Made by a program: the position numbers and the translations under genes. From Methylocella silvestris (lineage in GTDB: Bacteria; Pseudomonadota; Alphaproteobacteria; Rhizobiales; Beijerinckiaceae), in the NCBI RefSeq assembly GCF_002891535.1, contig NZ_PDZR01000014.1, forward strand, positions 1-64,000: 64,000 bases of DNA, written 5' to 3'. Below are positions 1 through 64,000 of this stretch, one piece after another. The first letter of the stretch is position 1. Every line of letters starts with the position of its first letter. Under the pieces are notes generated by a model. It was not told where the DNA came from. It made no database searches and saw only the letters and a program-made list of their open reading frames with translations.

Positions 1-1
1 C

Positions 2-562
2 GCCGCCCTGGATGACGCGGATGGCGGCGCGCCGGAAGGACCACTCAATCTTGCCGGGGCAAAATGGCGAGCGTCGCAGGATGCGCAAACCGCGCCCTCC
101 GCGACCCCTGCCCAATCCAGCGGCCCCGTCGCGGCGCTGGCGCCGTCGAATGCGCTGGCGCCCGGCGCGACGCCGACCAATCCCGTTAAGGAGGAGTTCG
201 ACCTCGCCTATGGCTATTTGCGCCAGAAACAATATGAGGCTGCGGAGAAGAGCTTTACCGCCTTTATCCAGAAAAACCCGAAAAGCCGCTATAGCGCGGA
301 CGCCACTTATTATCTCGGAGAAAGCTTCTTCCAGCGCAGTCGCCCGCGCGAAGCCGCCGAACAATATCTGAAGATTTCGACGCAATACGCGAATTCCGCA
401 CGCGCGCCGGAGGCCATGCTTCGGCTTGGCCAATCGCTGAATTCGCTTGGCGCGAAGGAACAGGCCTGCGCCACCTTCGCCGAAATCGGCCGGAAATATC
501 CGAACGCGCCGGGCAGCGTCAAAGCCGGCGCCGATCGGGAGGCCAAGCGCGTCCAATGTTAG
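2..562 (+). CDS. cpoB: Cell division coordinator CpoB (YbgF), C-terminal part
   Basis: Partial gene entering from the left edge; 186 residues are visible in frame 2. An Ala/Pro/Ser-rich linker leads into TPR repeats: YGYLRQKQYEAAEKSFTAF, then YYLGESFFQRSRPREAAEQY, then EAMLRLGQSLNSLG with the typical GAKEQACATFAEIGRKYP end. This is the conserved C-terminal TPR domain of the periplasmic Tol-Pal accessory protein CpoB, which links Tol-Pal function to septal peptidoglycan synthesis. The stop overlaps the start of tilS, matching the common alphaproteobacterial order pal-cpoB-tilS-ftsH. The N-terminal coiled coil and signal peptide lie outside the window. Confidence 0.9.
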   Translation, partial: AALDDADGGAPEGPLNLAGAKWRASQDAQTAPSATPAQSSGPVAALAPSNALAPGATPTNPVKEEFDLAYGYLRQKQYEAAEKSFTAFIQKNPKSRYSADATYYLGESFFQRSRPREAAEQYLKISTQYANSARAPEAMLRLGQSLNSLGAKEQACATFAEIGRKYPNAPGSVKAGADREAKRVQC

Positions 563-1689
563 ACATCCGGCCGGATGCGCCGGCGCGGCCGGCTTCAGCG
601 CGGGCGCGCCTGTGTTCGGACGGCGTCGCGCTGGGAGCCGACGGCGGACTCGCGCTGGAGCGACTTGCCGCCGAGCTGCTGCGTCCATGGGAAAAGGCGC
701 AAAAAATTCTCCTCGCCGTTTCAGGCGGACCTGATTCGATCGCCTTGATGCTGCTCGCGAGCCGCTGGATGCGAGCGCGGGCGGAGCGAGGCCTCGCCGC
801 GCCGCGGCTCCATGTCGGGACTGTCGACCACGGACTGCGCGCAGAGTCTCGCGCCGAGGCGGAAGCTGTCGAAGCATGGGCGAAAGCCGCCGGGCTCCCG
901 CACGAGATCCTGACCTGGGACAGCGGCAAGCCGACGACGCGCATCCAGGAGCGAGCGCGCGCGGCGCGCTACGAGCTGCTTTGCGCCTGCGCCGCCCGGC
1001 TCGGCGCCGACATGATCGCAACGGCACACCACGCCGACGATCAGGCCGAGACAATTTTGTTCCGCCTCACCCGCGGCAGCGGTCCGGGCGGTCTGGCCGG
1101 CATGTCGGAGCGCATTTTCCGCCTTGGGCTTATCCATTCGCGGCCCCTGCTCTCCTGCGATAAGGCCACGCTGGTCGCCTATTGCAAGGCGCGGCGTCAT
1201 GATTTTATCGCCGACCCGTCCAACCGCAATCCGGCTTTCGCCCGGACGCGCATGCGCGTGCTGCTCAACCTTCTGGCTGAAGAAGGCCTCGATCGCGCGG
1301 CGCTGCTGCGCCTTGGCCGCCGCGCCGCGCGCGCCGAGGAAGCGCTCGCCGCCCGGGCGCGGTCGGTCTCTGAGGATGTGACGCTGCGAGGCGCTGGCGG
1401 CTCCGTCATCGACATGGCGCAGCTTGCGCGCGAGCCGCAAGAGATTTTGATTCGAGTCGTCGCGGCGCAGATCCTCGAGGCGAGCGCCAGGATCGGACCG
1501 CTGCGGCTGGAGCGACTCGAAGGGCTGGCCATGTCCTTGATGCAGGCCTGCCGCGACGGCCGGACATATGCGGCGACGCTCGGCGGCGCGGCGCTTTGTC
1601 TCGACGCGAGCCTGCGCCTTTCGATTCGGGCGGAAGCGGCGCGGCGCGCGCGGCCAAAACCCAAGCAAAAGGACGCCGAAAACCGCTAG
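556..1689 (+). CDS. tilS: tRNA(Ile)-lysidine synthase TilS
   Basis: This 377-residue PP-loop ATPase makes lysidine at the wobble C34 of tRNA-Ile(CAU) so that it reads AUA. The ATP-binding PP-loop SGGPDS is at residues 56-61. [10 protein letters not shown] and [21 protein letters not shown] follow, both typical of the TilS N-terminal domain. The length fits the shorter alphaproteobacterial form. The ATG at 556 overlaps the end of cpoB by 7 bases, indicating translational coupling. It is followed by ftsH on the same strand. Confidence 0.93.
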
Positions 1690-1843
1690 ACGAACCGCGC
1701 TACTTGCCTTCTGGCAAGCATCCCCTTGGCAATGGCGCGTCCGACGCCTACATTCATCGTCTAATCGCCAGGCGCGGCAGTTAGTTTTCTTTGCCGAGAC
1801 GGTGGACCCTCGGGGTCAAGGGCGCCTGGAGCAGGACGGTGAA

Positions 1844-3772
1844 ATGAATCCGAATTTCCGTAATTTTGCGCTCTGGGTCATTATTATTCTGCTCGTCGTG
1901 GCGCTGGTCATGCTGTTCCAGAATCCAGGACAGCGGGCCGCCTCCCAGGATATTACCTTCAGCCAGCTTTTGACCGAGGTCGATCAGGGCCGCGTTCGCG
2001 AGGTGACCATTGCAGGCAATGAGATCAGCGGTCATTTCACCGACAATCGGGCGTTCTCGACCTATGCGCCGAACGACCCGACTCTGGTTCAGAGCCTTTA
2101 CAAGAAGAACGTTTCGATCTCCGCCAAGCCGCCGTCCGACGGCAACAATTGGCTGCTCACGCTTCTCGTCAACGGCCTGCCGCTGATCGCGATTTTCGGC
2201 GTCTGGATTTTCCTGTCGCGACAAATGCAGGGGGCTGGCGGCAAGGCGATGGGCTTTGGCAAGTCCAAGGCGAAGCTGCTCACTGAGGCGCATGGACGCG
2301 TGACCTTCGAGGACGTCGCCGGCGTCGACGAGGCCAAGGAAGACCTTCAGGAAATCGTCGAATTCTTGCGCGACCCGCAGCGGTTCCAGCGGCTCGGCGG
2401 GCGGATTCCGCGTGGCGTTTTGTTGATCGGCCCGCCTGGCACAGGCAAGACGCTGCTGGCGCGCGCCATCGCCGGCGAAGCGAATGTGCCCTTCTTCACG
2501 ATTTCGGGTTCGGACTTCGTCGAAATGTTCGTCGGCGTCGGTGCGAGCCGCGTGCGCGATATGTTCGAACAGGCCAAGAAAAACGCGCCCTGCATTATCT
2601 TCATCGATGAGATCGACGCAGTCGGGCGCCATCGCGGCGCCGGACTTGGCGGCGGCAATGACGAGCGCGAGCAGACGCTGAACCAGCTGCTCGTCGAGAT
2701 GGACGGCTTCGAGGCCAATGAGAGCATCATTCTCATCGCCGCGACGAACCGTCCGGACGTGCTCGATCCGGCCTTGCTGCGGCCGGGCCGGTTCGATCGC
2801 CAGATCGTCGTGCCCAATCCCGACGTGATCGGCCGCGAGCGCATTCTCAAGGTCCATGTTCGTAAGGTGCCGCTTGCCCCGGACGTCGAATTGAAAGTGG
2901 TCGCGCGCGGCACACCGGGCTTTTCCGGCGCCGATCTCATGAATCTCGTCAATGAGGCCGCCCTGCTCGCGGCCCGGCGCGGCAAGCGCGTCGTCACCAT
3001 GGCGGAATTCGAGGATTCGAAGGACAAGATCATGATGGGCGCGGAGCGCCGCACCATGGTCATGACCGAGCAGGAAAAGATGCTGACCGCTTATCATGAG
3101 GGCGGCCACGCCATCGTCGCGCTGAGCGTGCCGGCGACGGATCCGGTGCATAAGGCGACGATCATTCCGCGCGGCCGCGCCCTTGGCATGGTCATGCAGT
3201 TGCCCGAGCGCGACAAGCTGTCGACGAGCTATCTGCAGATGACCTCGCGCCTTGCCGTGTGCATGGGCGGCCGCGTCGCGGAAGAGATCATCTTCGGCAA
3301 GGACCATATCACCTCCGGCGCGCAGTCGGACATCGAGCAGGCGACCAAGCTCGCGCGGGCTATGGTCACCCGCTGGGGCTTCTCCGACGAGCTCGGCACG
3401 GTCATGTATGGCGAAAACCAGGAGGAAGTCTTCCTCGGCTACTCCATGGGCAAGCAGCAGACGATCTCCGAGGAGACGGCGCGGAAAATCGACTCGGAAG
3501 TGCGCCGGCTGGTCGAACTCGGCCTTTCGGAAGCAACCCGCATTCTGAACGAGAGAAAACAGGACCTCGAGACGCTGGCGCGGGGCCTGCTGGAATATGA
3601 AACCCTCTCGGGCGACGAGATCATCGGGCTCCTGCAGGGCCGCAAGCCCGTGCGTGAAAATCCCGACGACGCCGCGCCGCTCCGCGGCTCGCCGGTGCCG
3701 AACATTGGCGCCGGGGCGCGGCCGAAGCCGGGGCCGGAGCCTGGGGGGCTCGAGCCGCAACCGCAGGCCTGA
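1844..3772 (+). CDS. ftsH: ATP-dependent zinc metalloprotease FtsH
   Basis: This 642-residue inner-membrane AAA+ protease degrades unassembled membrane proteins and regulators. Transmembrane segments are at about residues 8-25 and 104-124. Walker A GPPGTGKT is at 196-203 and Walker B IIFIDEID near 251-258. The second region of homology reads [20 protein letters not shown]. The zinc site HEGGH is at 418-422. The ATG at 1844 was chosen because [13 protein letters not shown] is the usual family N-terminus. The frame stays open far upstream, but that part overlaps tilS and has no FtsH character. The C-terminal tail is Pro/Gly-rich. Confidence 0.97.
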
Positions 3773-3793
3773 GGGTTGTGATTTGATGGATTG

Positions 3794-3827
3794 GGGCGCT
3801 TCGCTGGTCGGGGCGCCCTATTTTTTT
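3794..3827 (+). terminator. Rho-independent terminator after ftsH
   Basis: GGGCGC (3794-3799) pairs with GCGCCC (3813-3818), followed by a run of seven T (3821-3827), 21 bases after the ftsH stop. Confidence 0.65.
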
Positions 3828-3858
3828 AAAGATCGGGGCCGGCCTTTGGAACGAAGAA

Positions 3859-4962
3859 GTGTTTGAGACCCTGATCGCGCCAGGCGCTGCGCAGCGGCGC
3901 TTCAGCTTCATTCTGGCGCTGACGCTCGCATCAGGCAGCGCGCCGGCGCGAGCGGCCGAACAAACGCCCGCGCCGCAAGCGCAGCCGCTAAAACAATTCA
4001 AGGACTGGACCGTAGGCTGCGACAATCTCCGAAATTGCGTCGCGCTCGGTCTGTCGTCTGAGGCCGACATGAGCGGCGCTTACGTGAAGATCAGCCGCAC
4101 AGGGGCGGCCGAGGCCCGGCCATCCGTCTCAGTCACCCTGATTGCGGATTTGAAAAGCAAAGCGCCGGGGCTGCGGCTGCAATTTGACGGGGCGGCGAGC
4201 GGGCTGCCGGACCGGCCCCTTCCGTTGCGCCAGGACGGAGATTTCGTCAGCGTCGCCCTGCCGCCAGAGCAGGTTGACGCCTTTCTGGCGGCGTTGCGCA
4301 CGGCAAAGCGGCTCACCATCCGCTTGATCGACGGCAAGACAGCCGCGGACCCCGCTTTTGTGTCTCTCGCGGGCTCCGTCGCGGCGCTGCTTTATATGGA
4401 CGCGCAGCAAAATCGCGCGGGGACAGTTTCGGCGCTGATCGACAAGGGAGCCGCGCCGTCCAGCACGGACACGCCCGAGGAGCCATCAATCGCCGCCGTG
4501 AAAATGACCATGGATCGGACGGAGCCGAAACGTCCCGCCGGCGTCGCTTCCGCGACGGACGAGAGCTGCAAAACCTATGATCCGATTGTCATCCGGCTCT
4601 CTGTGACGGAAACGCTCTGGGGCATATGCGATCAGGCAGCGGCCTATAATTTCGCTTATCGATTCTGGATCGCTGGCCCGGGACGGCCAAAAGGGGCAAG
4701 GGCCGTAGCGTTCGCAACGCCAGGCCACACGGCGGCCAATCCCGACAGCTCCGTGCTCGTCAATCCGAGCCTGTCGGAGAATGGCCTGATCCTTTCATCC
4801 AGCAATAAGGGCCGCGGCATTGGCGATTGCGGCGAGGCGGCCGGATGGGCCTATGACGGCGCCAAATTCCGGCTTGTCAGTCTGCAGCAGATGGATGAAT
4901 GCCGCGGCGTCGCGCCGGGGGATTGGCCGACGCTCTACAAGGCGCGGGTGGAGCCGAAATAG
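3859..4962 (+). CDS. DUF1176 domain-containing periplasmic protein
   Basis: 367 residues with a GTG start preceded by GAAGAA. The N-terminus looks like a signal peptide: a hydrophobic stretch FSFILALTLASG ending near APARAAEQ. The mature part begins KQFKDWTVGCDNLRNCVALGL, the hallmark opening of DUF1176 proteins. Later cysteines (ESCKTYDP, GICDQAA, GDCGEAAGW, DECRG) suggest disulfides. The function of the family is unknown. It stands alone between the ftsH terminator and the convergent pal gene. Confidence 0.75.
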   Translation: MFETLIAPGAAQRRFSFILALTLASGSAPARAAEQTPAPQAQPLKQFKDWTVGCDNLRNCVALGLSSEADMSGAYVKISRTGAAEARPSVSVTLIADLKSKAPGLRLQFDGAASGLPDRPLPLRQDGDFVSVALPPEQVDAFLAALRTAKRLTIRLIDGKTAADPAFVSLAGSVAALLYMDAQQNRAGTVSALIDKGAAPSSTDTPEEPSIAAVKMTMDRTEPKRPAGVASATDESCKTYDPIVIRLSVTETLWGICDQAAAYNFAYRFWIAGPGRPKGARAVAFATPGHTAANPDSSVLVNPSLSENGLILSSSNKGRGIGDCGEAAGWAYDGAKFRLVSLQQMDECRGVAPGDWPTLYKARVEPK

Positions 4963-4992
4963 CGGATGGCGTCCACGGTCAGCGAGACCGCG

Positions 4993-5505
4993 TCAGGACT
5001 GTGAACCGGCCAGCACTGTGACGGCGCGGCGGTTCTGCGACCAGCAGGAAATGTCGTTGCAGACCGCCACCGGCCGCTCCTTGCCATAGCTGATCGTGTG
5101 GATGCCTGACGCCGGTATGCCCCGCGCGACAAGATAGGCCTTGGCCGCCTCGGCGCGCCGCGCGCCCAGAGCGAAATTATATTCGCGGGTGCCGCGCTCG
5201 TCGGCGTGACCTTCGACCGTGAAGTTCGCCTTGGCGTATTGGCGCAGCCAGCGCGCCTGCTTGTCGAGCGTCGCCTGAGCCGTCGAACTCAATTCACTGG
5301 AATCGCTTTCGAAGAAGACGCGGTCGCCGACATTGACAGCAAAATCCTGCGGGCTGCCCGGGATCGCCGGGCCGCGGCTGCCGGAGTTGGCGTTGGCAAG
5401 CGCGTTCGGATCTTCGGCGGGGTTCTTGGCGCAGGCGGATATTGCGAGGGCGGCGCCCAGCACGGCGGCGATTTTCCAATCGCGCCTGCGTTCGAGAAAG
5501 CTCAT
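4993..5505 (-). CDS. pal: Peptidoglycan-associated lipoprotein (Pal/OmpA family)
   Basis: 170 residues. The lipobox LAISAC puts the acylated cysteine at residue 25. A short linker is followed by an OmpA-type peptidoglycan-binding domain with VFFESDSSELSSTAQATL, VEGHADERGTREYNFALGARRAEAAKAYL and ISYGKERP. Pal anchors the outer membrane to peptidoglycan in the Tol-Pal complex. The ATG at 5505 is supported by a GGAG Shine-Dalgarno 8 bases upstream. The frame runs open further upstream but only through promoter-like AT-rich DNA. Unusually, it lies downstream of and opposite to cpoB-tilS-ftsH rather than directly upstream of cpoB, so it may be a relocated or second Pal. Confidence 0.88.
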   Translation of the reverse strand: MSFLERRRDWKIAAVLGAALAISACAKNPAEDPNALANANSGSRGPAIPGSPQDFAVNVGDRVFFESDSSELSSTAQATLDKQARWLRQYAKANFTVEGHADERGTREYNFALGARRAEAAKAYLVARGIPASGIHTISYGKERPVAVCNDISCWSQNRRAVTVLAGSQS

Positions 5506-5633
5506 CCTCTTAACTCCTTCAACTGATCGCAAGGCAGGCTCATCCGTAAGGCGTTGACCGTTAAAATAAGGTTTCGTCAACCTTGATCGAAGCTTATCAG
5601 ACAACGTTGCATTTGAGTAATCAAGCGAAATGG

Positions 5634-5649
5634 TTAACGAGAGGTTAAC
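5634..5649 (-). promoter_or_regulatory. CtrA-type binding site upstream of pal
   Basis: TTAA-CGAGAGG-TTAAC matches the full CtrA box TTAA-N7-TTAAC and reads equally well on both strands because each half is GTTAAC. It is about 130 bases upstream of the pal start. CtrA control of pal is inference. Confidence 0.5.
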
Positions 5650-5867
5650 GCCGCAGATTGTGGCGCCGCGGGCCTCCGTCATTACGCATGGAAATCTCAA
5701 CTATTCATTGACCATATCTTGAGATGCTGCCGGCTTATCTCAACCAGGACCACAAAGGCAAGGGCGACGGCGCGAAAAAACTCGGTCAGCCTGCAGCCGA
5801 TTGTCGCGCCCCGGCGCTCATAACGAATGATTTTGCGGTCGAAGCCTTGTGCGAGGCTCGCCGCAAT

Positions 5868-8720
5868 TCAATGTGCGAGGCGCTCGAGAAGGTCGCGGAC
5901 ATGCACCTGATCGGCCTTATAATTTCCGGTCAGCGTGTACATGACGAGGTTGACGCCGCCGCGCAGGGCGAGTTCGTGCTGGCGCGCGCCGCCCGGCGTC
6001 AGGGCGTAGAGACTTTCGCCGTCGGCGTCGCTCGCCCATCCGGCGGCAAGATCATTCGACGTAATCACCACCGGTGAGACGCCGTCGCCCGAACGCGCAG
6101 GCCGGGCGCTGCCGTCGGCGGGCGCGGGAGGCAGCGCTTCGATCCAGGTCGCGCCATTGGCGTAGCGCCCGATGAAGCCATCGAGAAGATAGAAGGTCTT
6201 GGTCACGACGTGATCGGCGGGAACGGGGGCGAGTTCGGGGACATCCACCCCTTCGAGCAATTGCCGCAGCCAGCGCGCTTCCGGCGTCGGCGGCCCGTCC
6301 GGGCGGGCGCTCAAAGCGTCGCGCGTGTCGAAAATTATCGTGCCGCCCTGCTTCATGAAAGCGCTGATCCGAGAGATCGCCTGCTGCGGCGGCTGTGGAC
6401 GCCCGGCGACGATCGGCCAGTAGAGCAACGGATAAAAGCTCAATTCATCGCGCGCCGGATCAAGGCCCACGGGTTCGCCGGGCGTCAGCGAGGTGCGCCG
6501 CGCCAGCACGCGCGAGAGGGAGAGCAGCCCCTGCTTGCTGGCTTCGTCCACCTTGGCGTCGCCGGTCAGAATATAGCCGAGGCGGGTCGTCAGCGCTGAT
6601 TTCATATCCCGCGCGGAAACGGCAGGCGCCGCCGGCTTGGATAGTGGCGCCGCCAGCCCGGATAATGGCGCCGCCGGCTCGGCCTTTACGGGCGGGGCAA
6701 CGGCCGACATAGCGCCGGCGACGATCAACAGCGAAAGCGCGGCGGCGGCGCTGCGGCGCTGGCGCAGCGCGCCCGAAAGCCAGAGCGAAGCCAGCGCATC
6801 AAGACAGAAGAGCAAAAAGGCGGCGGCGATCAGATAGGGCTGCAAATCGATCGGCTCCGCGCCCCGAAGCAAGCTCGGCGCGAGGCCGAGCAACGCAAAA
6901 TCGAGCGCCTCGATCTTGTCGTCGCGGCCAAGCGCGTTGACGGCGATCGGCGCATTGGCGGGGCCGTAAAAGCCGGGCAAATGCTCGGCGTCCGCCACGC
7001 CGGAAAAATCGACGGAAATCGGCTTGGCGTTCGCCGGCGGGGGCCCGAGCGCGCCAAAGCCGTCGAGTATTCGCGTCGGCGCTGCGGTTTTAGGCTGATC
7101 CGTTTGCGCATTGAGGGCGCTGGCAGAAGCGTCCGCTTCCTGCGCGGAGCTCTGCCTCGTCTCGCCGGCGAGATCGACGATTTTGCGCAGCATGTCGACG
7201 AACAGTCCGGACAGGGGCAGATTCGACCAGGTGGTGTCCGCCGTGACATGGAACAGGATCGACATGCCCTTGCCCATCCGGCTCGCGGTTACGAGCGGCG
7301 TGCCGTCCGAGAGCTGCGCCAAAGTCTTGCCCGGCAAGCCCGGGTCCGGCTCGGCCAGCACCTGCCGGGTGATCGTCACTTCGGCCGGCGTTTCAAGGCC
7401 GAAGAAGGGGCTCGAACGCTCGAAAGGCGCGAGGCGCTTCGGCGTGTCCCACGACATCGAGCCGCCGAGCACGCGCCCGCCCCGGCGCAGGCGCACCGGG
7501 ACGAGATCGTCAGAGGCGCCGGCAAGGCGCGATCCAGCAAAGCGCACGAGAATGCCGCCATCTTCGACGAAACGGCGCAAATCGTCATGCGTCTGCCCGG
7601 AAACCGCTCCGACGTCAGCGAGAATCAGCACCGCGACATTTTCGGCCATGAGCGAATGAATGGGATCGCCATCGCCGGGACGCGCCTCGCGCACATCGGC
7701 GAAGGGCGTCAGCGCTTTTCTCAAGTAATAGTTCGGCGCGAGCAGAGGCTGCGATACGTCGGCGACCTCGCCGCTGACGATGCCGACGCTGCGCCGGCGC
7801 CAGCGCGCGTCGAGCAGCGAGACTGCGCCCGCCGAATGCTCGTTCGCGATGTCGAGCCGGGCGATGTCGTTGCGCAATTCGACCGGCAGATCGAGCCGCG
7901 CCACAGTCGAAGTTTTTCCGGCGAAATCATAAGGAGCGGCGCCGATCGAAAGTCCCTTGGCGTCGAGCGCCCGGAGCTGGCCTTGCTCGGGGCCGCCAAG
8001 GCCCGAACGCATCACGCGAACCTCAACGCCGCTGGCGAGATTTTGCGGCCCAGCCAACGCCCTCGCCGGCTCTGCCCCTGCGACGATCGTCAGGCTTTTT
8101 TGCAACGACGCGAGGCCAAGCGCGAAATCATGGGCGTGGCCGCGATCGACGGCGTCGGTGATCCACACATAAGCGGCGTCAGGATGCGCGCCAGCGAAGA
8201 TCTTGATCGCGCCAAGCAAGGGAAGGCGGTCCGGGACATAGGGCGCGGGCTTGATCGCGCGCAGCCTGTCGCGGGCCTTCGCCGCATCTGTGAGGGCGAT
8301 CTCCTGCGCGCCGTCCGACGCAGCGACGACCGAGACCGGACGCGACAGTCGGCTCAATGCCTCGATCCGCTGCGCCGCCGCCTCGACGCGGCGGTCCCAG
8401 TCCGGCGCCGCCGTCCAGCCGTCATCGACGATGATGACGAGAGGGCCTGTCCCCGCAGCGAGCGGCGCCGGATTGAGCACCGGGCCGGCCATGGCGAAAA
8501 TAATACAGGCGGCGATAAGGAGGCGCAGCGCGAGCAGCGGCCAGGGCGTCCGGCTCGGCGTCTGACGGATCGGCAGGAGATCGAGAAACAGCCGGAGCGG
8601 CGGAAACGGAACCTGTTGCGGCCGCGGCGGCGTGACGCGCAACAGATAATAGAGGATCGGCAAGCCGACGAGTGCGGCGAGCGCGAGGGGAACGGTGAAG
8701 GCGAGCGGGATCGCGAACAT
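5868..8720 (-). CDS. BatA-like membrane protein with DUF4159 domain
   Basis: 950 residues. The N-terminal 80 residues carry two hydrophobic segments around the motif PRPQQVPFPPLRLF, typical of the BatA/aerotolerance N-terminal domain. A region resembling a von Willebrand A fold follows (IIVDDGWTAAPDWDRRVEAA). A further membrane segment sits near residue 630. The C-terminal third (TRLGYILTGDAKVDEASKQGL to ALRGGVNLVMYTLTGNYK) matches DUF4159. It is the last visible gene of a moxR-DUF58-BatA/DUF4159 operon, where a MoxR AAA+ ATPase is thought to act as chaperone for vWA-type partners in envelope stress tolerance. The substrate is unknown. Confidence 0.8.
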   Translation of the reverse strand: MFAIPLAFTVPLALAALVGLPILYYLLRVTPPRPQQVPFPPLRLFLDLLPIRQTPSRTPWPLLALRLLIAACIIFAMAGPVLNPAPLAAGTGPLVIIVDDGWTAAPDWDRRVEAAAQRIEALSRLSRPVSVVAASDGAQEIALTDAAKARDRLRAIKPAPYVPDRLPLLGAIKIFAGAHPDAAYVWITDAVDRGHAHDFALGLASLQKSLTIVAGAEPARALAGPQNLASGVEVRVMRSGLGGPEQGQLRALDAKGLSIGAAPYDFAGKTSTVARLDLPVELRNDIARLDIANEHSAGAVSLLDARWRRRSVGIVSGEVADVSQPLLAPNYYLRKALTPFADVREARPGDGDPIHSLMAENVAVLILADVGAVSGQTHDDLRRFVEDGGILVRFAGSRLAGASDDLVPVRLRRGGRVLGGSMSWDTPKRLAPFERSSPFFGLETPAEVTITRQVLAEPDPGLPGKTLAQLSDGTPLVTASRMGKGMSILFHVTADTTWSNLPLSGLFVDMLRKIVDLAGETRQSSAQEADASASALNAQTDQPKTAAPTRILDGFGALGPPPANAKPISVDFSGVADAEHLPGFYGPANAPIAVNALGRDDKIEALDFALLGLAPSLLRGAEPIDLQPYLIAAAFLLFCLDALASLWLSGALRQRRSAAAALSLLIVAGAMSAVAPPVKAEPAAPLSGLAAPLSKPAAPAVSARDMKSALTTRLGYILTGDAKVDEASKQGLLSLSRVLARRTSLTPGEPVGLDPARDELSFYPLLYWPIVAGRPQPPQQAISRISAFMKQGGTIIFDTRDALSARPDGPPTPEARWLRQLLEGVDVPELAPVPADHVVTKTFYLLDGFIGRYANGATWIEALPPAPADGSARPARSGDGVSPVVITSNDLAAGWASDADGESLYALTPGGARQHELALRGGVNLVMYTLTGNYKADQVHVRDLLERLAH

Positions 8721-9677
8721 CTAAAGCGCGCGGCCGGCGGCGGCGTTGAGCAGATTGGCCTCGAGCTGCATTCTCAAGCCGAGCAGCGCCTCGGTCGCCG
8801 GGCGGTCGGTCCTGTGCAGCATCAAGGTCCAGCCGCGCGCCCGCGCCGCCGCGCGGATCGCCTCGCGATGGGCGTTGAGCCTGCGGATATAATCAGCGCG
8901 GAAGGATTCCGCCTGCCCGACGCGAAGCCGCGCCGACGAATCGACGTCGATGAATTCCGTATTGCCGGCAAAGGGGAAAGTTTCCTCCACGGGGTCCGCG
9001 ATCATGACGAGGTGGCCACGCGCGCCGAGCGCCCCGAGCGTCTCGATCGTCGCCGCAATATCTTGCGGGGCGCTGAGGAAGTCGCCGATCAACACGGCCT
9101 GCGAATTACGCGGCAGGACTTCCGCGGCGGGCAGTTCCTCGGCCTCGCTCGCCTTGCCGTTTTTTTCGCGGATCCGGAATTCATTGAGCAGAACCTCGCC
9201 GAATCTTTCGACGATATTGCGCGCCGCCAGCGGGCGAGTCAGGCCGAGCAAGCCGACGCGCTCGCCGCCCTGGACGAGGAGATCGGCGGCGGCGAGGCCG
9301 AGAACAAGGGCGCGGTCAATTTTCGCCTGCAAGGCGAGCTTTGAGACAAAGCGCATCGAAGCGGAGCGGTCGATCCAGAGCATCACCGTATGGGCGGCCT
9401 CCCATTCCCGTTCGCGCACATACAGCCGATCGTCGCGCGCCGAACGGCGCCAGTCGATGCGGCCGCGCGATTCGCCCGCGACAAAAGGGCGAAACTGCCA
9501 GAACGTCTCGCCGGAGCCGGCGCGGCGGCGGCCGTGGACGCCTTGCAAAACGCTCGCCGCCACGTCCCGCGCGGCCACGACGAGGCCGGGAAAGCGCTGC
9601 GACAGCGTCAGCGCTTCTTCCTGACGTCCGGCGCCAGGACGGCTTTCATCGCCCGTCAGGAGGCGGACCAGCGGCAT
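8721..9677 (-). CDS. DUF58 domain-containing protein
   Basis: 318 residues. The diagnostic DUF58 block FWQFRPFVAGESRGRIDWRRSARDD is followed by YVREREWE and a vWA-like metal-site motif, LWIDRSASM. It abuts the DUF4159 gene with no gap. It starts one base after the moxR stop, so the three genes are almost certainly one transcript. Related proteins are predicted partners of MoxR ATPases. Confidence 0.85.
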   Translation of the reverse strand: MPLVRLLTGDESRPGAGRQEEALTLSQRFPGLVVAARDVAASVLQGVHGRRRAGSGETFWQFRPFVAGESRGRIDWRRSARDDRLYVREREWEAAHTVMLWIDRSASMRFVSKLALQAKIDRALVLGLAAADLLVQGGERVGLLGLTRPLAARNIVERFGEVLLNEFRIREKNGKASEAEELPAAEVLPRNSQAVLIGDFLSAPQDIAATIETLGALGARGHLVMIADPVEETFPFAGNTEFIDVDSSARLRVGQAESFRADYIRRLNAHREAIRAAARARGWTLMLHRTDRPATEALLGLRMQLEANLLNAAAGRAL

Positions 9678-9678
9678 G

Positions 9679-10680
9679 TCAGGCGAGCCGCGCCGTGAGC
9701 TTGGCGATAATGTCGGCGATCGTCTCGCCCTCGGCTCTGGCCGAGAAGGTCAGCGCCATGCGGTGCTTTAAAATCGGCCCGGCGAGCGCCGCGACGTCGG
9801 CGTTCGAGGGCGAGAGCCTGCCGTCGAGCAAGGCCCTCGCTCTGGTTGCGAGCATCAGCGCCTGCGCCGCGCGCGGTCCCGGTCCCCAGGCGATATGCTG
9901 GGTGATGGACGGATCGCCCTCGCCGGGGCGCGCCGAGCGCACGACATCGAGAATGGCCTCGATCACACTTTCCCCGATCGGCAGGCGGCGCACCAGACGC
10001 TGAACTCCCATCAGCTCTTCCGCGGTCATGACATGGCGCGCCTCGGCCTGCGCCGCTCCGGTCGTCTCGATCAGGATGCGCTTTTCGGCGGCGCGGTCCG
10101 GATAGCCGACGTCGATCTGCATCAAAAAGCGATCGAGCTGCGCCTCCGGCAGCGGATAGGTGCCTTCCTGCTCCAGCGGATTTTGCGTCGCCAGCACATG
10201 GAAGGGCTGCGGCAGCTCGTGCCGTTCGCCAGCGACGGTGACATGATATTCCTGCATCGCCTGCAGGAGCGCGGACTGGGTGCGTGGGCTCGCGCGGTTG
10301 ATCTCGTCGGCCATCAACAGCTGCGCGAAGATCGGCCCCTGAATGAAGCGGAAGCTGCGCCGCCGGTCGGAGGCTTCTTCCAGAACCTCGGAGCCCAGAA
10401 TGTCAGCCGGCATCAAATCCGGCGTGAACTGCACGCGCCGCGCGTTAAGGCCGAGTACGGCGCCCAAAGTCTCGACGAGCTTCGTCTTGGCGAGACCCGG
10501 CACGCCGACAAGAAGGCCGTGGCCGCCGGACAGTAAGGTCACAAGCGATTCCTCGACCACCTGCGTCTGGCCGAAGATGATGCTTTCAATGGCAGCCCGC
10601 GCCGCGGCAATGCGCTCCAGCGCGGCTTCGGCGCTGCGCTCCACGGCGGCTTCCAGAGAGGCTGTCGCTGCTTCTGCCAT
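9679..10680 (-). CDS. MoxR family AAA+ ATPase
   Basis: 333 residues. Walker A is GVPGLAKTK near residues 59-67, the MoxR variant. Walker B LLMADEINRASPRTQSALLQAMQE and sensor LATQNPLEQEGTYPLPEAQLDRFL follow. The ATG at 10680 was chosen because MAEAATASLEAAVERSAEAALERI begins the conserved helical N-terminus and has an AAGGA Shine-Dalgarno. The longer open frame upstream overlaps the divergent DUF1285 gene. It is the first gene of the operon with the DUF58 and DUF4159 proteins. Confidence 0.9.
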   Translation of the reverse strand: MAEAATASLEAAVERSAEAALERIAAARAAIESIIFGQTQVVEESLVTLLSGGHGLLVGVPGLAKTKLVETLGAVLGLNARRVQFTPDLMPADILGSEVLEEASDRRRSFRFIQGPIFAQLLMADEINRASPRTQSALLQAMQEYHVTVAGERHELPQPFHVLATQNPLEQEGTYPLPEAQLDRFLMQIDVGYPDRAAEKRILIETTGAAQAEARHVMTAEELMGVQRLVRRLPIGESVIEAILDVVRSARPGEGDPSITQHIAWGPGPRAAQALMLATRARALLDGRLSPSNADVAALAGPILKHRMALTFSARAEGETIADIIAKLTARLA

Positions 10681-10806
10681 GAGAATCCTTTTTTGCGCCC
10701 GGCGGCGGACGTCCGAAAACGCTTCGATTCTACGGATTAGTGGTCTATCCCGATACCGTTGTCGACCGGCTTGGTTTTCACATTTGCCGCGATTTGGCTC
10801 TTTTTG

Positions 10807-11487
10807 ATGGCTCCGCCGTCTCTCAGGCTCGATGTGACTGAGGATATTGACATAAATCAGGATGGAGCGCGCGCGACAGGACCGGCCGCGGACGGGCTTG
10901 CGTTGCATATGGCTGCGGCGCTGCCGACCGGCGACGACCCGGCGATTTTGCAGAAGCCCCTGCCCCCGGTCGAATCATGGGACACGCCCTTTTGCGGCGA
11001 CATCGACATGCGCATCGCCCGCGACGGAAGCTGGATTTACCAGGGCTCGCCGATCGCGCGGCCGGCGCTGGTGCGGCTGTTTTCGACGATCCTGCGCAAG
11101 GATCCCGAGCGATTCGTGCTTGTCACGCCGGCCGAATGCGTTGGGATCACGGTCGAGGACGCCCCCTTCATCGCCGTCGAGATGACTTTGGTTGAAGAGA
11201 ATGGCGCACGAAGCTTGCACTTGCGAACCAATGTCGGCGACTTCGTCACGATCGACTCCAATCATCCGCTGCGCTTCGAGAGAGGCGTCGCGGACGGCTT
11301 GAAACCCTATGTTCTCGTGCGCGGCGGCCTTTGGGCGCTGGTCGCCCGCACGCTTGTCGCCGACCTCGTCGCGCTCGGCGAAATCCGCGGCCACGCGGGA
11401 CGGGAAAGCTTCGGCCTCGCCTCCGGCGGCGCGTTCTTTCCGATTACCGACGCGAGCGAACTCGCCGCCATCGAGGCCGCCGTTTGA
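10807..11487 (+). CDS. DUF1285 domain-containing protein
   Basis: 226 residues from the ATG at 10807. The core PPVESWDTPFCGDIDMRIARDGSWIYQGSPI is characteristic of DUF1285, and YPL-like and LASGGAFFPI segments close the domain. The function is unknown. The start is uncertain: the conserved part begins near residue 55, so the in-frame ATG at 10909 is an alternative. The stop overlaps the TTG start of the Nudix gene, and the order DUF1285-Nudix-DUF6111-cca looks like one operon. Confidence 0.8.
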   Translation: MAPPSLRLDVTEDIDINQDGARATGPAADGLALHMAAALPTGDDPAILQKPLPPVESWDTPFCGDIDMRIARDGSWIYQGSPIARPALVRLFSTILRKDPERFVLVTPAECVGITVEDAPFIAVEMTLVEENGARSLHLRTNVGDFVTIDSNHPLRFERGVADGLKPYVLVRGGLWALVARTLVADLVALGEIRGHAGRESFGLASGGAFFPITDASELAAIEAAV

Positions 11488-12146
11488 CATCGCCGAGGAA
11501 CGATCGGTTTGCGCCAGAGCGCGTCACCGCCGATATTCGCAAAAAGCTCAGTTTCTCCCTGGAGCCGCAGGGAAACGAGCTTCTCGTCAACGATCCCGTG
11601 ATCGATGACGATTTCTTCAACGGCCAGCCGACGCGCTATGCCCTGGCGGCCGGCGCGCGGGCGGCGGCCGTGCTTGTCGGGCTCGTCCTCTATGAGGAGG
11701 AAATCAGGGTTCTTTTGACCCAGCGCGCGGCGACGCTTCGGGTTCACGCCGGTCAGATCGCTTTTCCCGGCGGCAAGATCGAGCCGCAGGACGATGGGCC
11801 AATTGGCGCGGCTCTGCGCGAAGCGCATGAGGAAATCGGCCTTGCAAGCGATTGCGTCGAACCGCTCGGCTTCCTCGACCCTTATGTGACCGGCACCGGC
11901 TTTCGCGTCATCCCGGTCGTCGCTGGCATCGCGCCGCGCTTCAATCTCGTACTCAATCCCGGCGAGGTCGCCGATGTCTTCGAAGCGCCCTTCTCTTTTC
12001 TGATGGACGAGGCCAATCATTGCCTTGACGCCCGCGAATTTGAGGGGCGGCTGCGCCGCTTTTACGCCATGACTTACGGCGAGCGCTATATCTGGGGCAT
12101 CACCGCTGGAATTCTGCGCAACCTCTATGAGAGGCTTTATTCCTGA
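11484..12146 (+). CDS. Nudix hydrolase, CoA pyrophosphatase-like
   Basis: 220 residues with a likely TTG start overlapping the DUF1285 stop (TTGA). The Nudix box is GGKIEPQDDGPIGAALREAHEEIGL, matching GX5EX7REUXEEXGU. LLTQRAATLRVHAGQIAFPGG just before it is typical of the NUDT7/NUDT8 CoA diphosphatase group, which cleaves CoA and its derivatives into 3',5'-ADP and phosphopantetheine. YIWGITAGILRNL ends the domain, also typical. The substrate assignment rests on family knowledge. Confidence 0.87.
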   Translation: MTSPRNDRFAPERVTADIRKKLSFSLEPQGNELLVNDPVIDDDFFNGQPTRYALAAGARAAAVLVGLVLYEEEIRVLLTQRAATLRVHAGQIAFPGGKIEPQDDGPIGAALREAHEEIGLASDCVEPLGFLDPYVTGTGFRVIPVVAGIAPRFNLVLNPGEVADVFEAPFSFLMDEANHCLDAREFEGRLRRFYAMTYGERYIWGITAGILRNLYERLYS

Positions 12147-12406
12147 TGTGGCGCGTGATCCTCGAACCCGCACTTCTGTTCGGCTCTCCTTTCGCCGCCT
12201 ACATTCTTTATCTCTGGGCGCGCCAGAAATACCCTTTCGCAATCGATCATTGGACGCAGAGCGCCGTCTCCACTCTGGTGCTCGCCGGTCTTGCCGTCGC
12301 GGTCGCCGGCGTGCTGTTGATTGGCGTTTTCTCCGAACGCCATCATGGCTCCTATGCGCCGGCCCATATCGAAAACGGCCATCTCGTGCCTGGCCAGATT
12401 CAATGA
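12146..12406 (+). CDS. DUF6111 family small membrane protein
   Basis: 86 residues with two hydrophobic segments (about residues 6-25 and 43-63). It ends RHHGSYAPAHIENGHLVPGQIQ, a tail I recognise from small alphaproteobacterial proteins encoded between a Nudix gene and cca. Its ATG overlaps the Nudix stop by one base. The function is unknown. Confidence 0.75.
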   Translation: MWRVILEPALLFGSPFAAYILYLWARQKYPFAIDHWTQSAVSTLVLAGLAVAVAGVLLIGVFSERHHGSYAPAHIENGHLVPGQIQ

Positions 12407-12419
12407 GGCCCGGTCGGCC

Positions 12420-13679
12420 ATGACCACCCCGGACGGCCCCGGCGAAAGAGCAAACGCGCAAGCCCTAGCCCTGCTCGCGGACAACCCGGGTTTACAGCGG
12501 ATTTTCGCGGCGATCGACATTGACGGCGACGAGACGCGGATCGTCGGCGGGGCCGTCCGCAATGCGCTGCTCGGCCGCAAAATCGAGGACATCGACCTCG
12601 CCACCACGGCGCCGCCCCCGCTCGTCATCGAACGCGCGCGCGCCGCGGGGCTGAAGATGATTCCCACCGGACTGGATCATGGCACGGTGACGCTGCTTGT
12701 CGACGGGCGCGCTTTCGAAGTGACCACTCTGCGCGAAGATATCGAGACGGACGGGCGCCGCGCCAAGGTGTGCTTCGGGCGCGACTTTTGCGCTGATGCG
12801 CGGCGGCGCGACTTCACCATCAACGCGCTTTTCCTCGACAAGTGCGGGCGGCTGTTCGATTTTGTCGGCGGCGTTGAGGATATCGCGGCGCGCCGGGTGC
12901 GTTTCATCGGCGACCCGGAAACGCGGATCCGCGAGGATTATCTGCGCATTCTGCGCTTCTTCCGCTTCTCGGCCGATTATGGCGAGGGTCCGATCGATTG
13001 CGACGGCCTCCTGGCGGCGGTGCGCGGGCGCGCTGGATTGGCGCAGCTCTCCCGCGAGCGCGTGCGCGCCGAACTTTTGAAGCTGGTCGGGGCGCGGCGC
13101 GCGCCCGATGCGGTCGAGGCGATGAGCGCCGCCGGCTTGCTTGGACCTCTTATTGCCTCGGCCCCCAACCCCGCCCGGCTGCGGCGGCTCGTCGAGCAAG
13201 ACGCCAACGCCGATCCCCTGTTGCGGCTCGCAGCGATCTGCCTCGAAACGCCGGAGGACGCCGAAAGGATCGCCGAGCGGCTACGCCTCTCCAAAGCCGA
13301 GCGGGACCGCCTGTCGCGCGCGGCGCGCGTCATCGTCGCGTTGCATGGCAAACCCTTCCCGCTGCCGGAGCATGTTTTAAACGTCCTTCTCTTTCGCCAC
13401 GGAAGAGAAGCGGCGCTCGACGGTTTGACCCTCGCCGCGATCGGCGCATCCTCGTCCGGCCAGCGCGCCGCAATCGATTTTCTGAAAACAGCGCCCGAGC
13501 CCCGCCTGCCCTTCTCCGGCGCCGATCTGATCGCGCGGGGTTTTAGCGGACGAGCGGTGGGCGACGCCCTGGCGACGCTGCGCGAGCGTTGGATCGAAGC
13601 GGAGTTTACGGACGATCGTGAAAAACTCGGCCGCATGCTCGATTCGGCGGTAGCGAGGAGCGCGGCGGCCAACCGTTAA
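12420..13679 (+). CDS. cca: CCA tRNA nucleotidyltransferase / poly(A) polymerase family
   Basis: 419 residues. The class II nucleotidyltransferase signature is IVGGAVRNALLGRKIEDIDLA (GG at 43-44, catalytic DxD at 57 and 59). RRRDFTINALFLD and REDYLRILRFFRFSADYG, the family's ribose and base recognition motifs, follow. The protein adds or repairs the 3' CCA end of tRNAs. The ATG at 12420 has GAGG upstream and follows the DUF6111 stop by 13 bases, so it is the last gene of the four-gene operon. Confidence 0.92.
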   Translation: MTTPDGPGERANAQALALLADNPGLQRIFAAIDIDGDETRIVGGAVRNALLGRKIEDIDLATTAPPPLVIERARAAGLKMIPTGLDHGTVTLLVDGRAFEVTTLREDIETDGRRAKVCFGRDFCADARRRDFTINALFLDKCGRLFDFVGGVEDIAARRVRFIGDPETRIREDYLRILRFFRFSADYGEGPIDCDGLLAAVRGRAGLAQLSRERVRAELLKLVGARRAPDAVEAMSAAGLLGPLIASAPNPARLRRLVEQDANADPLLRLAAICLETPEDAERIAERLRLSKAERDRLSRAARVIVALHGKPFPLPEHVLNVLLFRHGREAALDGLTLAAIGASSSGQRAAIDFLKTAPEPRLPFSGADLIARGFSGRAVGDALATLRERWIEAEFTDDREKLGRMLDSAVARSAAANR

Positions 13680-13802
13680 CCGCGTCGGCAATCAGCATCT
13701 GCGCAACGCCTTAAACTTTATCTTTCAGCGGCCAGCGAGGTTTTTGACGCGGCGTCGCCGCGCTATGATGCATAAAGTCGGCGTGGGGAGTTTGCTGCAA
13801 TA

Positions 13803-14063
13803 GTGAGCGCGGAGGAAAAAACCCCATCGGACGTCGCGCGGCGGCTGGCGCGGCGCTCACATGCGCGCGCAGCCGATGGAGCGACCAGCGGCGGCTGGCG
13901 GCGCGAGACCTTCACTTTGCCGCGCGGCGAGGCGCGAGACAAGGCGCGAGAATGGTTCGCGCAGTTTCCGAAGGCAGCCTATATGACCGAGATCGAATCC
14001 TGGCGGGAATTGTCAGATGACCGCATCGAATTCACCATGCGCCGCTTGCCCAGCGCCGACTGA
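13803..14063 (+). CDS. Small conserved hypothetical protein
   Basis: 86 residues with a GTG start. It is Arg/Ala-rich and ends with KAAYMTEIESWRELSDDRIEFTMRRLPSAD. I do not recognise a domain. Codon use is that of the surrounding core genes, unlike the AT-rich gene that follows. It may be a real small protein of the order. The evidence is its coding-like composition and acidic/aromatic patterning only. Confidence 0.55.
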   Translation: MSAEEKTPSDVARRLARRSHARAADGATSGGWRRETFTLPRGEARDKAREWFAQFPKAAYMTEIESWRELSDDRIEFTMRRLPSAD

Positions 14064-14115
14064 TGTGACAATATAGTAGTATAGACTTCGATAATATATA
14101 TATATATCTCATATA

Positions 14116-14799
14116 ATGATGGGTATTGCTATGTTAGCATATGATTTTCAGACGGTTAAACAAGCAAATCCTCTTGCAAGATTCGCTCACAAGCAACGAA
14201 TCGAACGATCTGTCATGCTTGCTCAGCAATATCTTGCTCCAAATGGCGTAATCGTTGACTTCGGTGCCGGCAAAGGATCATTCCTGACGGCGTTGGGCGA
14301 CAAACGGCCTGACGCGACGCTTTATGCGATCGAAGAATATTTCAGGCCTGCCGAAGATTCGCGCATTCACTACGTCGAGAACTTCAAATCGCTTGAAGTG
14401 AAAACGGATCTAGTCACGTCGTTCGAGGTCGGCGAGCATCTCACGGACGCAGAAACCGAGGAGTTTCTCACCGACGCCCGACAATCGCTCAAGGATGGCG
14501 GCAAGCTTATAATTTCCGTCCCAATCATGATTGGTGCGGCGTGCGCGCTGAAGGATTTGAACAGGGCCCTGATGTTTAGGCGCGCGCCTGAGTATTCGCT
14601 GAGGGAGCTGATTGCGGGATCTTTCGGCGGAGCAGTTCAGCGTCCCGCCGACCGCCGCCCGACCCACAAAGGGTTCGACTTCCGCTGGCTTCGAGACAGG
14701 ATAGAAAACTATTTTCTCATTGAGAATGAGATCCTTTCTCCCCTGCCTCTTCCGTGGTGGGTCAATTCCCAGATATTCTTCATCTGCCGTAAAAAATAG
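14116..14799 (+). CDS. SAM-dependent methyltransferase (class I)
   Basis: 227 residues. Motif I VIVDFGAGKGSFLTAL is a glycine-rich SAM-binding loop. The acidic residues of motif II (LYAIEEY), the post-II region DLVTSFEVGEHL and LKDGGKLIISVP (motif III) follow in order, as in class I enzymes of the Methyltransf_23/UbiE-like type. The substrate cannot be told; such genes often modify polysaccharides or lipids. Base composition is clearly lower in GC than its neighbours, and the start is preceded by an AT-repeat tract (14090-14115). Both suggest acquisition by transfer. Confidence 0.8.
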   Translation: MMGIAMLAYDFQTVKQANPLARFAHKQRIERSVMLAQQYLAPNGVIVDFGAGKGSFLTALGDKRPDATLYAIEEYFRPAEDSRIHYVENFKSLEVKTDLVTSFEVGEHLTDAETEEFLTDARQSLKDGGKLIISVPIMIGAACALKDLNRALMFRRAPEYSLRELIAGSFGGAVQRPADRRPTHKGFDFRWLRDRIENYFLIENEILSPLPLPWWVNSQIFFICRKK

Positions 14800-14946
14800 A
14801 TCGCCATTTTGCCGTAACGTGAAGCCATCTACGTTGGGGCGCGCATTCGAGTCATTCGGACGGTAGGCTTTTCGACTTTGGAAAGCGCCCCTGCTCGAAA
14901 GCGCAAGGGACCCTCCCGGCCAAGGCTCAGTATTTACACTGGCTCC

Positions 14947-15203
14947 CTATTTGGGAACGAAATGCAGGTTGATCGACTTGCCGCTGCCGACTAGCGCAAT
15001 GTTCGTCAGTTGAATCTCGATCAAGGGATGGCGCTCGCTTCGGATCGGGGTTGGACAGAAGCGGATTGAATGCGGTCGACGCGCAGGCCGAAAAGTCGAT
15101 CAGCACGACATTGAGATTTCGAATTTCCAGGTGGTCGGGAAATAATTTTGACCCCGCCTTCAGCGTGTCGACAATTCTCTGACTGTTGAGACAACATCCG
15201 CGC
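14947..15203 (-). pseudogene. Decayed gene remnant, unrecognised family
   Basis: The minus strand holds a coding-like stretch, QRIVDTLKAGSKLFPDHLEI then RNLNVVLIDFSACASTAFNP. A one-base frame change near 15027 then leads into LIEIQLTNIALVGSGKSINL before a stop at 14947-14949. No start codon is visible. It appears to be the tail of a gene broken by deletion and frameshift. The rest of the 14800-15214 gap shows no gene. I cannot assign a family. Confidence 0.4.
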
Positions 15204-15214
15204 CGGGCGCGTCC

Positions 15215-15991
15215 TCACAGCACGATGTCCGGGGTCGCCCAGGAAAGATGCTGGCCGGCGTCGACCGCGATCATTTGGCCCGTGACATGGCGCGCCCGCG
15301 CCAGATAGAGCACCGCTTCGGCGATCTCGTCAGGCTCGATCGGCCCTTCGAGCGGCAGCCCGGCGACCTCGCGCAGAAAGCCCGCCCCGCCCTGGATACT
15401 GTTGGCGAGCGAGGGACCCGGGCCGACCGCGTTGACCCTTACCCCCAACGGCGCGAAACCCTGCGCCATCGTCTGCGTCGCGGTCCACAGCGCCGCTTTG
15501 CTCAAGGTATAGGAGAAAAATTGCGGCGTCAGCCGCAGCACGCGCTGGTCGATGATGTTGACGATCGACGCATTCGCTCCTCGCGGCGCGGCTTCGGCGA
15601 AGCGGCGGGCGAGGACGCAGGGCGCGCGCAGATTGACGGCGAAATTTCGCTCCCACTGATCGAGCGTGAAATCGGCCGGAGAATCCATTTCGAAGGTCGA
15701 GGCGTTGTTAACAAGAAGGCTCAAGGCGCCGAACGCGGCGCCGGCCCTGGCAATCAACTGTTCGACCCCGGCGGCATCGGAAAGATCCGCACCGAGCGCA
15801 CAAGCGCGCCCACCGTCCCGGATGATTTTTTCCGCCTCGCGCTCCGCCTCAGCCAGAGAGGACGGGCTGCAATGGATGGCGACCGCATAGCCAGCTCGGG
15901 CGAGGCGGCAGGCGATGGCGAGGCCGATCCGCCTGCCGCCCCCCGTCACGAGCGCGGCCGACGCCTCGCCGTTCAGCCTTTGCTCACTCAT
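15215..15991 (-). CDS. SDR family oxidoreductase, FolM/pteridine-reductase-like
   Basis: 258 residues with a Rossmann fold. The cofactor motif is TGGGRRIG; the double arginine is typical of NADPH-dependent pteridine reductases (FolM, PTR1). NNAS replaces the usual NNAG, again as in FolM-like enzymes. Catalytic YTLSK is present, and the end TGQMIAVDAGQHLSW is family-typical. It probably reduces dihydropterins or dihydrofolate; a generic SDR role is the alternative. It stands alone on the minus strand. Confidence 0.75.
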   Translation of the reverse strand: MSEQRLNGEASAALVTGGGRRIGLAIACRLARAGYAVAIHCSPSSLAEAEREAEKIIRDGGRACALGADLSDAAGVEQLIARAGAAFGALSLLVNNASTFEMDSPADFTLDQWERNFAVNLRAPCVLARRFAEAAPRGANASIVNIIDQRVLRLTPQFFSYTLSKAALWTATQTMAQGFAPLGVRVNAVGPGPSLANSIQGGAGFLREVAGLPLEGPIEPDEIAEAVLYLARARHVTGQMIAVDAGQHLSWATPDIVL

Positions 15992-16070
15992 TCAGCTGGC
16001 CCGGGTTACAACCTCAAGCCATGGCTTTTCCCGGCTTCCGACCGACGCGTCAAGCGCCCGCCGCGGCGCG

Positions 16071-16640
16071 TCAGCTGTCAAATTGCTCTACCCCCTCCTC
16101 AATCGGCGGGAAGGGCCGGCGCTGCGGCAGCATCCGCGTCAACACGGCGTCCCGCAGCACATAGTGATGATAGAGCGCCGCGATTGAATGCAACAGCGCG
16201 AGGGCGATCAGACCATTGGCCGCGAGCCCATGCCAAAAGGTGATCGGCTTGCGCAATTCCTTATCGCCAAACTGCGGCAGCGCGGCGATGTCGAACAAAC
16301 TGAAGCCGCGGACAAAAGCGTTGACGACGCCAAGCGTGACCACGGCGGCGAGCAGAACATAGAGCGCCACATGCGAGGCGACGGCGAGGACGTGGGTCGG
16401 GCCGGGATAGACGGCCGGCAGATGGCGCCGTCCCGTGAAGCGCCAGACGATGCGCCACAGGAGCACTGTCACAAGCGCGAAGCCGAGAGAGACATGAAGC
16501 GACCAGACGTTGGTGTTGAGCGTCCCGCGGGGGATGAAATCCGCGACGCGCCCGATGAACCAGAGCGTCACGATCATCAGCGCCGAAAGCCAATGCAGCG
16601 CGATCGTCGTCGGATCATAGGTCGAATGCCGATCGGTCAT
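16071..16640 (-). CDS. Cytochrome b561 family protein
   Basis: 189 residues with four membrane helices. Histidines at about residues 16, 49, 137 and 151 sit in helices 1 to 4 as expected for the two heme b sites. The opening YDPTTIALHWLSALMIVTLW is characteristic. Members transfer electrons between quinol or superoxide and periplasmic acceptors. The start ATG at 16640 has GAGGGAG upstream. No redox partner is adjacent. Confidence 0.88.
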   Translation of the reverse strand: MTDRHSTYDPTTIALHWLSALMIVTLWFIGRVADFIPRGTLNTNVWSLHVSLGFALVTVLLWRIVWRFTGRRHLPAVYPGPTHVLAVASHVALYVLLAAVVTLGVVNAFVRGFSLFDIAALPQFGDKELRKPITFWHGLAANGLIALALLHSIAALYHHYVLRDAVLTRMLPQRRPFPPIEEGVEQFDS

Positions 16641-16836
16641 TCCCGTTTCGCTCCCTCAGAACTTTTTCGTCCGATTCCCGCACGCCTTTTGCCGGCGCGT
16701 CGCAGTTCGGATGCTTTATTTAGATAAGTTCTAGGCGCGGTTCTGGCGCCGCGCAAGCTGCTCCAAGAGGCGTAGAGCCGGAGGGAGCGACGGCGAATGA
16801 GCGCGCGCCTTGGTAAGGATCGCGGCCGCGGCAGGC
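16641..16836. other. Intergenic stretch upstream of groES
   Basis: No gene is supported here. The stretch lies between the divergent cytochrome b561 gene and the groESL promoter and is locally AT-richer near 16716-16732. Confidence 0.5.
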
Positions 16837-16865
16837 TTGACAGCCAAGGCGCCGACGCATAGATA
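16837..16865 (+). promoter_or_regulatory. groESL promoter
   Basis: TTGACA (16837-16842), a 17-base spacer and TAGATA (16860-16865) form a near-consensus sigma-70 promoter. The preceding C gives CTTGAC, also compatible with a sigma-32 -35 box. The predicted start near 16872 lies just before the CIRCE element. Confidence 0.75.
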
Positions 16866-16875
16866 CAGGCTGCGT

Positions 16876-16902
16876 TTGGCACTCATCACATGAGAGTGCT
16901 AA
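16876..16902 (+). promoter_or_regulatory. CIRCE element (HrcA operator) of groESL
   Basis: TTGGCACTC-N9-GAGTGCTAA; the consensus is TTAGCACTC-N9-GAGTGCTAA, so there is one mismatch. It overlaps the start of the transcript, where HrcA repressor binding would block groESL until heat shock. Confidence 0.93.
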
Positions 16903-16989
16903 TAAAAGCGCCCGTGTTTCACCTGCCGCCTTTTACGGGGCGTATTCGCGCGGAGCAAGCGCCTCCAGCGGCCAGCCAAGGAATTCGTC

Positions 16990-17277
16990 ATGAGCTTTCG
17001 TCCTCTGCACGATCGCGTCGTCGTCAAGCGCCTCGAAGGCGAGGAAAAGACCAAAGGCGGGATCATCATCCCCGACACCGCCAAGGAGAAGCCGCAGGAA
17101 GGCGAAATCGTCGCCGTCGGCCCCGGCGGGCGCGACGACAGCGGCAAGCTGACCCCCCTCGACGTCAAGGCCGGCGACAAGGTCCTGTTCGGCAAATGGT
17201 CGGGCACCGAGGTCAAGATCGATGGGCAGGATCTGCTCATCATGAAGGAAAGCGACATCCTCGGCGTCGTCGCCTGA
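16990..17277 (+). CDS. groES: Co-chaperonin GroES
   Basis: 95 residues; [42 protein letters not shown] is the standard GroES mobile loop and barrel. It caps GroEL rings during ATP-dependent folding. An AAGGA Shine-Dalgarno precedes the ATG. It is expressed from the promoter and CIRCE element upstream and is followed 49 bases later by groEL. Confidence 0.97.
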
Positions 17278-17326
17278 TCGACCGGCCCTTTTCCATATAA
17301 TTTAGACTGTTCCAGGAGTTTCCCAC

Positions 17327-18970
17327 ATGGCAGCCAAAGACGTCCGCTTCTCGTCGGATGCCCGCGATCGCATGCTTCGCGGCATTGATATTCTGAACAA
17401 CGCCGTCAAGGTTACGCTCGGCCCGAAGGGCCGCAATGTCGTCATCGAAAAGTCCTTTGGCGCGCCGCGCATCACCAAGGATGGCGTGACCGTCGCCAAG
17501 GAAATCGAGCTCTCGGACAAGTTCGAGAACCTCGGCGCCCAGCTGATCCGCGAAGTCGCCTCGAAGCAGAACGACGCCGCGGGCGATGGCACCACCACCG
17601 CCACAATCCTCGCCGCCTCGATCGTACGCGAAGGCACCAAGGCGGTCGCCGCCGGCCTTAACCCGATGGATCTGAAGCGCGGCATCGACCTCGCCGTCGC
17701 CGCCGTCGTCGCCGATCTCAAGGCCAACTCCAAGAAGGTCACCTCCAACGAGGAGATCGCCCAGGTCGGCACGATTTCAGCCAATGGCGACAAATCGGTC
17801 GGCGAGATGATCTCGACCGCGATGCAGAAGGTCGGCAACGAGGGCGTCATCACGGTTGAAGAGGCAAAGAGCCTCGAGACCGAACTCGACGTCGTCGAGG
17901 GCATGCAGTTCGACCGCGGCTATCTCTCGCCCTATTTCATCACCAACGCCGAGAAGATGGTCGCCGAGCTCGAAGACCCCTTCATTCTCGTTCACGAGAA
18001 GAAGCTGTCCTCGTTGCAGGCCCTGCTGCCCGTGCTTGAGGCTGTCGTCCAGTCCGGCAAGCCGCTCGTCATCATCGCTGAGGACGTCGAAGGCGAAGCT
18101 CTCGCCACCCTCGTCGTCAACAAGCTGCGCGGCGGCCTCAAGGTTGCGGCCGTCAAGGCTCCGGGCTTCGGCGATCGCCGCAAGGCCATGCTCGAAGACA
18201 TCGCCATTCTGACCAACGGCACGCTGATCTCCGAAGAAATCGGCATCAAGCTCGAAAACGTCACCCTGCAGATGCTCGGCCGCGCCAAGCGGATCCGCAT
18301 CGACAAGGAATCGACGACCATCATCGACGGCGCCGGCGCAAAGACCGAAATCGAAGCGCGCATCTCCCAGATCAAGTCGCAGATCGCCGATACGACGTCC
18401 GACTACGACCGTGAGAAGATGCAGGAACGTCTCGCCAAGCTCGCGGGCGGCGTCGCTGTCATCCGCGTCGGGGGAGCCTCGGAAGTCGAAGTTAAGGAAA
18501 AGAAGGACCGCGTCGACGACGCCCTCAACGCCACGCGCGCCGCGGTTGAAGAAGGCGTCCTGCCGGGCGGCGGCGTCGCGCTGCTGCGCGCCATCAAGGC
18601 CCTCGACAACATCGTCGTCGCGGACCCCGATCAGAAGACCGGCGTCGACATCGTCCGCAAGGCGATCCAGACCCCGGCCCGCCAGATCGTCGACAATTCC
18701 GGCGGCGACGGCGCAGTCGTGGTCGGCAAGCTGATCGAGAACAACGATTACGCCTTCGGCTACAATGCCCAGACGGGCGAATATGGCGATCTCGTCAAGC
18801 TTGGCATCATCGACCCGACCAAGGTCGTGCGCACCGCCTTGCAGGACGCGGCGTCCGTCGCCGGCCTCCTCATCACCACTGAGGCGATCATCACCGAGCA
18901 GCCCAAGAAGGACTCGCCCGCCATGCCCGGCGGCGGCGGAATGGGCGGCATGGGCGGCATGGATTTCTGA
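17327..18970 (+). CDS. groL: Chaperonin GroEL
   Basis: 547 residues. [22 protein letters not shown] opens the equatorial domain. ATP-binding DGTTTATIL and the C-terminal [12 protein letters not shown] tail are intact. The length is normal. The Shine-Dalgarno is CAGGAG. It forms the folding cage with GroES, and a strong terminator follows. Confidence 0.98.
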
Positions 18971-19000
18971 TCCGGTCCGACCCGACTTTAATCGAGCGAA

Positions 19001-19029
19001 AGCCCCGGAGCGATCCGGGGCTTTTTTTT
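19001..19029 (+). terminator. Terminator after groEL
   Basis: AGCCCCGGA (19001-19009), loop GCGA, TCCGGGGCT (19014-19022), then a T run to 19029. Confidence 0.92.
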
Positions 19030-19155
19030 GCGCCTGGCGCGCAAGCGCGATGCGCGCTCATATTTCCGGCGCAATACTTGCGCCTCATTGCTTCCCAAAG
19101 GTTTCAAATATGTTCTAATCAAAACCAACAAGCCAAGACAGCGGGGGAGTCCAAG

Positions 19156-19509
19156 GTGAGACAAGCGTCGGAGCCGCGTCCGGACGCGGGCGCGATCAGA
19201 AGAACGGCGACCCGCGCGGCGTTGCTCGACGCCGTCTATGAAACCTGCCCGAATTTATCGCGCGCGCAGGCCCGGGACATTTTTGAGATGGCGCTCGAGG
19301 AAATCGCCGACGCGCTGGTTCGCGGCGATTGCGTCAAACTGCGCTCGTTCGGCCTGTTTTCGGTCCGCGCCAAACGGGAGCGGATCGGCCGCAATCCCCG
19401 CACCGGCGTCGAGGCGCAGATCAAGCCGCGCCGTGTTTTGACCTTCAAGCCCTCGCCCGTCCTTTCAGGCTGTGTCAACGGCGCCCCTGCGCCTGCGGAC
19501 GACGATTAA
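19156..19509 (+). CDS. HU/IHF family DNA-binding protein (IHF alpha-like)
   Basis: 117 residues. TRAALLDAVYETCPNLSRAQARDIFEMALEEIADALVRGDCVKLRSFGLFSV and KRERIGRNPRTGVEAQIKPRRVLTFKPS give the dimerisation helices and the DNA-wrapping arm (RNPRTG). The order resembles IHF alpha. A GTG start at 19156 is chosen for the GGGGGAG Shine-Dalgarno 6 bases upstream. An N-terminal extension of about 15 residues precedes the domain. It is probably a nucleoid bender; no paired subunit gene is nearby. Confidence 0.83.
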   Translation: MRQASEPRPDAGAIRRTATRAALLDAVYETCPNLSRAQARDIFEMALEEIADALVRGDCVKLRSFGLFSVRAKRERIGRNPRTGVEAQIKPRRVLTFKPSPVLSGCVNGAPAPADDD

Positions 19510-20122
19510 CGCAAAGTCGGCGCGCAACCTTATCGCCGGCGCCCTCCATCTGGCGCGGCTCGGCCCGCCGCCGCTCAGCCAGAAACAGGCGTTCCGGCTG
19601 GATCTCGCGAGCCGGCTGTGAACGGCTACGATCCTGGCGCGCTGTGCAAAAGCCTCGGTTTCGATCTACCGGCGGGGCTCGTGAATAAAGCCCAGACCAG
19701 CCGCGTGACGACCATGGCCGCTTAACCTCGGGCATTGCAGGGGCGGCGGCCGCTTTCGGCTTGATTTTCATTCCCTTGCCAAACCGAGGCGTCACGTCAC
19801 AAGGCGCCGCGCGACGCGCCGGTCGCCCGTGCTGTCGGCGCCTGCCCCCGCGAACGCAGCCGGCCTCACCAGCGCACAAGGCCGCATCCATTCGCGCTCT
19901 CCCGCTGCGACCCGCGCCTTACGTACAATTAAGTTTCGCCCGCGCCGAAAATGACGTTATTGCGATGCCGCAGTGGAGCGGCGCCTCTCGCGCAAAGTCT
20001 GGTATCTAGAATTTGACCGGTTTTCCGGGCACATCGAGCGACAAACCGTCTAAGTTGCCAATCGACGCCGCGATTACATCCGAAAGCGCATCCCGGTTCC
20101 CGTCCCGAGCCAAAGGCAAGCC
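19510..20122. other. Gene-poor stretch before the ABC transporter
   Basis: About 610 bases with no supported gene. Open frames here (for example 19517-19725 on the plus strand and several on the minus strand) show no recognisable motif or start signal. It may contain regulatory DNA for the downstream transporter. Confidence 0.4.
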
Positions 20123-22228
20123 ATGATTTTTCTCGCCGCCCTTGTCGCCGTTTTTTCTCTTGTCACCGGCGTCATCGGCGCGACTCAGCGGGACGCGACG
20201 GTCCTGCTGCTGGCCGTCACGGGACTGATCTGCGCCTATACGACGTTCAAATCGCCGAAGATTTCGAGCTTCCTGCAGATTTTCGCGGCGATCTTCGCCG
20301 CCGAAACCGTATTGTTCGGCGTCGTCTTCATGATTTCGCAGGTCGGCATGTGGCCGGCCTCGCTGGCCGATTACGTCCTGCCGGAGAGCCTGCCCCTCAC
20401 CGTCGCGATCTTCGCCATCCTCGTTTACGCCATTTCCTTCATTCCCGTCGTGCAGTCGATGACGCGCATCGGCGACCGCTATTTCGACGCGAGCGGGGCG
20501 ACGAGCGTCAAGATCTGGCCGCTGCCATCCTTTGTGATGAAAGAGCGCTGGCTCGCCATCATGATGGTGGTCTTCCTCGTCGTCATCAATCAGGCCCAGG
20601 TCGGCATCCAGGTGCGCCTGTCGTTCTTCTCGCGCGACTGGTTCAACGCCATTCAGAACAAGGACCAGCCTGCCTTCTGGTCGCAGCTCTTTACGGTCTT
20701 CACGCCCTGGGCGTTCGTCTATATCGCCTCGGCCATCCTCGAATTCGTCGTCGCCTCCACCTTGATCATCCGCTGGCGGCGCTGGCTGACCGAGGACTAT
20801 GTCTCGCGCTGGCTCGACCGCCATACGCATTACCGGATGTCGCTCGCGGGCGGCCTCGCCGACAACCCCGACCAGCGCATCTCGGAGGACGTCAACCGCT
20901 TCATCAACGGCGGTCAGGAAGGCTATGGCATCTATACCTTCTCGATCCTTTTGATCTCGAACCTCTCTTCGCTCGTCTCCTTCGCGATCCTGCTTTGGGA
21001 TCTTTCCGCCAATTTCACCCTGCCCGGAACCTCGATCGCCGTGCCTGGCTTCCTGTTCTGGGTGGCGCTGATCTATGCCGGTTTCGGCACCTGGATCACC
21101 CATCTCATCGGCCGCTCGCTGGTGCAGCTGTCCTTTGCACGGCAGCGCTATGAGGCCGATTTCCGCTTCTCTCTCGCGCGTCTGCGCGAATATGCCGAGC
21201 AGGTCGCGCTGCTCTCCGGCGAGACCACCGAGAAAGCCTCGCTCGGGCGGCGCTTCATGGCGATCATCACGAATTATTTTCAGATCGTGCGGGTGCGCAA
21301 GAACCTGATCGGCTTCACCGCCTCCTATGGCCAGCTTAGCCCGATCATTCCCTATATTGTCGCGGCGCCCTTTTATTTCGCCGGAAAAATCACGCTCGGC
21401 GTCATGACCCAGACGGCGCGCGCTTTTGGCAGCGTCGACAGCGCGCTGACCTTCTTCGTGACCTATTATGTCTCGCTTGCCGATTTCAAAGCGGTGCTCG
21501 ACCGTCTGATTTCGTTCGACGCCTCCATCGCAGCCGTGCAAGCGCCTGGCGGCCTCGCGCGCGCGCTGACGCCAGCCGCGCGCCCTCAGGACATCGGGCT
21601 CACAGGCGTCACTCTCAAACTTCCCGACGGACGAGTGATCGTCAAGGACGTCAATCTGCAGCTGGCAGCGGGCGAGCCGACCTTGCTGACGGGCGCGTCC
21701 GGCTCCGGCAAATCCACGCTGTTCCGGGCCATTTCGGGCATATGGCCGATCGGTGAGGGGACGGTCGCCGCTCCCGACGGCGCGCGGCTGATGCTGCTGC
21801 CGCAAAAGCCCTATATCCCCAACGGCACGCTGATCGGCGCCGTCACCTATCCAGCCGCGCCCGACGCCTATGATGAGGCCGACGTCCGCGCGGCGCTCGC
21901 CGCGGCGAGCCTGCCGCATTTTTCCGATCAGCTGCATGTCGACGACAATTGGGGCCAGCGCCTGTCCGGCGGCGAGCAGCAACGCCTCGCCGTGGCGCGC
22001 GCCCTGCTCGCCAAGCCCGACTGGCTGTTCCTCGATGAGGCGACCGCGTCGATGGACGAAAATCTGGAGACAAAAGTCTACGATATTCTGTTCAAGGAGC
22101 TGCGCAACACGACGATCGTCTCGATTGGACATCGCTCCAGCCTGATTGAACGGCACAAGCGCCATATCGAAATGCGCGCGGGCAGCGACGGCGCCTTCAC
22201 GCTGGTCGAGAATTCCGTTCCCGCGTGA
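20123..22228 (+). CDS. BacA/SbmA-related ABC transporter, fused permease-ATPase
   Basis: 701 residues. About six membrane helices in the first 430 residues carry the SbmA/BacA-type features VRLSFFSRDWFNAIQNKD, RWRRWLTEDYVSRWL and DNPDQRISEDVNRFI. A C-terminal ABC ATPase has Walker A TGASGSGKST, signature LSGGEQQR and Walker B LFLDEATASMDE. This is the arrangement of BclA and ExsE-like proteins, which import peptides or very-long-chain lipid substrates. In Bradyrhizobium, BclA takes up plant antimicrobial peptides. The substrate here is unknown. ATG at 20123; it precedes the CooA-like gene by 49 bases but need not be co-functional. Confidence 0.85.
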   Translation: MIFLAALVAVFSLVTGVIGATQRDATVLLLAVTGLICAYTTFKSPKISSFLQIFAAIFAAETVLFGVVFMISQVGMWPASLADYVLPESLPLTVAIFAILVYAISFIPVVQSMTRIGDRYFDASGATSVKIWPLPSFVMKERWLAIMMVVFLVVINQAQVGIQVRLSFFSRDWFNAIQNKDQPAFWSQLFTVFTPWAFVYIASAILEFVVASTLIIRWRRWLTEDYVSRWLDRHTHYRMSLAGGLADNPDQRISEDVNRFINGGQEGYGIYTFSILLISNLSSLVSFAILLWDLSANFTLPGTSIAVPGFLFWVALIYAGFGTWITHLIGRSLVQLSFARQRYEADFRFSLARLREYAEQVALLSGETTEKASLGRRFMAIITNYFQIVRVRKNLIGFTASYGQLSPIIPYIVAAPFYFAGKITLGVMTQTARAFGSVDSALTFFVTYYVSLADFKAVLDRLISFDASIAAVQAPGGLARALTPAARPQDIGLTGVTLKLPDGRVIVKDVNLQLAAGEPTLLTGASGSGKSTLFRAISGIWPIGEGTVAAPDGARLMLLPQKPYIPNGTLIGAVTYPAAPDAYDEADVRAALAAASLPHFSDQLHVDDNWGQRLSGGEQQRLAVARALLAKPDWLFLDEATASMDENLETKVYDILFKELRNTTIVSIGHRSSLIERHKRHIEMRAGSDGAFTLVENSVPA

Positions 22229-22277
22229 GGAAGCGAGGGCGGCCTTGCTGCGGCTTTGCGCTCCAAGGAGCGCTTAA

Positions 22278-22958
22278 GTGACAGCCTCCGCCGGCATGGC
22301 CGCGGGCGCGGGGCCCTCGCTCCTCGACTTCCTGAACAGTGCGGACGGCGCGGCCTTGCGCAGCCGCTTTCAAGAAAAGACGATGCCGAAGGGCGCGCTC
22401 TTTCGCGATCAGGATCGCGCCGATCGCGTTTTTGTCGTCGTCTCCGGCCGACTTCGCGCCTATCTCACGGCGGAAGGACGCGAACTCAGCCTCGCCTATT
22501 TGACCGAGGGCGAGATTTTCAGCACGCATACGCGGGCGGAGATCGCCGCGGTCGAGGATACGCGGCTTCTGCTCGCCGAGCGCCGTATGCTCGAAAGCGA
22601 ACTTGCGCATTACCCCCCGTTGCGGGCGGCTATCATTCGCGTGCTCGCCCGCGTGCTGTCGCAGGCGATGACCGTCATCGAAGATCTTGCCTTTCACGAC
22701 GTGCGCGGACGGATCGCGCGCTACCTCTTGCGCTGCGCCCGGCGTGATGAAAAAGTGGAGGTCGGGCAGATCATCCGCGTCGGTCTCAGCATGGATGAAC
22801 TTGCGGCCTTGCTCGGATCGACGCGGCAGACCGCCTCGACGGAGTTCAACGCGCTGATCCGCGAGGACGTCATCGCCCGCCACGGCCGCCAGCATTTCAT
22901 TCTGCGCGATACAGCAAAATTGCGCGCGGCGGCAGGCGTCGCCGAAGATGTCAGCTAG
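22278..22958 (+). CDS. CooA-like heme CO-sensing Crp/Fnr regulator
   Basis: 226 residues. The effector domain DRVFVVVSGRLRAYL, GRELSLAYLTEGEIFSTHTRAEI follows CooA closely, with the heme-ligand histidine of CooA (His77 in Rhodospirillum) retained as His84. The redox-switch ligand Cys75 is replaced by Ser82. The N-terminal proline ligand is not at position 2, though PSLLDFLNS aligns with the CooA start. The C-helix segment ends TVIEDLAFHDVRGRIA, also CooA-like. The HTH is LSMDELAALLGSTRQTAST. GTG start with AAGGAG upstream. Directly upstream of cowN, with a CooA-type operator overlapping its stop codon. Likely a CO-activated transcription factor; a different Crp/Fnr effector is possible. Confidence 0.78.
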   Translation: MTASAGMAAGAGPSLLDFLNSADGAALRSRFQEKTMPKGALFRDQDRADRVFVVVSGRLRAYLTAEGRELSLAYLTEGEIFSTHTRAEIAAVEDTRLLLAERRMLESELAHYPPLRAAIIRVLARVLSQAMTVIEDLAFHDVRGRIARYLLRCARRDEKVEVGQIIRVGLSMDELAALLGSTRQTASTEFNALIREDVIARHGRQHFILRDTAKLRAAAGVAEDVS

Positions 22959-22964
22959 CTGACA
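22949..22964 (+). promoter_or_regulatory. CooA-type operator upstream of cowN
   Basis: TGTCAGCTAGCTGACA is a perfect 16-base palindrome fitting TGTCR-N6-YGACA, the CooA binding pattern. It covers the stop codon of the CooA-like gene. A weak -10-like TAAAAC at 22987-22992 would put transcription start near 22999, centring the site around -43, as at class II CRP-type activated promoters. Confidence 0.7.
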
Positions 22965-23022
22965 GACGACCCTGCCCGCCCAAGCGTAAAACCGCGCGAT
23001 CCGGAAAAAAGGGATCCGCGCG

Positions 23023-23295
23023 ATGGGCAACTACGACCGTTACATCAGCTTCAAAAACGCCAATTGGGAAAGCCAGTCGAGCGGCGTCATGGATGGCCTC
23101 AAGCCCCATATAGAGGCGGCCGACAGTCCCTTCTGGGCCTATTTTATGCGCCAACGCGAACTCGCGCATCAGCGCGGGCTCGACGATTTACGCGTGTTGC
23201 ATAATTTTCTCCCGACGTTACGCGAATTGCTCGAAGAGCTGGACGATCAGCCAACGCTTGCGCTGCTTGAGCAGCTCGAAGAAAGCTGCATGTGA
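23023..23295 (+). CDS. cowN: N2-fixation sustaining protein CowN
   Basis: 90 residues. [72 protein letters not shown] matches the CowN family end to end, including length. CowN lets nitrogenase keep working in the presence of carbon monoxide. An AAGGGA Shine-Dalgarno precedes the ATG. The gene directly follows the CooA-like regulator and its operator, so CO-dependent induction is likely. A large hairpin follows the stop. nif genes are not in the window. Confidence 0.88.
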
Positions 23296-23309
23296 ACCAA
23301 GCCGCCCCG

Positions 23310-23347
23310 CCTGTGGTCAGGCGCCTGAGGCGCAGTCTGACCACAGG
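23310..23347 (+). terminator. Nested hairpin after cowN
   Basis: CCTGTGGTCAG (23310-23320) pairs perfectly with CTGACCACAGG (23337-23347). Inside, GCGCC-TGA-GGCGC forms a second stem, with an AGT bulge. It starts 15 bases after the cowN stop. There is no T run, so it may protect the mRNA end rather than terminate. Confidence 0.55.
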
Positions 23348-23405
23348 AACAATTCAGCTCCAGCCGTGTTCGCTGTTAGCTAACGAGACAAGGGAGGATT
23401 TTGGC

Positions 23406-23645
23406 ATGCGTGCATATGCACTCGCGGTTGCTTTTGCGGTGACCCTGACGTTTCCCGTTTCGGCTTTCTCGCAGGGTATCGAGATTGGACCGGGAGGCGT
23501 CCGGATCGAGCGGAGCCGCGAAGGGCGATCGGTTGATCGAGCGAGCTGCGCCGAGTTGCGCGGCGCATGCCTGAATAAGCAGGAACTTGGCGAGGAAGGT
23601 CAGGGCAATTGCCGCAAATACCGCGAATATTGCAGGCATAATTAG
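23406..23645 (+). CDS. Small secreted hypothetical protein with four cysteines
   Basis: 79 residues. A signal peptide (ALAVAFAVTLTFPVSAFSQG) is followed by IEIGPGGVRIERSREG and a cysteine-containing tail (CAELRGACLNKQ, GQGNCRKYREYC) that could form two disulfides. A strong AGGGAGG Shine-Dalgarno precedes the ATG at 23406. I know similar short periplasmic proteins in this order but no function. Confidence 0.65.
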   Translation: MRAYALAVAFAVTLTFPVSAFSQGIEIGPGGVRIERSREGRSVDRASCAELRGACLNKQELGEEGQGNCRKYREYCRHN

Positions 23646-23700
23646 AGCGATCGCGTCGCAGCGTCGGTCGGCAGCCGCGCGCAGATGAGCCTCAGCTTGG

Positions 23701-23717
23701 AGAGGTGTGTCACCTCT
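23701..23717. repeat. Short inverted repeat
   Basis: AGAGGTG-TGT-CACCTCT, a 7-base stem with 3-base loop between the small secreted protein gene and the convergent Trypco1-like gene. The rest of the 23646-23872 gap shows nothing. Confidence 0.4.
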
Positions 23718-23872
23718 TGTGAGGCGGAGCTGTAGGCCGGAACTGGCGAGGGGAGACGCCAAGCAGAAGTTGACGGAGGGTAGGTAGTATGGCTGCCGCC
23801 CGCCCCCGATACAGCATTTCAGAATGCGCCGTCCCCGCACCGTGACGGCCTGCGACTGCCGTCAGTTTCGTG

Positions 23873-24190
23873 TCAGTCAGGCTTGCCCCAGGCGAGCTTT
23901 ATCTTGAACTCGGGCGCGGCGTGGGCGCCGACGATCCACAGATCGCCGTCGGTGCTGAGCGTCGCGCCAAATTCGATTTCGACCGTTTCCGGGCGTTGCG
24001 GCAGCGCGGCGATGGCGCCTTCCAGTGTCGCGGCAATTTCGCCAATCGAACCGAAGGCCGCCTTGACGACGTCTGCGCTGGCTCTGGTCGTTCCATTGAC
24101 GAAACCGGAATCGGCGACTCCCGGCTCAGGCGCGCCGCCGAACAGCACAATATTTCCCTCGGCAAAATCGACAATTATGCGCGCCGGCAT
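23873..24190 (-). CDS. CU044_2847 family / Trypco1-like protein
   Basis: 105 residues. A short beta-rich start is followed by a helix (SIGEIAATLEGAIAALPQRPETV) and the end VEIEFGATLSTDGDLWIVGA then APEFKIKLAWGK. That pattern is typical of the trypsin-co-occurring domain 1 (CU044_2847) family. Such domains usually travel with trypsin-like proteases or STAND NTPases in predicted conflict systems, but no such partner is adjacent here. The gene sits 31 bases downstream of hisG on the same strand. Confidence 0.65.
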   Translation of the reverse strand: MPARIIVDFAEGNIVLFGGAPEPGVADSGFVNGTTRASADVVKAAFGSIGEIAATLEGAIAALPQRPETVEIEFGATLSTDGDLWIVGAHAAPEFKIKLAWGKPD

Positions 24191-24221
24191 CAGCTGGTCT
24201 CCTTCAGGCTTACGATAGACG

Positions 24222-25199
24222 TCAAGTCGCCGGCGTCAGCCTGGCGACAAGCTTTTCATAGAGCGGATTGTCCGCCGAGAAGACATAGTCGAGCGCCGTG
24301 ACGCCGACATGATCGGCGCCACGCCCGATCAGCCAGTCGGCCAGCGCCGCAACTTTCTCGACCGGACAATTCAGGCTCACGCGGCCGTCCTGCACGCAAA
24401 AGCGCAGGCGCGCCGAAAACAGGCTTTGCGCTTCCGTCGCCAGGGAAGACGACGCGCCGGGCAGCACGGTCGAAACCTCGCGGGTCGTGCGGGCGAGTTC
24501 TTCCGCGGCGATGCGCGACAAGATCGCCCGCGCATTCTCCCGCGCCGGTCCGCTCCAGTCGGCGCTAAGCGAGGCGACTAGATTGGCCTGCGAGCGCAAG
24601 ATTATGCCGTCGTCGAGAATTTTCAGCGCATTGGCGGAAAGCGTCGCCCCTGTCGTCGTGATGTCGACGATGAGCTCGGCCTGCCCCGCCGCCGGCGCGC
24701 CCTCGGTCGCCCCTGAGCTTTCCACGATGCGATAGTCCGACACATGCATTTTGGCGAAAAACCGCCGCGTCAGATTGACATATTTCGTCGCCACCCGCAT
24801 GCGCTGGCCGCGCCTTGCGCGATAGCTCGCCGCCACATCCTCGAGATCGGCCATGGTCTTGACGTCGATCCAGGCGCGCGGCGCCGCAACGACGACATTG
24901 GCGAAGCCAAAACCGAGCGGCGTCAGCAGCGCCACCTTATCGTCTGCGTCGGCGATCGATTCGCGGACAAGATCCTCGCCGGTGACGCCAAGATGCACCT
25001 GCCCGCTCGCCAGCTGCGCGACAATGTCGGCGGCAGACAGAAACGCGATCTCAACGTTTTTGACGCCGACCAACGAGCCGCGATAGTCGCGCGCGCCGCG
25101 TCCCTGCGCGATCTCGAGCCCGGCCCGCGCGAAAAAGGCTGCAGCGTTTTCCTGGAGCCGCCCCTTGGATGGGACAGCGAGGACGAAAGGATCGCTCAT
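24222..25199 (-). CDS. hisG: ATP phosphoribosyltransferase, catalytic subunit HisG
   Basis: 325 residues; first step of histidine synthesis, joining ATP and [26 protein letters not shown] starts the domain. [20 protein letters not shown] and [30 protein letters not shown] give the substrate and PRPP-binding loops. It carries extra C-terminal sequence, as usual in this order, yet still pairs with HisZ. Its ATG overlaps the hisZ stop by 4 bases. Confidence 0.93.
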
Positions 25200-26311
25200 T
25201 TTGCGCTCCCGTGGGGACGCAGCCGGTCGACCCAGATCGAGGCGCCGACAGCCGGAATGGGCTGGCTGGCGCCCAACGTCTGCAACAGCTGATCGTAACG
25301 CCCGCCCGCGACGATCGGCTTCGCCGCGGGGCGCCTCCGGTCGTGGGCCTCAAAGACAAAGCCCGTGTAATAGTCGAGATTGCGGGTGAAACTTGCTTCG
25401 AAATGCAGCGCGGCGAGATCGAAGCCGAGCGCGGCGATAAAGCCAAGCCGCGTGTCGAAGGCGTCGAGCCCGGCGGCGAGATCGAGCTTCGCGTCGGCTG
25501 CAAGGCGGCGCAACGCCACCGACGCCTGATCGGGATCGCCCTTGATCGCGAAAAAACGCTCGATCACCACCACCGTCTCGGTGGAGACGCCCGCGCCTCC
25601 CCGCAGCGCGGCCTGCTCCAGAAAACGATCGGCGATTTCGCCTGGCGTGCGGCCGCCGACCGAGGCGATGCCGGCGATTGACAGCAGATCCTCGACGAAG
25701 GCGCGCGCGCCCATTTTGTCGGCGCCCTCCAGCACTTTCAAGACGCCGGAATGGTCATGCGCGGCGCCGTTTTGCGAGGCGTTGAGGATCGCCGCCACGC
25801 TCTTGCCCTGGCTGTGGCCGCGCGCGATGCGGCGGCGCCATTGCGGCGCGAGATCGAGCGATTCGAGCAGCTTCGAGAACAGCCCGGCGTCGCCGATCCG
25901 CACTTCAAGATCGATTTCGCCGGCGACGCCGGCGGCGTCCAGAGCGAGCGTCAGAATTTCCGCGTCGGCGGCTTCAAGGTCGCGGCGGCCGAAGCTCTCG
26001 ACGCCGGCCTGTATGAATTCGCTCGGCTCATTGGGGGCGTAGCGGAACACCGGGCCGCAATAGGAATAGGCCGCGCTTTCGCCCGCCAATCCCGAGGCGA
26101 GATAATGCTGCGACACGGGGATCGTATATTCGGGCCGCAGGCAATAATCGGCGCCGGAGAGATCGCTCGTCAGATAAAGCTGGCCACGCAGATCCTCGCC
26201 GGAATCGAAGAAGATCGAGGCCGGCTGCAGGATCGCCGGCTCGCAGCGCTGATAGCCTGCGCGCGCAAGATGCAAGGCTACGGCGTCGAAGGGATCGTTA
26301 TCGGGGCTCAA
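25196..26311 (-). CDS. hisZ: ATP phosphoribosyltransferase regulatory subunit HisZ
   Basis: 371 residues with a class II aminoacyl-tRNA-synthetase fold but lacking the synthetase's full function. [17 protein letters not shown] (motif 2 region), [13 protein letters not shown] and [15 protein letters not shown] are recognisable. It assembles with HisG and confers histidine feedback. The start is probably TTG at 26311; an ATG just upstream is in another frame and stops soon. It lies directly upstream of hisG, overlapping it by 4 bases. Confidence 0.9.
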
Positions 26312-26399
26312 GGTCGGCGCTCATATGGGCTCGCGGGGCTTTGTTGCGGACGGGCCTCTGCACCCGGAGGCTTTTGAATGTTCACGGTTTAAACGCAAG

Positions 26400-26444
26400 C
26401 CCTCATGGTGAGGAGCCGCAAAGCGGCGTCTCGAACCACGAGGG
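26400..26444. repeat. REP-like palindromic repeat, copy 1
   Basis: CCCTCATGGT ... GAGGG with inner GCCGC-AAA-GCGGC and a GTCTCGAACCA arm. This is the class of intergenic palindromes common in Bradyrhizobium and relatives. It lies between hisS and hisZ. Confidence 0.6.
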
Positions 26445-26468
26445 CCTCAATGACGCGCCCTCAACCGC

Positions 26469-26512
26469 ATCCTTCGAGACGCGCCTTTCAGGCGTTCCAC
26501 AGGATAAGGAGC
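26469..26512. repeat. REP-like palindromic repeat, copy 2
   Basis: CATCCTTCGAGACG arm, inner stem CGCCT-TTC-AGGCG (26482-26494), then AGGATAAGGAG. It is related to copy 1 in inverse orientation. Confidence 0.5.
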
Positions 26513-26554
26513 GCACTCTTAGAACATGACGGCGACGAAGGGAAACGGCACGGC

Positions 26555-28138
26555 TCAAGGGCGGCGCGCCAGAACTTCTCTCACGGCGCCGACCAGTCCT
26601 TCCTCGGGAACCGAGAATTGCGCTTTGGCGCGCAATTCGAGGTAATCCGCCCTGTCTTTGCTTGAGCCAGCGAGTTCGGCGCCAAGCGCGAGGTCGCGGA
26701 TTGTCACGCGCGCGCCCTCGGCGTGGTCGCGCTCGTTCGAGCCCTGAATGACCGCGCAAAGCGAGCCGCGCTTGTCGGCGTATTTCAGCTGGGCGTTCAT
26801 GCCGGAAGCGCCGAGATAGAGTTCAGCGCGGATGTTCGCGCCGCGCAGCGCCGTGACGAAGCCCTGATAGCGCGGAAGGTGCTCGCGATCGAGCACCAGC
26901 ACCACGACAGGGCCCGGCTGCGGCGCGGCGGAGACGATCGGCGAACCGACCGCCTTCAGAGCCGAATAGAGCCGCGACACGCCAATGGAAAAGCCGGTCG
27001 CCGGAACATTCTCGCCGCGAAACCGCCCGACGAGGCCGTCATAGCGTCCGCCGCCGCCGATCGAGCCGAAACGGACGGGTTTGCCGTCCTCGCCCCTGAC
27101 TTCAAAGGTCAGCTCCGCCTCGAACACAGGGCCGGTGTAATATTCGAGGCCGCGCACAACCGAGGGGTCGATGCGGATGCGTTTAGACCCATATTTTCCG
27201 GCTTGAACCAAACCGGCAAGCTGTTCCAATTCGTCAATGCCTGCTGTCATCGTCGCTGAATCTCGGGCATAGGCCCGTAAAACCTTCAGCGTTTCAGCAT
27301 TAGTGATCATGTTTCCGAAATCATCGAGAGCGGAATCAGCACGCTCCCATTCGTTATAAATGCTTCTTTGATCAACTAATTGTGGCTGTAACGTAAGTAG
27401 CGCCAGAACTTCGTGTATCTGCTCCTCGTCCAATCCGGCGCCCTTGGTGAAATCGCCGCTTTCGTCCTTACGACCGTTGCCGAGCAATAGCTCGACCCCT
27501 TTCGACCCAAATTTATCAAACTTGTCGATGGCGCGCAGCACCGTCATCCGCCGGCCGGCGTTCTCTTCGCCGCCAAGGCCGATCGCCTCCAGAACCCCGT
27601 CCAATACCTTGCGGTTGTTGACCTTGATCACATAGTCGCCGCGCTTGACGCCGAGGCGCTCCAGCGTGTCGGCCGCCATCATGCACATCTCGGCGTCGGC
27701 GGCGACGGAGGGGGCGCCGACCGTGTCAGCGTCGAACTGCATGAATTGGCGAAACCGTCCCGGCCCCGGCTTCTCATTGCGAAACACAGTGCCGGCGCGA
27801 TAGCTGCGGTAGGGTTTTGGCAATTTGTCGAAGTTTTCGGCGACGAAGCGCGCGAGCGGCGCGGTCAGATCATAGCGCAGCGACAGCCAGCTCTCGTCGT
27901 CGTCCTTGAAGGAGAACACGCCTTCGTTCGGCCGGTCGAGATCGGGCAGGAATTTGCCCAGCGCCTCGGTGAATTCGATGAAGGGCGTCTCGACCGCCTC
28001 GAAGCCGTAAAGTTCATAAGACGCACGGATGGCGGCGAGCATTTTCTCGGTGGCGGCGATCTCGGCAGGGCCGCGATCGCCAAAGCCGCGCGGCAGTTTC
28101 GCGCTGGCGCGCGCGGGGGCAGTCTTGTCGTCGCTCAT
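26555..28138 (-). CDS. hisS: Histidyl-tRNA synthetase
   Basis: 527 residues. Class II motif 1 precedes [21 protein letters not shown]. Motif 2 lies in [29 protein letters not shown]. The histidine motifs [17 protein letters not shown] and [15 protein letters not shown], and motif 3 [13 protein letters not shown], are all present. The anticodon-binding domain is at the C-terminus. It charges tRNA-His. The segment at about 27180-27480 is clearly less GC-rich than the rest while staying in frame, suggesting a recombined or more variable insertion domain. Confidence 0.95.
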
Positions 28139-28315
28139 GATTTATCCGGTCCGCCGCAGCGTCTGTCAGTCCAAAAATCCTGGACATTGCTGTAAGAGGC
28201 GCAGGCCCCGCCGGCAAGCGCGCCTTACCGCAGTGTAATTTGCGTTGGCGACAGAAGCGTCCCATCTAATAGCGCGGCGGACCAATCCGCCGACCTTCTT
28301 CAATCGGAGACGACC

Positions 28316-29116
28316 ATGTCACCCGAGGAACGCCAGTTGCTCCAAGGCCTGTTCGAGCGCATTCAAGCCGCCGGCGGCGGGCCGCGCGACCGCGACGCCG
28401 AGGCTTTTATCAATGACGCCGTGAAGGCCGCCCCCTACGCGCCCTATCTTCTCGCCCAGACGACGATCGTTCAGGATCAGGCGCTGCGCGCTGCCAATGA
28501 TCGGTTGCAGCAGCTTGAAGCGGAAGTTCAGCAGCTCAATCAGCGCGTCGCCCAGGCCGAAGCGCAAGCCCCGCAGCAGAGCGGCGGATTTTTGGGCGGC
28601 CTCGGCTCGCTCTTTGGCGGCGGCGCTCCGCCGCAGCGTAACGACGCGCCCCCGCCCGGCTGGAACCGGCAGCAGCCGCCGCAGCAGGGCGGATGGCGCG
28701 ACCAGCCGCAGCAAGGCTACGGCCAGCCCCAGGGTGGTCCGTGGGGCGCTCAGCAGGGCGGGCCAATGGGCGGTCCCATGGGAGGCGGCTTTGGCGGCGC
28801 GCCGGGAGGCGGCGGCTTCCTTAAGGGTGCGCTCGGCGCCGCGGCCGGCGTCGCCGGCGGCGTGCTGCTGGCCGATTCGATCAAGGGGCTGTTCGGCGGC
28901 AGCGCCCATGCCGCCAGCGGCCTTGGCATCGGCGCCGGCGTACCGGGCGCAGACGCCAGCCTCGCCGGCAACTCCGGCGGCGATACCGTCGTCAACAATT
29001 ACTATGGCGACGACGCTGTCCGGCAGGCCGACTACCAGCAAGACGCCGACCAGGATCAGGATGATTATCAGGACGCCGGCGATTATTCGGGCGGCGACGA
29101 TTCAAGCGACATCTGA
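28316..29116 (+). CDS. DUF2076 domain-containing protein
   Basis: 266 residues. The N-terminal SPEERQLLQGLFERIQAA and AEAFINDAVKAAPYAPYLLAQTTIVQDQAL define DUF2076. A coiled-coil stretch (RLQQLEAEVQQLNQRVAQAEAQ) and a long Gly/Gln/Pro-rich low-complexity region follow. A hydrophobic Gly/Ala segment (about 165-185) and an Asp-rich tail close it. It is sometimes labelled a periplasmic ligand-binding sensor, but the role is unproven. It stands alone, divergent from hisS. Confidence 0.8.
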   Translation: MSPEERQLLQGLFERIQAAGGGPRDRDAEAFINDAVKAAPYAPYLLAQTTIVQDQALRAANDRLQQLEAEVQQLNQRVAQAEAQAPQQSGGFLGGLGSLFGGGAPPQRNDAPPPGWNRQQPPQQGGWRDQPQQGYGQPQGGPWGAQQGGPMGGPMGGGFGGAPGGGGFLKGALGAAAGVAGGVLLADSIKGLFGGSAHAASGLGIGAGVPGADASLAGNSGGDTVVNNYYGDDAVRQADYQQDADQDQDDYQDAGDYSGGDDSSDI

Positions 29117-29161
29117 TTGGCTGGTCCACGCGGCATGGCGGGCGATTTCGCCGCCATGCCG

Positions 29162-30406
29162 CTAAAGCCCTTCGGCATGGGCGAGCAGGACGTCCACATA
29201 GGCGCCGGCGCTATGCGTCTTTGCGAAGGATCGAGCGAGCCGCGCCGCACGCGCATGGCTGTCCGGCAGCCGCACCGCGAGCCGCATGATCGCCGCGGCG
29301 AGAGCCGGCGCGTCATAGGGGGCAAAAATCTCGCCTTCCGCTTCGCCGGTGGCGATCGAGGCCGCCGCAAAAGTCCCGAGCGCGGCGACGACCGGGCGTC
29401 CCGCCGCGACGGACTGAGTGAAGATTCCAGAGCCGCGCAATCCGAACAACTGCGGATCATAGGGCAGCAGCATGGCGTCGATTTTGCCGGTCTCGGCGGC
29501 GTAATCCGCTTCCGTCAGCACGCCTTCGATCAGCCGGACGCCGCCCTGCGCGCGCAGCGCCTGCTCCGCCGCGACCGTCGCCGCCTCCCAGCCGCCATGC
29601 TGCAACTGGACCACGAAATCCGCCGCGAGGTTTTTCGCCCGGCACAAATCGATCGCCGCGGGAAGGAGATGAAATCCCTTGTCGCATTTGGAATAGCCGA
29701 AGAATCCGAATGCCGGCCGGTCGGCGACAGGCGCCGCGGCGAGCGCTTCCCCGAACGGCACCGGCAGGATTTTGGCGTCGATGGCGTAACGCTCGCGGTA
29801 GAGACCGGCGATCGCCGCATTCTCCGCTGTGAAGAAGAGGCTGCGGCCGATCAGCGGCCGCGCCAGCGCAAAGGCCTTTCGATAGAGCCTTGGACCAAGG
29901 CGCGCCTTGCGCCCCCACGGCGTCCAGTCGGGCGCGAACATCAGCTGGCAGACGACGCGGGGCCGCCGCGCCTCTGGCAGCGCCCTCAGCGTCCGGACGA
30001 GGCCGAGCAGCTGGTTCTGCGACAGACCCGGCGCGACGACGAGATTTTCGCGCCGCAGAACGTCGCCAGGCAAAGCGGCAAGGTCGTGATGGAAGGAGGC
30101 GTTCAGCGTTTTTGCGCTGGTCCGCTCCGAAGGGATCGCCGGATCGAACGGGCGCCGGCGCAGAAAGGCGGCGAGACGAAGCAGCCGGCGCTCATTCGGC
30201 GTCGGACTCTCGCTTTCGTAGAGCGAGACGCGGAAATGTGGAATTGCGCCGATTTCAGCGATGATCGCCGGATCGACCGACCGCATGCCGAAAGCGCGGA
30301 CGCGATGGCCCCGCGCCGCCAGCGCCTCGCCGACCTTTTTGACAAGGCTGTAGCTGTGCTCGCCGCGCCCGATCAGGCCATTGTCGAGGAAAATGACGTC
30401 CATCAA
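29162..30406 (-). CDS. Glycosyltransferase (GT4-like)
   Basis: 414 residues with a two-domain GT-B outline. The N-terminal LDNGLIGRGEHSYSLVKKVGEALAARGHRV is a GT-B acceptor-domain start. The C-terminal half has FGFFGYSKCDKGFHLLPAAI, AQGGVRLIEGVLTEADYAA, LLPYDPQLFGLRGSGIFTQSVAAGRPVVA (with the EX7E-like region altered). The substrate is unknown. ATG at 30406; a second ATG follows immediately. No sugar-biosynthesis genes are adjacent. Confidence 0.7.
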   Translation of the reverse strand: MMDVIFLDNGLIGRGEHSYSLVKKVGEALAARGHRVRAFGMRSVDPAIIAEIGAIPHFRVSLYESESPTPNERRLLRLAAFLRRRPFDPAIPSERTSAKTLNASFHHDLAALPGDVLRRENLVVAPGLSQNQLLGLVRTLRALPEARRPRVVCQLMFAPDWTPWGRKARLGPRLYRKAFALARPLIGRSLFFTAENAAIAGLYRERYAIDAKILPVPFGEALAAAPVADRPAFGFFGYSKCDKGFHLLPAAIDLCRAKNLAADFVVQLQHGGWEAATVAAEQALRAQGGVRLIEGVLTEADYAAETGKIDAMLLPYDPQLFGLRGSGIFTQSVAAGRPVVAALGTFAAASIATGEAEGEIFAPYDAPALAAAIMRLAVRLPDSHARAARLARSFAKTHSAGAYVDVLLAHAEGL

Positions 30407-30890
30407 ACCGCCGCAGACATCGCAGGGACTCTTCAGCGCGCGTCGGCGCGAGAGATCCGGCGCCAGGCTGGGGCGCTCTTAGAACATCGGGGCGAAAAGC
30501 TCAATCCGGCCTCCGCGCAAATCCAGACTGCGGCAGTTCGATGCATGGCGAACCTTGGCCGCGCCCGGCCGACCCTCTATCTCAGTCCAATGCAGTGTAG
30601 CGTCCAAACATTGGGCTTCCTTTGAACGTTAGTTTGCCTTTACGCGATATAAAGACCAGATCTGCTGCCAGTCGTTCTGTAAAACGATAGCTTGACTTTT
30701 CTCTGTAAAGCGGGCATACAACGTCATCTGCTTTACTGTAGATGTTGGCGCGCCGATTGCGTGAAGAATAGCTCGCTATTCTCCTATCGGACGTTAACGC
30801 CCTCCGCAGGATGACCCAGGCACGCAGGGCGTCCAACATAGTTGTAGCCGCAACCGTCCGAGACGGGGCGGCGCATGGAAAGAACCCCAC
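30407..30890. other. Long AT-richer leader region before the DEAD-box gene
   Basis: No gene is supported. The stretch 30600-30790 is AT-richer than the surroundings and holds a perfect inverted repeat AGAATAGC-TC-GCTATTCT (30765-30782). A possible -35/-10 pair is TTGACT (30692-30697) and TACAAC (30717-30722), but the 19-base spacing is long. It could be a structured 5' leader, as often precedes cold-responsive helicase genes. Confidence 0.4.
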
Positions 30891-32237
30891 TTGCAAGATT
30901 TCTCCGGACTCGGCCTCGCCGCGCCCCTTCTCCTCGCGCTGAGCAAGCTCGGCTATTCCACTCCTACGCCGATTCAGGCGCAGGCGATTCCGCATGTGCT
31001 GACAGGCCGGGACCTCGTCGGCATCGCCCAGACAGGCACCGGTAAGACCGCCGCCTTCGCCCTTCCCATTCTCCACCAGCTCGCCGCCAACCCGCAGCAG
31101 CCGCCGCGCGGCGGCGCCCGCGTGCTCGTGCTGAGCCCGACGCGCGAACTCGCCAGCCAGATCGCCGAGAGCTTTCGCAGCCTCGGGTCGGAAATGCAGC
31201 TTTCCGTCGCCGTGGTGTTCGGCGGCGTGCCGCATGGCGCGCAGATCCGCGCGCTTCAGCGCGGCCTCGACGTGCTCGTGGCAACGCCGGGCCGGCTGGT
31301 CGATCACCTCGATTCCGGCGTCGCCCATCTCGGCAAGACCGAATTCTTCGTCCTCGATGAAGTCGATCAGATGCTCGACCTCGGCTTCGTCAAGGCGATC
31401 CACCGCATCGTCAGGACACTGCCGCAACGCCGCCAGAATTTGTTCTTCTCGGCGACCATGCCGACCGAGATCGCCAAGCTCGCGGCCGACCTGTTGAAAA
31501 ATCCCGCTCAGGTCTCTGTCACGCCGGTCGCGAAAACGGCGGACCGCGTCGAGCAGCAGGTTCTGTTCGTCGAGACCCACAGAAAACGCGACGTTCTCGT
31601 CGATCTCCTGGCCGACGCCAAAATGGCGCGCACGATCATCTTCACCCGCACCAAGCGCGGCGCCGACAAGGTCGCCCAGCATCTCGAGGTCTGCGGCGTC
31701 TCCGCCGCGGCGATCCACGGCAACAAGAGCCAGAGTCAGCGCGAGCGTTCGCTTGCGTCGTTCCGCGCCGGCCGGGTGCGCGCGCTCGTCGCGACTGACA
31801 TCGCGGCGCGCGGCATCGACGTCGACGGCGTCACCCATGTCGTCAATTTCGATCTGCCGGAAGTGCCCGAGGCCTATGTTCACCGCATCGGCCGCACCGC
31901 CCGCGCAGGCGCCGAAGGCGTGGCCATCTCGCTGTGCGACGGCGCCGAGCGCGATCTGTTGCGGAATATCGAGCGGCTGACGCGGCTGCGCCTGCCGACC
32001 GAAGACCGCCGCGCCGCCCCGGGTTCGCCCGAATCGCGCGCGCCAGTCCGCGCGCCCCAGACGGCGCGTCCGCTCGAACAGCGCCGCCCGCCGAACGCCG
32101 GCCCAGGACGGCCGCAGGAAAGAGGGCGCGTCGCAGGCGCGGCCTCCCCCGCGCCATCACGCCCGCGCTTTGGCGCGGCTCGGCCGCACGGCGAACGACG
32201 CGCTGGCGGCGATCGCGAAGCCTCGTATCAGGGCTGA
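30891..32237 (+). CDS. DEAD-box RNA helicase (RhlE-like) with DEVD motif II
   Basis: 448 residues. In order: Q motif (STPTPIQAQAIP), motif I AQTGTGKT, Ia PTRELASQ, TPGRL, motif II DEVD, SAT (FSATMP), IFTRTKRGADK, ATDIAARGIDVDGVTHVVNFD and HRIGRTARAG. The C-terminal tail is basic and Pro/Arg-rich for RNA contact. Motif II is DEVD rather than DEAD, a conservative variant. A TTG start at 30891 is chosen because QDFSGLGLAAPLLLAL is the family start and the nearby ATG is out of frame. Likely role: rRNA or mRNA remodelling. Confidence 0.9.
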   Translation: MQDFSGLGLAAPLLLALSKLGYSTPTPIQAQAIPHVLTGRDLVGIAQTGTGKTAAFALPILHQLAANPQQPPRGGARVLVLSPTRELASQIAESFRSLGSEMQLSVAVVFGGVPHGAQIRALQRGLDVLVATPGRLVDHLDSGVAHLGKTEFFVLDEVDQMLDLGFVKAIHRIVRTLPQRRQNLFFSATMPTEIAKLAADLLKNPAQVSVTPVAKTADRVEQQVLFVETHRKRDVLVDLLADAKMARTIIFTRTKRGADKVAQHLEVCGVSAAAIHGNKSQSQRERSLASFRAGRVRALVATDIAARGIDVDGVTHVVNFDLPEVPEAYVHRIGRTARAGAEGVAISLCDGAERDLLRNIERLTRLRLPTEDRRAAPGSPESRAPVRAPQTARPLEQRRPPNAGPGRPQERGRVAGAASPAPSRPRFGAARPHGERRAGGDREASYQG

Positions 32238-32282
32238 TGCCAACGCCTCGCTTTGCGGGGACGCGCTTCAAAGCTAATAAAG

Positions 32283-32318
32283 ACCCGGAAAGTCGGTAGA
32301 CTTTCCGGGTTGTTTTTT
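32283..32318 (+). terminator. Terminator after the DEAD-box gene
   Basis: ACCCGGAAAGTC (32283-32294), loop GGTA, GACTTTCCGGGT (32299-32310), then a T-rich run. Confidence 0.93.
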
Positions 32319-32380
32319 GTGCGGCGCTTTTGGCGGCGCGCATCCGCTCAAGCGACGCCGGTTTGAGCGCGGAGACGAAG

Positions 32381-32898
32381 ATGTTCAAAAGCCATTTTGA
32401 ATTGATGGCCGCCTATAACGCCTTCGCCAACACGCGAATCTTTGAAGCGGCGGGGCGGCTGTCCAACGCCAGTCGCCGCGCCGACTGTGGCGCCTTTTTC
32501 AAATCCGTGCATGGCACGTTGAACCATTTGCTTTGCGCGGACCGAATCTGGATGAAACGGTTCACCGACGAGGGCGAAGCGCCGGATCGGCTGGACGCCA
32601 TTTTGCACGAAGATTTTGCCGCGCTCCGCGCCGCACGGGAGGCCGAGGATTGGCGCATCCAGGCCTACATCGGCGGACACTCGCCGAAAGCGCGCTGACA
32701 CGGAAGCTGGCCTATCGCGCGGTTACATCGCCACTACAGGTTGAACAGGAACTATGGTCGGCGCTGGCGCATTTTTTCAACCATCAAACCCACCACCGCG
32801 GCCAGGTTCACGCGTTGCTCACCCGCTTGACGGGCGAGGGCCCCGTGCTCGATCTGCTCGCCTATCAAAGGTTGGAGACAGCCAAAGCAAGCCCATGA
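32381..32898 (+). pseudogene. DinB-like protein, interrupted by a frameshift
   Basis: The first frame (32381 onward) reads MFKSHFELMAAYNAFANTRI, HGTLNHLLCADRIWMKRF and EDWRIQAYIGG, then stops at 32698. The next frame carries on with LAESALTRKLAYRAVTSPLQ, ALAHFFNHQTHHRGQVHALL and ends at 32898. Joined, they give a normal DinB/YfiT-like four-helix protein of about 172 residues with its three metal histidines (HLL, HQTHH). The frame change lies near 32675-32682 and needs one missing base. Either a recent pseudogene or a sequence error. Members are metal-dependent, often thiol-linked, enzymes of unknown substrate. Confidence 0.75.
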
Positions 32899-32962
32899 AA
32901 CGCGGGCCTTTTCACACGCGTGGCTGACGCCCGGCCAGGATGCGGCGTTTTCCAATCATCCG

Positions 32963-32988
32963 GCGCGATCATTATATGATGATCGCGC
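32963..32988. terminator. Perfect inverted repeat between dinB-like and patatin genes
   Basis: GCGCGATCAT-TATATG-ATGATCGCGC, a 10-base stem with 6-base loop between two convergent genes. Position suggests a bidirectional terminator, although no long T run follows. Confidence 0.45.
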
Positions 32989-33075
32989 TCTTATCCTCGC
33001 CTAAACGCGACGACACGCTGCCCTCAGCGACGCCCGCCAAGCTCCACGCAGCTTGCGTTCTCGCGCGACGTCATT

Positions 33076-34119
33076 TTATTTATACGCCATCCGCAGGTTT
33101 AGCGTGCCCTCGACGCCGATCTTGTCGAAATTCTCGGCCAGCCATTTCTTTGTGCTGTCGCGGCCGAAGGCGTGCAGCTTCTGGATCATCGGCCAGGAGG
33201 CGTCGACCTTCGTCGACGCGGCAAAGGAAGCCAGCAGGTCGCCGCCGTCGATCCGGTGTGCGCGGGTCTGCATATAATCGTCCCGCGACAGCTTGCCCTT
33301 TTCGAGCAGCCTGTTGACAAAATCCATCGCGCGCATTTCACCCATTAACGCGCCATTGAAGGTAATCTCGTTCAGGCGGTCTTGAATATCGCGCGCCGTC
33401 TTCGGCGTTTCGAGACGCTCGATCGGGTTGATCTGCACGATCAATATGTCCGAACATCCCGTCTTGTAGAACAAGGGAAACAGCGCGGGATTGCCCATGT
33501 AGCCGCCGTCCCAATAGGGCGCGCCGTCGATCTCGACCGCCTGAAACAGAAACGGCAGGCAGGCCGAAGCCATGACGTGATCGGCGGTAAGATCCTTGCC
33601 CTCGAACACGGTGATCCGCCCGTTGTGAACATTGGTGGCGCTGACGAAGATTTTCATCTGCGTCATCGCCCGCACCTTATCGAAATCGATCATCTCGACG
33701 ATATGGTCGCGCAGCGGATTGATGTTGAGCGGGTTGAATTCGTAAGGACTTGAATAATGGGTGAGGAAATCGGTCCACCAATAGGCGATGTTGCGCCGCA
33801 GATCGAAGTCCTTGAAGAAGAGATTGATGAGTTTGCGCTGCGCCGGCGAGAAGGCGCCCTGATCGCTGATCGAACGCCAGAACCGCGCAAGAGCCTTGCG
33901 CGCTCCTTCACGGCCGCCCGTCAGATAGCCTTCGGCCAGTACAACGGCGTTCATGGCCCCCGCGCTGGTGCCGGTAACCGCCTCGATGTCGAGCCTCTTA
34001 TCCTCAAGGATGGCGTCGAGGACGCCCCAGGTGAAGGCGCCGTGCGAACCGCCGCCCTGCAAGGCGAGGCTGATCTGTTTTTGGCCGGTCCAGTCGATCG
34101 GCGTCGCGGCGTCGGTCAT
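33076..34119 (-). CDS. Patatin-like phospholipase family protein
   Basis: 347 residues. The oxyanion loop GGGSHGAFTWGVL, nucleophile GTSAG (Ser52) and catalytic Asp in WDGGYMGNPALFP (Asp204) are intact. It is a Ser-Asp dyad hydrolase. The gene overlaps bdhA by 4 bases, so the two are co-translated. In rhizobia this pairing, together with BdhA, points to poly-3-hydroxybutyrate or lipid turnover; a depolymerase-like role is inference. Confidence 0.88.
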   Translation of the reverse strand: MTDAATPIDWTGQKQISLALQGGGSHGAFTWGVLDAILEDKRLDIEAVTGTSAGAMNAVVLAEGYLTGGREGARKALARFWRSISDQGAFSPAQRKLINLFFKDFDLRRNIAYWWTDFLTHYSSPYEFNPLNINPLRDHIVEMIDFDKVRAMTQMKIFVSATNVHNGRITVFEGKDLTADHVMASACLPFLFQAVEIDGAPYWDGGYMGNPALFPLFYKTGCSDILIVQINPIERLETPKTARDIQDRLNEITFNGALMGEMRAMDFVNRLLEKGKLSRDDYMQTRAHRIDGGDLLASFAASTKVDASWPMIQKLHAFGRDSTKKWLAENFDKIGVEGTLNLRMAYK

Positions 34120-34901
34120 TCGGCCGTCCAGCCGCCGTCGATCGAAATATTCGAGCCCGTGATTTGCGACGCCGCGTCCGTGCAGAGGAACGCCGCCAGC
34201 GCCGCCACCTGATCGACGGTCACGAATTGTTTGGTCGGCTGCGCCAGCAGCAGCACGTCATTGATGACCTGATCGCGCGTCAGATGGCGCGAGGCCATGG
34301 TGTCGGGGATCTGCTTTTCGACGAGGGGGGTCCAGACATAGCCGGGGGAGATGCAATTGACGGTGACGCCAAAGGTGGCGAGCTCCAGCGCCGCCGTCTT
34401 GGTGAGCCCGTCAATGCCGTGTTTGGCGCTGACATAGGCGGATTTGAACGGCGAGGCGACCTTGGAGTGGGCCGAGGCGGTCGAGATGATGCGGCCCCAT
34501 TTGCGCGCCTTCATGCCGGGAATGGCCGCCGCGATGGCGTGGAAGGCGGCGGACAGATTGATCGCAATGATGAGGTTCCAGGTGTCGATCGGAAAATCCT
34601 CGATCGGCGCGACATGCTGGATGCCGGCGTTGTTGACCAGGATATCGACGCTGCCGAAGGCCTTTTCGGCGTCGGTCACCATGGCGCGGATTTCTTCCGG
34701 CTTGGTCATATTGGCCGGCGAATAAGCGGCCTTGACGCCGAAATCGGCTTCGATCTTGGCGCGCTCGGCCTCGATCGCCGCGGCGTCGCCGAGGCCGTTG
34801 ATGGTGACGCTGGCGCCGTCCTTGGCGAATTCGCGGGCGATGGCGAGCCCGATGCCGCTGGTCGAGCCTGTGACGATGGCGTGGCGGGATTGAAGGGTCA
34901 T
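34116..34901 (-). CDS. bdhA: 3-Hydroxybutyrate dehydrogenase
   Basis: 261-residue SDR. TGSTSGIGLAIAREFAKDGA binds NAD. NNAGIQHVAPIEDFPIDTWN and YVSAKHG (catalytic Tyr/Lys) follow, and CISPGYVWTPLVEKQIPD is diagnostic for 3-hydroxybutyrate dehydrogenases. It oxidises D-3-hydroxybutyrate to acetoacetate in storage polymer breakdown. The ATG at 34901 is preceded by GGAG; the longer upstream frame overlaps the divergent zur gene. Confidence 0.9.
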   Translation of the reverse strand: MTLQSRHAIVTGSTSGIGLAIAREFAKDGASVTINGLGDAAAIEAERAKIEADFGVKAAYSPANMTKPEEIRAMVTDAEKAFGSVDILVNNAGIQHVAPIEDFPIDTWNLIIAINLSAAFHAIAAAIPGMKARKWGRIISTASAHSKVASPFKSAYVSAKHGIDGLTKTAALELATFGVTVNCISPGYVWTPLVEKQIPDTMASRHLTRDQVINDVLLLAQPTKQFVTVDQVAALAAFLCTDAASQITGSNISIDGGWTAE

Positions 34902-35082
34902 CTTGAGCTCCAGGGAAATAGCGCGAAGGCGCGAGGAATGAATTGCAGGTCGAGGGACCAGACGGCTCTTAAAGGCGCGAATCTGCGCGAAACTTGAGGA
35001 CAAAAGCCGCGCGAGCTTGCCGCAGGCGGGGCCTGCCGCGCAAGACCTTCTCTTTAGCGCAAGAGTTACGATATGGTGAAGC

Positions 35083-35625
35083 ATGGCAAGCTTACGCTCA
35101 TCGCAGCCTCGCCCAGAAGAACGACAGGCCTGTGACCATGCCGCCGAGCCGCACGGCGGAGCGCTCGACGCCGCGCTGACGCTTTGCCGGCGCGAGGGCG
35201 TGGCGCTCACCCCGAGCCGCCGGCGCATCCTCGAAATATTGGCCGGCGGGCGACGCCCGCTCGGCGCCTATGAACTGATCGACAAGGTCGCCGAGGCGAC
35301 CGGCAAGCGCCCGGCGCCGATCTCGATCTATCGCGCGCTGGATTTCCTTTTGGAGAACGGCCTGATCCACAGGCTGGCCTCGCGCAACGCCTATCTCGCC
35401 TGCGGCCACGGCCACGCCAGAGAAACGCCGATCGTGTTCCTGATCTGCGAGACCTGCGGCGAAGTGGCGGAAGCGGACTCCGGCGCGCTGCGCGCCAGCA
35501 TCAAGGCGCTGGCGAAAGAGGCGCATTTTTCCCCGCGCACGCAGGTGATGGAAGTGGCGGGGGTGTGCAAGGCGTGTGGGGACGGCTTGTCCTCAACGCT
35601 TCGTCACAATGATCCAGCCCGATAG
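35083..35625 (+). CDS. zur: Fur family regulator, zinc-responsive (Zur)
   Basis: 180 residues. Winged helix LTPSRRRILEILAGGRRPLGAYELI and PISIYRALDFLLENGLIHRL is followed by metal residues NAYLACGHGHARE, a CETC pair and a CKAC pair. The C-x2-C pairs bind structural zinc. ACGHGH followed by FLICETCGEVAE is typical of Zur rather than Fur. It would repress zinc uptake genes, none of which are in the window. Its last 33 bases overlap the convergent peptidase gene. Confidence 0.85.
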   Translation: MASLRSSQPRPEERQACDHAAEPHGGALDAALTLCRREGVALTPSRRRILEILAGGRRPLGAYELIDKVAEATGKRPAPISIYRALDFLLENGLIHRLASRNAYLACGHGHARETPIVFLICETCGEVAEADSGALRASIKALAKEAHFSPRTQVMEVAGVCKACGDGLSSTLRHNDPAR

Positions 35626-36123
35626 CGCGCCGGTCGCAACCGGCTCAAACGTCCCCGTCGAATCCTGCACTGTATAGGTCGGCAGCTTCGCGCCGGATAT
35701 TTCGACCAACCCGTACCAGGGGTCGAGGAAGACGCATTTCTGGTCGGTTTTGTAGACCTGCACACAAACGATAAAATGTCCGCCGACCTTCCATCTGACG
35801 TGGCAAAGCACCGGCGTATTGTCCCGCGCGTAGGCGTAGAGATAGGCCCAGACATTCTGGACAAACAGCGCGTCGTAGGTCTTGACGCCTTCTGCGCGCA
35901 AAACGCTGACGAGGTTCTTGATATCTCCCGTCCCCTTAGCCTCGGTGAAATTGTCCGGATAGTTCTGCGACAGTTTTCGCGCCTCGGCCTCGAGCCCTCC
36001 CGTGATCGACGAAGTATAATAAACCTTCGTCATGGCGACGCTCGCCGGCCCGCAGGACTGGTTTTTCTCCTGGATCATGACGCCCCAGCGCTCGCCGTGA
36101 CTGTCTGAATAAAAATTGGCCAT
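35593..36123 (-). CDS. Papain-like cysteine peptidase, C39-like
   Basis: 176 residues with no signal peptide. QEKNQSCGPASVAM contains an oxyanion Gln and catalytic Cys24. GGHFIVCVQV gives His116 and FLDPWYG gives Asp134, so the C39/papain-like triad is complete. The substrate is unknown. No bacteriocin exporter is adjacent, so a role in leader-peptide cleavage is not supported. It ends inside zur on the opposite strand. Confidence 0.7.
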   Translation of the reverse strand: MANFYSDSHGERWGVMIQEKNQSCGPASVAMTKVYYTSSITGGLEAEARKLSQNYPDNFTEAKGTGDIKNLVSVLRAEGVKTYDALFVQNVWAYLYAYARDNTPVLCHVRWKVGGHFIVCVQVYKTDQKCVFLDPWYGLVEISGAKLPTYTVQDSTGTFEPVATGALSGWIIVTKR

Positions 36124-36267
36124 TCGCCCCTCCCATTATTTCTGCGTTGGGGGCATTTTGCCGCGCTCCCTCGCGCAAAACCGCGCCAAATAGCACATTG
36201 CGCGTTTGGCCTGCGGGCCCCCAGACCGCCGCGCTTGACGCTCCGCGCGATTTTCGCCACCACTGTG

Positions 36268-36281
36268 GCCGATCGATCGGC
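36268..36281. repeat. 14-base perfect palindrome upstream of ispG
   Basis: GCCGATCGATCGGC, 57 bases before the ispG start. It may be an operator, or chance in GC-rich DNA. Confidence 0.3.
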
Positions 36282-36338
36282 TAAGATTGCGTCGCGCCCG
36301 CCCGCGCGGGACCGCAAAATCACGGGACTTCGCCCTGC

Positions 36339-37652
36339 ATGACCCTGCTGCAAGATTCGCCTGCCGCCCTGTCCACTGCGCCCGACTACGCGGCTGAACT
36401 GCAAGCCGGCCCCTCGCCGCGCCGGCGCTCGGTCGGCGTTCTCGTCGGCGCTGGCCCTAACGCGGTGCAGGTCGGCGGCGGCGCGCCAATTGTCGTCCAA
36501 TCCATGACCAACACCGACACGGCCGATATCGACGGCACGGTGGCGCAGGTGGCCGCGCTCGCCCGGGCTGGCTCGGAGCTGGTGCGCATCACCGTCGACC
36601 GCGATGAGGCGGCGGCCGCCGTGCCGCATATTCGCGAGAAACTGGCGCGACAAAACTGCTTCGTGCCGCTGATCGGCGATTTTCACTATATCGGCCACAA
36701 GCTGCTCGCCGATCATCCGGCCTGCGCTGAGGCGCTCGACAAATACCGCATCAATCCCGGCAATGTCGGCTTCAAGGACAAGAAGGACCGCCAGTTCTCG
36801 GCCATCGTCGAGACCGCCATTCGCTATGGCAAGACGGTGCGCATCGGCGCCAATTGGGGCTCGCTCGATCAGGAGCTTTTGACGAGCCTGATGGATGAGA
36901 ACGCCAGGACCGCCGCGCCTGCCCCGGCCGATGCGGTGATGCGCGAGGCCATGGTCCGCTCGGCTTTGTTTTCCGCCGCGCGCGCGGAAGAGCTTGGCCT
37001 TTCGCGCAATAAAATCATTCTGTCGGCCAAGGTGTCGGCTGTGCAGCAGTTGATCGCCGTCTATCGCACGCTCGCACGGCGCAGCAATTATGCGCTGCAC
37101 CTAGGCCTGACCGAGGCCGGCATGGGCTCGAAGGGCATCGTCGCCTCCTCCGCCGCGCTTGGCGTTTTGCTGCAGGAAGGGATCGGCGACACCATCCGCG
37201 TGTCGCTGACCCCCGAGCCGAACGGCGACCGCTCGCTTGAAGTCAAGGTCGGGCAGGAAATTCTGCAGACGATGGGTTTTCGCACTTTTGTGCCGCTCGT
37301 CGCCGCCTGCCCCGGCTGCGGACGCACCACCTCGACCGTGTTTCAGGAGCTCGCGCGCGATATCCAGACCTATATCCGCGACGAAATGCCAAGCTGGAAG
37401 ACCCGCTACCCCGGCGTCGAGACCTTAAACGTCGCGGTGATGGGCTGCATCGTCAATGGGCCGGGCGAATCAAAACACGCCGATATCGGCATTTCGCTGC
37501 CCGGCACCGGCGAGACGCCGACGGCGCCGGTGTTCATCGACGGCCAGAAGGCCATGACTCTTCGTGGCGAAGGCATCGCCGCCGAATTCAAGACGATCGT
37601 CGAGACTTATATCGAGCGGCGGTTTGGCGGGACGAAATCAGCCGCCGAGTAA
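36339..37652 (+). CDS. ispG: 4-Hydroxy-3-methylbut-2-en-1-yl diphosphate synthase
   Basis: 437 residues. [51 protein letters not shown] and [14 protein letters not shown] span the TIM barrel. CPGCGR and [17 protein letters not shown] carry the cysteines for the 4Fe-4S cluster. It reduces MEcPP to HMBPP in the MEP isoprenoid pathway. The MEP pathway is shared with ispA downstream. Length normal. Confidence 0.96.
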
Positions 37653-37777
37653 GAACCGGCCGAATTCGGATGAAACGGCGCAGCCAAGGGTTTTGGCGCT
37701 GAACATGCATTGCGGCCGCACGGCCCGCCGTTGTCGCGACATTTCGGACAAAAGCGACAGACGCGGCGGGTTCATGC

Positions 37778-38269
37778 ATGAAAGCGCGCGGCATGACGGA
37801 CAAAGTGGAATGGGTCGTCTGGAACGGCTCGATGGGAATTCTCGATACAGTCACAATCGGCCGTATCGAGGAGAGCGTTACCGGCCGGCGCGCCTATCTG
37901 GCCGCGCCCTATGGGGTCGTCGGGCCGTTCAGTCTCGACGCGCTTGAAACACAGGGCCGCGTGTCCTTTGGCGAATGTCTGGTGATGTCGCGCCGGAGAT
38001 GGCGCGAGGATCAGGTCGAGCTGCGCCTCGAAGCGCGGGAAAAACGCCGGGCCTTCATGTTCCGGCTGAATTTCAACGACGATGATCAGGTACACCGCGA
38101 GGTCCTGAACCTGCCGGCCGAGGGCGAGCTGAAACCGGCGGAGATCAACGCCGCCTTCCGCAAGCTCGCCAAGACGGCGCATCCCGACGCCGGCGGCAGC
38201 AGCGAACATTACCGCCGCATCACGGAGGCGCGCGACGCGCTCATGCAGCCTTTCGCGCGGGCCGCTTAG
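37778..38269 (+). CDS. J-domain protein
   Basis: 163 residues. The C-terminal 45 residues, PAEINAAFRKLAKTAHPDAGGSSEHYRRITEARDALM, form a J domain with the HPD motif. The N-terminal 110 residues are of unknown fold. It would stimulate an Hsp70 partner. An internal ATG at 37793 is an alternative start. Unlike DnaJ, the J domain is at the C-terminus. Confidence 0.75.
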   Translation: MKARGMTDKVEWVVWNGSMGILDTVTIGRIEESVTGRRAYLAAPYGVVGPFSLDALETQGRVSFGECLVMSRRRWREDQVELRLEAREKRRAFMFRLNFNDDDQVHREVLNLPAEGELKPAEINAAFRKLAKTAHPDAGGSSEHYRRITEARDALMQPFARAA

Positions 38270-38434
38270 GCGTCGATTTTCAGACAAGCGAACGAATGAT
38301 TTTCCGGTTTCGCGGAACAAGAATGGCTCGGCGCGCCGAAGGCAGGTAGTCGCCGTGAACGCCGCTCAGGCGAGGGCCGAAACGCGCGGCGCAATAGCCG
38401 CGACGCCGCGCCCGATCGGGACGCTTTCCCCCGT

Positions 38435-40099
38435 TCACTTCCCTCGCTGCATGTTCTTCTTGAGCTGTGCGTCGACCGCATAATCGTCTGGAACCTCCAC
38501 GACGCCGTTCGCCCGGACATAATCGGCATAGGCGGCGCGCAGCGCGTCGACGCGCTGGGGGTCCTGCCCCGAAAGATCTATCGATTCAGTCGGATCCTTC
38601 TTCAGATCATAGAGGCGCCATTTGAAGTCGCCGAACGGCGGCGCATTGCGCACGAGCTTGTAATCGCCGCCGTAGACAGCTGCGCCGCCGGCGACCTCCT
38701 GTGCAAACGTCGCTCCCGCGCGAAGATCGTCGGCTTTTTGCGTCAACAGCGGAACCATGGACACGCCAAGAAACGCTTTCGGATCGGCCGAGGGAGCGCG
38801 CGCGCCGGCAAGCTCGAGCAGCGTCGGCGTGATGTCGGCGACCGACAGGAAAGCGCCGGACGTGCGGCCGACGGCAAATTTCTGCGGATAACGGATAATC
38901 AAGGGCGCCCGTACTCCGCCTTCTGCGGCTGAGCCCTTGAAATTGGAAAAGGGCGTCATGGAGACGCTGGCCCAGCCGGGGCCATATTCGGAATAGGACC
39001 CCTTCTGGCCGAGGCGTTCATAAGAGAGATCAAAGTTTTTGGCGTAATAGTCGGGAAACATCTTCATGAGTTCGGCGCTTTCGCCGCCGTTGTCGCTGAG
39101 GAATAAAATGATGGTGTCGTCGAGCAGATTTTTGGCCCGAAGATGCTCGACGATCCGGCCGACGCTCATATCGACATATTCGACCATGCCTGCATAGACC
39201 GCCATGCGCTTGGCGGCCATGCGCTTCTCATCGTCCGAAAGCGCGCTCCAGTCGGGTCCAGCTGGCGTAGGCTCGCGCGCGCCCGGCGGCAAAAGGCCGA
39301 TTTCAAGCTGGCGACGGCGGCGAACATCGCCGATCGCGGTCCAGCCCGCATCATAGACATGCGCGTAACGCTCGATAAAATCGGTCGGCGCCTGATGAGG
39401 CTGATGCACCGCCTGAAATGCAAGATAGCCGAAAAACGGGCTGCCGTCGTTGGCGTGCGCGTCAATGTAGCCAAGCATCTTGTCGGTATAGAATTGCGTC
39501 GAGTAGAAATCCTTCGGCAGGTCGATCGGCTTTGCGCCCTCGTAGTAATGGAGAGAAGCGTAGCCCGGCGTGTAGGATTTGTTCTCGAAATTGTCGCCGC
39601 CGCCTTCGGCCAGCACGACCGATTCCTCAAACCCCTGCGCGACCGGAAGCTTATCCGCAGATTTGCCGAGATGCCATTTGCCGGCCATGTAGGTGTGATA
39701 GCCGTCCGCGCGCAACAGCGCCGCGATGGTGGGTTGGCCGTTCAGAAAACCCTCATAGCCAGGCTGGCCGCGCTGATTGTCGGCAAGAAGCTCAGACATA
39801 TTGCCGAGGCCTGCCTTGTGGTTGTCCTGTCCCGTCAGCAGCATGCTGCGCGTCGGCGCGCAAAAGGCGGAGGTATGGAAGTTTGTGAAACGGAACCCCT
39901 GCGCTGCGAGCTCGTCGATGTTCTGCGTATAAATCTCGCCGCCATAGGAGCCGAGATCCGAATAGCCCATGTCATCGACGAGGATCAGCAGAATATTCGG
40001 TCGGCCAGCGCAATGGCCCGGCCCGGCAACTCCCCAAAATAACGACGCGCCACATAGAATACTCGCAACACGTTTGAGTGAGCCGCCTATCGCCATCAT
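38435..40099 (-). CDS. Arylsulfatase (type I sulfatase)
   Basis: 554 residues with an N-terminal export signal (ILCGASLFWGVAGPGHCAG). NILLILVDDMGYSDLGSYGG has the metal aspartates (42-43). FCAPTRSMLLTG gives the C-x-P-x-R motif, with Cys80 as the residue converted to formylglycine. AGKWHLGK and LFLSDNGGESAELM carry further active-site residues. It hydrolyses sulfate esters, probably in the periplasm for sulfur scavenging. A formylglycine-generating enzyme is not seen nearby. Confidence 0.93.
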   Translation of the reverse strand: MMAIGGSLKRVASILCGASLFWGVAGPGHCAGRPNILLILVDDMGYSDLGSYGGEIYTQNIDELAAQGFRFTNFHTSAFCAPTRSMLLTGQDNHKAGLGNMSELLADNQRGQPGYEGFLNGQPTIAALLRADGYHTYMAGKWHLGKSADKLPVAQGFEESVVLAEGGGDNFENKSYTPGYASLHYYEGAKPIDLPKDFYSTQFYTDKMLGYIDAHANDGSPFFGYLAFQAVHQPHQAPTDFIERYAHVYDAGWTAIGDVRRRRQLEIGLLPPGAREPTPAGPDWSALSDDEKRMAAKRMAVYAGMVEYVDMSVGRIVEHLRAKNLLDDTIILFLSDNGGESAELMKMFPDYYAKNFDLSYERLGQKGSYSEYGPGWASVSMTPFSNFKGSAAEGGVRAPLIIRYPQKFAVGRTSGAFLSVADITPTLLELAGARAPSADPKAFLGVSMVPLLTQKADDLRAGATFAQEVAGGAAVYGGDYKLVRNAPPFGDFKWRLYDLKKDPTESIDLSGQDPQRVDALRAAYADYVRANGVVEVPDDYAVDAQLKKNMQRGK

Positions 40100-40136
40100 C
40101 TGCCTCCGTTTGCCGTAGCGCTTTCTCGCCCAGCCG

Positions 40137-40814
40137 CTAAATCAGCCCTGCCGCGATATTGATCGTCAGCGCCAGCACCGCGCTGTTGAAGAAAAACGCG
40201 ATGATCGAATGCACCAGCGAGACGCGGCGCATTTCCTTGCCCGTAATCTGCACATCCGCCGTCTGCGAGGCGACGCCGATGATGAAGGAGAAATAGAGAA
40301 AATCGAAGTAGTCCGGGTCTTCGGTTCCCGGAAATTCGAGGCCGCCGGCAAGTTTTGGGTCCCTGCCCGGCTCTTCGTCGAGTTCGTCGAAATATTCATG
40401 CGCGTAATGCAGCGCGAAGGTCAGATGGATGAAGAACCAGGAGCTGACAATCGTCGCTCCCGCCAGCGCGATATGCAGCCCTTTCCGGGTTCCTTGCATC
40501 TCCTGCGTCGACCCAAGCTGCGCCACGATCGCGGCCATGGAAGCGGTGGCGGCAAGACACGTCACCACAAGAATGAAAAACCGCCCCTCGTCGCTCTCCT
40601 TGGCGCGCCAGCGCATCGATTCCGGCGTCGCCCGCAGGATCAGCACGGTCGAAAGAAGAAAATAGAGTAGCGCGCCGACATTCCAGCTGATGAGGAAACG
40701 CGTGGCATGGACGGGGAACGGCGCCAGAAAATAGGCGAGCGCGCTGGCGGCAAGGCCGGCGAACAGACGCGGATGGCCGTGGACGGTGCGATAAGGATAG
40801 CCGAACGAAACCAT
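40137..40814 (-). CDS. DUF1345 domain-containing membrane protein
   Basis: 225 residues with five to six membrane segments. LISWNVGALLYFLLSTVLILRA, SSWFFIHLTFALHYAHEYF and DPDYFDFLYFSFIIGVASQTADVQIT are characteristic of DUF1345. The function is unknown. It starts 33 bases downstream of ispA on the same strand. Confidence 0.82.
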   Translation of the reverse strand: MVSFGYPYRTVHGHPRLFAGLAASALAYFLAPFPVHATRFLISWNVGALLYFLLSTVLILRATPESMRWRAKESDEGRFFILVVTCLAATASMAAIVAQLGSTQEMQGTRKGLHIALAGATIVSSWFFIHLTFALHYAHEYFDELDEEPGRDPKLAGGLEFPGTEDPDYFDFLYFSFIIGVASQTADVQITGKEMRRVSLVHSIIAFFFNSAVLALTINIAAGLI

Positions 40815-40846
40815 TGCGCTCTCCGCCTCAGGCTATCCCGGCGCCA

Positions 40847-41776
40847 TCAGCTGGCCCGTTTGGCGACGAAGCGCGCCGCTTCCTTCAAAACCGCAGCGTC
40901 GGCGCCTTGCGAGAACAGATCGAGCGCGACGATCGCCTCGGCCGCCAACCTGTCGCGCCGTTCCCGCGCAGCCTCGAGGCCGAGCGCTGCGACGAGCGTC
41001 GCCTTGTTGCGGCCGGCGTCCTTGCCGGCGCGCTTGCCGAGCGTCGCCTCATCGGCCTCGACGTCCAGAATGTCGTCGGCGACCTGAAAGGCGGCCCCGA
41101 GCGCGTGGCCGTAGGCCGACAACGCCGCGCGAGCTTTTACGTCGGCGGCGCCGATGATGGCGCCCGCCATCACGGAAAAATGCAGCAGCGCGCCGGTCTT
41201 CATGCTTTGCAGCCGGATCACCGCCTCGGCTGTATGCGGCGCCGTCGATTGTTCGGCTTCAAGGTCGAGAACCTGGCCGCCGATCATGCCGCCAAAGCCG
41301 GCGGCCCGCGCCAGCGCGAGCACCAATTCGGCGCGGATCGCGGCATCTTCATGCGTCACGGGATCGGCCAGAACGTCGAAGGCGTAGGTCAAAAGGCCGT
41401 CGCCGACGAGAATAGCGGTCGCCTCATCAAAGGCTTTATGGGTGGTCGCGCGGCCGCGCCTCAGATCGTCATTGTCGAGCGCGGGAAGGTCATCATGCAC
41501 CAGTGAATAGCAATGAATCATCTCGACCGCCGCCGCCGCGCGGATGACGCCCTCGCCCTCGACCCCGAACAACCGCGCTGTCTCGATGACGAGGAATGGC
41601 CGCAGCCGTTTGCCGCCGCCAAGGCTCGAATAGCGGATCGCCTCCATGAGACGGCGCGGCCGGGCAATCTCGCCAGCCAGCGGCGAGGGGCCGAGCAGAC
41701 GGTCCAGCATCGTCTCCGCAGCGTCGGCGGCGGTCTTCAGCCTTTTGTCGAATTCCCTCGCGGCGCCCTCCGCCAT
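40847..41776 (-). CDS. ispA: Polyprenyl (farnesyl) diphosphate synthase
   Basis: 309 residues. GGGKRLRPFLVIETARLFG, first aspartate-rich motif LVHDDLPALDNDDLRRG (Asp95-96) and second motif FQVADDILDVEADE are intact. The single residues before the first motif fit a short-chain (C15) synthase. It condenses IPP with DMAPP and GPP. It works after ispG in the same isoprenoid route. Start ATG at 41776. Confidence 0.9.
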   Translation of the reverse strand: MAEGAAREFDKRLKTAADAAETMLDRLLGPSPLAGEIARPRRLMEAIRYSSLGGGKRLRPFLVIETARLFGVEGEGVIRAAAAVEMIHCYSLVHDDLPALDNDDLRRGRATTHKAFDEATAILVGDGLLTYAFDVLADPVTHEDAAIRAELVLALARAAGFGGMIGGQVLDLEAEQSTAPHTAEAVIRLQSMKTGALLHFSVMAGAIIGAADVKARAALSAYGHALGAAFQVADDILDVEADEATLGKRAGKDAGRNKATLVAALGLEAARERRDRLAAEAIVALDLFSQGADAAVLKEAARFVAKRAS

Positions 41777-41885
41777 ATGCTTCGCCTTTTTAGTTTTGCA
41801 GGAAGAACCGGCCGGCTCTCCGACGCCTGTCGATAAAGTTGCGGTTCGGCTTGCCCGATCGCGGCAGATCGGTCAAGGCTCCGGC

Positions 41886-42572
41886 ATGGCGCGCTCGGGC
41901 CCCCTCGGCTTTTTCGGCAAACTCTTCGCTATTATCTTCTGCCTCGCCCTGGCTTTGCTGCTCGGCGTGGTCGGGCTCATTTTCGCCTATCGTTATGTGC
42001 CGCCGACCTCCACCTTGATGCTGGCGCGCTATATCCAGGGCGAGCCGGTTGATCGCGTCTTTGTGCCGCTCAATCAGATTTCGCCCAATCTGCGCGCGGC
42101 GGTGATCGCCTCCGAGGATTCGTTGTTCTGCCGCCATCATGGCGTCGATTGGGGCGCGTTGCAGGAAGTGATCGATTCGGCCGACGAGGATGGCCCCTCG
42201 CGCGGCGCCTCGACGATCACCATGCAGACCGCCAAGAACCTCTTTCTCTGGCCCTCGCGCTCAGTGGTCCGCAAAGCGATCGAGATCCCGCTGGCGCTGA
42301 TCATCGACTTTCTTTTGCCGAAGAGGCGCGTTTTGGAGATCTATCTCAACATCGCCGAATGGGGCGAGGGGCTGTTCGGCGCGGAGGCGGCGGCGCGGCG
42401 CTATTTCCAGAAAGGCGCCGACCGGCTCGATGCGCGGCAGGCTGCGCTGATGGCCTCCGCCCTGCCGAACCCGCGCATGCGAGATCCTGCCCATCCAAGC
42501 CGCCAGATGACGCGGCGCGCGGCCACCATCGCTGCGCGGCTGCGCGACGAAGACCTCTCCTGCGTCAATTGA
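41886..42572 (+). CDS. mtgA: Monofunctional biosynthetic peptidoglycan transglycosylase
   Basis: 228 residues. One N-terminal membrane helix (about 10-38) is followed by the GT51 domain. ASEDSLFCRHHGVDWGALQ carries the catalytic glutamate. GASTITMQTAKNLFLWPSRS and EIPLALIIDFLLPKRRVLEIYLNIAEWGEGLFGAEAAARRYF follow. It polymerises lipid II glycan strands. The ATG at 41886 gives the normal length; the upstream open frame is inside ispA's opposite strand. Confidence 0.94.
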   Translation: MARSGPLGFFGKLFAIIFCLALALLLGVVGLIFAYRYVPPTSTLMLARYIQGEPVDRVFVPLNQISPNLRAAVIASEDSLFCRHHGVDWGALQEVIDSADEDGPSRGASTITMQTAKNLFLWPSRSVVRKAIEIPLALIIDFLLPKRRVLEIYLNIAEWGEGLFGAEAAARRYFQKGADRLDARQAALMASALPNPRMRDPAHPSRQMTRRAATIAARLRDEDLSCVN

Positions 42573-42744
42573 GGCTGCGGCCAAGCCCGAAATCGATGTA
42601 TTGGGAAAGCAGAGCGAACAGGCTCCCTTCGCCCCGGCTTTCGATTTACGATAGCCAGCGCTGGATTTTCATTGTATGAGGCGCGCTCGCCTTGAAACGC
42701 ACGCCGAGCCACGGCTCGCACAAAAGTTTAGTTGAGACTGACCT

Positions 42745-42933
42745 ATGGCCGTTCCGAAACGCAAGACCTCCCCCATGAAGCGCGGGTTCCGCCGCTCCGC
42801 CGACGCGCTTGCGGCTCCGACCTATGTCGAAGACAAGGATTCGGGCGAGCTGCGCCGTCCGCACCATGTCGATCTCAAGACCGGCATGTACCGCGGCCGC
42901 CAGATCCTGACGCCGAAGAACAAGGAAGCCTGA
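42745..42933 (+). CDS. rpmF: 50S ribosomal protein L32
   Basis: 62 residues, [21 protein letters not shown] to [16 protein letters not shown], the standard alphaproteobacterial L32 of the cysteine-free type. It is a late component of the large subunit near the peptidyl transferase centre. Confidence 0.97.
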
Positions 42934-42949
42934 GGGCTTTTGTGATCCG

Positions 42950-42972
42950 AGCCCGCGCGAACGCTGCGGGCT
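42950..42972 (+). terminator. Weak terminator-like hairpin after rpmF
   Basis: AGCCCGC (42950-42956) and GCGGGCT (42966-42972) with a 9-base loop, 17 bases past the stop; only TT follows. Confidence 0.4.
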
Positions 42973-42997
42973 TGCGCCTCGATTCGGATGTCTGAGG

Positions 42998-43720
42998 TCA
43001 GTGGCGGTTGATCTGCCGCTGACGTAGCGTGTCGACCTGATCCTGCACGATTTTATATTGGGCCGGGGCATCGCGCAGACGGGCGCGGCGGTTCTTCTCG
43101 GTCACCCAGAAATTAAAGACATTCGCGACGATAATCGACGCGATGAAGTCGTGGAAATCCTGGTCGAGCGCCGTACTCGAGCCGAGCCCATAGACATAGG
43201 GCGCGCCCTGCACGAGATAGCGTCCGATCGTCGGCTCGCCGAGAAGCTGCGGCGGCAGCCATTTCGTCGCAATGTCGATCTCATCCAGCACATGCAGCAA
43301 TTCATGCTCATAGATGCGCGCAAAAATTTGCACGGAGAGATCGTCCTTCGGATTGTAGTCGACCGATTTGGCCAGATACATCGCCATCTCGAGATCGAGG
43401 AAGACATCGCCCCCCAGAAACTCGAATTTCCACGGACCGTGCTCCGATCCTGACGCCGAACTTCTGCGCCATTGCGCATTGGCGTCGGCGAATCGGATCG
43501 TCGGCGCCGCGGTGACGAGGCCGTCGACGATCCTCAGCTGTCCCGACTGCGCGGCGCTGGTATTCGGCGAAAGCCGCATCATTTCGGGAACGTCGACGAT
43601 GTTGGGATAGCGGATGTCGCCTTGAGCGACCCCCGCGGGCGGCGTGACCCCGAAATATTCCGGCGGCAGCAGCAGCTCGTTCTTGGGCCAGGTGATGCGC
43701 GGAACAAATTTGACAGCCAT
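42998..43720 (-). CDS. Unrecognised protein with HExxH motif
   Basis: 240 residues with no signal peptide. Residues 139-147 read HELLHVLDE, an HExxH zinc-peptidase-like motif with a further acidic pair at +3/+4. Around it, FLDLEMAMYLAKSVDYNPKDDL and QIFARIYE are helical. I do not recognise the family, and peptidase activity is only suggested by the motif. It lies 89 bases downstream of tal on the same strand and ends with a charged helix (KIVQDQVDTLRQRQ). Confidence 0.6.
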   Translation of the reverse strand: MAVKFVPRITWPKNELLLPPEYFGVTPPAGVAQGDIRYPNIVDVPEMMRLSPNTSAAQSGQLRIVDGLVTAAPTIRFADANAQWRRSSASGSEHGPWKFEFLGGDVFLDLEMAMYLAKSVDYNPKDDLSVQIFARIYEHELLHVLDEIDIATKWLPPQLLGEPTIGRYLVQGAPYVYGLGSSTALDQDFHDFIASIIVANVFNFWVTEKNRRARLRDAPAQYKIVQDQVDTLRQRQINRH

Positions 43721-43809
43721 GGGAACCTCCGCCGCCTTTATGGCGAGGCTCTCAGGCGGCGCCGGTGCGCTGCGTCACGCCGGCGTCCTTATCTGCAAAA
43801 TCATCATGA

Positions 43810-44802
43810 TTAGAGGCTGGCGAATTCGCCGTCCGCCGCCGCAAGCAGGCGCTGCGAGACAAGCTCACGCAGAGCGCGAAGATCGCCGCTGAACACCCTG
43901 ATTCCTTCGGCAAGTTTCTCGGTCGCCATCGCGTCCTCATTGAGCATGAAGCGGAAGGTCTTTTCGTCGAGATCAAGCTTTGCCGGAATCCGGTCCGCCG
44001 GGACATGCGGCGTCAGCCGCTGCTCAAGTCCGCCATCGTCGCGGGCGAGTTCATCGAGCAGCTGGGGCGAGACCGTCAGCCGGTCACAACCGGCAAGCGC
44101 CTCGATCTCCGCCTTGTTGCGGAACGAGGCGCCCATGATGACGGTCGAAACGTCATGCGCCTTGAAATAATCATAGATCTGCCGGACCGAGAGGACGCCG
44201 GGATCGGTCTCCGCCGTAAAACTTTTCCCTTGCGCCTTCATGTGCCAGTCGAGGATGCGGCCGACGAAGGGAGAGATCAGAAAGGCGCCGGCGTCGGCGC
44301 AGGCGACGGCCTGCGCGAGCGAGAAGACCAGCGTCATATTGCAGTCAATCCCCTCGCGCTGGAGGATCTGTGCGGCATGGGCGCCCTCCCAGGTGGCCGC
44401 GATCTTGATGAGGATCCGATCACGGCCGACGCCCCGGCGCTCATATTCGGCGATGATGGCGCGAGCCTTGGCGACCGTCCCCTCGACGTCGAAGGACAGA
44501 TCGGCGTCGACCTCGGTCGAGACGCGGCCGGGCACGATCTTGGTCAGTTCCTCGCCGAAATTGATCGCCAGCCGGTCCGCGACCTCGCTCGTCAGCCGAT
44601 TATGGCTGCGGCCCCAGACGATCGCCTCATTGACCAGAGGCTCATAGGCCTTGAGCTGGGCGGCTTTCAGGATGAGCGTCGGATTGGTGGTGGCGTCGGT
44701 CGGGGCGAAAGCGCGGATCGCCTCCATGTCGCCGGTGTCGGCGACGACGGCCGTCATGGTCTTCAGCTGATCGAGTTTCGAAGGAAGTTTTTGCGCGGAC
44801 AT
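43810..44802 (-). CDS. tal: Transaldolase
   Basis: 330 residues. DATTNPTLILKAAQL, ILIKIAATWEGAHAAQIL (Schiff-base Lys) and CNMTLVFSLAQAVACADAGAFLISPFVGRILDWH are hallmarks of the classical TalB-type enzyme. It moves dihydroxyacetone units between sedoheptulose-7-P and glyceraldehyde-3-P. In methylotrophs it also serves the ribulose or serine-linked sugar phosphate pools. The ATG at 44802 was chosen over an upstream open frame. It is 84 bases downstream of the lanmodulin-like gene. Confidence 0.93.
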   Translation of the reverse strand: MSAQKLPSKLDQLKTMTAVVADTGDMEAIRAFAPTDATTNPTLILKAAQLKAYEPLVNEAIVWGRSHNRLTSEVADRLAINFGEELTKIVPGRVSTEVDADLSFDVEGTVAKARAIIAEYERRGVGRDRILIKIAATWEGAHAAQILQREGIDCNMTLVFSLAQAVACADAGAFLISPFVGRILDWHMKAQGKSFTAETDPGVLSVRQIYDYFKAHDVSTVIMGASFRNKAEIEALAGCDRLTVSPQLLDELARDDGGLEQRLTPHVPADRIPAKLDLDEKTFRFMLNEDAMATEKLAEGIRVFSGDLRALRELVSQRLLAAADGEFASL

Positions 44803-44886
44803 GGGCGATCCCGTTGGCGTGGCGGATCTTATAGACCAACCCGTTCCCCTTTGCATCGCCCCTGTTCGCGCTTGTCGCGCCGCGCG

Positions 44887-45303
44887 TCAGTCGATCAGCT
44901 TCTCGAGCGCGCGGCCGGCCTTCGAGTGGAATTCCTTGGCCTCAAGCGTGCCGTCGTTATCGACATCGGCCTTTTTGAACAGACTTTCGACAATCGTCAT
45001 ATATTCGGCCTTGGTCAGCGTACCGTCCTTATCGGGATCAGCCGCCTTGAAAGCTTTCCCTTTGACCACGCCTTTGGTTTCCGCGCGGTCCAACGTGTCG
45101 TCGCTATCCTTGTTTAACTTGTCGAATTCCGCCGAAGCAGCTGCTTTGACCTCCGCGAGATCGAGCGTTTTGTCGGCGTCCTTGTCATATTCTTTGACGA
45201 CGTCCGAACCGGCGAAAGCTACCGGAGCGCCAGCGATCAGCAGTCCAGCCGCAAGCAGGCTACACATGGAAAACTTTGCAAAAGCAGAGGGTTGAACCGT
45301 CAT
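44887..45303 (-). CDS. Lanmodulin-like periplasmic EF-hand protein
   Basis: 138 residues. A signal peptide (SMCSLLAAGLLIAGAPVAFAG) precedes four 12-residue EF loops at 40-51, 64-75, 89-100 and 113-124. Linkers are 12, 13 and 12 residues, the same spacing as lanmodulin and about half that of calmodulin. Lanmodulin's Pro at loop position 2 remains only in loop 3 (DPDKDGTLTKAE). An acidic residue at position 9 remains in loops 1, 2 and 4. Loop 2 begins with Asn. It likely binds lanthanides or calcium in the periplasm. Start set at the third of three close ATGs because of GGAG spacing; 45318 is possible. It follows tonB by 107 bases. Confidence 0.75.
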   Translation of the reverse strand: MTVQPSAFAKFSMCSLLAAGLLIAGAPVAFAGSDVVKEYDKDADKTLDLAEVKAAASAEFDKLNKDSDDTLDRAETKGVVKGKAFKAADPDKDGTLTKAEYMTIVESLFKKADVDNDGTLEAKEFHSKAGRALEKLID

Positions 45304-45410
45304 CTTCATCTTCTCCATCAGGCTGTTCGCCCTGAATTTAAACTAAAGGCCATCCCCGGGGAAAAGTCTAGGCGACAGGGAAAAACTCCCGCTCAAGTTT
45401 ACGGTTGTCT

Positions 45411-46286
45411 CTATTGCTGTCGGAAGTTGATCGGCACGGACAGCGTGACGGCGCCGCCCATCTCCGCTGGCGGCGGCGGGAACGGGCTGGATCTGTGGGC
45501 GATCGCAACCGCTTCCTGATCCAGCGCCGCCGAACCCGAACTGCGCACGAGGCGGGCCGACGCCAGCCTGCCGGAGCGGTCTATGGTGAAGGCGATTGTC
45601 GCGGCGCCGCTCGCGCCCTGTGCGCCGGCCGGGTAGCGCTTGTTGCGGTTGAGCGCCGCCGAGACGAGACCACGCCAATTCGAGGCCGACATCGCCGATC
45701 CGCCGCCGCCGCCGCCCGCGCCGCCGCCGCCCTGCCCGCCTTCGCCGGGCCTCCCGCCGGTTCGGCCCGGGGTAACGCCACGCGGAAGGCGGGCCGGCTC
45801 CGCGCGCTTGGGCGCCGGCTTTTCGCGAGGAGGCGCGATTTTCTTTGGCGTTGGCTTCGGTTTCGGTTTTGCCTCGAGCTTGGGTTTGATCAGCGGCTTT
45901 GGCGGCTCCGGCGGGACCAGCACCGCATCGGCCCTGGGCGCGGGCGCGATGTCGGGAACCGGCTCCGGCGGCGGAGTTGGCTCCGGATCAGGTTCAGGCT
46001 GCGGGACCGGCTCCGGTTCGATTTGCGGCTGCTCCGCCGTGATCTCCGGCTCGGGCTCGGGCGCGACCACGGCGCCGCCGCCATCCACCTGGCCTACCGC
46101 CATCGGGGGCAGTTCGATCATGATCGCGGATTCAGCAGCGCTAGCCAGCGCTTCGGGCTCGCTCTGGCGCGTCAGCCAATAGACCAGCCCCGCATGCGCC
46201 ACGAACACGACAGCGGCGGCGGCAATCCAGCGGGCGACCGGAGATTTCTCCTCCGGCGGCAGCACAAAATGCGCCTGCAGGGTCAT
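45411..46286 (-). CDS. tonB: Energy transducer TonB
   Basis: 291 residues. One N-terminal helix (about 20-39) is followed by a long Pro/Glu then Pro/Lys periplasm-spanning region. A Gly-rich hinge precedes the C-terminal TonB domain (YPAGAQGASGAATIAFTIDRSGRLASARLVRSSGS, DQEAVAIAHRSSPFPPPP). It transmits proton-motive force to TonB-dependent receptors. The start overlaps the exbD stop by 4 bases. Confidence 0.9.
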   Translation of the reverse strand: MTLQAHFVLPPEEKSPVARWIAAAAVVFVAHAGLVYWLTRQSEPEALASAAESAIMIELPPMAVGQVDGGGAVVAPEPEPEITAEQPQIEPEPVPQPEPDPEPTPPPEPVPDIAPAPRADAVLVPPEPPKPLIKPKLEAKPKPKPTPKKIAPPREKPAPKRAEPARLPRGVTPGRTGGRPGEGGQGGGGAGGGGGGSAMSASNWRGLVSAALNRNKRYPAGAQGASGAATIAFTIDRSGRLASARLVRSSGSAALDQEAVAIAHRSSPFPPPPAEMGGAVTLSVPINFRQQ

Positions 46287-46747
46287 AGCGGCGCGCCTGG
46301 CGCCTTCTGCGGCGGCGGAGTGCCGGCAACCGAGGCGGCGTCGAGGCAGACGAGGCCGATCTTCAGATAGCCGGCTGCGCGCAGCAGATTCATGGCTTCC
46401 ATGACCTCGCCATAGGGCACGGTCTTGTCGGCGCGCACAAAAATCCGCGTCTCCTTGTCATGTTCGGTCTGCTGGTCCAGCGCGGCGCCAAGCGCCGTCC
46501 GCCCGATGGTCTCTTCCCCGAGCGAGAGCGACAAATCCGGCTTTACCGTCAAAAACAGCGGCTTGTCCGGCCGCTGCGCGGCTTGCGCGGTCGAGGCCGG
46601 AAGATCGACATTGACGTCGACCGTCGAAAGCGGCGCGGCGACCATGAAAATGATCAACAGCACTAAAATAACGTCGATGAAGGGGGTGACGTTGATCTCG
46701 TGGTTGAGTTCGAGATCGTCATCCGCCTGCGTTAGCTTCACGGCCAT
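46283..46747 (-). CDS. exbD: Biopolymer transport protein ExbD
   Basis: 154 residues. HEINVTPFIDVILVLLIIFMVAAPL contains the single helix with the conserved proton-path Asp. RADKTVPYGEVMEAMNLLRAAGYLKIGLV is the periplasmic domain. It works with ExbB and TonB. The ATG at 46747 starts 4 bases after the exbB stop. The ending PPPQKAPGAPL is short and Pro-rich. Confidence 0.92.
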   Translation of the reverse strand: MAVKLTQADDDLELNHEINVTPFIDVILVLLIIFMVAAPLSTVDVNVDLPASTAQAAQRPDKPLFLTVKPDLSLSLGEETIGRTALGAALDQQTEHDKETRIFVRADKTVPYGEVMEAMNLLRAAGYLKIGLVCLDAASVAGTPPPQKAPGAPL

Positions 46748-46751
46748 GCGT

Positions 46752-47801
46752 TCACTCCGCCGGGCGGCGCATGGCGATGACATGCCGGTCCAGCTCGTCC
46801 CCGGACAGAGCGGCGCGGTCAAGATCGCGCGAGACGTGGCGCAGCACCTCCGCCGCCGCGTCGCCGAGCTGCGCCTTATAGCCGGTGATCGCGCGCGCGA
46901 AGACGTTGTAGATCATGACGGCCGGAATGGCGGCGACAAGGCCCATCGCCGTCGCCAGCAGCGCTTCGGCGATGCCCGGGGCGACGACCGCAAGATTGGT
47001 CGTGTGAGTCTTCGATATGCCGATGAAGCTGTCCATGATGCCCCACACCGTGCCGAACAGACCGACGAACGGGGCCGTCGCGCCGATCGTCGCGACCACC
47101 GAGGTTCCACGCGCGATCTTTCGCCCCGCATGCGCCTCGAGACGGGACAAAAGCGCCGCGACGCGCTCCTTGACGCCCTCTGCCGGCAAGCCGCGCGAGC
47201 GGACTTCCTCGCTCCGCGCCGCCTCGACGAAGCGGGCGACCGGCGAGCGCTGATCCTTGAACGCGGTTTGCGCCGCACTGAGATCTTCGGCCTCTGTGAC
47301 CGCCTCAAGGTCCCGGCGCGCCGATGCGCGGGCCCGCCACAGCTCCAGGCTTTTGACGAGCCAGATCGTCCAGGTGACGAGCGAGGCGAAGGCGAGGCCG
47401 ATCATCACGCCTTTCACGATACGGTCGGCGTGCAGGAACATGCCCCAGGGCGAAAGGTCTGTCGGCGTCGCCGCCGCAAGGGATGTCATTGGCTGTGGCT
47501 CGGCTTTTGCGGGCTCCAGCCCGGACGGGCTTGTGGCTGGATGCGGAGTTACGGCCGCAAGCTCCTGCGGGCTGGCCGGTTCGACGACCGGCGTTTGACT
47601 TCCCGGTTGCGCCGGCGCCGCCTCCGGAGCGGCGCTTGGCGTTTGCTCGCCGGCCGGAACGGGAGATTGCGTCGCCGCCGGCTGCGCGCCCAAGGGCGCA
47701 GCGCTCAAGGCGAAAGCCAGCACGAGGCCTGCAAGCCTAGCGCACAGCCAGTCGCGACCGCGATCTGCCGCGCACGACAAGTCCGTTTCCAGTCGGATCA
47801 T
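46752..47801 (-). CDS. exbB: Biopolymer transport protein ExbB
   Basis: 349 residues. It carries an N-terminal signal-like segment and an Ala/Pro-rich periplasmic extension of about 100 residues, as in rhizobial ExbB. Three membrane helices follow, with ATIGATAPFVGLFGTVWGIMDSFIGI and VAPGIAEALLATAMGLVAAIPAVMIYNVF, the ExbB/MotA family core. The ATG at 47801 has GGGAAC upstream. The translation start lies in a 21-base tandem duplication (47800-47834). First gene of exbB-exbD-tonB, with the lanmodulin-like gene next. Confidence 0.9.
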   Translation of the reverse strand: MIRLETDLSCAADRGRDWLCARLAGLVLAFALSAAPLGAQPAATQSPVPAGEQTPSAAPEAAPAQPGSQTPVVEPASPQELAAVTPHPATSPSGLEPAKAEPQPMTSLAAATPTDLSPWGMFLHADRIVKGVMIGLAFASLVTWTIWLVKSLELWRARASARRDLEAVTEAEDLSAAQTAFKDQRSPVARFVEAARSEEVRSRGLPAEGVKERVAALLSRLEAHAGRKIARGTSVVATIGATAPFVGLFGTVWGIMDSFIGISKTHTTNLAVVAPGIAEALLATAMGLVAAIPAVMIYNVFARAITGYKAQLGDAAAEVLRHVSRDLDRAALSGDELDRHVIAMRRPAE

Positions 47802-47834
47802 AGAAAAGTTCCCGTCAACAATAGAATAGTTCCC
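47800..47834 (-). repeat. Tandem direct repeat at the exbB start
   Basis: On the minus strand GGGAACTATTCTAT (47834-47821) is repeated as GGGAACTTTTCTAT (47813-47800), 21 bases apart and 13 of 14 identical. The second copy contains the Shine-Dalgarno and runs into the ATG. It may be a duplicated initiation region or a two-turn operator. Confidence 0.6.
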
Positions 47835-48077
47835 AATTAGGCCGCCGCTCGAGGTGATTATAAAGAATGACGCGTCCGCCAACCAGAAATTCAATCGATC
47901 TGGCGACTATTTGATGGATTTTACGCCTCGGCAAGCCGCAAGCGAGCGGCATGCGGGAAGAGGCAAGATCGCCCTTTGCTGATTCCGGCGAAATCAACCG
48001 GTGGCGGCGCGGGCATTGAAGACTCCCGCTCAGCAGTTCGGAGGGGTTCGCGCGGCCTTCTATGATCGGAATATGCT

Positions 48078-48911
48078 CTAATGCGCCATAAGGACCGGCA
48101 GATTCGCCTCGGCCAGAATCTCGCTGGTCACTTTGCCGAAAATCAATTGCCGCAGCCGGCTGCGCGTATAACCCCCCTTGATCAAAAGATCGGCGCCAAG
48201 CGAAGCGGCGGTGGCGAGAAGCGCGGCCCCGGGCGATTCATCCTTGGCCTCGATGACGCCGACCCGCGCGGGGGCGCCGTGCCGGCGCAGGCTCCGCGCC
48301 ATTTGTTCGTCGCTCGGCCCCGGCAGAGCCGGTCCCGGCACGGTGAGGATGATCACGTCACGGGCGCGTTCGAGCAGCGGCATGGCGAAGGCGACGCTGC
48401 GCACCGTGTCGGTCGTTCCATTCCAGGCGATGGCGATGCATTCGCCAAGCGTCTGCGGCGGCTCGGGCGGCGCGATGAGCACGGGCCGCCCGCTTTCGAA
48501 CAAAACCGCCTCAAGCGTCGATTTACGCGGCAGGCGGGGTCCCGTCCCCGGCCGCCCCACGGCGATCAAATCGAATGCGCGGCCATATTCGCCGACCCCG
48601 CTGTCCGACACGAGCGCGTCGCCAAGCCAGCCATAGGACGGCCGCGCCTCGCCATCGCGCGGCCGCTCGATATGCCGGCTCTCCATGAAGCCTTCGAAAG
48701 TCCGGCGGCCGTGATCGACGAAATCGCGACGCGTGCGATGGTCGAGGACAACGCCGCTGAGGGCAAAATCCGCAGCGACGAATTCGACGACGTCTGGGCC
48801 GACGGCGACCCCCTCGATGTAGGAATTGAACCGGCGCGCCAGCGTCAGAGCCGAAGTCATCACCGCGTCCATCATGACGTGGTCCTCGACCGGTATCAGG
48901 ATCGATTTCAT
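48078..48911 (-). CDS. Universal stress protein (two UspA domains)
   Basis: 277 residues. MKSILIPVEDHVMMDAVMTSALTLARRF opens domain 1. CIAIAWNGTTDTVRSVAFAMPLLERA opens domain 2, ending GADLLIKGGYTRSRLRQLIFGKVTSEILAEANLPVLMAH with the GGYxxSRxRE-like nucleotide-binding loop. Such tandem Usp proteins respond to starvation and stress. It stands alone. Confidence 0.88.
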   Translation of the reverse strand: MKSILIPVEDHVMMDAVMTSALTLARRFNSYIEGVAVGPDVVEFVAADFALSGVVLDHRTRRDFVDHGRRTFEGFMESRHIERPRDGEARPSYGWLGDALVSDSGVGEYGRAFDLIAVGRPGTGPRLPRKSTLEAVLFESGRPVLIAPPEPPQTLGECIAIAWNGTTDTVRSVAFAMPLLERARDVIILTVPGPALPGPSDEQMARSLRRHGAPARVGVIEAKDESPGAALLATAASLGADLLIKGGYTRSRLRQLIFGKVTSEILAEANLPVLMAH

Positions 48912-49131
48912 CGGACGAAGCCCCTGCCCTCACCACCGCCGCCATGATGCGCCTTTTGGCGGGCGAAATCATCCTCTGCGCCGCTCTGACGAAGCGCGGC
49001 GCATAACGAAAGCTTCACCATAAAATAGCTATTGACTGATAAATATCTTTACTCAACATAAGCTTGACCTTAACTGATTGAATTGCGGCTTTCGTGAGGC
49101 GAATGAACCCGCCCGCCCAAGGGGCACGTCG

Positions 49132-52100
49132 ATGGGCGGTGTTACGTCGATTGCAGAAGCGCGACACTTAAAGAAACTCGACACACGCGAAACGCACATC
49201 GAGCGGCTACTCGCCGACGCCCGCCTGAAACTCGTCGAGACCGGCGCCCGCAACCGTCTCATCCACACGCCGCGCGGCGCCAAACGCACGCGCTGCCTGC
49301 CGCTGGTCGGCGCCAAGCCCGATCCCGTCTTTGTCAACCTCGTCCGCGAAGGCAAGCAGCTGCGCTTCCTCCCTGTCGCCGGCCAAGAGGCCCACGTGAA
49401 GGCGACTCAGGCCAAGGCAGCTCACGCCAAGGCGTCGCGGCCCGATCACGAGGCGGCGGCGCGCGGCGGCGGGCATCCCGGCCGCAGCGGTCTGCAAACC
49501 CTGCTTGCGCCGGAAGTCCTGCAAAAGCGCCTGCACGCGATCTATCGCGACGGCAAGACCGCAGAGGAGGAGCGCGGCGTCAACATCCTCTTTCTCGCGC
49601 TTGGCTTTCTGCGCTGGTACGAAGACGAGAGATCCGACGCTCTGCGCGAGGCGCCGCTGATCCTGCTGCCGATCACCCTCGTTCGCGACGCCAGAAGATC
49701 AACCTTCGACCTCGTCTTCCGCGACGACGATATTGTGTCCAACCAGGCGCTACAGGAGCGTTTGCGCGGCGATTTCGCGATCAGCCTGCCGGATGTGCCC
49801 GACGCCGAAAACTGGCTGCCAAGCGGCTATTTCAGCGCTGTCGCGACCGCGATCTCCGCGAAGCGGCGCTGGTCGATCGACGCCGACGCGGTCGAAGTCG
49901 GCTTCTTCTCCTCCTCGAAGCTGCTCATCTTGCGCGACCTTGATCCCGCCAACTGGCCGCATAATTCCTTGAGCGGACATCCGCTCGTGCGCGGGCTGCT
50001 GCGCGACGGCTTCGCCAGCGAGCCGCCTTTGTTCATGGAAGACGCGAGGCTCGACGAGATCCTTGCGCCGCAAGATCTCGTTCAGGTGGTCGACGCCGAT
50101 TCCTCGCAGACGCGCGTTATCGAAAGCGTGCGCGCCGGGCGCAATCTGATCGTGCAGGGACCACCCGGCACCGGCAAGTCGCAGACCATCACCAACATCA
50201 TCGCCGCCGCGGCGCATGACGGCAAGACGGTGCTTTTCGTCGCCGAAAAAATGGCCGCGCTGAACGTCGTCTTCGATCGCCTGAAAAACGCCGGCCTCGG
50301 CGATCTTTGCCTCGAACTGCACAGCCACACGGCCAACAAGAGGCTGGTCGCGGACCGGCTCGAACAGACTCTGCAGTCGGCCGCTGATCGCGACTTCGAG
50401 GATCTGAAGACGGCGGACGAACTCGCGGCCGTCCGCAGCGCGCTCAATCATGTCGCCGGCCGGCTCCACCTTCCGGTATCCGACACCGGCATGACCGCGC
50501 GCCAGGCGCTCGGAATCCAGATCGCCGCCAATGCCCGCCAGATCACGCCGGACGCCGCGCTGGTCAAAATCGCGGCGCGCTGGACGCGGGAGGATTACGA
50601 GTCGAGAGCCCAATGCGTCGAACGGCTCGCCACGCTGACGGCGGGCGCCGGGCCGCTGCACCGCCATGTCTATTTCGGGGTGCGCCGGAGCGCGCTTCAG
50701 CCAGCCGACTTCCAGCGCCTCGCGCCGCAGATGAAGCGCCTCGCCGAGGAAGCGGGCGCGCTCGCCGCAACCGCCTCCGGCGTCGCCCGCTTTCTTGGCC
50801 TGCAGCGCAGCGCCACTCTCGCCGGGGTTAGCAGCCTCATCGGCCTCCTGCGGGTCGTCGCCGCGCTGCCTCCAGAAGGGCTTGCGATCGCAAGGGCGAT
50901 CCGCGAGCCCGCCACCCTTGACCGCGTGATCGAGACCGCGAAAAAGGGGCTCGACTGGCGTAGGCGCCACGTTCATTTCGCCGGCGCGTTCGAGCAGGGC
51001 ATCTGGCGCGCTCCGCTTGCCCGGCTGCGCCCGGCGCTGGCCCGCGGAGCGTCTTTCTGGCCGGCGCGCTTCTCAAAAGCCTGTCGCGACAGTGAGCGTC
51101 TTATCCGCGGCCTTGCGACAGCCCCTCTGCCGAAGAGTTTGGCGGGCCGCCTCGCGCTCGTCGACGAGTTGATCCGCGGTCAGGAGCTCGCAAGCGCCCT
51201 CGACGTCGAATCTTATTTTTTGCGCGACATCCTCGGCGGCCTGTGGCGCGGCAGCGAAACCGATTTCTCCTTGCTTCACCGGACGGCGCTGACGCTCAAG
51301 GAACTCGCCCTGTTCGACGCCGACCTCAATTTCGACCGCATCATCGAGCTCGCGCGCAAAGGCGTCGCCGGCCCCTTCGCCGATGATATCGAGGCGAACC
51401 TCAACGGGCTAAAGCCGCTGGTCGCGGCGACGCTGCAGGCGCTCGACGTCGACCTCGCGGCCCTGTTCAAGACCAAGACGATCGGCGCAATCGATCTCGA
51501 ACGCCTCGCCGAACGCGCCAGCCAGTGGGCAATTCATCCGGGCCGCTTCGAGGAATGGGCCCGGCTCGCCAAGGCGGACCGGCAAATGCGCGCGATCGGT
51601 CCTCCCTCCTTCGCCGACGCGCTCGCCAGCGGCGCGCTCGAGCCGACGCGCGCGCCCGCCATGATCGAAGCCGCATTCGCCGAGGCGACATGGCGGCGCG
51701 CAATCGCCGCCGATCCCGAGCTCGCGGCCTTCGACGGCGATCGCCACAACGCCTTGATCGCAATTTTCCGCGCCCTCGAGCAGCGCCGCCGCCGCGCGGT
51801 CGCCCTCGGCGTGCGCGCCCGACACCAGGCCGACCTGCCCCGCGGCGCGCTCGGCGCGATGGGCGTCGTCAGGGGCGAGATCGGCCGCAAGCGCAATCAC
51901 ATGCCCCTGCGCAAATTGATGAAGACGGCCGGCGAGACGGTGCAGAAGATCAAGCCGGTGTTCCTGATGAGCCCGCTTTCGGTCGCGCAATATCTGCCGC
52001 CGGGCGCGCTCGAATTCGATCTTCTCGTCATCGACGAGGCCAGCCAGGTGCGGCCGGGCGACGCGCTCGGCGTCGTCGCCCGCTGCCGCCAGATGGTCAT

Positions 52101-53924
52101 CGTCGGCGACAAGAAGCAGCTTCCGCCAACGCAATTCTTCGACCGCATGCTGGCCGATGACGTCGATTCGACCGACGAGGACGAGGCCACGGGCCGAGGC
52201 GGCGCGAGCTTTGCCCCGGTCAGCGACCTCGAGAGCATCCTGTCGCTCTGCGAGGCGCGCGGCGTCGAAAGCCAGATGCTGCGCTGGCACTATCGTTCGC
52301 GCCACCCTTCCCTGATCGAGGTCTCGAACGCGGAATTCTATCACCGCCTCATCATGCCGCTGGCGCCGACGAGCGAGCGCGGCGACAAGGGCCTCATCGT
52401 GCGGCGCGTCGCCGGCTCCTACGATCGCGGCGGCCTTCGAACCAATCTTGTCGAGGCCGAGGCGATCGCGGCGGCCTGCGCTGAGCACGCGCGAGCCAAT
52501 CCCGAGCTTTCGCTCGGCGTCATCACCTTCTCGACGGCGCAGCGCGACCTCATCGGCGACTGCCTCGACACGCGGCGGCGCAGCGATCCTCTGCTCGAGG
52601 CCTTTTTGCGCGAGCGCGGCCGCGAGGATGTTTTCGTCAAAAATCTCGAAAATGTGCAGGGCGACGAGCGCGACGTGATCCTGATCTCGGTTGGCTACGG
52701 CCCGCGCGAGCCGGGCAAGCCGCTCGACCGGATGGCCTTCGGTCCGATCTCCAGCGAGGGCGGCGAGCGCCGCCTCAATGTGCTGTTCACAAGGGCGCGG
52801 GCGCGCTGCGAGATCTTCGCCTCCTTCGGCTCGGGCGACATCAACCTCGAACGCGCGACGGGGGCGGGACCGCGCGTGCTGAAACGGTTCCTGCAATTTG
52901 CCGAAACCGGCGTTCTCGAAGAAGCGAAGGCCACCGGCGGCGATTTCGAGTCGCCGTTCGAAGCCAATGTCGCCGCCGCAATCGAATCGATGGGATTTGC
53001 CGTCGAATCGCAGGTCGGCTCGGCCGGCTTTCGCCTCGATCTCGCCGTGCGCGATCCGGCCCGCCCTGGTCGCTTCATCCTCGGCGTCGAATGCGACGGC
53101 GCGACCTATCATTCGGCGCTATGGGCGCGCGAGCGGGACCGCTTGCGCCAGGAGGTGTTGGAAGGCTCGGCTGGCGCATTCACCGCATCTGGAGCACGGA
53201 CTGGTTCTATCGTCGCGACGAACAGCTGCGCAAGCTCAAAGCCGCGCTCGAAACCGCACGCGGCGAGGCGCGTCCGGCGCCGACGCCTGGCGCCGCAAGC
53301 CAAAATGCGAAACCGGCGCCCGCGCGTCGGACTGCCGGCAAGACGAGACCAAAGGAGCGCGCCGCAGCAGAGCCCGGGACAAAGCGCCCCGCCCTTCGGG
53401 TCGCAGCCCTGCCGGCCCCCTATGTCATGGCGAGCGGAGACGCTTTCCCCGGCGAAGCCATCGACGCCATGGACGCGCCCCATCTCGCCGCGATCGCCCG
53501 CTCGGTGATCGAACAGGAAGGGCCGATCCGCCAGGATGAAATCATGCGCCGGGTCGCTTCCTTTTTTGGCCGCGATCGGCTCGGGGGACGCGCGGCGCAA
53601 AATCTTGCCGCCGCCTTCGATCTCCTGAAAACAAAGGCCGCGGAGCTGTGCCGGGACGGCGAATTCTGGCTCACCGCAAATCAGAAGCGCGCGCCACAGG
53701 TGCGCTGCCGCGCCAGCGCGCCGGCGCGACTGCAAAAGCTGGCGATGATCGCCCCGGTCGAAATCAAGGCGGCGATCGAGATGGCCGGCGCGCGCGCGAA
53801 GGAAAATGGCGAGGCGGATCTTGCGGCGGCGGTGGCGGCGCTGCTCGGCCTGCCAAGACGGCCGGCCCGCGCCAGGGCGCGCGCCGCCGCTTCCTCCACG
53901 GAAAGAATTTCAGCCAAGATCTGA
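49132..53924 (+). pseudogene. DUF4011/COG1112 superfamily 1 helicase-nuclease, frameshifted
   Basis: Frame 1 runs 49132-53508; the true C-terminus continues in another frame to 53924. Joined length is about 1597 residues. The N-terminal DUF4011-type part (ARLKLVETGARNRLIHT) precedes Walker A GPPGTGKSQT near residue 345 and motif II VIDEASQVRPGDALG near 965. Helicase motifs VGDKKQLPPTQFF and LNVLFTRARARCEIF follow. A Vsr/MTES_1575-like nuclease (FESPFEANVAAAIESMGF, RLDLAV, VECDGATYHS) is next. WRIHRIWSTDWFYRR and a DUF3320-like tail are in the second frame. A missing C at 53164-53166 breaks GLGWRIHR. Similar proteins sit in defence loci. Confidence 0.8.
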
Positions 53925-54883
53925 CGGATCGAAAGCCCGAAACGTCGAGCAGAATTCGCAGGTGACGCCAATCCGTCCGTCGTCGCCAACCATTTCCCTG
54001 CGCTCCTGCGGCGAAAAGCCAAGCAGCATGGCCCTGACGCTCTCGTCCGAACAGCGGCAGGCGTCGCGCACGCTCTGCGGCTCGAATACTTTTACGCCCG
54101 GCTCGTGGAACAGGCGGTAGAGCAGCCGCTCGCTGGACAGCATCGGATCAACCAGCTCGTGGTCCTCGATGGTCGCAACCAGCGCCTTGGCCTCGGTCCA
54201 GGCGTCGTCCTCGCGCAGGGGCTCATAGGCGACGCTGGGCGGCGTGTCGCCGGGAGGAAGATCAATCGGTCCGCGCCGTTCGGCGGCGCTCGGGAGGAAT
54301 TGCACCAAAAGGCCGCCGGCGCGCCAGCTGACGCCCTCGGTCGTCACATGCTGCGCCACGGCGAGTCGCACCTGCGTCGGAATTTGCTCGGATTGACGGA
54401 AATATTGATGCGCGGCTTCCTCCAGCCCCTGCCCGGTCAGCGCAACGACGCCCTGATAGCGCGCCGCCTCGGCGCCCTGGTCGATTGTAAAGGCAAGGTG
54501 CCCGGCGCCAAGCAGATCGGCGCCCGGCGGCGCTTGATTGAGGCGGGCGGCGTCGAATCGCGCAAAGGCGCGCAGCCGATCCGGGGCGTCGAAATCGACG
54601 ACCACCATATCGACCGGCCCGTCGCCACGCGTCTGCAGCTGGAAGCGGCCGGCGATTTTCAGCGACGATCCCAGCATCACGGTCAGCGCCAGCGCCTCGC
54701 CAAGGACGCGCGCGACGGCGACAGGATAGGCGTGCCGCTTCAAAATTTCGTCGACGCTGGGGCCAAGCCGCACGACCCTGCCGCGCACGTCGAGCCGCTC
54801 AACCGCGAAGGGCAGCACGGCGTCGTCCTGCCCGCGATCCGAAACGACGCGCGATTGCGGCGCGTTGTCAGGTCGCCAGCCGC

Positions 54884-54887
<4 letters not shown>
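53910..54887 (-). CDS. hslO: Redox-regulated chaperone Hsp33
   Basis: 325 residues. The N-terminal substrate-binding domain ([53 protein letters not shown]) is followed by the zinc switch DACRCSD and CEFC near the C-terminus. Cysteine oxidation activates holdase function. The start overlaps the argF stop by 4 bases, giving argD-argF-hslO, an order common in this group. Its 3' end overlaps the helicase pseudogene by 15 bases. Confidence 0.94.
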
Positions 54888-55833
<946 letters not shown>

Positions 55834-55837
<4 letters not shown>

Positions 55838-57036
55838 CCCGCGGCCTCATTGACGCCGGACGTCGCTTTCTCAAGACGCGCGCAGGCGGCCCCGAGCCGC
55901 TTCACCCCTTCGGCCGCTTCCGCCTCGCTGATAATCAGCGGCGGCAGCAGGCGGGCGACATTGTCGCCGGCTGGAATGACGAGAATTTTCTCGGCCCGCG
56001 CGGCGACGACGAAATCCGCTACCGGCGCGCGGAGCTCAAGCCCGAGCATCAGGCCCTCGCCGCGCACATTGGCGACGGTCCGCGGATAGGCCTCGATCAA
56101 CGTCATCAGCCCCTGCTTCAGCCTGCCGCCGACCGCCGCGACATGATCCAGAAACCCCGGCGCCAGAACAACGTCGAGGACGGCGTTGCCGATGCTGGTC
56201 GCAAGCGGATTGCCGCCATAGGTCGTCCCATGCGTTCCGACCGTCATGCCCTTGCCGGCCTCCCGCGTTGCGAGGAAAGCGCCGAGCGGAAATCCGCCGC
56301 CGATGCCTTTGGCGATCGCCATGATGTCCGGCTTTACGCCGTAGAGCTCATAAGCGAAGAGCGTGCCGGTGCGGCCGACGCCGGACTGAACTTCATCGCA
56401 GACGAGCAGCAGGCCATTTGCGTCGCAAAGCGCGCGCAGGCCGCGCATGAACGCTGTGGAGGCGACGCGAATTCCCGCCTCGCCCTGAATGGGCTCGACC
56501 AGGATCGCTCCCGTCTGCGGGCCGATCGCGGCCCTCACCGCATCGAGATCGCCAAATTCGACAGAGTCGAAGCCCTCGAGTTTGGGACCGAAGCCATCAA
56601 GATATTTCGGATTGCCGCCGGCCGCGATGGTGGCGAGCGTGCGGCCGTGGAAGGCGCCCTTGAAGGTCACGATGCGGAATTTTTCCGGATGGCCGGAAAC
56701 GGATTGATATTTGCGCGCCGTCTTGATCGCCCCTTCGACCGCCTCGGCGCCGGAATTGGTAAAGAAGACGAAGTCGGCGAAGCTCGCTTCGCACAGGCGC
56801 GCGGCGAGACGCTCGGCTTGCGGAATCTCGAACAGATTCGACGTGTGCCAGAGCTTGCGGCCCTGCGCGATCAGCGCCTCGACAAGGTGAGGATGGCTGT
56901 AGCCGAGCGAGGCCACGGCGATGCCGCCGCCAAAATCGAGATAGCGCTCGCCGTCCGTCGCCGTCAGCCAGGCGCCCTCGCCATGATCGAAGGCAAGATG
57001 CGCGCGCGCATAGGTCGGAAGCAGCGACGAGGGCAA
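55834..57036 (-). CDS. argD: Acetylornithine aminotransferase
   Basis: 400 residues from a TTG start at 57036 (GGAG seven bases upstream). [20 protein letters not shown] is the usual family start. [40 protein letters not shown] and [14 protein letters not shown] (PLP lysine) identify it. An ATG at 57108 is in frame, but the stretch from it passes through a terminator-like hairpin, so TTG is preferred. First gene of argD-argF-hslO. Confidence 0.9.
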
Positions 57037-57078
57037 AGGTTCGCTCCGGGTTGACGTTCGGTCCGATTGGGAAGCCGC

Positions 57079-57106
57079 AAAAATCAAAAGCCGCCCATTG
57101 GGCGGC
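57079..57106 (-). terminator. Terminator- or attenuator-like hairpin in the argD leader
   Basis: On the minus strand GCCGCCC-AAT-GGGCGGC (57106-57090) is followed by TTTTGATTTTT, about 45 bases before the TTG start. It could be an attenuator or the end of an upstream transcript. Confidence 0.45.
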
Positions 57107-57108
57107 AA

Positions 57109-57743
57109 AAGTCGTTGAGCGCAATGTAGGCATTCCCTCCGGCCGGGTCAATTAGGAGGTATTGGTCGGAGCCTGGCCGCGCGTCAGCCTTGCGCAAGTT
57201 GCTTCGGCTAGCCTCAGAGGCGTGGAGCTGCGCCCGACGCGCGGAGCGGCCGGCCGGCGCAGCTTTTGACGCAAACGCCAGCGCGGCCGGCGAGGGCTCG
57301 CGAGGGTTAGCGCCTGCCGCCAATGGATAAAGAGGGGAGTCTTGCGCCCCGCCGCGCGCAAGCACTTGTTGAAAACCTGCCTGCGCCCTCCGTGAGGCTT
57401 GCATGCATTTCTACCACTAGTGTAGCGTTTGCCCTGCAAGCCACGACATATCGTGTTCAGCAGCCGCCGCGGCGGAGGCGAGCAGAACGGGCGTCGTGAA
57501 TGCGGGCGCTGAATCGTCTCGCGCGCAAACGCGCAACGCCTCGGCGCCGCACGAAATGGCGGCCGCAAGGTTCAAAAGGATCGCGAGGCTTCTTGTCAAA
57601 CGGCGCAACGATAGGCCGCGCACACGATCCGGAGCCAGTGGCATTTTCCGGATCAAATGAAGCCTGAAAACAAAATGTAAAGGCGCAGCGTACGGGGCCA
57701 GTCAATGGCGCGCCGGCGGATCGCCAAACCCTGGGAGAGTTCG
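57109..57743. other. Gene-poor stretch between argD and gcrA
   Basis: No gene is supported. A minus-strand frame at 57417-57656 has a hydrophobic start but no recognisable family. A GAATC (GANTC-type methylation) site is at 57511-57515, and an internal CACTAGTG palindrome is near 57414-57421. Confidence 0.4.
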
Positions 57744-58418
57744 ATGTCCTGGACCGATGAACGCATCGACCTGCTGCAGAAAATGTGGCTGCAGGGAATG
57801 AGCGCCAGCAAGATCGCCAATGAGCTTGCAAATGGCCTGACCCGCAACGCCGTGATCGGCAAGGTCTACAGGCTCGGGCTCTCCGGCCGCGCCAAGGGCG
57901 ACGCGCCAACCGACGGCGAGGCGAGCCCGAAAGCTATGCCGCGCTCCCCGGCGCGAACGTCCAGCCATGGGTCCGGCCATGGGTCGCTTGGCCACGCCTC
58001 GGGCCCGATCGCCCATCATCCGGTCGCCCCGGTTCATCACGCCTCCGCCCCGATCGCCAGCCAGGGCGCGCACTACCAGATGTCGCGGGCGCAGCCACAG
58101 CCGACCGCCCACAGGCCGTCTGCCGGCCCCGGCCTCATCAGCGGAAATACAGCGCTGGCCGCGGAACCGATGCGCTTCGAGGCCCCGCTACAGGCTCCGA
58201 GCGCAGACGTCGTCGTGCCGATCATCGAGCCGGTGACCATCATGGAGCTGCGTGAATCGATGTGCAGATGGCCGATCGGCGATCCGACGCAGGCCGATTT
58301 CCGTTTCTGCGGCGCGCGCAAAACGCCCGGCGCGGGGCCCTATTGCGGCTGTCATTCGGCTATCGCCTATCAACCGCAGCAGGATCGCCGCCGGCAGCGT
58401 CCGCCAAAAATCGCTTAA
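57744..58418 (+). CDS. gcrA: GcrA family cell cycle regulator
   Basis: 224 residues. SWTDERIDLLQKMWLQGMSASKIANEL and GLTRNAVIGKVYRLGLSGR are the GcrA HTH. A His/Pro-rich linker leads to the C-terminal sigma-interacting domain (ESMCRWPIGDPTQADFRFCGARKTPGAGPYCGCHSAIAYQP). GcrA binds sigma-70 and activates promoters with methylated GANTC, controlling the cell cycle. The Shine-Dalgarno GGGAGAG precedes the ATG at 57744. The linker is unusually rich in His and Gly. Confidence 0.93.
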   Translation: MSWTDERIDLLQKMWLQGMSASKIANELANGLTRNAVIGKVYRLGLSGRAKGDAPTDGEASPKAMPRSPARTSSHGSGHGSLGHASGPIAHHPVAPVHHASAPIASQGAHYQMSRAQPQPTAHRPSAGPGLISGNTALAAEPMRFEAPLQAPSADVVVPIIEPVTIMELRESMCRWPIGDPTQADFRFCGARKTPGAGPYCGCHSAIAYQPQQDRRRQRPPKIA

Positions 58419-58505
58419 GTCGCGCAATCAGGATCCGCCTTGCCGCCGAAAGCGTGACAGCGTCAACGCCATGCAACGCGGCCCGTCAAATCGGGCTGGG
58501 TCGCG

Positions 58506-58527
58506 CCGGACGCCTCAAGGCGTCCGG
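58506..58527. terminator. Hairpin between gcrA and phoB
   Basis: CCGGACGCC-TCAA-GGCGTCCGG, a 9-base stem, overlapping the phoB stop and lying 88 bases past gcrA. No T run; possibly a bidirectional terminator of the convergent pair. Confidence 0.45.
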
Positions 58528-59312
58528 TCCAGAGCCCCTGCCGCCCTCGCAAACGTTTCATCGAAGGAATAGCCGGCGCCGCGCACCGTGCGGATCGGAT
58601 CGCGTTCGCCCGGCGCCGTCAGCGCCTTGCGCAGCCGGCCGACATGGACGTCGACTGTCCGCTCGTCGATTTCGGCCGAAAGCCCCCAGACGCTGTCAAG
58701 TAACTGGGCGCGCGAGAAGACGCGGCCCGGGCGCTCCATCAGATGCTCCAGCAGGCGGAATTCGGTCGGGCCGAGATGCACATCCCGGCCGGTGCGGCGA
58801 ACGCGCCAGTTCTGCCGGTCGAGTTCGAGATCGCCCGCCGACAGCACGGCGGCGACGCGATCCGGCCGCGCGCGGCGGAGCAGCGAGCGCACCCGCGCCA
58901 TCAGCTCGGGCACGGAGAAGGGCTTGACGACATAATCGTCGGCGCCGATGGAAAGGCCGCGGACGCGCTCGCTCTCCTCGCCGCGCGCGGTGAGCATGAT
59001 GACCGGCAGGCTGCGCGTCGCCTCCCGCGCCCGCATGCGGCGACAGATCTCAAGGCCCGACACGCCCGGCAGCATCCAGTCGAGAATGACGAGATCAGGC
59101 ATGGTCTCGCTGAGCCTGATTTCAGCCTCGTCGCCGCGCTCGACGCGATCGACGACGAAACCCTCGGCTTCAAGATTATAGGCAAGCAACATGCTCAGCG
59201 CCGCTTCATCCTCGACGATGAGGATGCGCGGAGCCGGCGTTGGCGAAAGACCGCGGGCGGCGCCCGGCCGGCCGTCGGTTTTGCTGTCAGCGTTGGCGTG
59301 GATATCGCTCAT
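58515..59312 (-). CDS. phoB: Phosphate regulon response regulator PhoB
   Basis: 265 residues. The receiver domain ILIVEDEAALSMLLAYNLEAEGF has phospho-acceptor Asp78 (LVILDWMLPG), then MLTARGEESERVRGLSIGADDYVVKPFS. The winged helix LGPTEFRLLEHLMERPGRVFSRAQLLDSVWG binds Pho boxes. It carries an N-terminal extension of about 28 residues before the receiver. The kinase gene phoR is not in the window. It lies 4 bases after phoU. Confidence 0.93.
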   Translation of the reverse strand: MSDIHANADSKTDGRPGAARGLSPTPAPRILIVEDEAALSMLLAYNLEAEGFVVDRVERGDEAEIRLSETMPDLVILDWMLPGVSGLEICRRMRAREATRSLPVIMLTARGEESERVRGLSIGADDYVVKPFSVPELMARVRSLLRRARPDRVAAVLSAGDLELDRQNWRVRRTGRDVHLGPTEFRLLEHLMERPGRVFSRAQLLDSVWGLSAEIDERTVDVHVGRLRKALTAPGERDPIRTVRGAGYSFDETFARAAGALDRTP

Positions 59313-59316
59313 GGGA

Positions 59317-60027
59317 TCACTTTGCAGCTGGCGGGTCGGACAGAATGCTGCGGCCCTTCGGCCGGTCGGTCGGCATCGTCTCGCCACTGACGAGATAGAC
59401 GACGGTTTCGGCGATGTTGGTCGCATGATCGCCGATGCGCTCGATGTTTTTCGAGCAGAACAGGAGATGCGCGCAAAAGGAGATATTGCGCGGATCCTCC
59501 ATCATGAAGGTCAAGAGGTCGCGGAAGACGGAATCCTCAAGCGAATCGAGGTCCGCGTCATAGGTCCAGACCTCCCGGGCTCTGGCGATATCGCGCTCGG
59601 CATAGGAATCGAGCACGTCCTTCAACAGGATCGCGGCGCTTTCCTGCATCGATTTGAGCCCGATGATGGCGCGCGGAATGCGCACGTCGCCGGCGATCTT
59701 GATGGCGCGCTTGGCGATGTTCTTGGCGAGATCGCCGACGCGCTCGAGATCGTTCGAAATCCGGATAGTCGCGATGATTTCGCGTAGGTCCACGGCGAGC
59801 GGCTGGCGGCGGGCGATCGTCAAAATAGCCTGCTCCTCGATCTCGCGCTGGAGCATGTCGAGGCGCGGATCGGTGGCGATTGTCTGATTGGCGAGCTGCA
59901 CGTCGAAATCGCCGAGCGCGTCCATGGCGTCGGCCAGCATTTTCTCAGCTATGCCGCCCATTTCGGCGATCTTCTGGCCGAGCCCCTCGAGTTCCTTGTC
60001 GTAAGCTTTGACAATATGATCGGCCAT
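59317..60027 (-). CDS. phoU: Phosphate signalling protein PhoU
   Basis: 236 residues with two PhoU three-helix repeats. The metal-binding E/D motifs lie in ATIRISNDLERVGDLAKNIAKRA and CSKNIERIGDHATNIAETVVYL. It couples the Pst transporter to PhoR/PhoB repression. Between pstB and phoB on one strand. Confidence 0.95.
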   Translation of the reverse strand: MADHIVKAYDKELEGLGQKIAEMGGIAEKMLADAMDALGDFDVQLANQTIATDPRLDMLQREIEEQAILTIARRQPLAVDLREIIATIRISNDLERVGDLAKNIAKRAIKIAGDVRIPRAIIGLKSMQESAAILLKDVLDSYAERDIARAREVWTYDADLDSLEDSVFRDLLTFMMEDPRNISFCAHLLFCSKNIERIGDHATNIAETVVYLVSGETMPTDRPKGRSILSDPPAAK

Positions 60028-60111
60028 TGCATTTGCCTCGAAGCTCTGGTCTTGCCAGCGAAGCGGAGACCGGTTCGCGTCAGCACAATTCGCTAAAATA
60101 CCCGTGAAAGA

Positions 60112-60894
60112 TCAGCCGAACCGGCCGGTGATATAGTTTTGTGTCTGTTTCTTGTCTGGCTGCGTGAAGATGTGGGTCGTCATGCCAAATTCTATCAATT
60201 CGCCAAGGTACATAAAGGCTGTGTGGTCGGAGACGCGCGCCGCCTGCTGCATATTGTGGGTGACGATGGCGATCGTGTAGCTCGTTTTCAATTCGTCGAT
60301 CAGCTCCTCGATCTTCGCCGTCGAGATCGGGTCGAGCGCCGAGCACGGCTCGTCGAGCAGGATGACTTCGGGCTCGATCGCGACGGTGCGAGCAATGCAC
60401 AGGCGCTGCTGTTGTCCGCCGGAGAGAGAGAGCCCGGAAGCTTTGAGCTTGTCTTTGACCTCGCCCCAGAGCGCGGCGCTGGTCAGCGCCGCCTCGACCC
60501 TGTCATCAAGCTCCGACTTGCCGATTTTTTCATAAAGCTTGATGCCGAAAGCAATGTTGTCATAGATCGACATCGGAAACGGCGTCGGCTTTTGAAACAC
60601 CATGCCGACCCGGGCGCGCAGCAGGTTGACATCGACGTCGGGCCTTAGAATATTCTGACCGTCGAGGACGACTTCGCCAGTCGCGCGCTGCTGCGGATAA
60701 AGATCGTACATCCGGTTAAGCACGCGCAGCAGCGTGGACTTACCGCAGCCGGACGGCCCGATAAAAGACGTCACCCTATTGGCGTAGAGCGGCAGGCTGA
60801 CGCTCTTCAGCGCGAGATTATCGCCATAATAGAAATTCAGATCCCGGATCGAGACCTTCTGTCGCAAATTGGCGATGGCGCTTGTCGTCGTCAT
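60112..60894 (-). CDS. pstB: Phosphate ABC transporter ATPase PstB
   Basis: 260 residues. Walker [23 protein letters not shown] signature, [13 protein letters not shown] Walker B and [27 protein letters not shown] are diagnostic of PstB. The ATG at 60894 overlaps pstA by 4 bases. It powers high-affinity phosphate import. Confidence 0.96.
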
Positions 60895-61730
60895 TTGTCG
60901 GTCCTTTGCGCGCCAAGCGCCCGCGCGCCGATCGACAGCGCGAGCACGGCGAAAGTGATGAGGAGGGCGCCGGTCCAGGCCAGCTGCTGCCATTCCTTGT
61001 AAGGGCTCAGCGCAAACTGGAAGATGACGACCGGAAGCGTCGCCATCGGCGCATTGAGATTGGTGCTGAAGAACTGGTTGTTCAGCGCCGTGAAAAGCAG
61101 GGGCGCGGTCTCGCCGCTGACGCGGGCGACGGCGAGAAGCACGCCGGTGATGAGCCCCGCGCGGGCGGCGCGATAGGCGACCTTGCCGATCACGAGCGAG
61201 CGCGGAAATCCGAGCGCCGAGGCCGCCTCGCGCAGCGTATTGGGGACAAGAAGCAGCATGTCCTCCGTGGTGCGGACGACCACCGGAACGACGATCACGG
61301 CCAGCGCGAAAGCGCCCGCATAGCCCGAGAAATGCTTCGCTTGCGCGACCAGCGCCTCATAGACGAACAGGCCGATGACGATCGAGGGCGCGCTGAGGAG
61401 AATGTCGTTGATGAAGCGGACGATGAAGGTGAGCTTCGAATGACGGCCGTATTCGGCCATATAGGTGCCGGCGAGCATGCCGAGCGGCGTGCCGATGAGA
61501 ACCCCAAGAAATGTGACTATCAGACTGCCGACGATTGCGTTGAGGAGGCCGCCCGACTCTCCCGGAGGCGGCGTCATCTGCGTGAAGATCGCCGGCGAGA
61601 GCCCGCCGAACCCCTGAATGAGGAGATCGATCAGGATCACGACGAGCCAGGCGAGGCCAAAGAAGGCCGAGGCGTAGCAAAGCCCAATATAAATCGCATT
61701 GGTGCGGCGGCGGCTGGCGTAAAGCGACAT
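60891..61730 (-). CDS. pstA: Phosphate ABC transporter permease PstA
   Basis: 279 residues with six membrane helices and the permease EAA loop ([21 protein letters not shown]). Starts 3 bases after pstC. Partner of PstC and PstB. Confidence 0.95.
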
Positions 61731-61733
61731 GGA

Positions 61734-62738
61734 TCAGCTCCCCGCCTGACGTTCGAGCCGCATCAACAGATAGCGGGCGATCGCGAGGATGATGAACGTA
61801 ATCAGAAACAGGATCAGGCCAAGCGCGATCAGCGAGGACGTATAGAGATCGCCAACGGCTTCCGTGAATTCATTGGCGATGCTGGCGGAGATCGTCGTTC
61901 CGGGCGCGAGCAGGGATTCTGAAATGCGGTGGGCGTTGCCGATGACGAAGGTCACCGCCATTGTCTCGCCAAGCGCGCGGCCAAGACCGAGCATCACGCC
62001 GCCAATAACGCCGACCCGTGTGTAGGGAATGACGATCGCGTGGATCACTTCCCATGTGGTGCAGCCGCAGCCATAGGCGGCCTCCTTCAGCACCGCCGGA
62101 ACAGTCTCGAACACATCGCGCGAGATCGAGGCGACGAAAGGCAGCACCATGATGGCGAGGATGAAACCGGCGGTCAGGATGCCGATGCCATAGGGCGGTC
62201 CCGCAAACAACGAGGACAGCACCGGGATGTTGGCGGAAGCATCGATCAGCGCCGGCTGCACATATTTCTGCAGGAAGGGCGCTAGGACGAACAGGCCCCA
62301 GATGCCATAGATGATCGAGGGAATTCCGGCGAGCAGCTCGATTGCGATGCCGACCGGCCGCCGCAACGGAACGGGACAAAGCTCGGTCAGGAAGATGGCG
62401 ACGCCGATCCCGATCGGAGCGGCGATCAGCATGGCGATCGCGGCGGTGACGAGCGTGCCATAGATCGGCGCGAGGGCGCCGAACTGCTCCGTGACCGGGT
62501 TCCATTTTTCGGTGGTGAAGAAAGCGAAGCCAAAAGTCGAAAGGGCCGGAATCGAGCCGATGACCAGGGAGGCGATGACGCCGCCAAGGATCAGCAGCAC
62601 GGTCAGAGCCGCGCCCATGGTGATGAAATGGAATGATTTGTCCTGCAGCCGCAGCCAGTTCAGGACGCGAAGCTTGTCCTGCGCCTTGGCGGAGGGAACG
62701 TCTTCGAGGGCGACGTCAACCAATGTTTTTCTCCGCAT
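61734..62738 (-). CDS. pstC: Phosphate ABC transporter permease PstC
   Basis: 334 residues. FFTTEKWNPVTEQFGALAPIYGTL, PSIIYGIWGLFVLAPFL and the EAA-type loop VLKEAAYGCGCTTWEVIHAIVIP identify PstC. It follows pstS with a 90-base gap, typical because pstS is expressed more strongly. Confidence 0.95.
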   Translation of the reverse strand: MRRKTLVDVALEDVPSAKAQDKLRVLNWLRLQDKSFHFITMGAALTVLLILGGVIASLVIGSIPALSTFGFAFFTTEKWNPVTEQFGALAPIYGTLVTAAIAMLIAAPIGIGVAIFLTELCPVPLRRPVGIAIELLAGIPSIIYGIWGLFVLAPFLQKYVQPALIDASANIPVLSSLFAGPPYGIGILTAGFILAIMVLPFVASISRDVFETVPAVLKEAAYGCGCTTWEVIHAIVIPYTRVGVIGGVMLGLGRALGETMAVTFVIGNAHRISESLLAPGTTISASIANEFTEAVGDLYTSSLIALGLILFLITFIILAIARYLLMRLERQAGS

Positions 62739-62828
62739 CGCCTGGTCGCGCTTTGGTCATTTCGTCTTTTGCGCCGCTGTGTGATCTGCCGCGGCGCCGA
62801 AGCGCCGCGGCAGTTTGGAGCGTTGAAA

Positions 62829-63872
62829 TCAGTTGATCAGCGCCTTGCCGTCCGGTCCCTTGATGTCGGCGGCCCAGGTCGCCCGGACGAGCTTGATGAG
62901 CGGCTCGGGCAGCGGGATATAATCCAGATCTTCAGCCGCCTTGGCGCCCTTGTTGAAGGCCCAGGAGAAGAACTTCAGCGCCTCCCCCGCTGCAGCGGCG
63001 TCCGTCGGCTGCTTCTGCATCAGAATGAAGGTCGCCGCCGTGATCGGCCAGGACTGCGCGCCCGGCTGGTCGGTCAGAATCTGGTAGTATCCGGGCGCAT
63101 GCGCCCAGTCGGCGTTGGCCGCGGCGGCCTGGAAGCTCGGCACGGTCGGCGTAACGGCGGTCCCCGCGTGATTGACAAGCTTTGTCGTCGTCATCTTGTT
63201 CTGTTTGGCATAGGCATATTCGACATAGCCGATCGCGCCCTTGGTCTGGATCACGTTGTTGGCGACGCCTTCATTGCCCTTGGCGCCGATGCCCGCTGGC
63301 CACTCGACTGCAGTCGCCTCGCCGACCTTCGCCTTCCAGTCCGGCGAAATCTTGGAGAGATAATTGGTGAAATTAAAGGTGGTGCCGGAGCCGTCCGAAC
63401 GATGCACGATGGCGATCGCGGTGGCCGGCAGTTTGAGTCCGGGATTGAGTTTCTGGATCGCCGGATCGTCCCAGGTCTTAACGGAGCCAAGGAAGATGTT
63501 GGCCAGCGTCGGTCCGTCCAGGGTCAGCTGGCCGTCGCTGATTCCCTCGAGATTGACGACGGGAACGATGCCGCCGATGACCATCGGCCATTGCGCGAGG
63601 CCGGCGGTTGCGAGTTCGTCAGCCTTCAGCGGCGCGTCGGTGGCGCCGAAGGTGACGGTGTTCGCCTTGATCTGCTTGACGCCGCCGCCTGAACCGATCG
63701 ACTGATAATTGAGGCCGTTGCCGGTCTCGGTCTTATAGGCCGCGGCCCATTTGGCGTAGATCGGATAGGGGAAGGTCGCGCCGGCGCCGGTGATATCGGC
63801 CGCCGCGACGGGAGCGGCGGCAAGACCGACGACGGCCGCCACGATCGCTGATCGCAGGAACGGAAAATTCAT
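62829..63872 (-). CDS. pstS: Phosphate-binding protein PstS
   Basis: 347 residues. A signal peptide ([20 protein letters not shown]) precedes [22 protein letters not shown], the phosphate-binding start of Pst[19 protein letters not shown] and [17 protein letters not shown] supply further phosphate contacts. It is the high-affinity periplasmic receptor. First gene of the visible pst operon. The leader (63873-64000) shows no confident Pho box. Confidence 0.96.
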
Positions 63873-64000
63873 GAAACGCCTCTTTCGAACAGACGGTGAT
63901 GCGCGGGCTCGTCGGCGCCCGCACGTTTGCTGCGGGCTGTCAGGGGCGATCGCTTGATCGAGCGCCGCAGCGTAAGCCGGCAGGATTAGGTTCCCCGGCC

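Follow-up and report, generated by a model that had tools for sequence, protein, structure and literature searches.

The window studied here is a stretch of 64,000 nucleotides from Methylocella silvestris, a bacterium related to methane-eaters. On its minus strand it carries an ExbB-ExbD-TonB energizer whose genes lie in one run, and whose equivalog and domain models all scored above cut-off. The first gene, exbB (46752..47801, ATG at 47801), encodes the proton channel subunit of the TonB system (TIGR02797, 315.8 bits against a cut-off of 206.2). It is followed after a 4-base gap by exbD (46283..46747; TIGR02803, 196.7 bits, cut-off 152.95), which overlaps by 4 bases with tonB (45411..46286; PF03544, and at the C-terminus TIGR01352 with 66.2 bits, cut-off 27.1). 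After a gap of 107 bases (45304..45410, minus strand) comes lanM (44887..45303, minus strand), which encodes a divergent second lanmodulin of 138 aa and has a GGAG nine bases 5' of its ATG at 45303. Two more in-frame ATGs lie upstream of this start, at 45309 and 45318. The coordinates agree with the initial annotation, which had described minus-strand exbB, exbD and tonB, overlapping or 4 bases apart, with an EF-hand gene 107 bases on; its range of 44887-47834 fits as well.

On the same strand, 84 bases after lanM, lies the transaldolase gene tal (43810..44802; TIGR00874, 442.3 bits, cut-off 396.2), which that annotation had left unmentioned. A universal stress protein (Usp) gene is found at 48078..48911, also on the minus strand (PF00582). 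None of the seven neighbouring ORFs (42998-48911) run against Pfam encodes an ABC transporter part. A whole-genome search gave 0 matches to the TonB receptor model PF00593 on the window's contig, and within the window neither a siderophore-type receptor nor a PKHD hydroxylase stands beside the energizer.

The lanM-encoded protein and its paralog

Lanmodulins are known for their tight hold on rare-earth metals. The window protein has four EF loops, DKDADKTLDLAE (45151..45186), NKDSDDTLDRAE (45079..45114), DPDKDGTLTKAE (45004..45039) and DVDNDGTLEAKE (44932..44967), all on the minus strand; they begin at residues 40, 64, 89 and 113, with the spacing of 12, 13 and 12 that had been noted before. 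The mature sequence was shuffled 200,000 times, and four such loops arose in 0 cases. The N-terminus resembles a signal peptide with an AFA end. The protein passed the lanmodulin equivalog model NF053806 with 139.1 bits (138.7 in the genome-wide search), barely above the cut-off of 135, and matched the PDB sequences 6mi5 (1.5e-24) and 8fns (1.7e-24). Its structure model, confident from about residue 31 onward, resembled 8fns with an rmsd of 1.0 and an E of 5.8e-10, while calmodulin reached merely 6.6e-3; the four Foldseek matches with E ≤0.001 were all lanmodulin entries (8fns, 8dq2, 8fnr, 6mi5). Comparison with the copy in the relative G040 gave a dN/dS of 0.15, indicating purifying selection on lanM.

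It seems to us highly improbable that this is an ordinary calcium-binding EF-hand protein merely resembling lanmodulin. Such a view could draw on the narrow score and on the position-2 proline of the M. extorquens protein, which is present in loop 3 only and missing in loops 1, 2 and 4. However, the lanmodulin cut-off was reached, the 12-13-12 spacing is short, and the fold is like that of lanmodulins and unlike calmodulin. In addition, the Hansschlegelia quercus lanmodulin (8dq2, 8fnr) has that proline in one loop and lacks it in the other three, so it does not define the family, and the lanmodulin of Methylobacterium aquaticum 22A is reported to have T and K at position 2 of its first two loops (PMC9260416). 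A calcium-type protein was disfavoured on the grounds of the cut-off and the fold match.

Like the lanmodulin of M. extorquens AM1 (Methylorubrum extorquens; 6mi5, 8fns), the window protein has four EF loops with 12-13-residue spacing and the same fold; it differs in having the position-2 proline in one loop instead of four, and N at position 1 of loop 2. It shares its fold with the H. quercus protein too, whose K-at-position-2 type its loops 1 and 2 resemble, whereas loops 3 and 4 are closer to the M. extorquens type. The gene adjoins exbB-exbD-tonB, unlike that of M. extorquens AM1, which lies in the lut cluster. Judged by sequence and predicted fold, the EF-hand protein is a lanmodulin, and a divergent second copy in its genome, which bears out its earlier description as a lanmodulin relative.

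This genome (G000) encodes its canonical LanM at C43:170329-170712. Both this protein and Msil_0271 of M. silvestris BL2 exceed the lanmodulin cut-off, as the window copy does, but belong to another clade and have other neighbours. The tree was made from 59 of 64 LanM loci, the window and three PDB sequences (63 rows, 115 columns), leaving out two weak matches (L083, L084) and three duplicates (L089, L090 and L091, of L062, L119 and L110). With 24 of its 60 inner branches open, it places the canonical copies of the genus in a separate group; the exb-linked copies are not monophyletic, being interspersed with tal-linked copies, L119 and some rows from other genera. La was reported to induce Msil_0271 39- and 26-fold (PMC9291206), and this gene, by its number, is probably the canonical paralog and not the exb-linked one. 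In the literature as available to us, no La response of the exb-linked copy was found.

Gene order and the iron-type context of the energizer

Gene order was compared across the Beijerinckiaceae, as had been proposed in the initial annotation. The exbB-exbD-tonB-lanM adjacency was found in 9 of the 13 LanM-bearing genomes of the genus Methylocella/Methylocapsa and is broken in the other four. It occurred in 0 of 48 stretches taken from the family's other genera, a set that excludes the four canonical LanM loci of Methylocella/Methylocapsa, and none of 40 further genomes outside the genus has ExbD ≤3 kb from LanM. The adjacency looks like a single event within one genus. No account of this order turned up in the literature searches, in line with what had been supposed.

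Such a distribution may reflect a neighbourhood that was merely inherited, with no function in common. LanM, transcribed from a promoter of its own, would then be an old neighbour of tal (and, in other genera, of a hybrid histidine kinase), and an iron-type cluster would have arrived upstream once and been kept by synteny. We take this possibility seriously, though we do not hold it to be probable. Within the genus, the position of tal downstream of LanM is conserved, and because the tal, GGPS and Usp neighbours are likewise kept at the locus, general synteny may explain the adjacency. Furthermore, lanM-tal is found without the energizer in G152, G155 and G157, energizer-tal without LanM in G103 and G151, and a LanM-kinase-tal order in G009 and G050 of another genus. 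On the other hand, the order persists despite the divergence of TonB, which in G149, G150 and G154 has only 36-40% identity to that of the window, and although the window and G040 have lost the receptor part, the receptor, PepSY and PKHD genes being missing there and LanM retained. Proximity of LanM to TonB-type transport is also seen in other lineages; in genera g9 and g18 a TonB receptor immediately precedes LanM. Among 57 LanM loci, 13 had a TonB-receptor match in the examined flanks and 44 did not; these loci lack independence from one another, and the exb-linked loci of Methylocella/Methylocapsa account for five of the 13.

In five relatives (G076, G126, G144, G149, G150) the energizer is preceded by genes for a siderophore-type receptor, a PepSY_TM protein and a PKHD hydroxylase, and its locus is therefore of the iron type. 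In the first four, these genes sit between the Usp gene and exbB. The receptor scored 247.9 and 261.9 bits in two tested relatives (TIGR01783, cut-off 223.5), and the hydroxylase 350 bits in one (NF003975, cut-off 180). The receptor-PKHD-energizer cluster is found without LanM in G103 and G157, and a PKHD gene within about 1 kb of ExbD, with LanM elsewhere in the genome, occurs in other families of the order too (e.g. G471, G192, G402). From this type of iron locus the window differs by the lanmodulin gene downstream and the missing receptor part; with the lut lanthanide-uptake cluster it shares LanM near TonB-type transport, but it has an energizer and no receptor. A lanthanide-specific energizer was rejected as stated, since in relatives a siderophore-type receptor and a PKHD hydroxylase precede the same exbB-exbD-tonB, even where LanM is absent. 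The earlier proposal of a metal-uptake module thus holds as far as a real lanmodulin and a conserved order are concerned, but not for an energizer that would be lanthanide-specific by descent.

The view that this is the sole TonB system of the genome was not upheld, as contig C75 carries a further pair, ExbD-like and TonB-like. A TonB receptor that is the likely LutH homolog stands beside a PQQ dehydrogenase on a contig other than the window's.

In G073, apparently a separate case, a LanM of the other clade follows a receptor-PepSY-PKHD run. Together with the siderophore-type genes adjoining the energizer in the five relatives, this would suit a locus that imports metal-siderophore complexes, LanM capturing the siderophore-borne lanthanide for use or to spare iron proteins. 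A siderophore of M. aquaticum 22A has been reported for lanthanide and iron uptake (PMC9301485). We nevertheless consider this reading of the locus unlikely, as the window's species and G040 keep LanM without the receptor, PepSY and PKHD genes here.

Transcription signals

A consensus scan of the tonB-lanM gap (45304..45410) found no terminator-like site and no minus-strand sigma-70-type promoter-like site, and the same scan found no minus-strand promoter-like site in 43700-48150; terminator-like sites overall numbered 4, against 4.1 in shuffles. As the scan showed neither kind of site, the four genes may be transcribed as one operon. In five relatives an own promoter-like element precedes LanM, in three of them without tonB upstream, as an inherited neighbourhood would have it; the pattern was composed after viewing these five sequences.

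A near-identical counterpart of the 15-mer GCGGGAGTTTTTCCC (45378..45392, minus strand) precedes the genome's canonical lanM. The pattern GCGGGAKTTTTTCCC, with ≤1 mismatch, has three sites in the genome, one mismatched on C54 and two exact, before both lanM genes, these two being matches by construction because the pattern was derived by comparing both upstream regions. The expected number of exact matches was about 0.1 (first-order model on 217 kb), and the reversed control gave one site. The pattern is absent upstream of the exb-linked lanM in G040. A looser pattern gave 12 sites against 6 for the reversed control in the window's genome, 6 against 6 in G126, 5 against 7 in G144, and 3 against 4 in G149. 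An operator shared by the two lanM genes is a lead only.

Possible role of the locus

Our preferred reading, to which we assign a probability of about 0.4, is a lanthanide-binding periplasmic protein encoded next to a TonB energizer of the iron type, the neighbours having related work. A shared function of LanM and the energizer is plausible. LanM would be exported to the periplasm; lanthanide(III) ions would enter through TonB-dependent receptors powered by ExbB-ExbD-TonB with the proton gradient, and would be bound by LanM, which would buffer them in the periplasm or hand them over. Iron receptors are very likely powered by this energizer too. At least part of the lanM transcription probably starts at a promoter of its own, and the genes would thus be neighbours with related work and not a proven single operon.

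In favour of this reading we count the lanmodulin score and fold, the dN/dS of 0.15, the adjacency in 9/13 genomes, LanM near TonB-type transport elsewhere, G073, and the fall of exbB and exbD with Nd reported in strain RH AL1 (log2 -0.82 to -1.40; PMC10848612). Against it count the restriction of the adjacency to one genus and its break in 4/13, the equally kept tal, GGPS and Usp, the cluster without LanM in G103 and G157, the own promoter-like element in five relatives, the 44/57 LanM loci without a receptor match in the examined flanks, and a published La response that, by our inference, concerns the other paralog. It is also conceivable, if rather doubtful, that the second lanmodulin class of Methylocella and Methylocapsa serves as a dedicated acceptor in the periplasm for lanthanide arriving by a siderophore-type, TonB-driven route apart from LutH, sorting lanthanide from iron at entry.

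The exact role of lanmodulin is described as still unclear (PMC10848612), and M. aquaticum 22A is reported to grow on methanol without needing it (PMC9260416). For M. silvestris, deletion strains have been published (PMC9291206). A second, divergent LanM by a TonB energizer provides a testable handle, in that one copy may serve import and the other buffering, and the new loop combinations may interest users of lanmodulins in rare-earth separation.

A lanmodulin gene beside exbB-exbD-tonB

On the minus strand of the window, exbB (46752-47801), exbD (46283-46747; 4-base gap from exbB), and tonB (45411-46286; 4-base overlap with exbD) were followed after a 107-base gap by an EF-hand gene, lanM (44887-45303), and the transaldolase gene tal started 84 bases past lanM. 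The initial annotation had placed these four genes correctly, and its reading of four EF loops (DKDADKTLDLAE, NKDSDDTLDRAE, DPDKDGTLTKAE, and DVDNDGTLEAKE) with a spacing of 12, 13, and 12 was borne out; four such loops arose in none of 200,000 shuffles of the mature LanM sequence. The protein scored 139.1 bits on the NCBI LanM equivalog model (cut-off 135), and its nearest solved structures by sequence were lanmodulins (6mi5, 1.5e-24; first calmodulin, 7.2e-5). An AlphaFold2 model built on an alignment of 19 sequences (mean pLDDT 79.5, with residues 1-27 below 50) matched 8fns with E 5.8e-10 and rmsd 1.0, followed by 8dq2, 8fnr, and 6mi5, and the first calmodulin entry appeared at E 6.6e-3. 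These results show that the window protein, described earlier as lanmodulin-like, belongs to the LanM family and has the lanmodulin fold. Between the window and genome G040, dN/dS was 0.15 for this exb-linked lanM and 0.08 for the other, canonical paralog; hence purifying selection acts on both copies.

LanM exceeded the cut-off in 13 of 15 sampled genomes of Methylocella/Methylocapsa (hereafter the genus), with no LanM match in G103 and G156, and an ExbB match was present in all 15. In nine genomes (the window's own, G000, and G040, G076, G126, G144, G149, G150, G153, and G154), LanM was immediately preceded by exbB-exbD-tonB in the same orientation. The ExbD match of G153 was split into two pieces and its TonB match was short, which may reflect damage to this copy or a faulty assembly. 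LanM stood beside tal without the ExbB-ExbD-TonB energizer in G152, G155, and G157; in G151 it occupied another site, and tonB was followed by tal. A scan of named genomes gave five LanM loci, from Methylocella tundrae, Methylocapsa acidiphila B2, Methylocapsa palsarum, and two Methylovirgula MAGs, neither MAG locus carrying the energizer. From the family sample of 149 genomes, 56 stretches were fetched around LanM matches. ExbB, ExbD, and TonB were found near LanM in four, all from the genus, and in none of the 48 from other genera, seven of these 48 being around weak matches (L082-L088) and several reaching contig ends. An order sample of 397 genomes added 40 LanM-bearing genomes, none with ExbD within 3 kb of LanM (nearest about 10 kb, in G158 and G363). 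The comparison of gene order proposed at the outset thus came out positive, with adjacency kept in 9 of the 13 LanM-bearing genomes of the genus. Collectively, constraint and gene order at the locus are established. In the portions of the open-licence literature covered by our search, no description of LanM beside exbB-exbD-tonB was found, in agreement with the earlier remark that none was known.

The company of the energizer

ExbB-ExbD-TonB powers TonB-dependent receptors by the proton gradient, and lanmodulins are periplasmic lanthanide binders. In the proposed mechanism, lanthanide would enter via TonB-dependent receptors and might then be caught by the exb-linked LanM. In G076, G126, G144, G149, and G150, the energizer was preceded by genes for a TonB receptor, a PepSY_TM protein, and a PKHD-type hydroxylase. 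Two receptors were tested; both passed TIGR01783, the model for TonB-dependent siderophore receptors (247.9 and 261.9 bits; cut-off 223.5), and both failed the Fiu model (427.1 and 407.1 vs. a cut-off of 686). The same cluster occurred without LanM in G103 and in one of two copies in G157. Because of this receptor-PepSY-PKHD company in relatives, the energizer is classed here as an iron-type set. The three genes were absent from the locus in the window and G040, and among six TonB-receptor matches in the window's genome none was close to the siderophore-type receptor (best 26% over most of its length). The metal-uptake module suggested initially is therefore upheld in part: the family and fold of LanM and the order kept in 9 of 13 genomes speak for it, whereas the iron-type energizer speaks against it.

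Three further arrangements were observed. In G040, the interval between exbB and the universal stress protein gene, where relatives hold the receptor, PepSY, and PKHD genes, contains a 566-aa opposite-strand ORF with a glutamate-synthase domain (PF01645; L068 11182-12882). In G073, from another genus, a siderophore-type receptor-PepSY-PKHD run leads directly to LanM with no exbB-exbD-tonB between (L048 2883-8420); this LanM clusters with the canonical clade, the contig stops 333 bases past the match, and the arrangement looks like a separate event. Another ExbD-like and TonB-like pair, with an ExbB-like match just upstream, lies on contig C75 of the window's genome (L126 6357-7606).

The canonical copy and the lanthanide response

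The window's genome holds two LanM genes, the second being the canonical copy on contig C43, with loops DPDNDGTVSLAE, DPDKDGTLDAKE, DPDKDGTVDAKE, and DPDKDGTLDAAE. In a 63-row LanM tree, the canonical copies of the genus clustered with two LanMs of genus g36 (SH-aLRT 98), and the window LanM clustered with LanMs that are exb-linked in this genus and with the one from G151; deeper order was poorly supported. According to PMC9291206, La raised the LanM Msil_0271 of M. silvestris BL2 39- and 26-fold, and just two proteins outside the MDH, MDH-associated, and lanthanide-trafficking groups responded under both conditions. By gene number, Msil_0271 is expected near 0.31 Mb; in G040, which we infer to be BL2, canonical LanM lies at 314 kb and the exb-linked copy at 904 kb. 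Given this fit in position, the La response published for the genus most likely concerns the canonical paralog, not the exb-linked copy. In strain RH AL1, exbB and exbD went down with Nd (PMC10848612).

Four PQQ alcohol dehydrogenase matches in the window's genome exceeded the family cut-off. On contig C25, such a gene adjoins an 811-aa TonB receptor gene in divergent orientation (L132 3424-8320); this fits M. silvestris, where a LutH homolog adjoins xoxF1 (PMC9291206), and the C25 genes are likely a xoxF1 and LutH homolog pair. Divergent EF-hand protein pairs, ~200-250 bases apart, were seen in five genomes of three other genera (G018:C5, G088:C167, G090:C3, G112:C18, and G115:C4); their matches to the LanM model fall short of the cut-off. 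PMC12482762 describes M. extorquens-type motifs in two Methylocella sequences and leaves the question open for divergent sequences.

Transcription of lanM and its neighbours

No terminator-like site was seen between tonB and lanM in the window. Across the nine genomes the tonB-lanM gap ranged from 95 to 277 bases, taking one ATG each, with several start codons unsure. A promoter-like element (TTTACT, 16-18 bases, GATA[AG]T) starts 76-89 bases before LanM in G152, G153, G154, G155, and G157; these were its only five hits in 64 LanM upstream regions and 238,699 bases of 15 genus stretches, the pattern having been composed after viewing those five sequences. Two of the five genomes have tonB upstream and three do not. 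Since the element is present with or without tonB, the sequences favour a putative promoter of LanM's own in this subgroup. The window lacks the element.

The upstream regions of the two lanM genes in the window's genome contain near-identical 15-mers, GCGGGA[GT]TTTTTCCC (window 45378-45392 and G000:C43:170222-170236), with exact matches nowhere else in that genome; the 15-mer is not kept upstream of exb-linked lanM in G040. GCGGGAATATTTTCCC lies upstream of a PQQ dehydrogenase gene on C25.

At ten loci from several genera (L059, L061, L065, L070, L073, L074, L075, L092, L093, and L111), a hybrid histidine kinase gene is located 3' of LanM on the same strand, the kinases being 52-90% identical to that of L059. 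This pairing of LanM with a kinase may point to lanthanide signalling.
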